From assembly GCA_026388275.1 (NCBI GenBank), contig JAPLKB010000056.1, positions 1-49,354 of the forward strand: a stretch of 49,354 nt of DNA, read 5' to 3'. Positions 1-49,354 of this stretch are shown here, in pieces. The position numbers and the translations under genes are program-made. Within the stretch, counting starts at the first letter, position 1. Every line of letters starts with the position of its first letter. The notes under the pieces were generated by a model, which was given only the letters and a program-made list of their open reading frames with translations, ran no database searches and had not been told where the DNA came from. This DNA is from Pseudomonadota bacterium (lineage in GTDB: Bacteria > Desulfobacterota > Syntrophorhabdia > Syntrophorhabdales > Syntrophorhabdaceae).

Positions 1-81
1 ATGAAGTCTTCAGAATTGGAACCGTTAATTGATGAAATTATTGTTGACACGAAAGCATGGATTAGGGATAATGTGAAATGA
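1..81 (+). CDS. 3' end of a gene cut by the window edge, or a tiny ORF
   Basis: Frame 1 is open from base 1 and reads 26 residues (starting MKSSELEPLIDEI, ending WIRDNVK) to a TGA at 79-81. The first codon is ATG, but it lies exactly at the window edge, so I cannot tell a start from an internal Met. It is acidic and probably helical. No family is recognisable. Confidence 0.25.
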   Translation: MKSSELEPLIDEIIVDTKAWIRDNVK

Positions 82-200
82 TGTGTAACTAACCAAAATA
101 ATAAGGCAAAGCAGACTTTGTTACGTATAGCACCTACAATTCAAGTTGATTTATGAAATCTGTACAAGTGTGCCACTCCCCCAGAAACATACGTTTTTGC

Positions 201-2138
201 TTACCAATTAATCCCCCCTTTTCCGAGAAAGTCCTGCATTTCTTCATCGCCTAATCGTGCTGCAATCTTATAATTTTCAATCGCGAGCTGGTAGTTGCCA
301 AGTTCATGATAAGCAAGCCCACGACTGTGATAAGAATATGCATCTTTAGGGTTTAGTTCTATTGCCCTATCGTAATCCCTGATTGCCTGCTGGTGTTTGC
401 CAAGATTACCATAAGCAATCCCTCTAAAGTTGTATGCCATTGCATATTTAGGGTCGATTTCTATTGCCTTGCTGTAATCACTAATTGCCTGCTGGTAGTT
501 GCCAAGCTCATAGTAGGCAATCCCACGACTGTAATAATACAATTCATCTTTAGGGTTTAGTTCTATTGCCCTATTGTAATCCCTGATTGCCTGCTGGTGT
601 TTGCCAAGTTTATTATAAGCAATCCCACGATTGTAATAATAAAATCCATCTTTAGGGTCTATTTCCACTGCTTTGTCATAATCTTTGATTGCCTGCTGGT
701 AGTTGCCAAGGTCATAATAAGCAATCCCACGACTGTAATAAGCAGATACATCTTTAGGGTTTATTTCTATTGCCTTGTCGTAATCCTTTAGCGCCTGCTG
801 GTGGTTGCGAAGTTTATCATAAGCATTCCCACGACTGTAATAAGCAGATGCATCTTTAGGGTCTATTTCTATTGCCTTATCGTAATCTTTGATTGCCTGC
901 TGGTAGTTGCCAAGTTTATCATAAGCACGCCCACGACCATGATAATAAAATCCATCTTTAGGGTTTATTTCCACTGCTTTGTCATAATTTTTGATTGCCT
1001 GCTGGTAGTTGCCAAGTTTATCATAAGCATGCCCACGCTTGGAATAAGCCCTTGCATATTCAGGGTTTATTTCTATTGCCTTGTCGCAATCCCTGATTGC
1101 CTGCTGGTAGTTGCCAAGGTCATAATAAGCAGTCCCTCTGAGGAAGTACACCGCTTCTTTCTGAGGATTCAGTTCTATGGCTTTATCATAATCCCTGATT
1201 GCCTGCTGGTAGTTGCCAAGGCTCCAATAAGTAATCCCACGTTCGTAATAAGCAATTACAATTAAATCTTTAGGGCCTATTTCGATTACCTTGCTGTAAT
1301 CCCTGATTGCCTGCTGGTAATTGCCAAGGCTCCAATAAGTAATCCCACGAACGGTATAGGCTGCTGCATACTTGGGATTCAGTTTTATTGCCTTGCTGTA
1401 ATCCGTAATTGCCTGTTGGTAGTTGCGAAGTTCATCATAAACAAACCCGCGATTGATATAAGCCTCTGCATATTTAGGATTTAGTTCTATTGCTCTACCA
1501 TAAGCGTTTATTGCCTCATTGTAATTCCCGGATTGTTCAAATGCTTTTCCCTTTTCTAACCATTCTATTGCTGATAGCTCCTTTATTCCCTTGGCATATT
1601 CTTTCTGCTTCCTTTTTTTTACTGCACCTTGTGCTGTTTTAAGCTCTACTTTCAACCGCTCGTTTTCTCTAAGTAGTGCATCTGCTCTTTTCCGTGTATC
1701 TTCTAATTCTTTTGTCTTTTCTCTGTCTTGACGGAGTTTGTCAATTGACTGAATGACTGATGCAGGGTCTGCTGATATCTTTGCCTTAAGCCAGTAAACT
1801 TTGCCGTCCCATTTTTCATCAACTATTTCAGTCCTCACGATACCTGCTGTCAGTGTCGTAATTTGGTCTTTGGTAAGATGGAAGTTCTGTACTTCTGTTA
1901 TGCTTTCAAGGTATGTTCCCAGTTCTTCGAGGAGAAGTCTTTTAACCTCTCTGAGGGCGATGGTTCTGCTTGAGTTTTTGCTGTCTTCATCACCTGCCTG
2001 ATAGACATAGTCTTTTACAAAGGTCTTTATTTCAGCAAGGGCATAACTTGTAACCATCAGCAGTAAAAATATAATTATTAAGCTTGCGCGCCAAAGGAAG
2101 CCAGTTCCTGCAATATAATATTTATTTTTGATCTCCAT
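201..2138 (-). CDS. secreted/membrane-anchored TPR protein with 13 tandem TPRs
   Basis: The 645-residue product has a hydrophobic signal or anchor at about residues 14-36. Residues 37-130 form a domain with a conserved-looking core (SSRTIALREVKRLLLEELG, then DEKWDGKVYWLKAKI) that commonly precedes TPRs in deltaproteobacterial proteins. Residues 130-180 are a charged coiled coil. From about residue 190 to the end there are 13 TPR units of 34 residues (unit 4 has two extra), with core LGNYQQAI and ending AIEINPKD. The units are so alike that the DNA forms a tandem repeat of about 102 bp. TPR arrays act as protein-binding scaffolds, so a periplasmic partner-binding role is inferred. The ATG at 2136-2138 follows GAGGATC. 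It reads alone, convergent with whatever ends at base 81. Confidence 0.85.
   Translation of the reverse strand: MEIKNKYYIAGTGFLWRASLIIIFLLLMVTSYALAEIKTFVKDYVYQAGDEDSKNSSRTIALREVKRLLLEELGTYLESITEVQNFHLTKDQITTLTAGIVRTEIVDEKWDGKVYWLKAKISADPASVIQSIDKLRQDREKTKELEDTRKRADALLRENERLKVELKTAQGAVKKRKQKEYAKGIKELSAIEWLEKGKAFEQSGNYNEAINAYGRAIELNPKYAEAYINRGFVYDELRNYQQAITDYSKAIKLNPKYAAAYTVRGITYWSLGNYQQAIRDYSKVIEIGPKDLIVIAYYERGITYWSLGNYQQAIRDYDKAIELNPQKEAVYFLRGTAYYDLGNYQQAIRDCDKAIEINPEYARAYSKRGHAYDKLGNYQQAIKNYDKAVEINPKDGFYYHGRGRAYDKLGNYQQAIKDYDKAIEIDPKDASAYYSRGNAYDKLRNHQQALKDYDKAIEINPKDVSAYYSRGIAYYDLGNYQQAIKDYDKAVEIDPKDGFYYYNRGIAYNKLGKHQQAIRDYNRAIELNPKDELYYYSRGIAYYELGNYQQAISDYSKAIEIDPKYAMAYNFRGIAYGNLGKHQQAIRDYDRAIELNPKDAYSYHSRGLAYHELGNYQLAIENYKIAARLGDEEMQDFLGKGGINW
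240..1571 (-). repeat. tandem ~102-bp coding repeat (TPR array)
   Basis: Thirteen 34-codon TPR units lie head to tail. Phrases such as TTGCCTGCTGGTAGTTGCCA recur almost unchanged on the + strand, so the nucleotide sequence as well as the protein is repetitive. Repeat-number change by slippage or recombination is likely. Open frames on the + strand here (for example about 600-1265) are mirror images of this array. Confidence 0.9.
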
Positions 2139-2374
2139 GATCCTCTTCTTAATTCTCCTGTAATCTTAAATTATTTGCAAGGGAAAATAAATTACTTAAT
2201 ACCACTTGTAACATTCTAGATTAAAAGAATATAACAAAAACAACATTTCAGGAAGCAAGGTTATACTTCAACAAAAACGACAAAGTATCAAATTTAGGAA
2301 GAAACTTAGTTCACAAGAAGTAAACATTCATTGGTGTGCGGTCAGATATAAATAATATGGGGGGTATAGTGATT

Positions 2375-3127
2375 TTAAACAACTCTGTTGCCCACAGAAA
2401 GGAACGCTGCTCGGCATTCTCTCAACATATTAATTCTCTGCTGTGCATTCAAGAAAGCCGCTGGTTGTGGAATTGTTGAGTATCTATCCCCGACTAACTG
2501 GTGTACTTTTGAGAGGAGTACATCCTTTACCATACTGCCAATAATCACAATATGGGCAGGGTGAGACTGGGCAATTACCTCACCTATATAATAGTTCCAG
2601 CAGCACTCTATAATCTTCGTATAAATATCTTGTATAGGTTTATATTTATCATCTATTCCAATAATACTTGCGTCTACAAGCCATATTCCTTCTTGTTGCA
2701 TCTTCTTCAGGAGGCCAATCTTGTTGTTCATCCGTTGTAAGAAATTTCTTGTCTTGGTTTTTTGAACTGGGAAAAAATCTCCGTGGGAAGTTATATCATT
2801 AAGACAGGAATAAAATATCTTCCAATAATCTTTGGTGCCGGGGTTTAACGTAGGAGTATTGACAAGGAGCTCCTTTTCTCCGTATCCAAGGCAATATACG
2901 AATTGGACAAAGTTGTTAGGGTATGAAGAGAGGTCAAACCTTGACAGATCAAGCCTACATTGAAAATCAATATCAGTAGTATATCTGTGAGATTCTGCAA
3001 GAAGAATAAGCTTGACTTGTTTCGGGGGACGCCAGTATCGTCGATATTCTTCCACCATCTGAACGACTGCGAAAGACTCAATCTCTTTTCCTACTATGTT
3101 TTTCAGCCGCCCATAGCAATCCTTCAC
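2375..3127 (-). CDS. uncharacterised protein, possible uracil-DNA-glycosylase-like fold
   Basis: The 250-residue product starts at GTG (3125-3127) with AGGGG about 10 bases upstream. I do not recognise a named family. The order of elements resembles the UDG superfamily: an early beta strand ending LILLAESHR (the place of motif A), a middle strand IWLVDASIIGIDD, then SHPAHIVIIGSMVKDVL, and a late IPQPA segment in the place of the His-containing motif B. The canonical catalytic residues are not clearly present, so activity is uncertain. Two Cys near 'IIECCWNYY' do not form an Fe-S pattern. It stands alone between two intergenic gaps. The fold suggestion is inference only. Confidence 0.5.
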   Translation of the reverse strand: MKDCYGRLKNIVGKEIESFAVVQMVEEYRRYWRPPKQVKLILLAESHRYTTDIDFQCRLDLSRFDLSSYPNNFVQFVYCLGYGEKELLVNTPTLNPGTKDYWKIFYSCLNDITSHGDFFPVQKTKTRNFLQRMNNKIGLLKKMQQEGIWLVDASIIGIDDKYKPIQDIYTKIIECCWNYYIGEVIAQSHPAHIVIIGSMVKDVLLSKVHQLVGDRYSTIPQPAAFLNAQQRINMLRECRAAFLSVGNRVV

Positions 3128-3436
3128 AAATATTTAACCCCTATGCCTCACTCTTTTCCCATATTTTCCTGCAATTTTAAATATTTTACAAGGGAAACTA
3201 TTGATTGCAAGCTGCTATGCATACCAAAATATATTGATCCCTTGAAAATGGAAATAAAATTATCTTTGAAGTTGAGGATTCCCATTTGAAAGTTGCCATC
3301 AAACCTAAAAGGCTGTCTGTGTTGATTTCAGGAAGAAGCTTTGCATCTCAGGAAAAAGCCACGCAGTGTGCATTTCGTGAAGAAGTGGTATATTTAAGGC
3401 AGAAACCGCGCAGCGCGCATTTCAGGGGGTAATCGA
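3128..3436. other. 309-bp intergenic gap with a short imperfect direct repeat
   Basis: No gene is supported. Two 25-base copies (3352-3376 and 3399-3423) match at 19 positions and share the core CGCAG(T/C)G(T/C)GCATTTC. They sit just downstream of the FlhG-like gene. No hairpin with a T-run was seen. Confidence 0.4.
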
Positions 3437-4183
3437 TTATTGGGACATGTTTTCGACAATCTGGTTTATTTTGATGGCAGCCAATGATTTAGGGAAAAGT
3501 TGAACGAGTGCTGTTTGTTTCATAATTGACCGGGAGACAACCTCATCATAGGGTATACTGCCAAGGTGATACAAAGAAAGGTTAAGAAATTTCCGACATA
3601 TGGAATCGATATGATTAAAGACCTTAAGTCCCTCAGCATCATCACGGACGGAATTTACAATAATTTCGAAAGTCTCTTTCCCGAACATCTGATGAATTAT
3701 TTTCATCATGGCATATGCATCGGTAATGCTTGTAAGATCCCTGCTCACAACAACAAAGTTACGGGATGCAATAAGATTGAAGTGGAGCACCGTGTCGGAA
3801 ACGCCGGCGCCGATATCAAGAAAAACATAATCGTATCCCTGGGAAATACGCGCTATTAGATTCTTCAGTTTTTCAATATCTTCATGGAGCAGATTGACCA
3901 TTTCCCTTGCGCCGGAACTTGCCGGGATAAAATCAAACCCTGCTTTTGTCCGTATTAATACATCCTGAGCATCGGCATCTTTAAAAATGATGTCCTTTAG
4001 ATTACTTTTCGGATTTATCCCGAGCATAATATCGATATTTGCCAGACCCAGATCACAGTCTATAACCAGAACCTTTTTGCCCTTTTCTACTAATGATGCA
4101 GCAAGGTTTATGGTAATGCATGTCTTTCCCACCCCGCCTTTTCCGCTCGATATGGATATGATTACAGGACTTTTATCGGACAC
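3437..4183 (-). CDS. MinD/FlhG (FleN)-type P-loop ATPase
   Basis: A deviant Walker A, GKGGVGKT, lies at residues 14-21 of 248. It is followed by VLVIDCDLGLANID (switch I, D-x-D-x-G) and YDYVFLDIGAGVS (Walker B/switch II). The signature lysine K15 of the MinD/ParA family is present. The pattern DLGLANIDIMLGI and the length are closest to FlhG/FleN/YlxH, which set flagellar number. No flagellar gene is in this window, so the target is unknown. The start is GTG at 4181-4183 with a strong GGAGGG 8 bases upstream. It is 23 bp behind the diguanylate cyclase, probably in the same operon. The C-terminus lacks an obvious amphipathic MinD membrane helix. Confidence 0.85.
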   Translation of the reverse strand: MSDKSPVIISISSGKGGVGKTCITINLAASLVEKGKKVLVIDCDLGLANIDIMLGINPKSNLKDIIFKDADAQDVLIRTKAGFDFIPASSGAREMVNLLHEDIEKLKNLIARISQGYDYVFLDIGAGVSDTVLHFNLIASRNFVVVSRDLTSITDAYAMMKIIHQMFGKETFEIIVNSVRDDAEGLKVFNHIDSICRKFLNLSLYHLGSIPYDEVVSRSIMKQTALVQLFPKSLAAIKINQIVENMSQ

Positions 4184-4206
4184 TGATTTCCCTCCGGGGA
4201 GTTACT

Positions 4207-5043
4207 TTATTCATCATAGCGTATTAACAGGGCTTCTTTCTCATCGAGACTTAATTCATTATCCTGAGAAATGGATTTTTCTATTTTTTCATCAACACAG
4301 ATCCGGTTCTTCCCCTCTTTTTTTGCCTTATACATTGCAAGGTCTGCGGCATGAATAAAATCATTTATGTCATAGGAAGAGAAGGTATTATACTCTGAGA
4401 TGCCGATGCTCAAAGAGATCGCAGGGTCAGTCTTCTGCAGCATCTTTGATAATGCATTGTTAAACCGTTGGCCTATTACAACGGCAGCGGAAGCCGCTGT
4501 AGCCGGCATGATAACGGCAAACTCATCCCCTCCGTAACGGTATATCAAATCTGTTGTCCTGGCGCTTGCATGCATGATTTTACCGAATTCCGTGAGGAAC
4601 CTGTCCCCTTCAAGATGCCCCAGAGTATCGTTGAGAAGTTTAAAATTATCAAGATCGATCATCATAAGGGTACAGGAATGACCTGTACGTTTTGTTCTTG
4701 CCATTTCAACTTCCATCTGCATACGGAAAAATCTGCTGTTAAAAAGACCGGTAAGATCATCCAACAGTGCGAGGGAACGCAGTTTAATATTCTCTTCATG
4801 GAGTTCACTGATCTTCCTGAGGAGATCGTCTTCCATGGGGAGAACAATGTGGGGAGTTTCTTTGAGTATATTTTCATCGACAGGTGTTAAGCTGTCGCAT
4901 AAAACAATAACCGTAACAGGTTTTTTATTGTCGCCTTCCGTAAAAAGATTCGAAGTCTTTTCGTTTTCCTTAAGAAATCCCTGTAAGGTTTTCTTTTCAT
5001 CTCCGGACGGCAGGTTATGGTTATTTTTATGAGATACATTCAT
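4207..5043 (-). CDS. GGDEF diguanylate cyclase
   Basis: This 278-residue cytoplasmic protein should make cyclic di-GMP from two GTP. The signature GGDEF is at residues 171-175 in RYGGDEFAVIMP. An inhibitory I-site RTTD (162-165) sits five residues upstream, as in product-inhibited cyclases. LDDLTGLFNSR (94-104) and MIDLDNFK (128-135) are the usual early GGDEF motifs. Residues 1-90 are an unrecognised, polar N-terminal segment with a short strand (VTVIVLCDSL) and no transmembrane helix, so the input signal is unknown. The ATG at 5041-5043 follows AAGGG. The FlhG-like ATPase follows 23 bp downstream, suggesting co-control of motility or surface behaviour (inference). Confidence 0.95.
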   Translation of the reverse strand: MNVSHKNNHNLPSGDEKKTLQGFLKENEKTSNLFTEGDNKKPVTVIVLCDSLTPVDENILKETPHIVLPMEDDLLRKISELHEENIKLRSLALLDDLTGLFNSRFFRMQMEVEMARTKRTGHSCTLMMIDLDNFKLLNDTLGHLEGDRFLTEFGKIMHASARTTDLIYRYGGDEFAVIMPATAASAAVVIGQRFNNALSKMLQKTDPAISLSIGISEYNTFSSYDINDFIHAADLAMYKAKKEGKNRICVDEKIEKSISQDNELSLDEKEALLIRYDE

Positions 5044-5070
5044 AGTATTTTACCCTTGCTGTTCTAATTG

Positions 5071-5103
5071 TCCGGACAAACTGCTCTATCCTGACAAACT
5101 GCT
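5071..5103. promoter_or_regulatory. two direct repeats upstream of the diguanylate cyclase
   Basis: TCCGGACAAACTGCT (5071-5085) and TCCTGACAAACTGCT (5089-5103) differ at one base and are offset by 18 bp, nearly two helical turns. They lie 28-60 bp upstream of the cyclase ATG, where an activator or repressor dimer pair could bind, or in the mRNA leader. No known regulator consensus is recognised. Confidence 0.4.
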
Positions 5104-5197
5104 TATACAATAATCTTGCCAATAATCTTACACTATATATCGTCAGGTTGCCCATAAAAATAAAATGCTTTATGCTTTCAAAGCGGGGCGGGTATGA

Positions 5198-5322
5198 TCA
5201 AATAATGTTCCCCGAACGCGTGCATGAACCAGCCCGCATCGCAGGAGGGGGACGACCGGGAGGCTTAAGCCTTGAAAACAGAAGTAAAACTTCCTTCGTC
5301 CAAAGATTGAGAGATTATTTGA
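5198..5322 (+). ncRNA. candidate structured RNA upstream of tRNA-Glu
   Basis: This gene-free interval folds consistently. TCAAATAAT (5198-5206) pairs exactly with ATTATTTGA (5314-5322). Inside it, GTTCCCC (5207-5213) pairs with GGGGGAC (5247-5253) with one G-U. The alternative GGACGA (5250-5255) pairs with TCGTCC (5296-5301) and encloses the hairpins AGGCTTAAGCCT (5261-5272) and GAAGTaaaACTTC (5281-5293). The stretch AAGCCTTGAAAACAG resembles the AAGCCTTAAAACTG segment of gamma-proteobacterial 6S RNA, and outer flanks extend the pairing, but the match is too short to call 6S. A TATGAT at 5193-5198 could be the -10 of its own promoter, which would remove part of the closing stem. Strand is uncertain. 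Confidence 0.4.
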
Positions 5323-5378
5323 CAGCCACTTTTTATATGGAAAATGTATATTTTTTCTGATATGATTCATCACTTAAC

Positions 5379-5454
5379 GGTCCCATCGTCTAGTGGCCTA
5401 GGACGCTGGCCTCTCACGCCGGAAACCGGAGTTCGAAACTCCGTGGGACCACCA
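5379..5454 (+). tRNA. tRNA-Glu (CTC)
   Basis: The acceptor stem GGTCCCA (5379-5385) pairs with TGGGACC (5444-5450), followed by discriminator A and an encoded CCA (5452-5454). The anticodon loop CTCTCAC between CTGGC and GCCGG gives anticodon CTC, reading GAG. The T-loop GTTCGAAAC is present. A TTGACA at 5319-5324 is a possible -35 but has no well-spaced -10. It converges with rdgB. Confidence 0.97.
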
Positions 5455-5465
5455 AATTTTTATTA

Positions 5466-6077
5466 TTACGTAACAGCCGTTGGGTTTCTGAAAAAATCCG
5501 AATTCAAAAATTCTTTCAGCGCACAGAGGGCTTTACCCCGGTGACTTAACCTGTTTTTTTCTTCCATGGTCAATTCTGCCGCATATTTATCAGCCTCGGG
5601 CACATAGAAAACAGGATCATAACCAAATCCGCCTTTTCCTCTCCTTGTCAGCCCGATGTATCCTCTCAAGGAACCATAAAATACATAGCTCCATTGCTTT
5701 TCAGGCATATACAGGGCTATGTATGCCTTAAAAACAGCGCCCCTTTTTTCCCAGGGAACTCCTTCGAGTTCAATAAGCATTTTATTGATCCTGTCTTCAT
5801 CATCCTTACCGTACCGTGAAGAAAATACACCCGGTCTTCCATTGAGGGCAAACACCTCTATACCGGAATCATCGGCAATTGTATTCATATTAAACCTGTC
5901 ACCGATCTTCCGGGCTTTTTTCAAAACATTCTCAAGATATAAAGGACTGTCTTCCTTTACCTCAATAGGATCTTTAAAATCCTTTAAAGAGTAAAAATTA
6001 CCAAATTCACCAATCAGGATAGCCCTTATCTCTTCAAACTTACCAGGGTTTGCCGTTGCAATGACAACATTTTTCAT
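5466..6077 (-). CDS. rdgB: XTP/dITP (non-canonical purine NTP) pyrophosphatase
   Basis: HAM1/RdgB family. It hydrolyses dITP, XTP and ITP to monophosphates and so keeps deaminated purines out of DNA. Family marks are VIATANPGK at the N-terminus (T-x-N-x-x-K phosphate site), ADDSGIEV (the catalytic DDSG), GRPGVFSSRYG, GGFGYDPVF and SHRGKAL near the end. The frame can be extended to a TTG at 6095, but the ATG at 6075-6077 gives MKNVVIATANPGK, the usual family start, and 203 residues. It is the last gene of the leftward trxB-rph operon, and rph-rdgB adjacency is common. Confidence 0.93.
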   Translation of the reverse strand: MKNVVIATANPGKFEEIRAILIGEFGNFYSLKDFKDPIEVKEDSPLYLENVLKKARKIGDRFNMNTIADDSGIEVFALNGRPGVFSSRYGKDDEDRINKMLIELEGVPWEKRGAVFKAYIALYMPEKQWSYVFYGSLRGYIGLTRRGKGGFGYDPVFYVPEADKYAAELTMEEKNRLSHRGKALCALKEFLNSDFFRNPTAVT

Positions 6078-6177
6078 ATTAACTTTAACAGGCAATTTCC
6101 AGCCATGTTTGAAATATGATTTATTGCCTGTTGCCGACTGGAAACTGTCTCCCCTTTTATTTCTAATAATTTAAGGT

Positions 6178-6909
6178 TTATATCAACGGGAAAAGAGGTC
6201 CAAGAGCTATTTTCTGCTGCCTCGTAATTTCGTTAATTCCTCTTAATGCATGCTGGTACATCATATCAAATTGTTCTTTTGTAAAAGGTGTCTTCTCTGC
6301 TGTGCCCTGCACTTCTATGATCATCCCCTTTCCTGTCATTACAAAATTCATATCCACTTCAGCTCTGGAATCCTCCTCATATGACATATCAAGGGCGATT
6401 TCGCCATTTACCAGTCCTACACTGATTGCTGCAACAGAATCTTTAAGCGGTATCTTTTCAATCAAGCCTCTCTTCTTCATAGCCCATAAGGCCTCGACCA
6501 GGGCCACGTAGCTTCCTGTGATGCTTGCCGTTCTTGTCCCACCGTCAGCCTGTATGACATCACAGTCTATCCAAAGCGTTCTCTCGCCCATTATATCAAG
6601 ATTTAATACTGCACGGAGAGATCTTCCGATAAGCCTCTGTATCTCATGGGTACGCCCTCCGACCTTACCAGAAACTGCTTCTCTCATCGATCTGGATTTA
6701 GTTGCTCTCGGCAGCATAGAATATTCAGCGGTCAGCCATCCTTTACCTGAATTTTTTAAAAAAGGAGGTACCTTCTCTTCAACACTCACACCGCATATTA
6801 CCTTTGTCTCGCCCATCTCTACAAGGACAGAACCTTCGGGAAATTTCAGAAAGTTCTTTGTTATCTTCAATTCCCTTATTTTGTCATTTACCCTTCCATT
6901 ACTTCTCAT
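6178..6909 (-). CDS. rph: ribonuclease PH
   Basis: Phosphorolytic 3'-5' exoribonuclease that trims tRNA 3' ends and forms a hexameric ring. The 243 residues match the usual length of about 240. Visible family blocks are [20 protein letters not shown] (RNA/phosphate-binding arginines), [19 protein letters not shown] (the DGGTRTASI signature) and [12 protein letters not shown] (metal-binding acidic residues). The start [14 protein letters not shown] fits the family. It overlaps the upstream gene by 11 bp, indicating translational coupling, and rdgB follows. Confidence 0.96.
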
Positions 6910-7600
6910 TTTTTATACCTCTCGTAAAATATTTCTGAAAACAGTCGTTTAACTTATTCAGCGTTTCACCCATCTTGCCCTTTGTACACTCCATTCTCAA
7001 AAAAACACCGGGCATATCAACGCCAAGAAGTGGAAACAATGGAAGTTCCTTAACTGTTTTGCCAAAAGAAGATGTGACACATTTTGCAAATTCCGTAGAA
7101 CGAACAACATGTTGTGCGGGTATTTCCTCAATTGTAAGAAATTTGCCGTTTCCCTTTTTTGAGTCCGTTACAGCAACAAAGACATCGTCCTTATCTCCAA
7201 TTCGGAAATCCATCGCCAATAGCAGCGAACTTTTTGTTCTGTTGATATTGTTTGCATTCTCCAGATGTTTTTCAAGTGTTTCTGCTTTGTCATAGATACT
7301 CACATTATAGCCTTTACTGTCAAAGTATTTCTTCAACTGACTCCATGCTTCCTGGTCTTTCACCCCGGTGTTATAGAATATTATATGCTCGCCTGCAAAG
7401 GAATAGAATAAGGGGAAAAATATACATATAAGAACAATAAATATCTTACATTTGAGACTTATTGCTGTTCGTTCCTGATTTTCTTCCTGATACTTTTGTC
7501 CATAATTCCATTGAAAATCACGTAATATTTTATGAATTATGGACTGTTTACCGTTTTTCAAGAATATACCTTTCAAGGTTAACTGCAGCCAGGGCTCCAT
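6899..7600 (-). CDS. secreted protein, possibly degenerate N-acetylmuramoyl-L-alanine amidase-like
   Basis: The 233-residue frame has an export signal around residues 50-70 ([21 protein letters not shown]), so the mature protein is about 165 residues and periplasmic. The tail [20 protein letters not shown] and the segment [24 protein letters not shown] resemble the late blocks of Amidase_3 enzymes (MPAVLVEVGF and the R..AN..ADLFISIHAN region). The catalytic His/Glu set is not evident, so it may be a non-catalytic relative. The start is uncertain: the ATG at 7600 lies within trxB, and TTG near 7561 is an alternative. It is coupled on both sides to trxB and rph. Confidence 0.6.
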
Positions 7601-8474
7601 CTCCTACAGCAGTAGAAATTTGCCGTAAGGTTTTCTTTCTCACATCACCGGCGATATATAAGCCCTCCGTCTTAGCAGAAAGGCTTTCGTCAGTCAGTAT
7701 AAACCCTGCATCATCCCTTTCAACAAGGTCTTTAAGGAAGGAAGTATTGGGTATTGAACCTACATAAACAAATACCCCGTCAACTTTAAATTCTGAGTGT
7801 TCTCCTGTCTTTACATCCTCAACAACAATATGCTCGACCTGATTGTCTCCCTTTATCTCTAAAGGCCTTTTGTTCCACAAAAATTCTATTTTGCTATTTC
7901 TGAATGCCCTGTCCTGGAGAATCTTCTGCGCTCTTAATGTATCTCTTCTGTGGATCACATAGACTTTTTGTGCAATATTTGCCAGTGATAATCCCTCTTC
8001 TATGGCTGCATCTCCGCCGCCGATAACTGCTACATCAAGATTCTTGAAGAAGGCGCCATCACAGGTGGCACAATACGAGATACCCCTGCCAAGCAACTCT
8101 TTTTCACCGGGTATATCCATCTTTGCCGGTTCCGTTCCTGTTGCCAGGACTATCCCTGCAGAAGTGTATATTTCTTCGGATGTTCTGGCTACAAACCTCC
8201 CCTTTTCTACGGAAACATCTTCCACTTCATAAAATTCCTTAATCAAAAGCCCGCACTGTCTGGCGTGCTCCGTAAATCTGTTCATCAGATCCCTGCCGGA
8301 TATGCCATCGGGGAAACCCGGGTAATTTTCGACACGTTCTGTATTCACTGGGGTTCCACCCGGCACCATTTTTTCAAGAAGGACTGTGTCAATCCCTGCC
8401 CGCATAAGATATATGCCTGCCGTAAGTCCGGCCGGGCCGCCGCCGATAATAATCGCTTCATGGAATTCAGACAA
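7548..8474 (-). CDS. trxB: thioredoxin reductase
   Basis: NADPH-dependent FAD flavoenzyme that reduces thioredoxin. The 308 residues match the family. FAD-binding GGGPAG is at 11-16, the redox pair C135-A-T-C138 in the canonical CATCDG, the NADPH-domain GGGDAA at 152-157, HRRDTLR at 175-181 (Arg pattern typical of NADPH preference), and YIAGDVR at 274-280 contacting FAD. It is the first gene of the leftward operon with the amidase-like gene, rph and rdgB. Upstream about 200 bp separates it from the divergent tRNA-Met. Confidence 0.96.
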   Translation of the reverse strand: MSEFHEAIIIGGGPAGLTAGIYLMRAGIDTVLLEKMVPGGTPVNTERVENYPGFPDGISGRDLMNRFTEHARQCGLLIKEFYEVEDVSVEKGRFVARTSEEIYTSAGIVLATGTEPAKMDIPGEKELLGRGISYCATCDGAFFKNLDVAVIGGGDAAIEEGLSLANIAQKVYVIHRRDTLRAQKILQDRAFRNSKIEFLWNKRPLEIKGDNQVEHIVVEDVKTGEHSEFKVDGVFVYVGSIPNTSFLKDLVERDDAGFILTDESLSAKTEGLYIAGDVRKKTLRQISTAVGDGALAAVNLERYILEKR

Positions 8475-8632
8475 TATTAACCTCCATTTTGGTTTATTGC
8501 TGTTATGCTATCAGATAGGTTTTTGTTGTGTCAATGACAAAAGGTGTTATCCAGCCCGTGCACTGCATTATGCTGGCAGAAAATACACTTTCTTTAATTT
8601 GATACAGGTTAGTATTGTTTTATAATTTATTA

Positions 8633-8660
8633 TTGACAACATCGGTATTATTATCATATA
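8633..8660 (+). promoter_or_regulatory. sigma70-type promoter of tRNA-Met
   Basis: TTGACA at 8633-8638 and CATATA at 8655-8660 are separated by 16 bp. The expected start is about 8667, five bases before the mature tRNA 5' end. Confidence 0.65.
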
Positions 8661-8671
8661 GAAAAGCACAA

Positions 8672-8745
8672 GGCGGTGTAGCTCAGATGGTTAGAGCATG
8701 CGGCTCATATCCGCAGTGTCCGGGGTTCAATTCCCTGCACCGCCA
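8672..8745 (+). tRNA. tRNA with CAT anticodon, most likely elongator tRNA-Met
   Basis: Acceptor GGCGGTG (8672-8678) pairs with CACCGCC (8738-8744), discriminator A at 8745. The anticodon loop CTCATAT in the stem TGCGG/CCGCA gives CAT. The first pair is G-C, which excludes the usual initiator C1-A72 mismatch. Met versus lysidine-modified tRNA-Ile2 cannot be fully settled by eye, but the arm sequences resemble elongator Met. Unlike the other two tRNAs here, CCA is not encoded. Confidence 0.9.
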
Positions 8746-9075
8746 TTTTATTAGCTTTTTTAATCATTTTTCATGGTTCGGTCAAAATGAGATGCATGAG
8801 GCCAAACTTAAAAACAATACAGCAAGCAATTATAGTTATAAAATAAATCCATAACAGAAAAAAATGAATGCTTTTTCAGATAAGATAGTATTGTAAAAGC
8901 GGTTAAAACCAGTGTCAGAATAAAGCGGATAGTATTAAGTATATTTTATAACTTCAAAAAGCCCGGCAGGAAAATGAAGAAACCGGAAAATCGGAAAGGA
9001 GATAATAATTCCATCATGAAAAACCCCAAAATTCAAATCCGTGAACAAACTGAAATATACAGTAAGGTAAAAATC
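8746..9075. other. 330-bp gene-free AT-rich interval
   Basis: Between tRNA-Met and the secreted TPR gene I see no gene, no clear terminator hairpin and no tRNA. GATAGTATT occurs twice (about 8884 and 8928) without further structure. The open frame can be extended back to 8974, but that stretch lacks a convincing start. Confidence 0.35.
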
Positions 9076-9639
9076 ATGAAAAAAGAAAAATTTGTAATGG
9101 CTTTTTTTCTTATATTGTTCTTTGCTCTCACAATAATTTTTCCAAATCTATCATATGGAGCTGAAAAGAAAATTAAAAAACAGCCTGTTCAAAAAGAAGC
9201 TGCGGTAATTACAGGGTCAACTGTTCAGGCATCTTTTGCAAAAGCAGAAGAACTGCTTAAAAAGGGCGACAGCGAAAACTCTTTCAGAATATTTATCAAG
9301 GTATATGATTACACAAAAGAAGCACTTGAAACTATGAACTTTGTTCAAAAACAGTATGAGGCAATAATCAAAGACCCTGCAATAGATCAGAATGAAAAAG
9401 AAGATATCTTTATAAAATTAAACAGGATGAAACAGCTTACACCTAAATATTCCAGTATAAAAACCGCAACTGCATATAATATGGGATATATATATACAAA
9501 AAAGGGTGATTTGGATAAAGCAAGAAAATATTTATCCGAAGTACTTGAAACAACACCTTTTTCAACAAAACAAAGCTCGTTGTGGATGAAATCAAAAACA
9601 TTACTTCTTGAGGTTTACGGTTTAGAAGGCGAATTTTAA
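9076..9639 (+). CDS. exported TPR-like helical protein
   Basis: The frame is open from 8974, but the ATG at 9076 has AAGGT 8 bases upstream and gives a normal signal peptide (MKKEKFVMAFFLILFFALTI, cleavage near YGA/EKK), 187 residues in all. The mature part is helical, with TPR-like pairs: SFAKAEELLKKGDSENSFRIF and YNMGYIYTKKGDLDKARKYL. It is likely periplasmic and may bind a partner. The next gene begins at the base after its stop, so the two are one unit. Confidence 0.7.
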   Translation: MKKEKFVMAFFLILFFALTIIFPNLSYGAEKKIKKQPVQKEAAVITGSTVQASFAKAEELLKKGDSENSFRIFIKVYDYTKEALETMNFVQKQYEAIIKDPAIDQNEKEDIFIKLNRMKQLTPKYSSIKTATAYNMGYIYTKKGDLDKARKYLSEVLETTPFSTKQSSLWMKSKTLLLEVYGLEGEF

Positions 9640-10527
9640 TTGGACAGTGCAGATAAAATTGCAGGCTATATTACAAATTCCTTAGAAATAGCACATTTCA
9701 TCAGAAACATATATATAGAAAACACAAATTCTCCCTGGGATGAAAAAGCCTTAATCAAAAGAAAGAAGGATTATCTCGACGTTAAAATAACGGTATGGGA
9801 AGACGACCGGTTTCTATACGGAAGGATATACAGGCTATTTCTTTATGTATATGACGTACTAAATCCGAATTTTCAATACAAACCCCTTATTGCACCCGAC
9901 GAAAATGAAGAACCGAAGATGAAGGATAGACATAATCAGATTTGGAGTATTTATGTTGACAGCCGTGTAGAAAGAAGGGGCATTGAAACGTTTTATGATA
10001 AATTTTTACGAAGAAATGTCTTCATTGATACTGAAAGAGAGCTTACATGGAAAGAAGCTGCTGAGGTTTTTCAGAAACTGTGGGAAAAAGATGTATATAC
10101 CTACCCCCAAATAACCGATTATACGTACAATTTTGATAAATTAATGGATATAAGCATTTCAGAGACGTCGGATTTGCTTGAAAATGAAATAAACAAGTCT
10201 TTACTTGAACCAAATGTACAAAAACATATAGACAAACTCCCTTCAGCAACATTCAGGAATTTAACTAAGGAACTTTTGAACTTTACTGCTTATAATTGCA
10301 AAGACATATTCATAGAATCATCATATTTTGGAATATCAATTTCTTATCAGAAAAAGGTTGTTATTGAGATAATACCTACAACGGAAAATATCCTGTTTCT
10401 AACACTCTTCAATACCGCATCAAATGCCTACGAAACCAACACAGTTACCGAAGGTTCAAACATAACAGAACTCCAGGAACATATTAAAGAAATGTACAAC
10501 AAGATATCCATGCATTCGCACTTTTGA
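9640..10527 (+). CDS. uncharacterised protein coupled to the exported TPR protein
   Basis: The 295-residue frame begins with TTG directly after the preceding TAA, so its translation is probably by re-initiation. It has no signal peptide or membrane helix. The sequence is rich in aromatic and charged residues (for example LYVYDVLNPNFQY, WSIYVDSRVERRG, YTYPQITDYTYNFDKL), with a C-terminal alpha/beta part (VVIEIIPTTENILFLTLFN). I do not recognise a family and no catalytic motif stands out. It converges with the thymidylate-synthase-like gene, whose end is 8 bp away. Confidence 0.6.
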   Translation: MDSADKIAGYITNSLEIAHFIRNIYIENTNSPWDEKALIKRKKDYLDVKITVWEDDRFLYGRIYRLFLYVYDVLNPNFQYKPLIAPDENEEPKMKDRHNQIWSIYVDSRVERRGIETFYDKFLRRNVFIDTERELTWKEAAEVFQKLWEKDVYTYPQITDYTYNFDKLMDISISETSDLLENEINKSLLEPNVQKHIDKLPSATFRNLTKELLNFTAYNCKDIFIESSYFGISISYQKKVVIEIIPTTENILFLTLFNTASNAYETNTVTEGSNITELQEHIKEMYNKISMHSHF

Positions 10528-10535
10528 ACATTGAT

Positions 10536-11237
10536 TCACCTTCTCAGTCTCTTCAATGCAAGCTCAAAGGTATATTCATACAAGTGCAAGCCCTTGCTGA
10601 TCGCTGTGATTGTGCCGTCTTCAACACCGATCTCCTGGCACATATACTCTTTTAAAAGTTGAATAGCAGCAAGGTTTGACGGAAAACCAGCCCATAGATC
10701 CCAGCTGCGGAAATACAGAACAAAATGCAACTTGCCTTCCATCAGGCGTGTATCGATCAGGCGTAGACAAGGCGGATCTTCAAGCATAATATCCTGCGGC
10801 ATACCGACTTCCATAATAGCCTGATTTGTACCATACTTTCCCTTTTTGTATATATCAATGACTTCCATAACAGGGTTTACTCCAAGAGAATATTCTTTCC
10901 CTTCAACATACACTTTCGGGTTCGTAAGTCTTTCTCCATATGTGTATAATTCGTTATCTGCTTTTTTGTCAGTCATAAGATATTGGAGGTATTCTTCAAC
11001 ATATTCCATGCTTGAAGGTGCCGGTATTCCAAGCTCCGATGGTATATCAGGGATTAAAGGTCTTGTCCCCGGATACTTTATATGAACCATAACAATATCA
11101 AACTCCCTTCTTTTTTGTCCCTCAAAGGAGCCTCTGTCTATTTTATATTCATGTATGCCATCTGTTTCAAAAATTTTGTAGACACATTGAAACCATGCAT
11201 CCGGCAGATCTCTTGCCTCAATATAAACAGGCCTCAT
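10536..11237 (-). CDS. thymidylate-synthase-like protein (short, archaeal-type)
   Basis: The ATG at 11235-11237 has GGAGG at ideal distance, giving 233 residues; a frame extension to 11267 lacks this. The C-terminal half carries thymidylate synthase blocks: PPCLRLID with the nucleophile Cys (residue 157), LYFRSWDLWAGFPSNLAA (the R-S-x-D-x-x-x-G-x-P-x-N dUMP/pyrimidine-binding loop) and GLHLYEY in the place of DxHIYxNH. The usual His after the catalytic Cys is Leu. The length and the PPCLRLID form recall the short ThyA of methanogens. It may methylate dUMP or be a hydroxymethylase-type relative, and substrate is not settled by sequence. It is monocistronic and divergent from the MBL gene. Confidence 0.75.
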   Translation of the reverse strand: MRPVYIEARDLPDAWFQCVYKIFETDGIHEYKIDRGSFEGQKRREFDIVMVHIKYPGTRPLIPDIPSELGIPAPSSMEYVEEYLQYLMTDKKADNELYTYGERLTNPKVYVEGKEYSLGVNPVMEVIDIYKKGKYGTNQAIMEVGMPQDIMLEDPPCLRLIDTRLMEGKLHFVLYFRSWDLWAGFPSNLAAIQLLKEYMCQEIGVEDGTITAISKGLHLYEYTFELALKRLRR

Positions 11238-11366
11238 CTTTCCTCCATTGTATAAATTAGAATTCAATATTCAAAATAAAATTAAATGCATATGATTTGA
11301 TTCTATCAAATAAATTGAAAAACAGCACTAAAAAGTATTATTATAAACCACATTAAGGAGGACTTT

Positions 11367-12011
11367 ATGTTTGTAAAACAGATTCAGGTCGGCCAGATGG
11401 CTGTTTTTGCATATATTGTAGGATGTAAAATCACGAAAGAGGCGCTTATCATTGACCCTGCTGCCGAAGAAGACAGACTTTTTGAAGAAGCAGTGAATAA
11501 GGGTTACCAGATAAAATACATTGTAAACACACATTCCCATATTGACCATATTATGGGGAACAAACGCATGAAAGATCTGACAAATTCAAAAATCATCATC
11601 CATGAAAAAGAATCGCACAGCCTGACAAACCAGTCGCCCCAAATGATGAGCATGTTCAATGCGGAACCATCACCGCCGGCAGATATCACTGTCAAGGATG
11701 GCGACTACATAACAATCGGCGAGACTTCCCTCCAGGTTATTCATACACCTGGACATTCTCCCGGCAGCATATCTCTATACCATAAAGGCATCGTGTTCAC
11801 CGGAGACACTCTCTTTGTCGAAGGCGTCGGCAGGACAGACCTTGGGGGCAGCTCATGGCAGGACCTCGTTTCATCGGTTCATAACAAGCTTTTTACTCTT
11901 CCTGATGAGACAGTAGTTGCACCAGGCCATAATTACGGTGATTCGCCAAAGAGTACAATAGGCAGAGAAAAGCTGCATAATCCCTATGTCGGGCAGAGGT
12001 CCGGATATTAA
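11367..12011 (+). CDS. metallo-beta-lactamase-fold hydrolase, glyoxalase II-like
   Basis: The 214-residue cytoplasmic protein has the full dinuclear metal set: HSHIDH (H56, H58, D60, H61), HTPGHSPGS (H130), FTGDTLF (D147) and APGHNYG (H188). GRTDLGG is typical of the small glyoxalase II/YcbL group, which hydrolyse thioesters or similar compounds. The exact substrate is unknown. AAGGAGG sits just before the ATG at 11367. The downstream patatin gene overlaps it by 26 bp. Confidence 0.88.
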   Translation: MFVKQIQVGQMAVFAYIVGCKITKEALIIDPAAEEDRLFEEAVNKGYQIKYIVNTHSHIDHIMGNKRMKDLTNSKIIIHEKESHSLTNQSPQMMSMFNAEPSPPADITVKDGDYITIGETSLQVIHTPGHSPGSISLYHKGIVFTGDTLFVEGVGRTDLGGSSWQDLVSSVHNKLFTLPDETVVAPGHNYGDSPKSTIGREKLHNPYVGQRSGY

Positions 12012-12882
12012 CAAATCCTTAATAACTCAATCAATTATTTTAATAATTGCAGTAATTTTATGTTCATGCGCAACTACGCCCCCTGCGTTTAAAAGCACCG
12101 AACCAAAAATAGCTCTCGTACTCGGAGGGGGTTCAGCAAAAGGATTTGCCCATGTTGGCGTAATAAGGATCCTTGAACAGGAAAAAATACCTATCCATAT
12201 GATAATAGGAACAAGTGCCGGGAGTTTGATAGGCGGTATGTATGCCGCAAACCCGGACAGTTTCCAGCTTGAATGGACAGCTTTTAAAATTGATAAGAAC
12301 GACATCCTCGATTTTTCAATAATATATTCGAAGCTTGGCCCGGTCCAGGGAGTAAAACTCGAATCCTTCATAGAACAAACAGTAAAAGTTAAAAAAGTTG
12401 AGGATACAAAAATACCCTTTTACCCGATTGCGACAGACCTTAATACAGGAGAAACCATAATTCTCGAAAAAGGCTCTCTTGCAAAAGCAATCAGGGCTTC
12501 GTCATCCATACCCGGAATTTTTGCTCCTGTAACATTCGGGAACAGAATGCTTGTGGACGGAGGAGTATCAAATAACCTTGCATGCGACATTGCAAAGAGA
12601 GATAAGGGAGCGGATATCGTAATTGCAGTAAACCTGCTAAAAGATATCAAAGACTATGATATCGGCTCGGTAGTTGATATTATTGCTCAATCCATAAACA
12701 TCATGATGCATGAGAACAACAAAACAAAGTTGAACTACGCAGACATTCTAATAGAACCTGAAACTAAAGGAGTTTCAATATTTGATTTCACGCAAAAAAA
12801 GAGGCTTATGGAGGAAGGGATGAGGGCAACCAAAGCAGCTGTACCAAAGATCAGAGAGATGATCTTAAAATATCAGCGATAG
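11986..12882 (+). CDS. patatin-like phospholipase, probable lipoprotein
   Basis: RssA/patatin family serine hydrolase of 298 residues. Oxyanion loop GGGSAKG (47-53), nucleophile elbow GTSAG with S77, and the catalytic dyad aspartate D191 in DGGVSNN are all present, so it should hydrolyse acyl esters. The N-terminal hydrophobic segment ends LCSC with C28, a near-canonical lipobox (Cys at -2 is unusual), suggesting membrane anchoring facing the periplasm. It overlaps the MBL gene by 26 bp, implying coupled expression. Confidence 0.9.
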   Translation: MSGRGPDINKSLITQSIILIIAVILCSCATTPPAFKSTEPKIALVLGGGSAKGFAHVGVIRILEQEKIPIHMIIGTSAGSLIGGMYAANPDSFQLEWTAFKIDKNDILDFSIIYSKLGPVQGVKLESFIEQTVKVKKVEDTKIPFYPIATDLNTGETIILEKGSLAKAIRASSSIPGIFAPVTFGNRMLVDGGVSNNLACDIAKRDKGADIVIAVNLLKDIKDYDIGSVVDIIAQSINIMMHENNKTKLNYADILIEPETKGVSIFDFTQKKRLMEEGMRATKAAVPKIREMILKYQR

Positions 12883-12883
12883 G

Positions 12884-13663
12884 TTGCAGCATACTCATCA
12901 CATTATCTTAACTATGACATTTATCCTGAAAAAGATCATAACATATGCCATTGTTCCGCCCGGTTGCTTCATCGTTTTATTGCTTATATTCGCAGTTTTT
13001 TTGAAAAAGCGATCACGAATATGTTCAATATTGCTTGCTGCCTTACTTTATTTCGGCAGCACAGAACCTGCTAAAGACCTGCTTATGATACCGTTAGAGG
13101 ATGCATACAAACCTCCTGCATTAACCGAAGTTAAAGAAGGCAATGCATACGTAGTGCTCGGAGGCGGGGTAATTGATTTTGCACCGGACATAGACGGAAA
13201 AGGAACTCCAAGTAGCAGTGCACTCCAAAGATTAATCTGCGCTTACAGACTTTACAGAATTGACAGAAAACCGATAATTATTTCAGGCGGCAAGGTCTTT
13301 GAAAGGCGTCCGGAAGCGGAGATAGCAAAAAGGTTGCTCTTATCTCTTGGGGTCAACGAAAAGGATATCTTCATGGAAGAAAAGAGCAAGGATACTTTTG
13401 AGAATGCAAAGTATGTAAAAGCATTATCGGAAAAACATGGCATCAAAAGAATAGTTCTTATTACAAATGCTTTTCACATGAAGAGGTCAATGCTGCTTTT
13501 TGATAAATTTTTTAAGGAGACCATACCTTGTCCTACAGGATACATCGTATCAAAGACTAAATACGATATGCTTAGCTACCTGCCGAATGCAAGTAATTTA
13601 GACTCTATTGCCGTTGCACTTAAAGAATATATGGGAATAATTTTCTACAAGACTACGCTTTAA
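12884..13663 (+). CDS. DUF218/ElyC-YdcF-type envelope protein
   Basis: The 259-residue protein has two N-terminal membrane helices (about 16-40 and 46-60) followed by a DUF218 domain: AYVVLGGGV, SSSALQRLICAYRLYR, PIIISGGK, AEIAKRLLLSLGV, KDTFENAKY and RIVLITNAFHMKRS. ElyC acts in envelope/peptidoglycan precursor metabolism and SanA in barrier function. The substrate is unknown. The frame opens at TTG 12884, one base after the patatin stop. The ATG at 12914 is an alternative and neither has a clear Shine-Dalgarno. The last 11 bp overlap epmA on the other strand. Confidence 0.8.
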   Translation: MQHTHHIILTMTFILKKIITYAIVPPGCFIVLLLIFAVFLKKRSRICSILLAALLYFGSTEPAKDLLMIPLEDAYKPPALTEVKEGNAYVVLGGGVIDFAPDIDGKGTPSSSALQRLICAYRLYRIDRKPIIISGGKVFERRPEAEIAKRLLLSLGVNEKDIFMEEKSKDTFENAKYVKALSEKHGIKRIVLITNAFHMKRSMLLFDKFFKETIPCPTGYIVSKTKYDMLSYLPNASNLDSIAVALKEYMGIIFYKTTL

Positions 13664-14615
13664 ATCTTTGGATCATAACATCGTCTATTTTCTCTTTATC
13701 AAGAAGCACCATCAAAAGTCTGTCTACACCTATAGAAACACCGGTACAAGGTCCTTCAACCCTTGACAATGCTTTTAAAAATTCTTCATCCGATTCAAAT
13801 GTTTTTTTACCAAGTCTTTCTCGTTCTTTGTTATCGATAATAAATCTGTCCCGCTGTTCTCCAGGATTAAGGAGTTCCGTATAACCGTTTGCTATTTCAA
13901 CTCCATTTATATACAGTTCAAACCTCTCAACTTTGCTGGTATCTTTCTTTTTTGCCATAGTAGAAATAGACAAAGGCCAATTCTTAATAAAATAAGGAAA
14001 TTTCTTAATGATTTTTGGTTCAACTTCCTGAATAAAAAGTTTGAAAAATAGTCCATTCCAATCATCTTTTTCATCAATACCCGTAAAGCCTTTTGATTTC
14101 ATTGCTTGAAAAAACTGATCCCTGTTTAATTTAAAAGGATTTATGCCTGATACTTCAAGGAAAAGCTCTTCAAGTTCATAAACTTTAAAGCGTATTCTAA
14201 AACTATCTTTCCCGCCTTTATACAATCTTTCGGCAACAAACCGGATAAGCTCCTCTACTTCTTCCATTGCCTGAATATATGTTCCTTCTCTGTACCATTC
14301 AAGCATTGTAAATTCGACGCTATGGATTTCTTCAAATTCTTCAGCTCTAAATACTTTACACATCTGAAAAATCCGTTCGTGTCTGAATTGCAGAAGTTTC
14401 TTCATATGCATTTCGGGAGATGTATGGAGATAACCGAGGGCCTTTCCGTCAATATGTACTTTTAACGGGTCAATATACGGATCTGGTGGCACAGTCTTCA
14501 TAAGGTTTGGGGTCTCAACTTCAATATATTTATTTTTATAAAAATAAGTCCTTATTGTTTTTAACAAATTGTGTCTGGTTTTTAAAAGGTTGTATTGCTT
14601 CCTGTCAATCTTCAT
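13653..14615 (-). CDS. epmA: EF-P lysyl-ligase-type (EpmA/GenX) class II synthetase paralogue
   Basis: A lysyl-tRNA-synthetase-like catalytic core of 320 residues without the anticodon-binding domain, the hallmark of EpmA, which attaches (R)-beta-lysine to elongation factor P. Class II motifs are visible: YIEVETPNLMKTVPPDPYIDP (motif 1 area), FQMCKVFRAEEFEEIHSVEFTMLEWY (motif 2) and GVSIGVDRLLMVLL (motif 3). ELYINGVEIANGYTEL is typical of LysRS/EpmA. No efp or epmB is in the window. It may instead act as a stand-alone lysyl-ligase. The ATG is at 14613-14615, divergent from tRNA-Ser. Confidence 0.9.
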   Translation of the reverse strand: MKIDRKQYNLLKTRHNLLKTIRTYFYKNKYIEVETPNLMKTVPPDPYIDPLKVHIDGKALGYLHTSPEMHMKKLLQFRHERIFQMCKVFRAEEFEEIHSVEFTMLEWYREGTYIQAMEEVEELIRFVAERLYKGGKDSFRIRFKVYELEELFLEVSGINPFKLNRDQFFQAMKSKGFTGIDEKDDWNGLFFKLFIQEVEPKIIKKFPYFIKNWPLSISTMAKKKDTSKVERFELYINGVEIANGYTELLNPGEQRDRFIIDNKERERLGKKTFESDEEFLKALSRVEGPCTGVSIGVDRLLMVLLDKEKIDDVMIQRFKA

Positions 14616-14620
14616 AATGA

Positions 14621-14649
14621 TTGATTTTTATAAGACAAACAAGTATACT
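14621..14649 (+). promoter_or_regulatory. promoter of tRNA-Ser
   Basis: TTGATT at 14621-14626 and TATACT at 14644-14649 have an exact 17-bp spacer. The predicted start, about 14656, is three bases before the tRNA. Confidence 0.75.
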
Positions 14650-14658
14650 TTGTCAAAT

Positions 14659-14751
14659 GGAGAGGTGACCGAGTTGGCCGAAGGTGCTCGCCTGCTAAGC
14701 GAGTGTACGCGTTAAACCGTACCCAGGGTTCAAATCCCTGCCTCTCCGCCA
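14659..14751 (+). tRNA. tRNA-Ser (GCT)
   Basis: Acceptor GGAGAGG (14659-14665) pairs with CCTCTCC (14741-14747), discriminator G and encoded CCA (14749-14751). The loop CTGCTAA gives anticodon GCT (AGC/AGU). A long variable arm (GTACGCGTTAAACCGTAC) marks it as type II, as expected for Ser. Confidence 0.97.
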
Positions 14752-14868
14752 CTTTAATGCTATGATTTTCAACAGCGAATGGTTTTCATCGAGAAAATTC
14801 GGAAAGGTATGATAATTCACAAAACATAGAGTTATTGTAAATATCGATATTGTATTACCTTGGAATAT

Positions 14869-16995
14869 ATGAAAAATAAACTCTCCAATCTTCCAATAAC
14901 AAAAGATGTTCTGCTGAAGGTTTTTAAGCTGAAAAGAAAACCAATGGGATTCGGCGAACTCGAAAAAAGCCTTAATTCCGACAGGAAGGATAGAAAAATA
15001 TTAAAAGCCACCTTGAACAGCATGCTCAAAGAGGGCTCCATAATTAAGCTTAAAAATAAAAGATACGGTATACCGTATGAAATGAACCTCCAGACAGGGA
15101 CTCTTTTTTGTACAAGAAGCGGAAACGGGTTCCTGATGCCCGATAAGAAAAATGAAAAAGGCATGGATGACATATTCATACCCTCAAAATTTATGGAAAA
15201 TGCCTTCCATGGAGACAGGGTTATTGCAAGGATTGAACACACAACAAATGGTAAAAAAGAAGGGAAAGTCATTAAAATTACAGAAAGGCGCATCAAAAAC
15301 ATAACAGGGTTTATCAGAATAGACAAAAATATTCAAAGCATTATCCCTGATGACGAAAGGATACGGCATAATTTTATTATTTCGAAGAAACCGGCCAAAG
15401 CAACTATCTGTAATAATGACCTTGCAGCTGCCAGAATTACAAGGTTTCCGGAGGAGGGCAAAAGCCCGGAATGCAGCATAATAAAGGTTTTTAAAGGACT
15501 TAACAACATAAGTGCAATAACTCAGTTTATCAGGTATAAACACAACCTTCCGTTAAAATTTAGAAAAAATACAGATGCAGAGGCAAAACAACTTATAGGA
15601 TCTAAGCAAGACCCAAAAAGGGTTGACCTCAGAAGCCTGAAACATTTCACCATAGACGGAGAATTTGCAAAAGATTTTGACGACGCCGTATGTGTGGAGA
15701 AATCAAAAAAAGGATACACTTTATACGTATCGATAGCAGATGTTTCCTACTATGTTCTGCCGGGTACAAACCTTGATAATGAGGCCTTCGAAAGAGGAAC
15801 CAGCATATACTTTCCCAGAACTGTTATACCCATGCTGCCAAAAACTTTGTCCAATATTATATGCAGCCTGAATCCTCAGGAGGACAGGCTTGCTTTTACT
15901 GTCAGGCTTAATTATAACAACCACGGTGATTTACTTCAGAGTTCTTTTCATCAATCAATCATTAAAAGTATGATGAGGCTTACATATAATAAAGTGGAAG
16001 CCGCTTTGGTAAGCAAAGATCCAAGGGCAAGGAAAGAGGTAAAAGATGTACTGTCCGAACTGGAATGTATGAAAGAACTTGCAAAGTTATTGGCCGAAAA
16101 AAGGGAGAGAAGAGGCAGCCTCGATTTCGATTTGCCTGAATCAGAGGTTACTCTGGATATAGAAGGAGGAATTAAAAGCATTTTAAGAAGCGAAAGGCTC
16201 TTTTCTCAAAGAATTATTGAAGAATTCATGATTGCAGCAAACGAGGCTGTTGCACAATTTCTATCAGAAAACAATATTCCTGCCATCTACAGAATACACG
16301 AGCCACCTGAGCATGAGAAACTGTACGAGGTTGAAAGGCTTTTACATACACTATCAGGCAATTACAACATAAACCAGAAAAGCAGACTGAGTTTGCAGTC
16401 CATTCTTAATCAGGTTAAAGGTTCGGATTACGAATATCTTATTAACAGAGTTCTCCTGAAATCAATGAAACAGGCAAGATACGCGTCTTCCAATAAAGGG
16501 CACTTCGGCCTTGCATCTGATTGCTACCTCCATTTTACATCGCCGATCAGAAGGTATCCTGATCTTATATGCCACAGATCCCTGAAAAATGCTATAAACG
16601 GGGGCCCGGCCATTTATAGCCAACAAGAACTTGACAATATGGCAGGACACTTATCTGAAAGAGAAAGGCTTGCAATGGAATCGGAGCGAGAAGGTACAGA
16701 CAGGATAAGGATTTTATTCATGAAGGATAAAATAGGCGCAGCATATGACGGCATAATCTCTCATATTACTTCCTTTGGTTTCTTCGTTGAGCTCTTTGAT
16801 TTATTTGTCGAAGGATTGGTGCTTCTCACTGATCTCTATGATGACTATTATCTGTTTCAAGAAGAAAAGTTTCGGCTCATTGGCAGAAGGACTAAAAAGA
16901 TTTACCGCATAGGCGATAAAGTACAGGTAAAAGTGATACTTGCCAATGTAGAAAAAAAACAGTTACACTTTAAACTTATACAAAAACGTACTTAA
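14869..16995 (+). CDS. rnr: ribonuclease R
   Basis: RNase II/R-family 3'-5' exoribonuclease of about 708 residues, able to degrade structured RNA. Domains in order: N-terminal winged helix (about 5-70, with RKPMGFGELEKSLNSDRKD), two OB/cold-shock domains (about 75-230, ending before FTIDGEF), RNB catalytic domain (about 245-565, with active-site aspartates in FTIDGEFAKDFDDAV and the HFTSPIRRYPDL block), and a C-terminal S1 domain (about 625-705, GIISHITSFGFFVEL). The ATG at 14869 follows TTGGA, and a TTG at 14860 is an in-frame alternative. It follows tRNA-Ser by 117 bp. Confidence 0.95.
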   Translation: MKNKLSNLPITKDVLLKVFKLKRKPMGFGELEKSLNSDRKDRKILKATLNSMLKEGSIIKLKNKRYGIPYEMNLQTGTLFCTRSGNGFLMPDKKNEKGMDDIFIPSKFMENAFHGDRVIARIEHTTNGKKEGKVIKITERRIKNITGFIRIDKNIQSIIPDDERIRHNFIISKKPAKATICNNDLAAARITRFPEEGKSPECSIIKVFKGLNNISAITQFIRYKHNLPLKFRKNTDAEAKQLIGSKQDPKRVDLRSLKHFTIDGEFAKDFDDAVCVEKSKKGYTLYVSIADVSYYVLPGTNLDNEAFERGTSIYFPRTVIPMLPKTLSNIICSLNPQEDRLAFTVRLNYNNHGDLLQSSFHQSIIKSMMRLTYNKVEAALVSKDPRARKEVKDVLSELECMKELAKLLAEKRERRGSLDFDLPESEVTLDIEGGIKSILRSERLFSQRIIEEFMIAANEAVAQFLSENNIPAIYRIHEPPEHEKLYEVERLLHTLSGNYNINQKSRLSLQSILNQVKGSDYEYLINRVLLKSMKQARYASSNKGHFGLASDCYLHFTSPIRRYPDLICHRSLKNAINGGPAIYSQQELDNMAGHLSERERLAMESEREGTDRIRILFMKDKIGAAYDGIISHITSFGFFVELFDLFVEGLVLLTDLYDDYYLFQEEKFRLIGRRTKKIYRIGDKVQVKVILANVEKKQLHFKLIQKRT

Positions 16996-17082
16996 TAGAA
17001 GGTCTCCAAAGGAAACCATTCAAGGGGTTGGAAGTGTTCAAACCTCTTAAACCTTTTTTAAACTCTTTAAACTATTAGTTTT

Positions 17083-17212
17083 GGAGGGGGCGACGTGAGC
17101 CAGATGTACATAAACGTCAGTGAGATAAATAGCTCACACGGTGAGCGAGAAGGCGCCCCTCCAACGGCTTTGCCGGTGGAGGGGCGACCGGGTACCCGCT
17201 TGCGGGTGTCCC
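17083..17212. repeat. cluster of GC-rich hairpins (REP-like element)
   Basis: Between rnr and lptF lies a GC-rich patch in AT-rich surroundings. GGAGGGGGCG (17083-17092) can pair with GGCGCCCCTCC (17152-17162). GTGAGC (17095-17100), GCTCAC (17132-17137) and GTGAGC (17141-17146) offer two mutually exclusive stems. CCCCTCCA (17156-17163) pairs with TGGAGGGG (17177-17184) around CGGCtttGCCG. GGG-ACCCGC (17190-17199) pairs with GCGGGT-CCC (17202-17212). No U-run follows, so it is not a standard terminator. It resembles an extragenic palindromic repeat. Confidence 0.6.
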
Positions 17213-17222
17213 AGTAATTGAC

Positions 17223-18431
17223 ATGATAAACATGCGGATGTTACTTTATAAAATGAAATTCATCGAAAAATTGCAAAATAAATTCTATATTTACATATTT
17301 AAAGAGCTTGCGTATATACTTTTTTTGGCCCTCGGCATACTCACCTTCATACTTATAATGAGTAAAATGGGAAGGATAGCAGATCTTGTCATAAACAAAG
17401 GGGTCGATTTAAAGGATATTATCTTATTGATTATATATTCTTCTCCGCCTTTTCTCACTTTCACCCTACCTATGGCTTTTTTGTTGTCAACTATAGTTGT
17501 GCTTGGAAGACTTTCAGCAGAGAATGAAATACTGATATTGAAAACAAGTGGTATAGACTTAAAATATCTCTTCTATCCAATTGCAGCCGTGGGCATAATA
17601 ATTACAATCGTGGGATTTATAAACACTAATCTGCTTCTTCCAAAAAGCGGCGAATTGTTCAGGGATACATTGATAAATGTAGTCAAAAAGGGTGTATCGG
17701 TAGACGACAAGGAAGGAGTATTCAATGATTCAATATCCGGCGTAGTTATATATATCGATAAAGTTGACACAAAAAATAAATCACTTTTAGGAATTCTTGT
17801 GTCTGATGACAGAGACAAGGATGTCAAGCAAATGATATCAGCTGATAAGGGTTATGTAAATTACGATCCGGCATCTCTTGATCTCTATTTTGTGCTTGAA
17901 AAAGGAAGTTTGCACAGGTGGGAAAAAATAAACGATGTTTATAGAAATCTTTCTTTTAAGAATTATTCATTTTCCATAAATCTTACTAATATGTTGCCTG
18001 GAAATGTATCTTTAAGAAAAAGACCATATGAAATGGATATAAAAGAGTTAAGACAGTCTCTTGCAAGTGCAAGCGCTTCGGACAGATACGATTTGCTTCT
18101 TGAAATCTATAAAAAATTCTCAATCCCTTTCTCATCATTAGCTTTTATATTTCTCACAATACCTCTGGGCGTAAGACGGAGGATAGAAGGAAAGGTTTCA
18201 GGCATTATATATAGTCTGGCATTATTCATTTTTTATTATATCCTGATGGCTTTTACCGAAAATGTCGGAAAATCAATACACTTGCCGGCACTACTTACAT
18301 CCTTCATACCAAATATATTAATAATTTTTATAGGCTTAAATCTTTTAAAACATTTGAATTCTGAAGAAAATGCAGGTATTTCAGAAAAACTAAAATATCT
18401 TTGGGGACACTATCTTGAAAAAGTTAAATAA
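17223..18431 (+). CDS. lptF: LptF, LPS export ABC permease
   Basis: A YjgP/YjgQ-family permease of 402 residues, partner of LptG and LptB2 in extracting LPS from the inner membrane. Three N-terminal helices (about 25-125), a periplasmic beta-jellyroll (about 135-270) and three C-terminal helices (about 300-385) are apparent. SAENEILILKTSGIDL and FSSLAFIFLTIPLGVRRR are family-typical. The ATG at 17223 is taken as start. An ATG at 17253 (MKFIEKLQNKF) is equally plausible and closer to family starts, and no Shine-Dalgarno decides. lptG overlaps by 17 bp. Confidence 0.93.
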   Translation: MINMRMLLYKMKFIEKLQNKFYIYIFKELAYILFLALGILTFILIMSKMGRIADLVINKGVDLKDIILLIIYSSPPFLTFTLPMAFLLSTIVVLGRLSAENEILILKTSGIDLKYLFYPIAAVGIIITIVGFINTNLLLPKSGELFRDTLINVVKKGVSVDDKEGVFNDSISGVVIYIDKVDTKNKSLLGILVSDDRDKDVKQMISADKGYVNYDPASLDLYFVLEKGSLHRWEKINDVYRNLSFKNYSFSINLTNMLPGNVSLRKRPYEMDIKELRQSLASASASDRYDLLLEIYKKFSIPFSSLAFIFLTIPLGVRRRIEGKVSGIIYSLALFIFYYILMAFTENVGKSIHLPALLTSFIPNILIIFIGLNLLKHLNSEENAGISEKLKYLWGHYLEKVK

Positions 18432-19491
18432 ATACTTAATCTCAAATGTTTTAAAAATATTATTGATAACTGAGCTTGCCGGACTTGTAATGTTTATAAC
18501 TATTGAGTTTTTTGAACATATGGGTGTTTTTACATCATCTTTAAAAAACTTTGTGTTAAGCATTGTTTATATATTTCTTAAAATACCCTATTATTTCAAC
18601 CTTATTTTACCGTTAACTTTTCTTATCTCGATATTAATAATGCTTATATTAATGATCAGGAACAATGAAATGGTTGTCGTCAGAACGTCTGGCATAAGTA
18701 CGATTCTGGTTATGAAACCACTTATTTTTCTTTCCATAGTATTCATAATGTTTTCATTTATCCTCTCTGAATGGATTATACCTGCAGCTTTAAATAAATC
18801 GGAATATATATATAGAATCAAGATAAAGAAAGAAGAACCATATGTATTTTTCAAAAATGGAAGTATCTGGTTTAAGAGGGGTAATGTTATAAATAACATA
18901 GACTCTATTGATGTAAAAAAGGATATTATAAAAGGGCTTACGGTGATTGAGCTATCTGATTCATACACTATCAAAAAAAGGATAGATGCAAAAGAAGGAA
19001 TATGGAAAAACGATTCCTGGTTTTTTACAGATGTTGCAGAAAGAATATTTGACGATGAAGGAATAAAATCAGTAAAAAAATATACAGTTCTAAAAGATCT
19101 TATCAGAGAACCACCTTCGGTATTCAAGGTTATGGAAAAGAATCCTGAAGAAATGGGCTACAGAGAACTTTCAAATTATATAAAAAGGCTCAAAGCAGAC
19201 GGGCATGATGTTCGGAGATATCTTGTTGATCTTTATGGCAAAGTTGCATTTCCGTTTATTAACCTTATAATGGTGTTTGCTGCATTCTCTGTCGGTTTAA
19301 GATACACTAAAACAAAAAATGTATCCATGGGGATATTTATGGGTATATGCATTGGCGTACTATACTTTCTCTTTCATAATATTTCGTTATCATATGGATA
19401 TTCAACGTTTCCACCTATTTTTGCTGCATGGTTTTCAAATATTATTTTTTTCTCCGCCGGCATAATAGGAATTGTTACTCTAAGGACATAG
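18415..19491 (+). CDS. lptG: LptG, LPS export ABC permease
   Basis: A second YjgP/YjgQ permease of 358 residues with the same layout: helices near 8-30, 45-75 and 95-120, a periplasmic domain to about 260, and three C-terminal helices. RNNEMVVVRTSGIS corresponds to the coupling-helix region contacting LptB. The start is TTG at 18415, inside the end of lptF (17-bp overlap), so translation is coupled. LptB is not in the window. Confidence 0.92.
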   Translation: MKKLNKYLISNVLKILLITELAGLVMFITIEFFEHMGVFTSSLKNFVLSIVYIFLKIPYYFNLILPLTFLISILIMLILMIRNNEMVVVRTSGISTILVMKPLIFLSIVFIMFSFILSEWIIPAALNKSEYIYRIKIKKEEPYVFFKNGSIWFKRGNVINNIDSIDVKKDIIKGLTVIELSDSYTIKKRIDAKEGIWKNDSWFFTDVAERIFDDEGIKSVKKYTVLKDLIREPPSVFKVMEKNPEEMGYRELSNYIKRLKADGHDVRRYLVDLYGKVAFPFINLIMVFAAFSVGLRYTKTKNVSMGIFMGICIGVLYFLFHNISLSYGYSTFPPIFAAWFSNIIFFSAGIIGIVTLRT

Positions 19492-19497
19492 TTTATT

Positions 19498-19962
19498 TTG
19501 AAAGCTTATCTTGATATAGAAACAGACAGATGGGGAAATATATCCGTAATAGGCATTTATACCAAACAAAAGGGGCTTTTACAGCTTTACGGAGACAACA
19601 TAACCACAGAAAATGTTGGAATATTAATTTACCAAACAAAAACAATTGTAACATTCAACGGCGATAGTTTTGATCTTCCTTTCATAAAGAAAAAATTACA
19701 TCTTGATTTAAAAGCAACCCACCACTCGCTCGATCTTTTTAAGGAAAAAAAAAGATTGGGAATCAAAGGCGGACTCAAAGAGCTTGAGAAGAAGTTTGGA
19801 ATTGTAAGAAAAACTGAGGGGATAAACGGTTATCATGCTATTAAGCTTTGGGAAAGCTACATAAGAGACGGGAACAGTGAGGCACTCGATCTTCTTCTTG
19901 AATACAACGGGGAAGATGTGATAAACCTGATAAGCCTTGAATCCTGTTTGGCAAACTTATAG
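19498..19962 (+). CDS. YprB-like 3'-5' exonuclease (RNase H fold)
   Basis: A compact 154-residue DEDD-type nuclease. The acidic set is visible: D6 and E8 in LDIET, D59 in NGDSFDLPF, D79 in HSLDLF and D140 in YNGEDVINL. This matches the stand-alone YprB/RNase_H_2 group, of unknown substrate. The start is TTG at 19498, six bases after the lptG stop, and an alpha/beta hydrolase follows 10 bp downstream, so it is within an lptFG operon. Confidence 0.85.
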   Translation: MKAYLDIETDRWGNISVIGIYTKQKGLLQLYGDNITTENVGILIYQTKTIVTFNGDSFDLPFIKKKLHLDLKATHHSLDLFKEKKRLGIKGGLKELEKKFGIVRKTEGINGYHAIKLWESYIRDGNSEALDLLLEYNGEDVINLISLESCLANL

Positions 19963-19972
19963 GAAATGGTAT

Positions 19973-20686
19973 ATGACAGAAAACTTTGAATTAGATGTTT
20001 TTCATAATAAAATATCAGGCATTATGACTGTCCCTGATGGCGACAAAAAAAACCCTTGCGTCATCCTTTCACACGGACTTATCAGCTCAAAGGAAAGCTC
20101 GAAATATATTGCAATGTCAAAAAACCTGGATGACGCAGGCATAGCATCCTGCAGATTTGATTATCATGGCTGTGGAGAGAGCGGGGGCAATATAGAAGAA
20201 ACAACTCTTACCAAAAGGGTTGGAAATCTGGATGCAATTACAGAATATGTTGTCAATCACAATCTTGTTGACGCGGATAAAATTGGTATTCTGGGAAGCA
20301 GTTTTGGCGGGTCTGCATGCATTATAAAAGCAGCCAAAGATAAAAGAATAAAATGTGTTGCACTATGGGCAACACCATATAGATTAGAAAAAAAAGAGGA
20401 TGGCAGAATATCCGAAATTGAATTTAATGAATCTATTTATACTGATTTCCTGACCTATAATCTGCTTTTAGAAGCAGCTAAGGTATCCTGTGCATTAGTA
20501 ATACATGGAGAGATAGATGAAACCGTTCCTTGCTCTGAAGGAAAATCAATATACAAATGCCTGAAAAAACCAAAAAAAATTGAAATTATTAAAGGTGCTG
20601 ATCACATATTTTCAAATTTATCACACAGAGAAAAGGCAATCAGTCTGTCTTTGAACTGGTTTAGAAGGTTTTTCCTGGGCAGTTAA
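19973..20686 (+). CDS. alpha/beta hydrolase
   Basis: The ATG at 19973 has AGGAA 8 bases upstream, giving 237 residues (an earlier GTG/ATG extension overlaps the previous gene). The catalytic triad is readable: nucleophile in GSSFGGS, acid in HGEIDETVP and histidine in GADHIF. Oxyanion motif HGL and RFDYHGCGES follow the esterase/acyl-peptidase-like pattern. It is cytoplasmic with no signal peptide. Substrate unknown. Confidence 0.88.
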   Translation: MTENFELDVFHNKISGIMTVPDGDKKNPCVILSHGLISSKESSKYIAMSKNLDDAGIASCRFDYHGCGESGGNIEETTLTKRVGNLDAITEYVVNHNLVDADKIGILGSSFGGSACIIKAAKDKRIKCVALWATPYRLEKKEDGRISEIEFNESIYTDFLTYNLLLEAAKVSCALVIHGEIDETVPCSEGKSIYKCLKKPKKIEIIKGADHIFSNLSHREKAISLSLNWFRRFFLGS

Positions 20687-20687
20687 A

Positions 20688-21374
20688 CTATTCCTTTTTT
20701 TTATCTCCCTTTGATTTTACTCTTTCCCTTATTAAATCCCCTACAACATTGCTTAACCCAATGCCCAGCGCAAGAGAAAGGGCCAGAATAATTCCTCCAA
20801 ATATTATGAGAAAACTGATTGTTATAATGGTATTCCCTACACCTATGTATTCAAATACAATACCAAATGTAATAATAACCAGGAATATTCTCGTTCCTTT
20901 CGCTATCAGGTCACCATATTTTATATCTGCATTCTCACAAGTCATAAATATTACCCTGCTGATAAAATTACTGAAAATAATCCCCATAATAATAATAAAA
21001 AGAGACACTACTATATGCGGTAAAGCATTTGAAACCCTTGTAGCATATTCGGTAAATTGTGATATACCTATAAAATTCAAGCCGAAAGAAAAAAAAGCAA
21101 TTATAAATATCCAAAATACAATCTTACTCAGTATTAATGAGGGGAGTGTTTTAACTCCTCCTTTTTTCAAAAAATTAACTATTCCAACATCATTTGCCCA
21201 TTTATCAAATCGAAACAGGATCAGGAGTTTGCAAAGAAGCTTTTTTATGACCCAACTTATAAAAAATCCTACTACCATAATAAAAAGCATAACAAGTATG
21301 TTAAGGAAGATTTCCGTAAAATTTTCATACAAATCAAGAAACATGTCTTTGAAGAAATCTTTCATACTGAGCAT
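20688..21374 (-). CDS. MscS-type transmembrane-helix membrane protein
   Basis: The 228-residue protein has about five hydrophobic segments. The repeated pattern of glycine-spaced helices (FFISWVIKKLL, NFISRVIF, ALSLALGIGLSNVVGDLI) matches the conserved TM-helix repeat found in small mechanosensitive-channel relatives. It lacks the cytoplasmic MscS beta domain, so channel gating is uncertain. The ATG at 21374 (MLSMKDFF) or the internal Met is the start. It ends one base from the convergent hydrolase gene. Confidence 0.75.
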   Translation of the reverse strand: MLSMKDFFKDMFLDLYENFTEIFLNILVMLFIMVVGFFISWVIKKLLCKLLILFRFDKWANDVGIVNFLKKGGVKTLPSLILSKIVFWIFIIAFFSFGLNFIGISQFTEYATRVSNALPHIVVSLFIIIMGIIFSNFISRVIFMTCENADIKYGDLIAKGTRIFLVIITFGIVFEYIGVGNTIITISFLIIFGGIILALSLALGIGLSNVVGDLIRERVKSKGDKKKE

Positions 21375-21401
21375 CTTATTAGATGTGGCTATTTATGTCA
21401 A

Positions 21402-22400
21402 TTGAAAAATGCCACACATTATAGTATCCTAAGCCACATGAATAACATCACAACAATTATTGGGACAAAGGAAAATATATATGAAGATATACGCGGTTTT
21501 TCAGAAAAACTTGTAGATAACCCTGAAATTGTTGTTGTTACAAAAAAAGATATAAAGGATAAAGTGATAGAACAATCTTCTGCACTTTTTTTTGATAAAA
21601 ATATAGTTCTGACACTTTTGGACCCTGAAAGAGAAGTTCTGGAAGAGATAAAAGGACATCTGGTATTGCTAAAAGAAAAAATACACATCATCATATATTT
21701 AACAACTCCTGTGTCTAACACTCAAAACCAGATTGAATCTACAACAATTATTATTAAAAAAGATAAGGAAAAGCGGATTAAGGACAGAGTCCTCGCTTTA
21801 CTTAAAAAACATAACAAAGTAATGACGGATAAAGGGTTCAAACTTTTCAGAGAGAGAGTTGCAGATGAATCAGTGCTTGAACCAGAGTTGATGAAGCTCG
21901 TAAATTATGTTGGCGTCAATAAAGAGATAAAATCCGCAGATGTTAAATCTATTGTCACCGAAACACACGAAGAAAATTTGTTAAATTTGTTTGATTTTAT
22001 AGCGCAGACCGATAAAAAAGAAATGTTGAACGCATTAGAAACACTTCTATCTGGCGGGATGAATATACTTGCGGTTCAAGGTTTTTTAGTAAAGCAGACA
22101 AGATTAATGCTTCAGGTAAAGGATATGGAAGAAATCCTAAAAACAAATCAAGAATACCCTGCTTTTTCAAAAATATTTAATAAATGGAAAGAAGACATTG
22201 AAATAACACCACTTGAAAAGAAACTTTACCTCTCTTATCAGAAACCTTTTTATGCATATAAACTATCAAAAACAAGTCAACGTTTTAAAAGAAAAGACCT
22301 GTTATCTTTCTTTAACATGCTGATGTATTTCGATACAAAAGTAAAAAGCGGCACCAAACAAGACCGCATACGTTTGGAACATGCTTTATTAGGTGCATAA
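21402..22400 (+). CDS. holA: DNA polymerase III subunit delta
   Basis: The 332-residue frame has the HolA layout: a divergent N-terminal AAA+-like part (with MNNITTIIGTKENIYEDI), a middle part with THEENLLNLFDFIAQTDKKEMLNALETLLSGG (the conserved 'F.l.dAi..gd...Al..l..Ll..G' block) and a C-terminal helical collar (LYLSYQKPFYAYKLSKTSQRF). HolA opens the beta clamp in the clamp loader. The start is unsettled: TTG 21402 or ATG 21438. The M50 protease follows immediately. Confidence 0.78.
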   Translation: MKNATHYSILSHMNNITTIIGTKENIYEDIRGFSEKLVDNPEIVVVTKKDIKDKVIEQSSALFFDKNIVLTLLDPEREVLEEIKGHLVLLKEKIHIIIYLTTPVSNTQNQIESTTIIIKKDKEKRIKDRVLALLKKHNKVMTDKGFKLFRERVADESVLEPELMKLVNYVGVNKEIKSADVKSIVTETHEENLLNLFDFIAQTDKKEMLNALETLLSGGMNILAVQGFLVKQTRLMLQVKDMEEILKTNQEYPAFSKIFNKWKEDIEITPLEKKLYLSYQKPFYAYKLSKTSQRFKRKDLLSFFNMLMYFDTKVKSGTKQDRIRLEHALLGA

Positions 22401-23204
22401 GTGATCCTCCAAGCAATGCTTTTTTTGCTCACTATCGCATCTACATACATTGTTGGAGGACCGTTATATAGTTTGTCAATCATATCTATACTGCTTGCGC
22501 ATGAAATGGGGCATTATTTTATGAGCAGGAAATATGGCATACCGGCAACCCTACCTTATTTTTTACCTTTTCCCCTCTCACCCTTTGGTACATTTGGCGC
22601 AATAATAAAGATAAAAGGTGTTTTTATCAATAAAAAGGCTCTTTTTGACATCGGGGTAGCAGGGCCACTGTCAGGCTTTGTCGTGTCAGTACCATTAATA
22701 ATCTTAGGTATTAAACTATCCACAATCCAATCAGTGACCGGCAACGCATCATACCTTAAACTTGGTGACCCCTTAATCTTCAAGATTGTTCAACAATTGT
22801 TAATAGGCAACATACCTGAAGGCTCTGACCTTGTCCTGCATCCATTTGGTTATGCCGGGTGGGTAGGTTTGTTTGTTACGGCACTGAACCTTTTGCCTGT
22901 TGGACAGCTCGATGGTGGTCATATTGTCTATGCGGTATTCGGTGAAAAGAGCAAATGGGTCTTTGGCGCAACTCTAATTGCACTCGGGGTATTCTCAATC
23001 TTTTATAACCCAGGATGGTTAGCACTTGTTATTATTCTTCTTATTTTCGGTATGCGTCACCCGCAACCTTTTGACACTGAAACAGAACTTGACGATAAAA
23101 GGAAATTTATAGCATTCGTTATACTTATAATATTTATACTTTCATTCACCCCTATTCCATTCCCATCGTTAAACATAAGCAAGAGTTCGGGGATCCTTAT
23201 ATAA
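22401..23204 (+). CDS. site-2-protease (M50) family membrane metalloprotease
   Basis: The 267-residue polytopic protein carries HEMGH at 34-38 in the first helix (zinc ligands plus catalytic Glu) and NLLPVGQLDGGH, the third zinc ligand (Asp) motif. LPYFLPFPLSPFGTFGA is typical of the subgroup without a PDZ domain. It probably cleaves membrane protein substrates within the bilayer. The start is GTG, the base after the holA stop (TAAGTG). Confidence 0.9.
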   Translation: MILQAMLFLLTIASTYIVGGPLYSLSIISILLAHEMGHYFMSRKYGIPATLPYFLPFPLSPFGTFGAIIKIKGVFINKKALFDIGVAGPLSGFVVSVPLIILGIKLSTIQSVTGNASYLKLGDPLIFKIVQQLLIGNIPEGSDLVLHPFGYAGWVGLFVTALNLLPVGQLDGGHIVYAVFGEKSKWVFGATLIALGVFSIFYNPGWLALVIILLIFGMRHPQPFDTETELDDKRKFIAFVILIIFILSFTPIPFPSLNISKSSGILI

Positions 23205-23280
23205 TATCGTTTAAATAAAATCCTCCGTCGCAAGTAAACAAGCACTGGAAATTGCGGAGCTTAATCATATTAGAAAAAAA

Positions 23281-23895
23281 CTAAAATATGGGCCTTACGC
23301 TCTTTGCCGGCTGTAGATTAAGACTTGTGATAACTTCTGAATCATTAACAACTTCCGCGAAGGTTTTTCTTCTATCTAGAAAATCAAACACATCTTCTCG
23401 AGTAAAATAGATATGGATATACTCAACAAACCCTCCGTACTGATTGCATTGTGAGTAATCCCTGACAGGCCAGTATATACCAAGAGCTAATCCTTCAATA
23501 TCATCCCTGTTAAGGTCTTCCTTCTTTATATAGTTCAAATATTTCGGAAAGTAAGTCTGAAGCACATTGGAAAACCTTTTCTCGGGTTCTGTAGCTCTTT
23601 CGTCGAAAACAATTTCGGACGGCCTGATATTCATCATTATGTAATGAAGTTTTTCATTTTTGCCATCATTCAGTATTGTCAGACCTATACCCTCTTTGTA
23701 AATACCCACATTGGAATTATTAAGCCTGTGGTAAATCCCTTTTAGAAGACTCTCGTTGTCCGCATAAATTTTTTTCATCCTTATATCATCATATGAAGTT
23801 TTCATGCTCTCTGCCTGGTTTTTAGCCACGTAAATCGGGCCTGCAGCACAGGAACAAAGAAAAACCAATAAACAAATAAAGATTATTTTCTTCAT
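23281..23895 (-). CDS. outer/inner membrane lipoprotein of unknown function
   Basis: The ATG at 23893-23895 follows AAGGAG and yields MKKIIFICLLVFLCSCAAG, a type II signal with lipobox LCSC. The mature protein is about 190 residues and alpha/beta, with a central segment SEIVFDERATEPEKRFSNVLQTYF and a late VEYIHIYFTREDVFDFLDRRKTF. No family is recognised. It starts one base after the merR-type stop, so it is the distal gene of the pheT-ihfA operon. Confidence 0.7.
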   Translation of the reverse strand: MKKIIFICLLVFLCSCAAGPIYVAKNQAESMKTSYDDIRMKKIYADNESLLKGIYHRLNNSNVGIYKEGIGLTILNDGKNEKLHYIMMNIRPSEIVFDERATEPEKRFSNVLQTYFPKYLNYIKKEDLNRDDIEGLALGIYWPVRDYSQCNQYGGFVEYIHIYFTREDVFDFLDRRKTFAEVVNDSEVITSLNLQPAKSVRPIF

Positions 23896-23896
23896 A

Positions 23897-24208
23897 TCAG
23901 CTCCTTTCCTGCAATATTTCAACTATTTCCGTCAGTTCTTCCCTTATCTCATTTAAAACATTTTTATTGACAGACATATATTTCTTTGCTCCATCTATGG
24001 TAAATTTTTTTTCATAGAGAAGTTTTTTTATGGTAAATATTGTATTCAGATCTTTCTTCTTATACAGCCTTTGACCAGTAGCGCTCTTTGAAGGTTTTAT
24101 ATCCTTGAATTCTTGCTCCCAGTATCTCAGCACATGCGGTTTGAGGCCTGTAATTTTGCACACTTCTTTTATTCTGTAAAACATCCTGTCAGGGATATTT
24201 GACGTCAT
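23897..24208 (-). CDS. MerR-family transcriptional regulator
   Basis: A 103-residue single-domain MerR protein. FYRIKEVCKITGLKPHVLRYWEQEF is the winged-helix start and RLYKKKDLNTIFTIKKLLYEKKFTIDGAKKYM the second part, followed by a short dimer helix. There is no effector domain and no metal-binding Cys. It follows ihfA by 7 bp; an ihfA-merR pair after pheT is a common deltaproteobacterial arrangement. Confidence 0.9.
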   Translation of the reverse strand: MTSNIPDRMFYRIKEVCKITGLKPHVLRYWEQEFKDIKPSKSATGQRLYKKKDLNTIFTIKKLLYEKKFTIDGAKKYMSVNKNVLNEIREELTEIVEILQERS

Positions 24209-24215
24209 AATGAGT

Positions 24216-24494
24216 TTATTTACTGTTTATCTCATCTTTTAAAACTTGGCTCAGTCTGTAATTTAAGACCTTTCTTTTGCTTATTTCAATTTCATCTCCA
24301 GTCTGTGGGTTTCTCCCTCTTCGTGACCTTTTCTGTTTTATGATGAAATTACCAAATCCTGACACTTTTACATTCTCTCCTTTTGCCAATGTTTCCTTTA
24401 TAATCTCAAAAAACAAATCAACCAGATCTGCACATTCACGTTTTGAAAGACCAAGCCTTTCATATACGTTTGTAACTATTTCTGACTTTGTCAT
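24216..24494 (-). CDS. ihfA: integration host factor subunit alpha
   Basis: A DNABII protein of 92 residues that bends DNA. GFGNFIIKQKRSRRGRNPQTG holds the DNA-intercalating beta arm with the Pro of RNPQTG, and the N-terminal helices LSKRECADLVDLFFEIIKETL are typical. It could also be an HU homologue, but placement after pheT supports IhfA. AAGGAGGG precedes the ATG at 24492-24494. It lies 16 bp after pheT. Confidence 0.92.
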   Translation of the reverse strand: MTKSEIVTNVYERLGLSKRECADLVDLFFEIIKETLAKGENVKVSGFGNFIIKQKRSRRGRNPQTGDEIEISKRKVLNYRLSQVLKDEINSK

Positions 24495-24510
24495 ATACCC
24501 TCCTTAATTC

Positions 24511-26892
24511 TTAGGTCCTCAATGTAATACCATTTATAGATGTAAGCTCTTGTATAATAATTCCCTGTAGGTCGTTAACCTCTTCGTCCTTTAAAGTATC
24601 TTTATAAGACTGAAACACTACACGGAATGATATACTCTTCATTTCTTTTTTGAACATATCAAAGACACCTACCGATTGTATTAAAGGTGAAGCCTTCTTA
24701 ATCTTATCAATCAACATGTAGACTTGTATGCCATCATCTATGTAAAATGAAAAATCTCTTATAACATGCGGATATTTTGGCATAGGTTTGTACTTTGGTT
24801 CAATTTTACCAGTTTTTAAAATTATGTCAAATCTTAATTCAGCTCCATAAACTTTTTGTTCAATTTCGTATGACTTTAAAACTTCTTCTCTTATTTCCCC
24901 TACCCAGCCGATTTTTATACCATTTATTGATACATCAGCAGCGTTTGCCGGGTTCAAAAAAGGTTCCTGGGTTTTTCCAAAATCAAATTCCAGTCCAAAA
25001 CAATTAGCCGAACCTTCCAAAACACCTTTTATGTCAAAAAAATCATATTCGTTATATATATCCCTCCAGAAATACTCCCTTTCCTTTCCTGTTAAGGCAA
25101 AACAGACAGCAGGATATTCAATCGGCAGCCTGTCTTCATGTTGAAAAAAAACTTTTCCCATTTCATAAAATTTTAAATTTTTTGAGCCTCTATTTAAATT
25201 ATATGCAATATTTTTTAACAACCCCGCTGTTATAAACGTTCTCATTACTTCATATTCTTTTGATATAGGATTCAAAATTTTAACACAGGAAGATCTTTCG
25301 TCATCGGATGAAATAAAAAAACTATCTATATCCTTTTTACAAAAAAAAGCAAAATTTACTACTTCATAAAAACCGGCTGATTTTAGATAATCCTTCATAA
25401 TGGCAAAATATTTATCTTTTTTATCCCTTTTCAGGATCTTGGAGACTGAAACAGGCAGCGTTGCAGGAATGGAATCATAACCATATATGCGCGCGACTTC
25501 TTCGATTACGTCCATATATTCATTTATGTCATGTCTGTAATGAGGTATTGAAACCATAAAACCGCTTTCTTCTTCTTTCGTAACATATAAGTCTATCGAT
25601 TTCAAAGAATTAACAATATCATTATGTTCTATTGTTAACCCGAGGATATCATTTACCTTTCCAAAACTTACAAAAATCTGCTTAACTTCCTTCCTTTCAT
25701 ATATTTCACATTTTCCACCTAAGACCACGCCACCGGAGAGCTTATTCATTAGAAAAGCCGCTCTCTTTGCGGCAAAATCAACATTATCAATATCGATACC
25801 TTTTTCAAACCTCGATGAAGCCTCTGATTTCAGGCCTAATCTTCTTGCTGTTTTCCTTATAAACAGAGGATTAAAAAAAGCACTTTCAAGAGCAACTTCT
25901 TTTGTGTCAGGGGCAATCTCGGAATTCTCGCCACCCATTATACCAGCAATTGCAACAGGGCCATCCCCGTCACATATGAGTATATCTCCATTTTCAAGTT
26001 TTCTGTCTTCTCCATCAAGCGTTCGAAAAATAGTTTCTGAATCAATTAATTTTACTCTTATTTTATTGCCCCTAAGCTTCCGATAATCAAATGCATGGAG
26101 CGGTTGTCCAAGTTCCAGCATCACATAGTTAGTAACATCAACAATTGAGTTTATCGGTCTCATGCCGCATTTTATTATCCTGCTTCTCATCCAGTAAGGA
26201 GACTTGTTGATAGTTATCTCCTTCAGCATTAACAATACGTATCTGGGGCAACCTTCAAGGCTTAGAACTTCAAGCGAAATTTGATCGTTTATATCCCTCT
26301 TTTCGTCAGCAATGTATTCAAAGGGCAGCATTCTTGCCTTCTGGTCCAGGATGCTTCCTACTTCCCTTGCAATTCCGTAAACTGATGAGCAATCTCCTCT
26401 GTTTGGAGCTACATTTATATCAAGAATAAAGTCTCTGAAACTTTCAATATCTTTAAGCTGTTTACCTGCTTGAAGATTATTTTCTAAAATGAATATGCCA
26501 CTGTGGTCATCAGAAAGACCAAGCTCTTTTTCTGAGCAGAGCATGCCTAAAGAAGTTATCCCCTTTATCTCTTTTTTCTCTAAAACAGTTCCATCAGCCA
26601 GACGCGCGCCAACCATTGCCACAGGTACATTGTCACCTGTATTAACATTCTTTGCGCCGCATACAATCGACATGATTTCTTTACCTGTATCAACTTTACA
26701 TAAGGATAATTTGTCTGCAAGCGGGTGTTTTTCTACGGCCAAAACTTTTCCAACAATTACATTATCGAAGGAAGGGGCATACTCCTCAACCGACTCGACC
26801 TCGAGACCACGCATGGTAAGTCTTTTAGCAAGCTCATGAGGATCCATATCCATAACAACAAACTCTTTTAACCATTCATAGGGGACTCTCAA
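24511..26892 (-). CDS. pheT: phenylalanyl-tRNA synthetase beta subunit
   Basis: The 793 residues match the bacterial norm. Domains: N-terminal EMAP-type tRNA-binding OB fold (about 40-150), B1/B5 and B3/B4 (editing) regions in the middle, catalytic-like core with DVIEEVARIYGYDSIP, and C-terminal FDX-ACB domain (YPHVIRDFSFYIDD). It forms an alpha2-beta2 enzyme with PheS. The start must be TTG at 26890-26892 behind GAGGTAA, since the nearby ATG is followed by a stop in its frame. It is nine bases after pheS. Confidence 0.97.
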   Translation of the reverse strand: MRVPYEWLKEFVVMDMDPHELAKRLTMRGLEVESVEEYAPSFDNVIVGKVLAVEKHPLADKLSLCKVDTGKEIMSIVCGAKNVNTGDNVPVAMVGARLADGTVLEKKEIKGITSLGMLCSEKELGLSDDHSGIFILENNLQAGKQLKDIESFRDFILDINVAPNRGDCSSVYGIAREVGSILDQKARMLPFEYIADEKRDINDQISLEVLSLEGCPRYVLLMLKEITINKSPYWMRSRIIKCGMRPINSIVDVTNYVMLELGQPLHAFDYRKLRGNKIRVKLIDSETIFRTLDGEDRKLENGDILICDGDGPVAIAGIMGGENSEIAPDTKEVALESAFFNPLFIRKTARRLGLKSEASSRFEKGIDIDNVDFAAKRAAFLMNKLSGGVVLGGKCEIYERKEVKQIFVSFGKVNDILGLTIEHNDIVNSLKSIDLYVTKEEESGFMVSIPHYRHDINEYMDVIEEVARIYGYDSIPATLPVSVSKILKRDKKDKYFAIMKDYLKSAGFYEVVNFAFFCKKDIDSFFISSDDERSSCVKILNPISKEYEVMRTFITAGLLKNIAYNLNRGSKNLKFYEMGKVFFQHEDRLPIEYPAVCFALTGKEREYFWRDIYNEYDFFDIKGVLEGSANCFGLEFDFGKTQEPFLNPANAADVSINGIKIGWVGEIREEVLKSYEIEQKVYGAELRFDIILKTGKIEPKYKPMPKYPHVIRDFSFYIDDGIQVYMLIDKIKKASPLIQSVGVFDMFKKEMKSISFRVVFQSYKDTLKDEEVNDLQGIIIQELTSINGITLRT

Positions 26893-26901
26893 TACATTAC
26901 C

Positions 26902-27912
26902 TCAGAATTGTGAAAGAAATCGTATATCATTATAATAAAATTGCCTTATATCATCTATGCCGAACTTCAGCATTGCAATCCTTTCTACACCCATACCAAA
27001 AGCAAAACCGGAGACCTCTTCGGGATCATAACCGACAATCCTGAACACCTGCGGGTGCACCATACCTGAACCAAGTATCTCAAGCCAACCGGTATCCTTA
27101 CAAACCCTGCAGCCTGTACCCCCGCAAATCAAACATCCAATATCTACTTCAGCGGAAGGCTCCGTAAAAGGAAAATAGCTCGGTCTGAACCGTAAAGGCG
27201 TTTTGCTGCCAAACATTTCTTGTATAAAAATACTCAATATACCTTTTAAATCGGAAAATCTTATGCGTTTATCTACCATAAGCCCTTCAACCTGATGGAA
27301 CATAGGCGTGTGCGATACATCACTATCACATCTGTACGCAGCCCCGGGTGCAATGATCTTGACAGGGGGCAGCTGAGCTTCCATTGTCCTTATCTGAACA
27401 GGTGATGTATGTGTCCTCAAAACAACACCCTGTTTAATATAAAAAGTGTCCTGCATATCCCTGGCCGGATGGTCTTTCGGAATGTTCAGCGCTTCAAAAT
27501 TGTAGTAATCGATCTCAATATCCGGGCCTTCAGCAACAGAAAATCCCAATGAAGAAAATATTTTTATAATTTCATCCATTATCTGTGCAACCGGGTGTCT
27601 CTTGCCTATGACAGGACTCTTACCCGGCATTGTAACATCAATCCGGGATGCAAAATCTCTTTTACGTTTTTCTTCAGTTTCAAAATGTTCTTTTAAATCT
27701 TTTAACCTGCTTTCTGCCCATCCCTTTAGATCATTTATCTCTCTGCCAAAAGTCTTTCTCTCGTCATTATTCAGTGTCTTTATCTTATCAATCAATTCAG
27801 AAAAAAGACCCTTTCTGCCGACAAGGGAAATCCTTGCATTATTTAACTCATCAACAGTTTTTATGGAAGAGATTTCGCTCTCAATCTTACTTTTAAATTC
27901 CTGTATGTCCAT
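26902..27912 (-). CDS. pheS: phenylalanyl-tRNA synthetase alpha subunit
   Basis: Class II synthetase catalytic subunit of 336 residues. The N-terminal coiled coil (about 1-85) is followed by HPVAQIMDEI, the motif 2 block LRTHTSPVQIRTM...YRCDSDVSHTPMFHQVEGL and motif 3 GFAFGMGVERIAML. FTEPSAEVDIGC contributes to Phe binding, and CLICGGTGCRVCKDTGW is a Cys-rich insertion seen in many bacterial PheS. It sits between rplT and pheT. Confidence 0.97.
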   Translation of the reverse strand: MDIQEFKSKIESEISSIKTVDELNNARISLVGRKGLFSELIDKIKTLNNDERKTFGREINDLKGWAESRLKDLKEHFETEEKRKRDFASRIDVTMPGKSPVIGKRHPVAQIMDEIIKIFSSLGFSVAEGPDIEIDYYNFEALNIPKDHPARDMQDTFYIKQGVVLRTHTSPVQIRTMEAQLPPVKIIAPGAAYRCDSDVSHTPMFHQVEGLMVDKRIRFSDLKGILSIFIQEMFGSKTPLRFRPSYFPFTEPSAEVDIGCLICGGTGCRVCKDTGWLEILGSGMVHPQVFRIVGYDPEEVSGFAFGMGVERIAMLKFGIDDIRQFYYNDIRFLSQF

Positions 27913-28003
27913 CTTAAACCAGATCCTGATTATGTTTTACGGGCTACAGATTGAAATCAGAAGTTCAAAACCCGAATTTATTTTTGCATATATAAATAGT
28001 AGT

Positions 28004-28363
28004 TTATTGAACCATAATTTGTCTTACTTTAGACACAACATTCTCAAACCCTACAGGGTCATTGACTGCCATCTCTGCAAGAGATTTCCTGTTTAAAGAA
28101 ATATTAGCTGCCTTCAGCCCATTAATAAACCTGCTATACGGTATACCATAGGATCTACATGCAGCATTTATCCTCGTTATCCATAATGACCTGAAATCTC
28201 TCTTTCTCTGTCTCCTGTCCCGGTAAGCATAGCTCAATGCTTTAAAAACTGCACGTTTTGCCACGCTGTATGTTGTGCGCCTGCTCGCATTCATGCCTCT
28301 TGCAAGCTTTAAAATCTTTTTTCTTCTTCTCCTCGCTTTTACTCCTCTTTTCGCCCTGGGCAT
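28004..28363 (-). CDS. rplT: 50S ribosomal protein L20
   Basis: 119 residues, very basic, starting [18 protein letters not shown], with [14 protein letters not shown] and [14 protein letters not shown] typical of L20. It binds 23S rRNA early in assembly and in E. coli autoregulates the rpmI-rplT message. It lies between rpmI and pheS; the 91-bp gap to pheS shows no clear terminator. Confidence 0.98.
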
Positions 28364-28384
28364 TTCTCTACACCTCTTTCATTA

Positions 28385-28582
28385 TTATAAATAAGGTACT
28401 AACGATTTTATTCTCTTTAAATCTGCGGGATGGACAGTATCCGACTGTGACAGTCTTCTTTTCTCCTTTGGTGATTTGGAAGAAAGGAGATGACTGTGGT
28501 ATGCCTTGGCCCTTTTTATCTTTCCCTTTGCAGTTACCTTTACCCTTTTTGCCAATCCCCTGTGGGACTTAAGCTTTGGCAT
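28385..28582 (-). CDS. rpmI: 50S ribosomal protein L35
   Basis: 65 residues with the L35 signature KLKSHRGLAKRVKVTAKGK and a basic core. It follows infC by 11 bp and precedes rplT by 21 bp. Confidence 0.98.
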   Translation of the reverse strand: MPKLKSHRGLAKRVKVTAKGKIKRAKAYHSHLLSSKSPKEKRRLSQSDTVHPADLKRIKSLVPYL

Positions 28583-28593
28583 GATCAGCCTCC

Positions 28594-29112
28594 TTAGAGT
28601 GGAGCAAATACCATAACGATATTCCTACCATCAAATTTTGGTTTTTGTTCAATTTCACCTACATCCTTTATTTCTTCTATTATTTTCTGGGCAAGCTTTT
28701 CTCCCATTTCTGTACGAAAGACTTCTCTCCCTTTAAACATGATTATAATTTTCACTTTGCATTCTTCAGCCAGAAAATCTCTAATATGCTTAATCTTAAA
28801 CATAAGGTCATGTTCATCAATCTTCAGTCCCAATTTCATCTCTTTAAGCTGAATGACAGTCTGTTTTTTCTTTGCTTCCTGCAATTTTTTTGCAATCTGG
28901 TATTTATATTTCCCATAATCCATAATCTTGCAAACAGGGGGAGCTGTCTTCGGCGAGACTTCAACTAAATCGAACCCTTGTTCTCTTGCCATCTTAAGCG
29001 CTTCAGACGTCAGGACAATGCCAAGCTGCGCACCTGCTTCATCAATCAGTCTTACTTCTCTTGCCTTTATGCGCTCATTAATATTTATGTCTTTTATACT
29101 ATCTTTTCCTAT
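28594..29112 (-). CDS. infC: translation initiation factor IF-3 with a probable AUA start
   Basis: IF-3 prevents premature subunit joining and proofreads start codons. The C-terminal part from an internal ATG (28992) is unmistakable (VEVSPKTAPPVCKIMDYGKY), but the family N-terminus continues upstream in frame: INERIKAREVRLIDEAG and QLGIVLTSEALKMA. No ATG, GTG or TTG exists there before a stop. AGGAGG (29122-29127) stands nine bases before ATA (29110-29112), giving a 172-residue IF-3 of normal length. Rare start codons on infC let IF-3 repress its own translation, so AUA here is reasonable. The Shine-Dalgarno lies inside the end of thrS, six bases separating the genes. Confidence 0.92.
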   Translation of the reverse strand: MGKDSIKDININERIKAREVRLIDEAGAQLGIVLTSEALKMAREQGFDLVEVSPKTAPPVCKIMDYGKYKYQIAKKLQEAKKKQTVIQLKEMKLGLKIDEHDLMFKIKHIRDFLAEECKVKIIIMFKGREVFRTEMGEKLAQKIIEEIKDVGEIEQKPKFDGRNIVMVFAPL

Positions 29113-29118
29113 AAAAAC

Positions 29119-30867
29119 TCACCTCCTGGAAATATTGTCTTCTCTTATCCTCTTAATAAAATCCTCTAACTTTATATCTTTTAATTCACCACCATCTCTC
29201 ACCCTTACAGTAATCGTGTTTGATTCCATTTCTTTCTTGCCTGATATTACCATATAGGGAACTTTCTTTACTATCGCTTCCCGTATCTTCAATCCAAGTT
29301 TCTCATTTCTTATATCGAGCACTGCCCGAATATCGTGGTTCATTAATGATTCGTAAATCATTTTAACATACTCAGACTGTTCATCGGTAATGTTCATTAT
29401 TATTACCTGTACCGGGGAAAGCCACACAGGGAATTTGCCACCATAATGTTCGATGAGTACACCGATAAACCTTTCAATAGCACCAAGAATAACCCTGTGC
29501 AGCATAACAGGTCTTTTTCGCATGCCGTCGCTATCAACATAATGAAGGTCAAACCTCTCAGGCAAGGCAAAATCGCATTGAATCGTAGCACACTGCCATT
29601 TTCTCCCTATAGCATCCTTAAGTTTAACATCAATTTTAGGCCCATAAAAAGCCCCGTCACCCTCATTGATATCAAAGGGAATCCCCTGCCCTTCCAGAAC
29701 TTCTTTCAGAATCGTTTCAGCTTTATCCCAATCCTCTAAAGTGCCTATGAATTTGTCGGGCCTTGTACTGATTTCCATCTCATATTCAAAATTGAAGATT
29801 TTCATTGTATCGCGTATAAAATTGATAATATTGAGTATTTCGTTATGTAATTGGTCCTGCCGTGAAAATATATGGGCATCATCCTGTGTAAATTCCCTTA
29901 CTCTCATCAATCCATGCAGTACACCTGATTTCTCATGTCTGGATACCGTACCAAGCTCAAAATATCGAATCGGAAGGTCCCTATAACTCCGTATGTCAGA
30001 TTTATATACCATGATATGTGATAGACAATTCATGGGCTTAATCCCGTAATCGACATCATCTACCTTTGTAAAATACATATTTTCTCTATAGTTTTCATAA
30101 TGTCCCGACTTTTTCCACATATCCATCTTCAGTATATGGGGTCCGTAAACAAATTGATAACCTCTCTTCAAATGTTCTTTTCTTTCAAAATCCTCAAGGA
30201 GATACCGCAGCAATGCACCATTGGGATGATATATGACAAAACCGGCTCCGACCTCATCGGATATGCTGTAAAGGTCAAGCTCTTTTCCAAGCCTCCTGTG
30301 ATCTCTTTTTTTTATTTCTTCAAGAAATTGGAGGTAATCAGTCAAAGACTTCTCGTCCTGAAAAGCTGTCCCGTAAATCCTTGTAAGCATCTTGTTTTTT
30401 TCATCGCCTCTCCAGTATGCACCGGCAAGGCTAAGAAGCTTAAAAGCCTTTATTTTCCCTGTTGCAGGTAGATGAGGTCCTCTGCACAGGTCAGTAAAAT
30501 CATCCTGAGTATATATGCTCATTTCTTGGTCATCAATACCTTCAATAAGCTCCACTTTATATATTTCGCCTTGTTTCCTGAACATGTCCAGGGCATCTTC
30601 TTTCTTTATTATCTTTCTCTCAATAGGGATATCTTTTTTCGCAATTTCCTTCATACGTTCTTCGATCTTTATAAGATCTTCATCGGTGAAACCAGGTCCA
30701 TAATCAAAATCATAATAAAATCCAGTATCTATTGAGGGGCCAATGGCTACCTTAGCTTCAGGGAAAAGCTGCTTTACCGCATGAGCCATCAGATGGGAAG
30801 TGCTATGCCTCAATACATCAAGCGCTTCTGTTTTTTCCTTTTCTTTTTCTGTTAAAATTCCTTTCAT
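29119..30867 (-). CDS. thrS: threonyl-tRNA synthetase without TGS domain
   Basis: The 582 residues begin directly at the editing domain: [11 protein letters not shown] (H21, H25), then DLCRGPHLP with its zinc-type Cys/His, followed by the class II core ([48 protein letters not shown]) and a C-terminal anticodon-binding domain ([14 protein letters not shown]). The roughly 60-residue N-terminal TGS domain of standard 640-residue ThrRS is absent, and no open frame upstream could supply it. Editing and aminoacylation residues look intact. First gene of the thrS-infC-rpmI-rplT-pheST operon. Confidence 0.96.
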
Positions 30868-30904
30868 ATCGGCACCATGAAAACATTAATCAAATCGAGA
30901 GATA

Positions 30905-30933
30905 TTATTAACATTTTGTCTTTTCCTTGTCAA
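30905..30933 (-). promoter_or_regulatory. promoter of the thrS-infC-rplT-pheST operon
   Basis: On the - strand TTGACA (30933-30928) and TAATAA (30910-30905) are separated by exactly 17 bp, about 38 bases upstream of the thrS start. Confidence 0.65.
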
Positions 30934-31184
30934 TTCTTATAGTTAAACTGAAGCAACATTTTTAAGCACTTGTGGCAATACACGATACCGGGATAACATT
31001 AAAAGCTTGAACCAGGCAAAAACTGTGCTAGCTTGACTCCAGGCACTACTTCGCCTGAGGCATACCGGGCTATACTATCCGGTTCTGCCTTTGGTATAAT
31101 TATGGCTTATCGGCAAATTTTGTTAAAAGTATCCTATCATCTAAATAAATGATGTTATTATAAACACAAATTGTCTAAAAATGA
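30934..31184. other. intergenic stretch between divergent thrS and thiolase operons
   Basis: The two operons are 389 bp apart. Beyond the two promoters, the main structure is a stem-loop at 31058-31090: AGGCA/TGCCT and ACCGG/CCGGT with a 10-base loop GCTATACTAT and a small internal bulge. ATACCGGG occurs twice (about 30982 and 31062). A TATAAT at 31095-31100 has no matching -35. No gene is supported. Confidence 0.4.
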
Positions 31185-31233
31185 TTGACAAATTTATCTA
31201 TTTCATATTAAATGTTTGTGAAATAATTATCAA
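31185..31233 (+). promoter_or_regulatory. thiolase-operon promoter with Rex-like operator
   Basis: TTGACA at 31185-31190 is followed by TATTAAAT (31206-31213), giving a -10 at 15-17 bp spacing. Just downstream, TTGTGAA-ATAA-TTATCAA (31216-31233) matches the 18-bp Rex pattern TTGTGAA-N4-TTCACAA in the whole left half and five of seven bases in the right. It overlaps the expected transcription start, a repressor position. Rex senses NADH/NAD+ and controls such operons in Clostridia. The link here is inference. Confidence 0.5.
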
Positions 31234-31256
31234 ATGACTCAGGAAAGGAGCGAATT

Positions 31257-32540
31257 ATGAAAGATGCAGTAATAGTTTCATGTGCAAGAACGGCAATAGG
31301 TCAGTTTGGTCAGACCTTAAAAGATGTGCCCGTTGTGGAGCTTGGTGGTATTGCAATTAAGGAAGCAGTAAAGAGAGCGGGAATCAGGCCGTCAAAGAAC
31401 AAGGATAAGGAATTTGCGCCGGATACGTTTGGCGGCAAAACAGACACAGAGCTTGAAGCTAAATACTATGATTTTGACAGCAATCTGAAAGAGGTTCAGA
31501 TTGATGAAGTCATCATGGGCAACGTCCTGCAGGCAGGATTAGGACAGAATGCCGGAAGACAGGCAAGCATTCGTGGTGGAATACCGAAAGAAACAGCGGC
31601 TTACACAATCAATAAGGTATGTTCCTCAGGATTAAGATCCATAATTAATGGTGTACGATCCATAGAATGTGGCGACAATGAAGTTGTTGTGGCCGGCGGA
31701 ATGGAAAATATGAGCCTTGCACCATATGCACTTCCTTCTTTGCGTACTGGCGCAAGAATGTTTGACGCAAAGGCTGTTGACCTCATGGTCCTCGACGGTG
31801 TCTGGGAAATTTTCTACGGTTACCACATGGGTGTAACAGCAGAAAATATAGCAGAAAAATACGGCATCTCAAGGGTAGAGCAGGATACATTCGGTCTCAT
31901 AAGCCATCAGAGGGCAATGAAGGCAATTAAGGAAGGTTTGTTTAAAAGCGAAATCATTCCTGTTGTCATCCCTCAGAAAAAAGGCGACCCGATTATCTTT
32001 GATACAGATGAACGGCCAATGGACACAACCCTGGAAAAGATGGGAAAACTCGGTACTGCATTCAAGAAAGGCGGAACAGTTACAGCAGGAAACGCATCGG
32101 GCCTCAATGATGCAGCCTCGGCAGTAGTAATCATGTCCCGTGACAAGGCAAACGCACTGGGCATTAAACCGATGGGCAAAATGCTGTCATGGGCAAACGG
32201 CGGTGTGGATCCTCAGTTCATGGGACTGGGACCTATCCCGGCAGTCCGTAAAGCCTTAAAAATGGCAAATCTGACGCTTGACCAGATCGACCTTATCGAA
32301 TTGAATGAAGCTTTTTCATCTCAGGCACTTGCGTGTATGAGGGAACTTAAAGTCAACCCGGATAAATGCAACATGTTCGGCGGCGGCATTTCACTCGGTC
32401 ACCCAATCGGATGCACCGGCGCGAGACTCGTTACAACAGCCCTCTACCAGATGAGAAGGCTCGGGCTACGGTACGGACTTGTTTCTATGTGCATCGGCGG
32501 TGGTATGGGATTAGCTGCAATCTTCGAGTGCGAGGGGTAA
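31257..32540 (+). CDS. acetyl-CoA acetyltransferase (thiolase)
   Basis: Thiolase of 427 residues. Nucleophile C122 in NKVCSSGLRS, the catalytic H382 in GGGISLGHPIGCTGAR, C412 in MCIGGGMG and the NEAF box (350-353) are all intact, so it should condense or cleave acyl-CoAs in acetoacetyl-CoA or beta-ketoacyl-CoA metabolism. It is about 35 residues longer than usual because of an insertion at roughly 45-80 (SKNKDKEFAPDTFGGK onward) in the N-terminal domain. AAAGGAG lies 7 bases before the ATG. First gene of the operon with crotonase and EtfBA. Confidence 0.95.
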   Translation: MKDAVIVSCARTAIGQFGQTLKDVPVVELGGIAIKEAVKRAGIRPSKNKDKEFAPDTFGGKTDTELEAKYYDFDSNLKEVQIDEVIMGNVLQAGLGQNAGRQASIRGGIPKETAAYTINKVCSSGLRSIINGVRSIECGDNEVVVAGGMENMSLAPYALPSLRTGARMFDAKAVDLMVLDGVWEIFYGYHMGVTAENIAEKYGISRVEQDTFGLISHQRAMKAIKEGLFKSEIIPVVIPQKKGDPIIFDTDERPMDTTLEKMGKLGTAFKKGGTVTAGNASGLNDAASAVVIMSRDKANALGIKPMGKMLSWANGGVDPQFMGLGPIPAVRKALKMANLTLDQIDLIELNEAFSSQALACMRELKVNPDKCNMFGGGISLGHPIGCTGARLVTTALYQMRRLGLRYGLVSMCIGGGMGLAAIFECEG

Positions 32541-33328
32541 TGGCCATGGAATATAAAAACTTAATAATTGATATAAAAGATGGTATTGCAATTGTTAAGA
32601 TAAACAGGCCAAAGGCGCTAAATGCTCTGAACTCTGAAACGGTAGACGAAATAAAACTGGCAGCAGAATCATTAAATGAAAACAAAGATGTAAAAGTTGT
32701 TATTCTTACCGGCGAAGGAGACAAAGCTTTTATTGCGGGCGCTGACATCCTTGAGATGAAACCTATGAACGCATTGGAAGGCATGGCTTTTTCCAATAAG
32801 GGCCATGAGGCTTTTTCCAAACTGGAAAATATGAGCAAACCTGTTATTGCCGCAGTAAACGGATATGCCCTCGGTGGAGGATTTGAAGTAGCGCTTGCCT
32901 GCGATTTTATTTATGCTTCTGATAAAGCCAAAGTTGGTTTTCCTGAAACAACACTGGGAATATTCCCCGGTTTTGGAGGAACACAGAGAACGGCAAAGCT
33001 TATCGGATTAGCAAAGGCAAAGGAACTGATATTCACCGGTAAAACAATCTCAGCACAGGAAGCCAATGAATTGGGCCTTGTAAATAAAGTCATTCCTCAT
33101 GAGGAATTAATGAAGGAAGTAATGGCTCTTGCAGAAAAAATCAAAGCAAACGGTCCTATTTCTATCGGTCTTGCAAAGGAATGCATAAATAAGAGTTTAT
33201 TCGTCGATATGGATTCGGCATTGCTGCTGGAGGCAAAGGACTTCGGCCTGTGTTTCAGCACAAAAGACCAGAAAGAAGGCATGACAGCATTCGTTGAAAA
33301 GAGAAAAGCCACCTTTACAGGTGAGTAA
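32540..33328 (+). CDS. enoyl-CoA hydratase (crotonase)
   Basis: A 262-residue crotonase-fold enzyme that hydrates enoyl-CoA, probably crotonyl-CoA given the neighbours. The oxyanion loop FIAGADI and ALGGGFEVALACD, and the catalytic Glu in FPETTLGIFPGFGGTQR, are present. The ATG at 32540 overlaps the thiolase stop (TAATG). ATG 32546 is better spaced from GAGGGG and equally possible. The open frame extends further back into thiolase but without meaning. Confidence 0.94.
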   Translation: MAMEYKNLIIDIKDGIAIVKINRPKALNALNSETVDEIKLAAESLNENKDVKVVILTGEGDKAFIAGADILEMKPMNALEGMAFSNKGHEAFSKLENMSKPVIAAVNGYALGGGFEVALACDFIYASDKAKVGFPETTLGIFPGFGGTQRTAKLIGLAKAKELIFTGKTISAQEANELGLVNKVIPHEELMKEVMALAEKIKANGPISIGLAKECINKSLFVDMDSALLLEAKDFGLCFSTKDQKEGMTAFVEKRKATFTGE

Positions 33329-33358
33329 CACAACATAATAATATAAAAGGAGGATACT

Positions 33359-34156
33359 GTGAAGATAGTTGTATGTATAAAACAGGTTCCTGATACAGAA
33401 GCTGAAATCAAGTGGGATATACCAAAGGGTGTACTAAAGAGAGACAGCATTGATACAATAACAAATCCCTTTGATGAATTTGCCCTTGAAGAAGCATTAC
33501 TTACAAGGGAGAATCACGATGGAGACATTGTAGCCATCAGTATGGGTCCGGAAAAGGCAAATGATGTACTGAGGAATGCTCTTGCGTTAACAGTAAATGA
33601 AGTATATCGACTGACTGATGATGCATTTGCAGGCTCGGACACATTTGGAACTGCCTCGGTGCTTGCTGCCGGAATCAAAAAGATCGGTGACGCCGATATT
33701 ATATTCTGCGGAAAACAGTCGACTGATGGGAGTACCGGAGTTGTCGGCGCAGAGATAGCTTCTATTCTCGGATACAGCCCGCTGACATATGTTTCAAAGA
33801 TACGGCAGATTGATGCTGCAAATAAAAAGATAATAGTTGAAAGGGTTATAGAAGGCGGCACTGAAGTCGTAGAGGCAAAATTGCCGGCCATCGTCTCTGT
33901 TATCAAGGGTATTAACGAGCCTCGGCTCCCGAATCTTATGGGCATCAGAAAGGCTGCAAAGGTTGCTATACCTGAGTGGAACGCTGGTGACCTGGGTGTT
34001 GATAAAGGAAAAGTTGGAACAGCAGGTTCCTCTACAAAGGTTGTGGAAATCGCCGTACCGCCTCCAAGGGGAGCAGGAGAAATCCTGAAGGGTGAGATCG
34101 AAGACGTGGCTAACATCGTGACCGACAAACTGATTGACATGAAAGTCATAAAATAA
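33359..34156 (+). CDS. etfB: electron transfer flavoprotein subunit beta
   Basis: 265 residues, starting at GTG behind AAAGGAGG. KIVVCIKQVPDTEAEIKW and NPFDEFALEEAL are canonical EtfB starts. FCGKQSTDGSTGVVGAEIA is the nucleotide-binding loop and EVVEAKLPAIVSVIKGINEPRLPNLMGIRKA the recognition-loop region that docks dehydrogenases. With EtfA it carries electrons from acyl-CoA dehydrogenase, or bifurcates, and sequence alone does not decide which. No dehydrogenase gene lies in the window. Confidence 0.95.
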   Translation: MKIVVCIKQVPDTEAEIKWDIPKGVLKRDSIDTITNPFDEFALEEALLTRENHDGDIVAISMGPEKANDVLRNALALTVNEVYRLTDDAFAGSDTFGTASVLAAGIKKIGDADIIFCGKQSTDGSTGVVGAEIASILGYSPLTYVSKIRQIDAANKKIIVERVIEGGTEVVEAKLPAIVSVIKGINEPRLPNLMGIRKAAKVAIPEWNAGDLGVDKGKVGTAGSSTKVVEIAVPPPRGAGEILKGEIEDVANIVTDKLIDMKVIK

Positions 34157-34174
34157 CCGGGAGGAGGAAAGACA

Positions 34175-35161
34175 ATGGCTAACGATGTATGGGTATATAT
34201 AGAACATAAAGACGGTGGCATAGCACCGTTGTCATTTGAATTACTGGGTATTGGAAAGACAATGGCCAACGATCTGGGCTCAAACGTGTGCGCCTTCGTA
34301 ATTGGCGAAAATGTTGGCGATATTGCCAAGGAAGCGTTCTTTTATGGTGCCTCAAAGGTGTTTGTTGTTGAAGGCGAGGTTTTCAAGGGTTTTAGGTCAG
34401 AAGCTTATGCAAAAGCAACAACATTTTTGCTTGATAAATATAAACCGGAAGTTGCTCTTTTCAGGGCAACAACCCAGGGTACAGACGTTGCAGCAGCAAG
34501 TGCAGCGCAGCTTGGATTCGGACTGTGCACGGATAGTATTGATCTTAAGGTAGACGGCGGTCAGATAAAAATGACCAGGGCAGCTTTTGGCGGCAACTAT
34601 TCAGTTACAGTTGTAAATGAGAAAGCAAAACCACAGATCGTTACAGTAAGACCAAAGGCATTTGCAATGCCGGAGAAAGATACCTCGAAATCAGGCGAAG
34701 TAGTTAAAGAATCCTTTTCTGTTGCAGAAGGCGATTTAAATACAAAAGTGCTTGAGTTTATCAAATCCGCAGTCGCGATAAACCTTGTCGAAGCAGATAT
34801 TATAGTATCCGGAGGCAGAGGCCTTGGGAGCGAAGATGGATTTAAAATAATAAAAGAACTTGCAGATATGCTTGGTGCGGCAGTAGGCGCATCCCGTGCA
34901 GCCGTTGACTCTGGCTGGATATCTCAGGAACAGCAGGTTGGACAGACAGGCAAGACAGTAAAACCAAAAATTTATATCGCTTGTGGTATCTCAGGCGCTA
35001 TTCAGCACCTTGCTGGTATGAGAACGGCCGACTGTATCGTGGCAATTAATAAAGACCCTGAGGCACCCATTTTCAAGAATGCAACTTACGGCATCGTAGG
35101 GGATTACAAACAAGTCGTACCAAAGTTAGTGGAAAAGTTTAAAATTAAGTTGAATAAGTAA
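34175..35161 (+). CDS. etfA: electron transfer flavoprotein subunit alpha
   Basis: 328 residues with GGAGGAGG before the ATG. The C-terminal FAD domain is clear: SGGRGLGSEDGFKIIKELADMLGAAVGASRAAVDSGW, GQTGKTVKPKIYIACGISGAIQHLAGM and IVAINKDPEAPIF. No N-terminal ferredoxin extension is present. It ends the operon, with a terminator 20 bases beyond the stop. Confidence 0.96.
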   Translation: MANDVWVYIEHKDGGIAPLSFELLGIGKTMANDLGSNVCAFVIGENVGDIAKEAFFYGASKVFVVEGEVFKGFRSEAYAKATTFLLDKYKPEVALFRATTQGTDVAAASAAQLGFGLCTDSIDLKVDGGQIKMTRAAFGGNYSVTVVNEKAKPQIVTVRPKAFAMPEKDTSKSGEVVKESFSVAEGDLNTKVLEFIKSAVAINLVEADIIVSGGRGLGSEDGFKIIKELADMLGAAVGASRAAVDSGWISQEQQVGQTGKTVKPKIYIACGISGAIQHLAGMRTADCIVAINKDPEAPIFKNATYGIVGDYKQVVPKLVEKFKIKLNK

Positions 35162-35180
35162 ACAACTTTATGAATTAAGT

Positions 35181-35212
35181 AAAAAAAGGGAGCTGGTATG
35201 CTCCCTTTTTTT
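35181..35212 (+). terminator. Rho-independent terminator after etfA
   Basis: GGGAGC (35188-35193), loop TGGTAT, GCTCCC (35200-35205), then seven T. A-run upstream makes it potentially usable on both strands. Confidence 0.92.
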
Positions 35213-35281
35213 ATTCCTTATTTATTCGTTCTGTGAGATCAATTTGCATTCCCCGCAGTTTGAGTGTATCTTACAAATATT

Positions 35282-36109
35282 ATGAAGGCGATTGAATACT
35301 GCGTCGGCTGCCTCACAGGGCTTGCAGAAAAAACCCTACAACTTTCATGCAATTACAATAGAGACGTCTTCTCACATTGCTGCATCATAATTGATAAGCT
35401 GTTGAAAGAGGGAAAATCTCCACCCGGAATTGCGAACAAAATACTTAAATACATTAAAAATACAACAGGTGTTTATGATCCCTATGTTTTTTTAAAAGAG
35501 AAGGAATTAAGATTAGCAAAAAAGGCATTTGTGCAGTTGGCAGACATGTTTTCCGATTCACTGGAAGGCGTAATTAAATTGTCAGCTCTGGGAAATTCTC
35601 TGGATTTTTTTACAGATGATGCATGTGATTTTAACATAGAGGGGTTTAATTTTTCCGGGGATATAGATAAAATTGAAAATGAGATTTATACTAAAGGAAA
35701 AGATGTTTTAATACTCGGCGACAACGTTGGTGATTTTATTTTTGACATACCCCTTGTTGACTTCCTGGAAAACATGGGGAAAAACGTACATTATGCCGTA
35801 AAAGAACATCCTGTGCAGAATGATCTATCTATGCCGGATACGTTAAAGTTTGAATTTGTAAAATTGTTTGATAATATTATATCTACTTGCACCGATGAAG
35901 TTGGCATCAAGCTCGAAAAGATGAAGGGAAAGGTTAAAAATCTGTGGGATACAAACTCAGTGGTAATTGCCAAAGGCATGGGCAACTACGAAACAATCTC
36001 TGAATATCAGGGTGAAAGGTCTGTTATTCATATTATGAAAGTAAAATGTCCTGCCGTTTCTCAGGCAGTGGGTTATAAAAAGGGAACATATGTAGCAAAA
36101 TTATACTAA
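35282..36109 (+). CDS. DUF89/ARMT1-type damage-control phosphatase
   Basis: The 275-residue product (from ATG 35282; GTG 35264 is in frame) has the DUF89 signature VLILGDNVGDFIFDIPLVDFL (metal-binding Asp-Asn-x-x-Asp), VHYAVKEHP and the late AKGMGNYETISE. The N-terminal Cys cluster (YCVGCLTG, SHCC) matches the bacterial/archaeal subfamily. Members hydrolyse damaged or excess phosphometabolites with Mn/Ni/Co. Substrate unknown. It stands alone between the etf terminator and dnaJ. Confidence 0.85.
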   Translation: MKAIEYCVGCLTGLAEKTLQLSCNYNRDVFSHCCIIIDKLLKEGKSPPGIANKILKYIKNTTGVYDPYVFLKEKELRLAKKAFVQLADMFSDSLEGVIKLSALGNSLDFFTDDACDFNIEGFNFSGDIDKIENEIYTKGKDVLILGDNVGDFIFDIPLVDFLENMGKNVHYAVKEHPVQNDLSMPDTLKFEFVKLFDNIISTCTDEVGIKLEKMKGKVKNLWDTNSVVIAKGMGNYETISEYQGERSVIHIMKVKCPAVSQAVGYKKGTYVAKLY

Positions 36110-36201
36110 TTTTAAAATTATATTTTAAAGATGTATTTACGATTTATAAATAACATTCTGAAATTGATTTTCAAAACAAAACAGATTAGGTGGTGACGCA
36201 T

Positions 36202-37131
36202 ATGGCAACAAAAAAAGATTATTATGAAACCCTTGGAGTTGCAAAAACCGCATCGGAAGAGGTAATGAAGAAAGCATACAGGAAGCTCGCCATGAAATAC
36301 CATCCGGACAGGAATCCGGGGGATAAAAGCGCTGAAGAAAAATTCAAGGAGATCAGTGAGGCCTATGCAGTATTGAGCGATCCAAAGAAGAGGAGCCAAT
36401 ATGATACCCTTGGAATGGGTGGTTTTCAGCAGAGTCATTCAGAAGAAGACATCTTCAGAGAATTCAATATGGGTGACCTCTTTAAGGACCTCGGCTTCGG
36501 TGGTGGAGACATTTTCAGTACTATCTTTGGCAAGCAGGGAAGAAGGGGTGGAAGACCGAGGCACCAGACCCAGGACTTCGGTGACTACATCACCAGAGAA
36601 CAAGAACCTTCAAGGAATCTGGACCTCCACTATGAACTGGAAATTCCTTTTATGGATTCAATACATGGAGGTGAAAAGAGAATTTCCTTTACAACCCAGC
36701 AGGGTTCAGAAGATGTGAATGTTAAAATACCGAAAGGTATCTCTACAGGCAAGAAACTGAGGCTTCAGGGTAAGGGCGGAAAAGACCCCTATACAGGAAA
36801 AACTGGAGACCTTTATGTCACAATAAAGGTCGGGGAACACCCTGTATTTAAAAGATTGAATAATGATCTCTACGTAACCAAAGAAATAAAACTTACTGAT
36901 GCGCTGTTAGGAACAAATGTTGAGGTCCCTTCTATCAATGGTCCCAAACGGGTAACAATACCGCCGGGCATTAAAAGTCATTCCAAGGTTAGACTTAGAG
37001 GTCTCGGTGTACCGGATTTAAACAAAGATAGTGCAGGAGATCAATATGTGGAAATAATCGTTGATATACCAAAAAAATTAACTGACAAACAAAAGGCTCT
37101 TTTTGAAGAACTAAGGAAGGAAGGAATTTAA
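36202..37131 (+). CDS. DnaJ-family co-chaperone of CbpA type
   Basis: J-domain (about 1-70) with YHPDRNPGD, the HPD that stimulates DnaK ATPase, then a G/F-rich linker ([15 protein letters not shown]) and two beta C-terminal domains. The four CxxCxGxG zinc repeats of DnaJ are missing, so it is a class B (CbpA-like) protein of about 309 residues. The ATG at 36202 is behind AGGTGG; the frame extends to GTG 36190. The next gene overlaps its stop codon. Confidence 0.92.
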
Positions 37132-37910
37132 TGCTGCCAAGGAGGCATATCCTTGATGTAATGGAGTTTGTAAAAGATGAGAAGGATATTATCGCTATGT
37201 CTACAATTACCCTTGCTATCGATGCGATAAAATATCTGGAACCCGAATCCAGGAGAGATCACCTTGTTGAAGCGCTGGAGCTAAATGAATTTATCTGTTT
37301 TATGTTTCCTCTCAAAAGGCCGCAAAACAGATCATTATTATTTCATATCGTATCGGATTTGCTTGGTCTCCTTCTTTACGGAGTTCCGAAAAAAAGCAAG
37401 AAGGCTCTTGAAACCTTAGAATCAATCAACTACTCGGAAAAAAATATGGAGCCCTACCCTATTATAGAAGTATGGGATGCCATGAAAGATAAGGTTTATT
37501 CAAAAAAACACGGGGCAGTGAGTATAATAGACGGTTTTGTAAAAAAAATAAGGGTTGAGATGGATATTATTGAACGATATCCTTCTGTAGAAGATATTTT
37601 TTATAAATCAAAGGAATATATGTTAGAGTGGCTTCCATCCTTATCAAAATACTATGATAAACGTGGTAAAACAATTAAAGGCGCATATGAGAAATGGTGG
37701 TCTGTATGGCTCTGCAATGAAGAGAAGGACCGTATACTATCAGGCATGATAGACAGGCTGTATGTACAGGCGGAAGCAGAATATGGCGTTGCTATTGATA
37801 AAGAGAGCATCTTCTCATCAATAAGCCTCGATAAAAATGAAAATAGAAAAGAAAACGAGCACTTTTCAATGTTATACAAGCAAGGTATAAATTTATTGTT
37901 AAAAATTTAG
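37131..37910 (+). CDS. uncharacterised helical protein coupled to CbpA-like DnaJ
   Basis: The 259-residue frame starts in TAATG at the dnaJ stop, so translation is coupled. No signal peptide, membrane span or familiar motif. It looks mostly alpha-helical, with Trp-rich late part (EWLPSLSKYYDKRG, YEKWWSVWLCNEEKD). In some CbpA operons a small modulator (CbpM) follows, but this protein is much larger and does not resemble CbpM. A chaperone-partner role is only inferred from position. Confidence 0.6.
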   Translation: MLPRRHILDVMEFVKDEKDIIAMSTITLAIDAIKYLEPESRRDHLVEALELNEFICFMFPLKRPQNRSLLFHIVSDLLGLLLYGVPKKSKKALETLESINYSEKNMEPYPIIEVWDAMKDKVYSKKHGAVSIIDGFVKKIRVEMDIIERYPSVEDIFYKSKEYMLEWLPSLSKYYDKRGKTIKGAYEKWWSVWLCNEEKDRILSGMIDRLYVQAEAEYGVAIDKESIFSSISLDKNENRKENEHFSMLYKQGINLLLKI

Positions 37911-37919
37911 CAAGTGGTA

Positions 37920-37980
37920 TTGACAAAAAGGCCTTTATATCCTTATATTATCTTTAGCAATCATTCGTGGCAATTGCCAA
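37920..37980 (+). promoter_or_regulatory. groESL promoter with CIRCE-like inverted repeat
   Basis: TTGACA (37920-37925) and TATATT (37944-37949) are 18 bp apart. TTAGCAATC (37954-37962), nine bases, then AATTGCCAA (37972-37980) has the 9-9-9 geometry of CIRCE (TTAGCACTC-N9-GAGTGCTAA) but deviates, especially on the right. It begins at about +1, the usual HrcA operator position. No hrcA is in the window. Confidence 0.55.
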
Positions 37981-38011
37981 AAATCAAATTTCATGAAGGG
38001 AGTGTGGTACA

Positions 38012-39969
<1,958 letters not shown>

Positions 39970-39976
39970 AAAATAC

Positions 39977-40007
39977 GAGGGGACTTGCAAAAGTCCCCTC
40001 TTTTTTT
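39977..40007 (+). terminator. Rho-independent terminator after groEL
   Basis: GAGGGGACTT (39977-39986), loop GCAA, AAGTCCCCTC (39991-40000) and seven T. Confidence 0.95.
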
Positions 40008-40118
40008 ATTCTCTGCAGGGCTTGCTCACACAGCTTACTGCAAAAGCTTTTTCCGGTTTTTGTCTTTGATAAAACATCCGTATGCGGCAGTGTAGTTCAT
40101 TTTTCTTTAAAAACCGGA

Positions 40119-40334
40119 TTATTTTTCTCCGTGATACTTGAATGAGACACTGAGCCTTACACGGTAATTTGTTACTTTACCGTTTTCTACTGTCACATCC
40201 TGCTTGGTTACCTCTGCAATACGTAAATCTTCAAGTGTTTTCGCGGTAGTTTCAACGGCGATCTTTGCAGCATCTTCCCACGATTTTGGGCTTACCCCTA
40301 CTATCTCAATGATTTTATACACGCTTCCTGCCAT
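40119..40334 (-). CDS. dodecin
   Basis: The 71-residue protein reads VYKIIEIVGVSPKSWEDAAKIAVETTAKTL and ends VTNYRVRLSVSFKYHG, the dodecin pattern. Dodecins form hollow 12-mers that store FMN/FAD or related flavins, consistent with a flavin-rich metabolism (Etf, TrxB). The aromatic flavin-stacking Trp corresponds to W19. AAGGAGG precedes the ATG at 40332-40334. It is monocistronic, converging with groEL. Confidence 0.93.
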   Translation of the reverse strand: MAGSVYKIIEIVGVSPKSWEDAAKIAVETTAKTLEDLRIAEVTKQDVTVENGKVTNYRVRLSVSFKYHGEK

Positions 40335-40499
40335 ATCAACCTCCTTGATTTATTTTAACAACATTATAGAAGTAATAGCATGGCAATGTGATATGTCAAG
40401 CAGGAATTTCTATAAAATATCCAAACGTTAGGTTCATAAGGCGCGGAACACAGTAAAATAATGCTATTTCCAATCCTTTTAAACTTTACACTTTGAAAC

Positions 40500-41423
40500 T
40501 TAAGATATTTTTTCAGCTATCGGCAAAGCTTGCTGTAAGCATACCTCCCCTGCCCTGCCTTCAATGTACCCATAAACGGTTTCACATGCAGGGATGTTTT
40601 TATTATTTTTCAGCTCATTTGCAATATCTATGATTCTTTTATATGTAAAGCCAAGTTCAAGCGTTTTTTTGATAAACATTTCAAGAAGGTGAGACCACTT
40701 TTTTCCTTCCAGTTCAGTATGAACAGTAAGAATGTTCAGGCCATCTGTAAGGGCATTTAAATAAAATTTGGCAAGGGTGTTAATTTCGGTGCCTGCAATA
40801 CCTACAACCTCATCGAGGGTCGGCAGCGTAGTAGGTATTTCGAGAATCCGAAATGTTTTTTTATCCATTTCCGGAAAAAATGGCGATGTCCCCCGGGCAT
40901 TGCTTGTATAGACAAAATTATTTTCCTCAAAGAACTTTAAAACATAGGGATTTATCATCCATCCCGGTGCGGCAAAAGACTGCGGATCTTTTTTTACTAT
41001 ATCCCGGTATGTATTAAATGCTTTTTGTAATTCTTCAAAGGTCTTTTCCTTGCTGAAACATTTTATGTGATCATGCCAATAAACATGGTCATGGCCATGA
41101 ATACCCAATTCATGGCCTTCCTCCATAATTTTATGAAGGAGATATATATTTTTCCTTGCTATCTCAGGTCCGGGAAGCAACAAGCCATACAGAAGGGTTT
41201 TTATCCCGTAAGTGCTTATAACACCGACTCTGCCGGCCTTTTTTAAAAAACCTTTTCGTGTAAACACCCTTTTTACTGTCCAGCCTGTATGGTCTTTACC
41301 CATAGGAACAAAAAAACTTGCATTAATGTTATATTTTTTGAAAAGTGCCAGTAAAACAGGCACGCCCTTTTTCATACCTGCATATGTATCCACATCAACC
41401 TTTATCCCTATTGTTTTATTCAA
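40500..41423 (-). CDS. polysaccharide deacetylase, ArnD-like
   Basis: NodB-fold enzyme of 307 residues. GIKVDVDTYAGMKKGVPVLL has the catalytic/metal aspartates, and ELGIHGHDHVYWHD gives the metal-binding His pair. FAAPGWM, NARGTSPFF and IPTTLPTLDEVVG align in order with ArnD, the deformylase of the undecaprenyl-phosphate aminoarabinose pathway that modifies lipid A. No other arn gene is nearby, so the substrate may differ. It starts at TTG 41421-41423 with GGGGAG upstream. Confidence 0.85.
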   Translation of the reverse strand: MNKTIGIKVDVDTYAGMKKGVPVLLALFKKYNINASFFVPMGKDHTGWTVKRVFTRKGFLKKAGRVGVISTYGIKTLLYGLLLPGPEIARKNIYLLHKIMEEGHELGIHGHDHVYWHDHIKCFSKEKTFEELQKAFNTYRDIVKKDPQSFAAPGWMINPYVLKFFEENNFVYTSNARGTSPFFPEMDKKTFRILEIPTTLPTLDEVVGIAGTEINTLAKFYLNALTDGLNILTVHTELEGKKWSHLLEMFIKKTLELGFTYKRIIDIANELKNNKNIPACETVYGYIEGRAGEVCLQQALPIAEKIS

Positions 41424-41643
41424 ACTTTATCTCCCCTTGAGAAATTCGGCAAATTTGAACCATGCAAGACCGGATTTTATATTGGCCCTGCAAGTTTGTC
41501 GTATTTTATAGCATTAAATCTTCTCATATTATAAAATGTCAAACAACTGAAAATTTAATTATGCTATACTCCCTGTATAAATAAGGTTTCAAGAAACCTA
41601 AGTTCAACAACATGGAATAGCACTGATCCGCTAAGGAGGCTTT

Positions 41644-42051
41644 ATGAAATATTTTGTTTTTGGCGTCATAACTGTAATGTTTATCTTGCTGTCTGATATA
41701 GGTGTTTTTGCCCAGACAAAGGGCGGGGGCTGGCAGATGTATTATGCTGATGAAGAATCAGGAAACAGGTATTACTACGATAAAGGAAGTATTGAATCGC
41801 CCCAGAAAAATATTTACAAGGTATGGCAAAAAACTACCGAAACAATAAGGGCAGGGGAAGAACTGGACACTTTCAAAATGCAACTTCAGATAAATTGCCT
41901 GGTAAAAACCTACGTGGTATTGTCTTATATTGAGTATGACGGCACAGGCGAAAAAGAACTGAACGCTCAGGAATATAAAGAAAAACAACCTAAAGACAGG
42001 GTTCAGGTTTGGTCACGGATGGGAGCGCTATTCGATAACGTTTGTCCATAA
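41644..42051 (+). CDS. secreted surface-adhesin-E-like small protein
   Basis: 135 residues with a cleavable signal (to about FAQ/TKG). The mature part WQMYYADEESGNRYYYDKGSI, then KNIYKVWQKTTET and a Cys pair (one in INCLVKT, one in the final VCP), matches the small secreted adhesin-E-like domain also encoded at 48207-48626. Role unknown; periplasmic or surface. AAGGAGG is ideally placed before the ATG. Confidence 0.8.
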   Translation: MKYFVFGVITVMFILLSDIGVFAQTKGGGWQMYYADEESGNRYYYDKGSIESPQKNIYKVWQKTTETIRAGEELDTFKMQLQINCLVKTYVVLSYIEYDGTGEKELNAQEYKEKQPKDRVQVWSRMGALFDNVCP

Positions 42052-42183
42052 AAGACAGGTGTTATCCCAATTTTTAATTCGCCCACTCAAAGACTAATGC
42101 TATGGCGTTATCTCTATAAAGGAAAAAAGTACCTTCGCACATCAAGCAGAACTAAGATAAACCCATATTTTCCATTAAGATAA

Positions 42184-42448
42184 GCAACGGTGTCGGGCTG
42201 TCCCTCGCAAACACGCTCATTACGCTCCGGCGGCTTCATTCGCTCGCGTTCGGCTTCGGAACTTTTGCTTACGCTATGGTTTCATCGCGAAGGCAGTACA
42301 TGAGCGACAAAGACCAAGCTTCCATTACTGGGGCTTGCGCCGCCCCCTCCACGAACCAAGTCCGTGGAGTCTCCCCCTCTCGCTCACTTTGTGAGCTATG
42401 GGAGATGCCCCTCACGACGGTTTGCTTAAGACAACCGGACACCGTTGC
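42184..42448. mobile_element. MITE-like element with terminal inverted repeats
   Basis: GCAACGGTGTCGGGCTGTC (42184-42202) is the inverted counterpart of GACAACCGGACACCGTTGC (42430-42448), 17 of 19 positions. Pairing continues inward to GCAAAC/GTTTGC (23 of 29 overall). The 265-bp interior is GC-rich in AT-rich surroundings and has no gene, but holds hairpins such as CTCCACG/CGTGGAG and GCTCACtttGTGAGC. No target duplication is obvious. A parent transposase is not in the window. Confidence 0.7.
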
Positions 42449-42530
42449 CAGTGACATATACGGGATAAAGCAATAAGTAGAATTAATATGATTGAAGGCA
42501 AATGATATCGCTTGCACGGATAGTTTCAAA

Positions 42531-43094
42531 CTACAGATTGCGAACACCCATCGCTTCAGCCTGTGGACATTTGTATTTTGCGCTGCAGTGAAGACAGGCT
42601 ATTTTGGGAAAGATGATGAAAAATCGGAATAAAAGCAGACCGACAACAACCATAAAAATGAGCAGTAGGACAACGGAGAAATTCACGATCAATGCAGGAA
42701 TCATTGCCAGGATGAGGACAACAAGGGAGGCTATATAAAGATTATTGGGACAAAACAGGCCTACAGCCCGTCGATGGAATAACTTAGGATCTCCTTCTTT
42801 CGCAATCCTCTTTGAGAGAACATTCAAACCTGATATGCACAACGAATCCCTGACCTGGTAGTAAAGGCAATTAGGGCAAACAGTCAACGGCATTATCACA
42901 TACATTTCTACACAAGATAAAACGATATACAAAATCCCGAAAGTGTAACCCGCCCATGAAGAGAAACTATAGCCGAGTGCTATTCCGATTCCACCCATCA
43001 GAAAATGCAATATCGTGCTAACATTATAGATTAGTACGCTGGACAATGGATATCTTGTATAAAGTTTGGCTTTATAGCCTTTCTCCGATTGCAT
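42531..43094 (-). CDS. four-helix membrane protein with Cys clusters
   Basis: The ATG at 43092-43094 has AGGAAGGG upstream, giving 187 residues (frame extends to 43118). Four hydrophobic segments are grouped in two pairs (about 20-70 and 120-170). Between and after them are CPNCLYYQ and ACLHCSAKYKCPQ, which could bind metal or Fe-S on one membrane face. No family recognised. Possibly a membrane redox subunit, but no partner is nearby. Confidence 0.65.
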   Translation of the reverse strand: MQSEKGYKAKLYTRYPLSSVLIYNVSTILHFLMGGIGIALGYSFSSWAGYTFGILYIVLSCVEMYVIMPLTVCPNCLYYQVRDSLCISGLNVLSKRIAKEGDPKLFHRRAVGLFCPNNLYIASLVVLILAMIPALIVNFSVVLLLIFMVVVGLLLFRFFIIFPKIACLHCSAKYKCPQAEAMGVRNL

Positions 43095-43176
43095 TTTCCC
43101 TTCCTGGTCACCCCCCATCTTTACTTACTCGTCGCAGTACAGCCATATCTGGCCTGTCTGGGCGGAATGGCAAATT

Positions 43177-43332
43177 CTAATCCGGTTTCCAGACCCCATA
43201 GGATCTGATTTCCCCTCCCCGAACGTGGTAGCAACCACCATACTTAGCAACAATGGGAGAAACCTGATCAATGTACTGTTCATATTTCTCACGATCTTTT
43301 ACTGTGGAATCAATAATCATATATACCGACAT
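43177..43332 (-). pseudogene. truncated DUF1330-family gene
   Basis: From the Met at 43332 the product MSVYMIIDSTVKDREKYEQY to VAKYGGCYHVRGGEI is the N-terminal half of a DUF1330 (dimeric alpha/beta barrel) protein. It reaches YGVWKPD and stops. A complete member would continue RIVI-EFP for about 45 more residues, and the following codons (EFAIPPRQA) vaguely do so after the stop. I read this as a gene broken by a nonsense or small indel. The frame extends upstream to 43422 with unrelated residues. Confidence 0.5.
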
Positions 43333-43470
43333 ATTAATCGCGTAACAACAATTTTCAACAAGAAGAAAACACACCATTTTCAAGAACCTTTTTTTTGCTA
43401 TCCTGTACTCCAAAAAAGACATTTATCAAACAGTTTCCAAGATTGTATTCACAGTGAATACCAATAATAC

Positions 43471-43759
43471 TTAATTGTTCAAACCAAATCCTGTATTGAC
43501 TTTGCAGAGATTTTACTCTTTGCTATAAATGTTGTAGCAATTGTTTCAGACACAGTGTCTGCAATTGCACTAAATGATATAAAATCTATATTTTCGATCA
43601 TCTTGTTCCAATGCCAGCGTGCTGCCATAGGCCTGATTTCAGGTCGATTGGCTGCACCCAGGGGTTGGGCAAATTCTTTTTTTGCTGGGTTTTTTATGTC
43701 AATAAAACCTCAATTTACAAAAGTTATTTTGTTTTTATAGAACGCCCCCTAAGTGTCCC
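43471..43759. repeat. long imperfect direct repeat, copy 1
   Basis: It opens TTAATTGTTCAAACCA and ends CCCCCTAAGTGTCCC. The outer parts match copy 2 at 43974-44231: the first about 95 bp (with CCTGTATTG and a palindrome CAGACACaGTGTCTG) and the last about 40 bp (GTTATTT-GTTTTTAT). The middle differs and here holds the attC-like site at 43607-43670. No protein is encoded. Confidence 0.7.
43607..43670 (-). other. attC-like site F (end of the cassette array)
   Basis: Read on the - strand it opens GCCCAAC-CCCTGGGTGCAGCC and folds: GTGC/GCAC, TGCCA/TGGC and GGCCTG/CAGGTC with unpaired bases on one side, ending at TTCCAAT. The core GTTGGGC (43664-43670, + strand) fits GTTRRRY. Its opening is nearly the same as site E. 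It would close the cassette holding the restriction-modification genes. Confidence 0.65.
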
Positions 43760-43973
43760 GGCGGCTTGCTGGAACTTTTGCCTCTATCGGTTTTGTAATG
43801 TTCTTATTCTATTGTAGGCCTTATTCTGCTTTTTGTCTTTATTTTTCTCTTAACTTCTCATTTAGGAGAAAGACCAGGCATTCTAAAAATTTCTATTTTT
43901 TCATTCTGTACTTTATAATGAACATTAATAAAGGAGTTATCACACTCGCTTTCACATTGAAAGCAAAAATTAA
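43760..43973. other. AT-rich stretch between the two direct repeats, no supported gene
   Basis: About 214 bp, strongly AT-rich. An open frame on the + strand from GTG 43753 begins inside the repeat and has no ribosome-binding site. I regard it as chance. Confidence 0.35.
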
Positions 43974-44231
43974 TTAATTGTTCAAACCACAGCCTGTATT
44001 GGCTTTACGTCGATTTTAAATTCAGTAGCAACTGTTGCTACCAATGTTGCTGACACATTGTCAGCAAATTTTCATTATTGAAGATTTATGATTGTTTATC
44101 TTATTTTCCGCTAGCCGTTTAAATTGAAATATTGAAGGATGTCTCCACGTCCACTTTATAGCTTTTTTCCATTGTAAGGATACATTATTTCAAAGTTATT
44201 TAGTTTTTATGGGACGTCCCCTAAGTGTCCC
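43974..44231. repeat. long imperfect direct repeat, copy 2
   Basis: 258 bp, same ends as copy 1. It carries the palindromes TAGCAACtGTTGCTA and CTGACAcatTGTCAG in the left part and GGGACGTCCC at the right, and ends exactly at the stop codon of the methyltransferase (44231). The middle has no clear attC. Confidence 0.7.
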
Positions 44232-45139
44232 TATACCAGTTTTCTTTTTGAGGGCCTGACCTTGTACAGAATCTCATCTTCCATAACCATGCTTGTCTGC
44301 TGGGTATTGACTCTCTCAAAAAGGAGTTTGGCTTCCGAGAATAGACCGGAGTTCTCGGCCTTTAGGTAACGCGCTGCCATGCGACAGTATTCTGGGTCAA
44401 TATCGACTCCTATGCTGTTGCGGCCGGTTCGAAGGGAGGCAACCATAGTAGTACCTGTTCCACAGAAGGGATCAAGTACGGTATCCTCGGTGAACGAGAA
44501 CATCCGCACGAGGCGCGTCGCCAGTTCAATAGGGAACGGCGCTGGGTGTTGTTTGGTTGATGCTCCAGTGATGTTCCATATTTGTTGGAACCAACGGCCA
44601 AAATCATCTTTGTTGAGTCGGCTAGCATCCCGTTGTCCGTTCGTCGGTTTTCTATAGCCCCCTGGCTTTCTCTGCATGAGGATAAACTCTATGTCGTTCT
44701 TAATGATCGCGTTCGGTTCATACGGTTTGCCGAGAAATTTCGAGCCGTTTGAGACCTCATACGAGGCATTGGCGATCTTGTGCCATACAATTGGGTTCAG
44801 ATTGTCAAAACCAATGCGCCGACAGATCACGGAGATGTCAGAGTGGAGCGGAAAGACAAGATGCCGTCCGAAGTTGCGCCGAGCTACGCACACGTCGCCC
44901 ACCACGCAAACCAAACGCCCTCCAGGGACGAGAACACGGAATACATGACGCCACACCTTCTCCAATTCAGAAAGGAAGGCTTCATATTCCTCAATGTGGC
45001 CAAGTTGATCCGGATTCTCGTTATACCGCTTGAGATTCCAATAAGGCGGAGATGTAACTGCCAGGTGTATCGACTCCTCCCCTAGGAATGATAAATCACG
45101 AGCGTCGCCGTTAATCAGCGTGTGGGTTGTGGGTTGCAT
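44231..45139 (-). CDS. type II DNA methyltransferase (beta class) of the PaeR7I/XhoI-type system
   Basis: AVTSPPYWNLKRY, the catalytic motif IV of amino-methyltransferases (N6-adenine or N4-cytosine), comes before the AdoMet motif I, DPFCGTGTTMVA, near the C-terminus, giving the beta-class order. GVDIDPEYCRMAARYL closes the AdoMet pocket. The ATG at 45139 lies 4 bp after the endonuclease stop and gives 302 residues. ATG 45163 or a further extension to 45241 would overlap the nuclease gene. It should protect the sites cut by its partner. GC content is clearly higher than that of the flanking core genome, which suggests transfer. Confidence 0.9.
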   Translation of the reverse strand: MQPTTHTLINGDARDLSFLGEESIHLAVTSPPYWNLKRYNENPDQLGHIEEYEAFLSELEKVWRHVFRVLVPGGRLVCVVGDVCVARRNFGRHLVFPLHSDISVICRRIGFDNLNPIVWHKIANASYEVSNGSKFLGKPYEPNAIIKNDIEFILMQRKPGGYRKPTNGQRDASRLNKDDFGRWFQQIWNITGASTKQHPAPFPIELATRLVRMFSFTEDTVLDPFCGTGTTMVASLRTGRNSIGVDIDPEYCRMAARYLKAENSGLFSEAKLLFERVNTQQTSMVMEDEILYKVRPSKRKLV

Positions 45140-45143
45140 AGTT

Positions 45144-45875
45144 TCAGACGGAGGCCGATACATGGGCAATAAGAGTTTTTGCAAAACGTTCAACTGTAAG
45201 ATCGTTGGAAGGGGTGTCGTAATTGCCGTCAATGCCTTCACGGAGCGAGGAGGTGATGAAGGCAGAAGCTGTGTAGTGTCGCTCCAGAACCAGCTTGCGA
45301 CAAAACAACTCGTACCGACGCATATACGAAGCGCCGATGAACTCAGGGAATACTTTGAAATGAGGTTGCTGGACGCTCACAGGACGGTTCGATGCCTCGC
45401 AATCCTCCAGCATGAAGAAGTATCCAAGAAACGGCTGCGGGCTGTCGAGGTAGGCGCGTTCTCTGAATGCGGTCCAAAGGTCAAGGGCACTGCCCATCGC
45501 TTCCTCTGTCCGGTTGTTGAAATTGTTGCCGAACGATGGTCCGACCTGAGATTTAGCTTCGATGGCGACGACCAGTGTCCGATCGCGGACTACGAGAAGA
45601 TCCCATTCTTTTGTGGGCCGAAAAAAACCTGGAAGCTCAACGGCCTTTTTTCGAAATATATATACGGGTGGGATGCCTGCCTCGGTAATGAGTTGTGTAA
45701 AAAGGTTGATAAAGGCATCCATGTGGGCACCGCCTGTCACAGCGCTCCGAAGACCTTGATCGGCCTTGCCGGCCTCTTCTTGCTTCCTGCGTTGCGCAGT
45801 TCGTGTCTGCCAATAGTGAGCTACGGCTTCCTGGGTACGGGTGTGTAAATTCTTAAGAAGTTCAGTTTGATTCAT
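45144..45875 (-). CDS. PaeR7I/XhoI-type type II restriction endonuclease
   Basis: 243 residues. KEWDLLVVRDRTLVVAIEAK has a PD-(D/E)xK-like core (D then E-x-K), followed by SQVGPSFGNNFNNRTEEAMG and ALDLWTAFRE, which I recognise as the conserved block of the PaeR7I/XhoI family. Family members cut CTCGAG, so this specificity is expected but not proven. It starts at ATG 45873-45875, 37 bp after attC-like site E, as first gene of its cassette. The methyltransferase follows 4 bp downstream. GC-rich compared with neighbours. Confidence 0.88.
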   Translation of the reverse strand: MNQTELLKNLHTRTQEAVAHYWQTRTAQRRKQEEAGKADQGLRSAVTGGAHMDAFINLFTQLITEAGIPPVYIFRKKAVELPGFFRPTKEWDLLVVRDRTLVVAIEAKSQVGPSFGNNFNNRTEEAMGSALDLWTAFRERAYLDSPQPFLGYFFMLEDCEASNRPVSVQQPHFKVFPEFIGASYMRRYELFCRKLVLERHYTASAFITSSLREGIDGNYDTPSNDLTVERFAKTLIAHVSASV

Positions 45876-45912
45876 TGCCTTAGTATCGCATTTTTTCTAA
45901 TGTTTTTCCAGT

Positions 45913-45969
45913 GGCCAACATATGAATCAGCCAGAGCCAACGGCAATTGGCTGTATCCACGGGTTGGGC
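45913..45969 (-). other. attC-like site E
   Basis: 57 bp bounded by GGCCAAC (45913-45919) and GTTGGGC (45963-45969), both fitting the integron core pattern. On the - strand it begins GCCCAACCCGTGGATACAGCC. The arms pair with offset unpaired bases and the centre AGCCA-acggcaa-TTGGCT makes the terminal hairpin. Confidence 0.75.
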
Positions 45970-46137
45970 AATTCTTTTCATTCCTATTGTCCTTTGTCAG
46001 TGCCTGACCCCTTTATATTCTTTTCGGGATGCCTTCACCGGAATCACGCTCCAAGAACTTGTAGGCTATCCCTGGGATGAATCACCCGGTCGATCCAGCC
46101 TTCATGCTGTCCCCACCAGTTAGTCCCTTAAGCATTG

Positions 46138-46476
46138 TCATATCCCAAGCAACTGCTTCTTCTTTTGCTCATAGTCAGACTCAGAAATTAATTTTTGCTC
46201 TTTCAATCTCGCAAGTGCGCTCAACTGGCTTTCAATATCTTGCGCCGAAAATGTTTCAGAATTGCCATTGCCGCGCCGTTCCCGCAGAACTTGGGAACGG
46301 CGTACCAAGTAATATGGAAACGTGACAATCCAAAGCAGAAGTGCCGACAAACACCATGCTAGAGCGCCATTATTTATGGAATATGGCTGCTTTGTGGCGG
46401 GTATCTTGTTGGTACTGGCATCATAAGTTAACCAAATTGTGGTGGCCAAAACGATGATAAGGATAAACTCTACCAT
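46138..46476 (-). CDS. two-helix membrane protein with C-terminal SHOCT domain
   Basis: The ATG at 46476 has AAGGAG 6 bases upstream, giving 112 residues (frame opens at 46500). Two hydrophobic helices (about 1-20 and 40-60) are followed by a linker and IESQLSALARLKEQKLISESDYEQKKKQLL, a SHOCT-like oligomerisation motif. Such small proteins are frequent integron and phage cargo; function unknown. It starts 34 bp after attC-like site D and its cassette ends at site E. Confidence 0.75.
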   Translation of the reverse strand: MVEFILIIVLATTIWLTYDASTNKIPATKQPYSINNGALAWCLSALLLWIVTFPYYLVRRSQVLRERRGNGNSETFSAQDIESQLSALARLKEQKLISESDYEQKKKQLLGI

Positions 46477-46510
46477 AATATCTCCTTTCTTATTTTGCAT
46501 GTTGTTTTAT

Positions 46511-46579
46511 GCATAACACAAAGCTGAACCAGAGGCGGAACACCCTATTCCGCCGATTGGCTCCAGCGCCTTGTTATCC
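46511..46579 (-). other. attC-like site D
   Basis: 69 bp between GCATAAC (46511-46517) and GTTATCC (46573-46579). On the - strand it opens GGATAACAAGGCGCTGGAG, a classic attC beginning, and folds around GGCGGAA/TTCCGCC. The TAA stop of the AbiJ-like gene (46574-46576) lies inside the core site, a typical cassette arrangement. Confidence 0.85.
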
Positions 46580-47428
46580 CTTGCTCTGTATCTTTCCATT
46601 AACGAAGTTGATGAAGGCGGAACAAACTACAAGCATAAATTTCGCATCATCAAAGTTGACTCTTTCTGCCTCCATCAGCGCATGTCGTATTCCCCCTTGG
46701 TCGGACGTGTAGCCGTAGAGGCTACTGAAGGCCTTGCTCAGAGCGGGGTGCAATCCTATTTCATCTTCGAGTTTCTTAATGAGTTGACCTAATGTCCCCT
46801 TATCCACGTTTACATTATTGGCCACGAGGCTCTCTACAGCCGATATTGCTTCTTTTATGGAGTTTCTATAATCCGGGGAGGTTCTATCGGACAGCAATTC
46901 TAATGCTCGGCGTAAGTGTTTGTTCACTGGCCCCCTGCTTTCCTCGATAGCCTGTTCTATTTCTGCGACCTCATGTTCTTCGGTCATTCTTGCAATGATA
47001 CCATTGACAAACCTGTACGCCGACATTTCTTTCTGTAGAAGAGAATTACAGCTCTGAATGAACGCCTCCTTGAAGTGGTATCGCTCGTAGTTGTTGGCCA
47101 CAAATTCAATAAAGTCGTAAACCTCATACCACTTGCAGTCAAAGAAGTATTGCCGCAGGTGGGCAAGTACTTTTGTCCAGTCGTTACTGAGTTGATCAAG
47201 AGGTTTCTTGAAGTAATGAAACCAAAGGCGTTGGCACAGAGCCTGGATTTGCTCATTGCCATAGTCGTTGAGGTAGTATCCACCATAGATGCCTGAAGAG
47301 TGGCTGACATTATCCCAGCTGTGAACTTTTAGAAGACTCCAAAGGCCGTTGCGAAGCGGTTCATCTATGGATTCAATTTGGATCATTTCCTTGATGGGCC
47401 TGAAACCATATCGTTCAGAAAATCTCAT
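46574..47428 (-). CDS. AbiJ-NTD4-type abortive-infection-like protein
   Basis: 284 residues beginning MRFSERYGFRPIKEMIQIES and ELRNGLWSLL-like (EPLRNGLWSLLKVHSWD), which I recognise as the AbiJ N-terminal domain 4. The middle is helical. The C-terminal part (YRNSIKEAISAVESLV onward, LHPALSKAFSSLYGYTSDQGGIRHAL) is a HEPN-like AbiJ effector region with an R-H pair in GIRHAL. AbiJ proteins give phage resistance by cell arrest or death, probably by RNA cleavage; that is inferred here. GAGGG lies 7 bases before the ATG, and the whole leader is only 12 bp from attC-like site C. Its stop is in site D. Confidence 0.8.
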   Translation of the reverse strand: MRFSERYGFRPIKEMIQIESIDEPLRNGLWSLLKVHSWDNVSHSSGIYGGYYLNDYGNEQIQALCQRLWFHYFKKPLDQLSNDWTKVLAHLRQYFFDCKWYEVYDFIEFVANNYERYHFKEAFIQSCNSLLQKEMSAYRFVNGIIARMTEEHEVAEIEQAIEESRGPVNKHLRRALELLSDRTSPDYRNSIKEAISAVESLVANNVNVDKGTLGQLIKKLEDEIGLHPALSKAFSSLYGYTSDQGGIRHALMEAERVNFDDAKFMLVVCSAFINFVNGKIQSKG

Positions 47429-47440
47429 ATCATTCCCTCA

Positions 47441-47503
47441 GGGATAAGGAAAAGGCCAGCGAGCCGCGTTTTTTTGCGGATTCGCTGCACCGCCTTGTTC
47501 GCC
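47441..47503 (-). other. attC-like site C
   Basis: 63 bp. On the - strand it opens GGCGAACAAGGCGGTGCAGC, as site D, and folds by CAGCGA/TCGCTG and CCGC/GCGG around a T-rich loop. The far end is GGGATAAG rather than a perfect core, so it is slightly degenerate. Confidence 0.75.
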
Positions 47504-47560
47504 AATCACATTCAGTGTCTCAAAACAAAACCTTGCTTCTCATTTGTCTCGTTCATAGCG

Positions 47561-48145
47561 CTATGTTTTTTCCCAAACCTCGTAGCCTTCCGCACGTTTT
47601 GTTGGGGCGATGTTCTCGTAGTATACGTAGACTCTGTCATCGTTTAGTTTATCTCTGAACAGCTCATACTTTCCAAAATCAGGTAGAGGGTAGCCGGGCT
47701 TCTTGACCGTATATTGGTAGGCACCGAATCCATGTGCTGGATTCAAAGCATCGAGAAGCAAATCAAATTTAACCTTGCCTTCCTCATAATGTGCCGATCC
47801 GGTAAAACGGCCTTCGCCCAAATGTCTAATTTTGATCAAAGGACAGACTTTTTCGGCTACATATCTCGTTGTCATGTCTTCGTAGTCTTTTCCATCTTTA
47901 GTCGCTCGGTCTGGTTTTATTTTGTTATAGATTTCGACTCGTTTAAACTTCCCTCTCAAATATGAGAATCTTCTTAAGTCCCTCCAGTAAGATATGGCCT
48001 CAATAAAAAGAACAACAATTGAGGACGACAATAAGCCGACGAGAAAGTCTTTTGGCGGCTGATAGTAGAGAAAGTAAGGCTTAATCAAAAATACAGTTAT
48101 GACAATAGCCAGGAGAAGAAGTGCGATGATTATTGTCCGTCTCAT
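47561..48145 (-). CDS. membrane-anchored protein of unknown function
   Basis: 194 residues. Two N-terminal hydrophobic segments (3-28 and 34-52) are followed by a cytoplasmic-side alpha/beta domain (YLRGKFKRVEIYNKI, GRFTGSAHYEEGKVKFDLLLDAL, DDRVYVYYENIAPTKR). This resembles small membrane-tethered cargo of cassettes or defence islands, but I do not recognise the family. AAAGGAGG lies 13 bases before the ATG. Together with the adhesin-E-like gene upstream it makes a two-gene cassette closed by site C. Confidence 0.65.
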   Translation of the reverse strand: MRRTIIIALLLLAIVITVFLIKPYFLYYQPPKDFLVGLLSSSIVVLFIEAISYWRDLRRFSYLRGKFKRVEIYNKIKPDRATKDGKDYEDMTTRYVAEKVCPLIKIRHLGEGRFTGSAHYEEGKVKFDLLLDALNPAHGFGAYQYTVKKPGYPLPDFGKYELFRDKLNDDRVYVYYENIAPTKRAEGYEVWEKT

Positions 48146-48206
48146 AAATGCTTCCCACCCTCCTTTCAGTCTATAATGCTGGGCTCACTCTAAGAATAAT
48201 CGTAAT

Positions 48207-48626
48207 CTATCTTTTGCTGCAAACACGGTCAAGCAGTTTATCCTCGGTTGAGTCAGGAACGATAGGTCCCCATGGATTGTTTGAAGCATGGTCAGAAATA
48301 GGAGTGCCGTCAGAAGCATACACTATTAGATGCAACATCTTTCTTTGCTTTCCTCGGCAGTCAAGGCCATAAAGAGTTTTGCTTTCTTTAACTATATGGC
48401 CGGAAAGCTCTTTGGCTTCCTCAATATCTCTTTTGCTCCACAACCTTTTGACCCAGACTTTTGCCTGATTTTTGCCTGTAAAGGTAATACTTGTTGGATC
48501 AAAGTAGTGTTGTCCCGCAGAACTATTGGCATAATGCGTCCATTCGGCAGCGTTGCTGCTTGATATTAAAGACAAAGATAAAAACATCGCGATAATTCCC
48601 AGCCACTGAAAATTTTTCATTGTCAT
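48207..48626 (-). CDS. secreted surface-adhesin-E-like small protein
   Basis: 139 residues with a signal peptide (LGIIAMFLSLSLISSSNAA). The mature part EWTHYANSSAGQHYFDPTSITFTGKNQAKVWVKRLWS shares layout with the product at 41644-42051 (aromatic start, YYD/YFD-x-x-SI, KN-x-x-KVW, conserved Cys pair), so they are paralogues. The start is ATG 48624-48626 (a second ATG two codons later is possible), 39 bp after attC-like site B. Confidence 0.78.
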   Translation of the reverse strand: MTMKNFQWLGIIAMFLSLSLISSSNAAEWTHYANSSAGQHYFDPTSITFTGKNQAKVWVKRLWSKRDIEEAKELSGHIVKESKTLYGLDCRGKQRKMLHLIVYASDGTPISDHASNNPWGPIVPDSTEDKLLDRVCSKR

Positions 48627-48665
48627 CCTCCACTTGCGATAGAATTGCCGCTCAATTTTAGCTAC

Positions 48666-48757
48666 GGCGAACGCGGAGTTGAGCGGAATGCCTGAAGCAT
48701 CAGACCATACAGGTCTGAGACTGCGTAAGGCATTTCCGTTCCAATGACTTGTTAGCG
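48666..48757 (-). other. attC-like site B (long form)
   Basis: 92 bp between GGCGAAC (48666-48672) and GTTAGCG (48751-48757). On the - strand it opens CGCTAACAAGTCATTGGAAC. The long stem has AATGCC/GGCATT and CAGACC-ataca-GGTCTG. It is the largest of the six, similar in size to Vibrio-type long sites. Confidence 0.75.
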
Positions 48758-48783
48758 CCGAAGCGGACCAGCGTGCGGCGCGT

Positions 48784-48835
48784 CTTCAACAAGTCATGGA
48801 GCGGACCCACAGGGCCGCTCTACTCCGTGTTAGCG
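48784..48835 (-). other. attC-like site A
   Basis: 52 bp, on the - strand opening CGCTAACACGGAGTAGAGCGG and folding by GAGCGG/CCGCTC with two extra bases (TA) on one arm. It lies only 26 bp from site B, so there is no room for a gene between them. Confidence 0.6.
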
Positions 48836-48857
48836 CCGCGCGTAGCGCGGGGCTAAC
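48829..48857. repeat. perfect hairpin joining site A to a possible attI core
   Basis: GTTAGC-g-CCGCGC-gta-GCGCGG-g-GCTAAC forms two 6-bp stems with one G/G mismatch. On the - strand the right end reads GTTAGCC, a core-like heptamer directly before site A and 103 bp downstream of the integrase remnant, where an attI could lie. Confidence 0.5.
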
Positions 48858-48959
48858 AATTAACTATACATCTCTACTGCAACATATCCCAATATTCCTC
48901 CACCGGAGCCATATATCCCACGTCATAGTCGGGATATACGGCAGCCTTGAATATCTCTC

Positions 48960-49115
48960 TTATCCATCCAGGGGCCTTTTTACGCTAAGCCCCGTTTTAT
49001 TCAATACGTTGGTGTAAATCATTGTTGTTGAAACATTGGTATGATCAAAAAGTTCCTGGACGGTTCTTATATCGTAGTTTGTATCCTAATGGTGAGCTGC
49101 AAGAGAATGATAGAA
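48960..49115 (-). pseudogene. C-terminal remnant of an integron-type tyrosine recombinase (intI)
   Basis: The 52 in-frame codons 49115-48960 read FYHSLAAHH, stop, then [18 protein letters not shown] and [23 protein letters not shown], stop. This matches the end of integron integrases (HSFATHLLE[17 protein letters not shown], STTMIYTHVLN, RSPLD), including the nucleophile Tyr in MIYTNV. The catalytic Arg of RHS is Tyr here, a TAG interrupts the frame, and nothing homologous continues upstream, so it is dead. It reads in the same direction as the cassettes and its 3' end faces them. Confidence 0.85.
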
Positions 49116-49249
49116 AATTTTTAATGATCCCCCTGCCCCTAATGCCCACCCTTTTTTATTTCTATTGTCCTGCTATTTCAATAACATGTCAAGCTTTTTT
49201 CAAGCATTACAAATTAAGACCTTTGCACGGTAATTTACCCTGAAATAGC
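49116..49249. other. gene-free spacer after the integrase remnant
   Basis: AT-rich, no gene seen. It contains TTCTATTGTCCT, also near 45980 (TTCCTATTGTCCT), suggesting a shared small repeat. Confidence 0.3.
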
Positions 49250-49278
49250 TTGTAACTATATGATATATATGGTATATT
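49250..49278 (+). promoter_or_regulatory. promoter of the gene leaving the window
   Basis: TTGTAA (49250-49255), a 17-bp spacer, then TATATT (49273-49278), about 32 bases before the ATG at 49310. Confidence 0.6.
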
Positions 49279-49309
49279 GATGATTATCCCACTCCAAGGA
49301 GTCATCCTC

Positions 49310-49354
49310 ATGACAGATAAATTCACCACGCCGAGCTTTGCTGATTATTTCGTC
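49310..49354 (+). CDS. start of an unidentified gene cut by the window end
   Basis: ATG at 49310 follows CAAGGAG by 8 bases and 15 codons (MTDKFTTPSFADYFV) reach the edge. Too short to identify. It points away from the cassette array. Confidence 0.6.
   Translation, partial: MTDKFTTPSFADYFV

Follow-up and report, generated by a model that had tools for sequence, protein, structure and literature searches.

What is the folded stretch that lies between two convergent open reading frames, 41644-42051 (+) and 42531-43118 (-), in this syntrophorhabdacean contig, and what could have brought it there? The window, by which we mean the whole analysed stretch of 49,354 nucleotides, had received a first-pass annotation made from its letters alone, in which positions 42184-42448 were described as a 265-bp MITE-like element. 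Our analysis leads us to read the locus as a non-autonomous DNA transposon (MITE) with terminal repeats of the IS1380-family type, with a probability of about 0.8. Its components, with the evidence for each in brackets, are arranged as follows.

42157-42161, no strand: left target-site duplication ATAAA (direct repeat of 42465-42469; placed by the aligned ends of related copies)
42162-42464, plus strand: whole element, 303 bp, CCCATATTTTCC...ACGGG (67 aligned copies, duplication statistics, second compound copy G000:C17)
42162-42178, plus strand: left terminal inverted repeat CCCATATTTTCCATTAA, an IS1380-like end (end-motif count, end matrix)
42184-42212, plus strand: inner left arm (pairs with 42420-42448, 79%; the arms covary between copies)
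42213-42274, plus strand: conserved MITE core, left half of the interior (identity to the consensus about 95% in copies of several genera)
42275-42309, plus strand: module C, a short optional insert with approximate borders (alignment gap against G000:C17; similar stretches in L122 and L023)
42310-42323, plus strand: the core resumes, AAGACCAAGCTTCC (core alignments, second compound copy)
42324-42409, plus strand: module B, a hairpin repeat that lies within the core and is also dispersed on its own (standalone or tandem copies elsewhere; another core position in genomes G007 and G016)
42347-42369, plus strand: module B hairpin 1 (covariation in 31 sequences)
42382-42396, plus strand: module B hairpin 2 (covariation in 31 sequences)
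42410-42447, plus strand: right part of the MITE core (core alignments, second compound copy)
42420-42448, plus strand: inner right arm (pairs with 42184-42212; the arms covary between copies)
42448-42464, minus strand: right terminal inverted repeat, read on the minus strand as CCCGTATATGTCACTGG (end-motif count, end matrix)
42465-42469, no strand: right target-site duplication ATAAA (direct repeat of the left ATAAA; alignment of the second compound copy)

How far does the element extend? The inverted arms reported earlier are real: their first 11 bases pair perfectly, 17 of the 19 outermost positions are paired, and the pairing goes on inward at 23 of 29 positions as had been claimed, which makes the 29-nt arms 79% complementary. 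As borders of the element they did not hold, and the extent of 265 bp proved too tight, since these arms are the inner part of the 303-bp element. When 67 copies with a complete core were aligned, the shared sequence extended leftwards to CCC and rightwards to GGG, and at these borders the window copy has ATAAA on either side, a perfect target duplication of 5 bp. An exact 5-bp direct repeat was found immediately outside 20 of 47 distinct copies with both ends scoring, a set that includes a few orthologous pairs (L061/L080, L090/L104), against about 3.1 expected by chance when left and right flanks of different copies were paired; exact flanking repeats of 3, 4 or 6-10 bp were seen in none of the 47. 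The target of these copies is A+T-rich, mostly NTWAW. The end motif occurs 92 times in the host genome, and the reversed control pattern 30 times. One copy, L083:532-723, has a 17-bp flanking direct repeat, itself a palindrome (ATAAAATCTGATTTTAT), where the usual length is 5 bp. There are also minimal derivatives of 42 to 56 bp (L139:1777-1827, L149:1856-1911 and L154), which consist of barely more than the two terminal repeats.

The interior had been described as folded and free of genes, and both statements agree with our results. The 265 bases of 42184-42448 fold better than their dinucleotide shuffles, with z of -4.2 and -5.4 on the two strands and none of 200 shuffles folding as well, and one mechanical open reading frame overlaps the stretch, which contains no convincing gene. 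The element thus has the properties of a MITE: it is short, has no transposase gene, and shows terminal inverted repeats, a fixed 5-bp duplication and many dispersed copies.

A search for further copies, which had been proposed as a check, gave 59 matches in the host genome, and only the window copy and G000:C17 spanned nearly the whole query. Across the 60 genomes compared, the host included, 31 had a match: 27 of 37 in the same family and all 4 from a second family of the order, with none among three genomes of a third family of the order or among 16 elsewhere in the phylum. Where inspected, the matches of the second family covered the middle part (module B) only. A 28-base pattern from the core was found in 64 stretches of nine assemblies of the genome collection, among them Syntrophorhabdus and Syntrophorhabdaceae MAGs. 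Five cores of one genus (L035, L071, L078, L091, L112) lie inside a larger shared repeat (GATGTATCCCGG ... GGGATAGACTATTTTCTA).

The second compound copy deserves separate attention. At G000:C17 the element is 272 bp long, and 241 of 270 aligned bases are identical to the window copy; module B occupies the same place in both, and module C of 42275-42309 is absent from it. This copy has its own duplication, ATAAT/ATAAT, and the compound variant must therefore have moved as a unit.

Comparison of the 47 copies with 291 loci revealed two clean empty sites, with the target present once: L034 against L282 and L101 against L291. The pairs L076/L251 and L087/L283 have unrelated sequence where the element would be, and two compared pairs have the insertion in common. 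The earlier label MITE-like was thus borne out by multiple copies, target duplications and the empty sites of other copies; a single copy with flanks conserved in all relatives was not what we found. At L101:543-729 the MITE is inserted a few codons downstream of an ATG and is open in frame, and the empty site is in UBA7527; the protein downstream presumably resembles DUF523. Insertion in frame is not a rule, because adding 5 to the length gives a multiple of 3 in only 11 of 37 copies.

What is known of the site in the window itself? The left neighbour matches Adhesin_E (PF16747), and the right neighbour gene has no Pfam match. In G001, a genome of the same genus, window positions 39907-42055 match contig C83, and 42480-43103 match contig C29; the element is absent at both matching sites, and the next gene on C83 after the left-flank match encodes what we take to be an HSP90-like protein. 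As its flanks lie on separate contigs there, the element stands at a break in synteny with the sister species, and a clean empty site cannot be demonstrated for the window copy. The suggested check of empty sites in relatives therefore succeeded for two other copies and gave no clean counterpart here, while the proposal that the element marks the edge of an accessory region gains partial support from the split flanks. Eleven bases to the right of the element, window positions 42480-42503 hold the right half of a third repeat (ATACCAATTYGGATT...ATGATTGAAGGCRAATTGGTAT), which is more complete upstream of the same gene in G001 and recurs in the host genome; the loci noted for this repeat are L209:2376-2470, L007, L012, L018, L029, L122, L123 and L142.

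If the terminal repeats define the element, how conserved is what lies between them? Among 66 distinct cores, of about 100 bases each, identity to the consensus is about 95% regardless of whether outer ends can be recognised, although the copies were selected by interior likeness and this identity is biased upwards. Both outer ends were recognisable in 40 of these cores, one in 12 and neither in 14. The two arms within a copy match each other more closely than do arms taken from different copies of the same genome: the observed score was 1094 against a mean of 1009.5 (sd 11.1), and the maximum in 2000 permutations was 1054. This test used 58 arm pairs from 67 records, L031 being skipped and the remaining difference being duplicates.

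Module B was compared in an alignment of 31 sequences, 30 of the 36 found by regular expression plus the window copy. The stems of its two hairpins have up to 10 and 6 pairs and close loops of 3 nt, and there is a further GGGGC/GCCCC stem. Across the 31 copies the two hairpins have 88.3% of their cells paired; double changes number 53, where shuffles give 17.6, and the covariation score is 0.285, compared with 0.065 at most on sliding. In L342 and L343, from genomes G007 and G016, module B is inserted elsewhere in the same core, and because the position differs we conclude that it entered the core independently. A diverged hairpin repeat resembling module B is present on the minus strand of the window at 17129-17184 (75% over 56 bases), followed by the hairpin module GGGTACCCGCTTGCGGGTGTCCC. 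At the gathering score Rfam recognised only three tRNAs in the window, none of them near the element, and gave no match for module B; an identity with a known Rfam RNA was accordingly rejected. Likewise, module B is not a CGTC-REP, as it fails to show a single 8-9 bp stem with a 4-5 nt loop next to CGTC.

The next question concerns the enzyme that could have recognised these ends. An end matrix was built from 74 MITE ends only and run over whole transposase loci. Among the 45 sides of 24 PF13701 loci, its best site lay beside the open reading frame on 22, and six of the loci had such a site on both sides, whereas column-shuffled matrices reached a mean of 7.6 sides and a maximum of 14 in 300 trials, with both sides in at most four loci. 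The control loci of another DDE family (PF01609) gave 10 of 46 sides, and both sides in none of 25. The PF13701 set contained 25 of 39 loci (L160-L198), 14 partial or split ones having been dropped, and L194 was then skipped; the PF01609 set contained 26 of 30 (L292-L321) after removal of three PF13701 elements and one truncated locus, and here L317 was skipped. An earlier version of the test with domain borders had given 20 of 49 sides, with a shuffle mean of 6.6 and no shuffle of 500 reaching 20. The matrix misses the ends of most PF13701 loci remote from the host. Those PF13701 elements whose borders could be found begin with CCC or CCT, several of them in TTAA, CTAG or TTTAA.

NCBIfam model NF033539 identified the proteins of L160 and L161 as IS1380, at 250 and 212 bits against a cut-off of 180. 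The best MITE-like end beside a transposase was found at L160, with 23.3 bits against 0.5 for the next best on that strand, and it had no partner end before the contig ended. The first-pass annotation had called for a transposase with the same ends, and none was recovered: no transposon among the loci searched had MITE-like ends on both sides, and none had ends identical to those of the MITE. The end sequence expected at both ends of a matching IS1380 partner is CCCRGATWTKTCATTRG. PF13701 was detected in 105 of 297 genomes of the phylum sample and in 7 of 39 genomes of the host family, fewer than the genomes matching the element; the host genome itself had no match. The idea that the element could be mobilised in trans is thus plausible for the past, given its IS1380-type ends, and present mobility is not supported, because no PF13701 transposase was found in the host genome. 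There the MITE family may be stranded. Genes for Y1 transposases are common throughout the family, and many have the size of a RAYT (about 290-350 aa), but none was found in the host genome.

Could the hairpin core be a separate unit, such as a REP-like repeat, a structured RNA or a protein-binding site, which IS1380-type ends merely carry in some copies? Such a core would be kept by selection or would spread by a mechanism of its own. The 14 cores without recognisable ends speak for it, and because their interior is equally conserved, plain decay of a MITE explains them poorly; the arm match within copies points the same way. These observations lose weight when it is considered that copies fetched by interior likeness overstate identity and that arm covariation can arise from symmetric subfamilies. 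Several of the copies without ends have, by eye, decayed CCCGGAT-like ends, and many ends occur without a core in the host genome. On balance we regard a separate core as improbable, though it is the strongest of the competitors to the MITE with IS1380-type ends.

The other candidates fare worse. A chance or ordinary intergenic palindrome, for example a terminator, would suit the position between convergent frames, and it is refuted by the multiple copies, the target duplications and the empty sites, so that we give it almost no credence. Only a little more can be said for a Tn3-derived miniature element (TIME), which would also produce 5-bp duplications. Tn3-type ends, which in a TIME are 38 bp long, begin with GGGG, but those of this element begin with CCC, and the end matrix fits IS1380 ends specifically; the shared duplication length and a similar size (262 bp, 5 or 6 bp; PMC4133298) are what favours the TIME. 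A REP/RAYT system, in which Y1 tyrosine transposases move hairpin repeats, might be suspected from the Y1_Tnp genes that 32 of 39 family genomes carry and from module B, which is hairpin-shaped and dispersed as REPs are. However, PF01797 was not found in the host genome, the core, module B and the third repeat are all absent from the 20 Y1 loci examined, and 5-bp duplications and long terminal repeats are not features of REPs; this origin, too, is very unlikely, if slightly less so than that from Tn3. Integron attC-like ends were weighed by eye and dropped.

Returning to the MITE with IS1380-type ends, its borders, duplications, many copies and nesting, together with the empty sites of other copies, were computed directly, as were the specific likeness of its ends to IS1380 ends and the second independent insertion of the compound. 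The mover would have been an IS1380 transposase acting in trans, and the family would now be immobile in the host genome. According to this scenario, an IS1380-family DDE transposase encoded elsewhere would in the past have recognised the ends, CCC...GGG, and placed the element in a target of 5 bp that is A+T-rich and of the TTWAA type, with duplication of that target. The interior is a long imperfect hairpin that has been conserved and does not derive from a transposase; into this hairpin core further dispersed repeats (modules B and C) were inserted, and the compound enlarged in this way later transposed once more as one unit. A bolder version, which we consider doubtful but somewhat better than a separate core, is that the hairpin core serves as a landing chassis for foreign modules, which module B would have entered in at least two places, IS1380-type transposase having moved the compounds. 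Module B would then be a structure-constrained mobile repeat.

The element represents a genuine MITE family, a new one of a kind already known, and its interior is mosaic. It defines such a family for the Syntrophorhabdaceae, which are anaerobic bacteria, links a MITE to IS1380 ends and is an example of how synteny breaks in their genomes can be marked by repeats. Its more unusual part is the nested, covarying module B, whose stems may be maintained by selection or generated by hairpin-driven correction, alternatives that are testable; if the covarying stems reflect selection, module B would be a new class of structured repeat travelling inside a MITE. The accessible parts of the literature searched, mainly non-subscription (PMC4133298, PMC10813416, PMC9330008, PMC3542288, PMC3733652), yielded no description of an IS1380-derived MITE and none of Syntrophorhabdaceae repeats.

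How does this element compare with known systems? With IS1380 insertion sequences (PF13701; NF033539) it shares terminal repeats starting CC(C/T)RRAT...KCA and a TTAA-like or CTAG target (TTAA at L161 and L162, CTAG at L170, TTTAA at L181). A piggyBac study treats IS1380 as an outgroup, in connection with TTAA (PMC10813416). In contrast to IS1380 elements, the MITE has no transposase, its ends are not identical to those of any IS1380 element found, and its duplication is 5 bp, whereas L161, L162 and L170 show 4 bp. Module B resembles the GTAG- and CGTC-tagged REP repeats described in PMC3733652 in being dispersed, in forming hairpins whose stems covary and in having a conserved GCGTCGCC stretch. 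It differs in comprising three stems over about 70 bp, while REPs are one unit of 20-40 bp (same source), and in not lying beside Y1 transposase genes at the 20 loci inspected here. Finally, bacterial MITEs such as Correia/CREE and TIMEs are likewise 30-300 bp long, with many copies, direct repeats, IS-like terminal repeats and mosaic derivatives (PMC4133298); from these the present family is set apart by its own end type, by an interior hairpin more conserved than the ends, and by the foreign hairpin modules nested within it.
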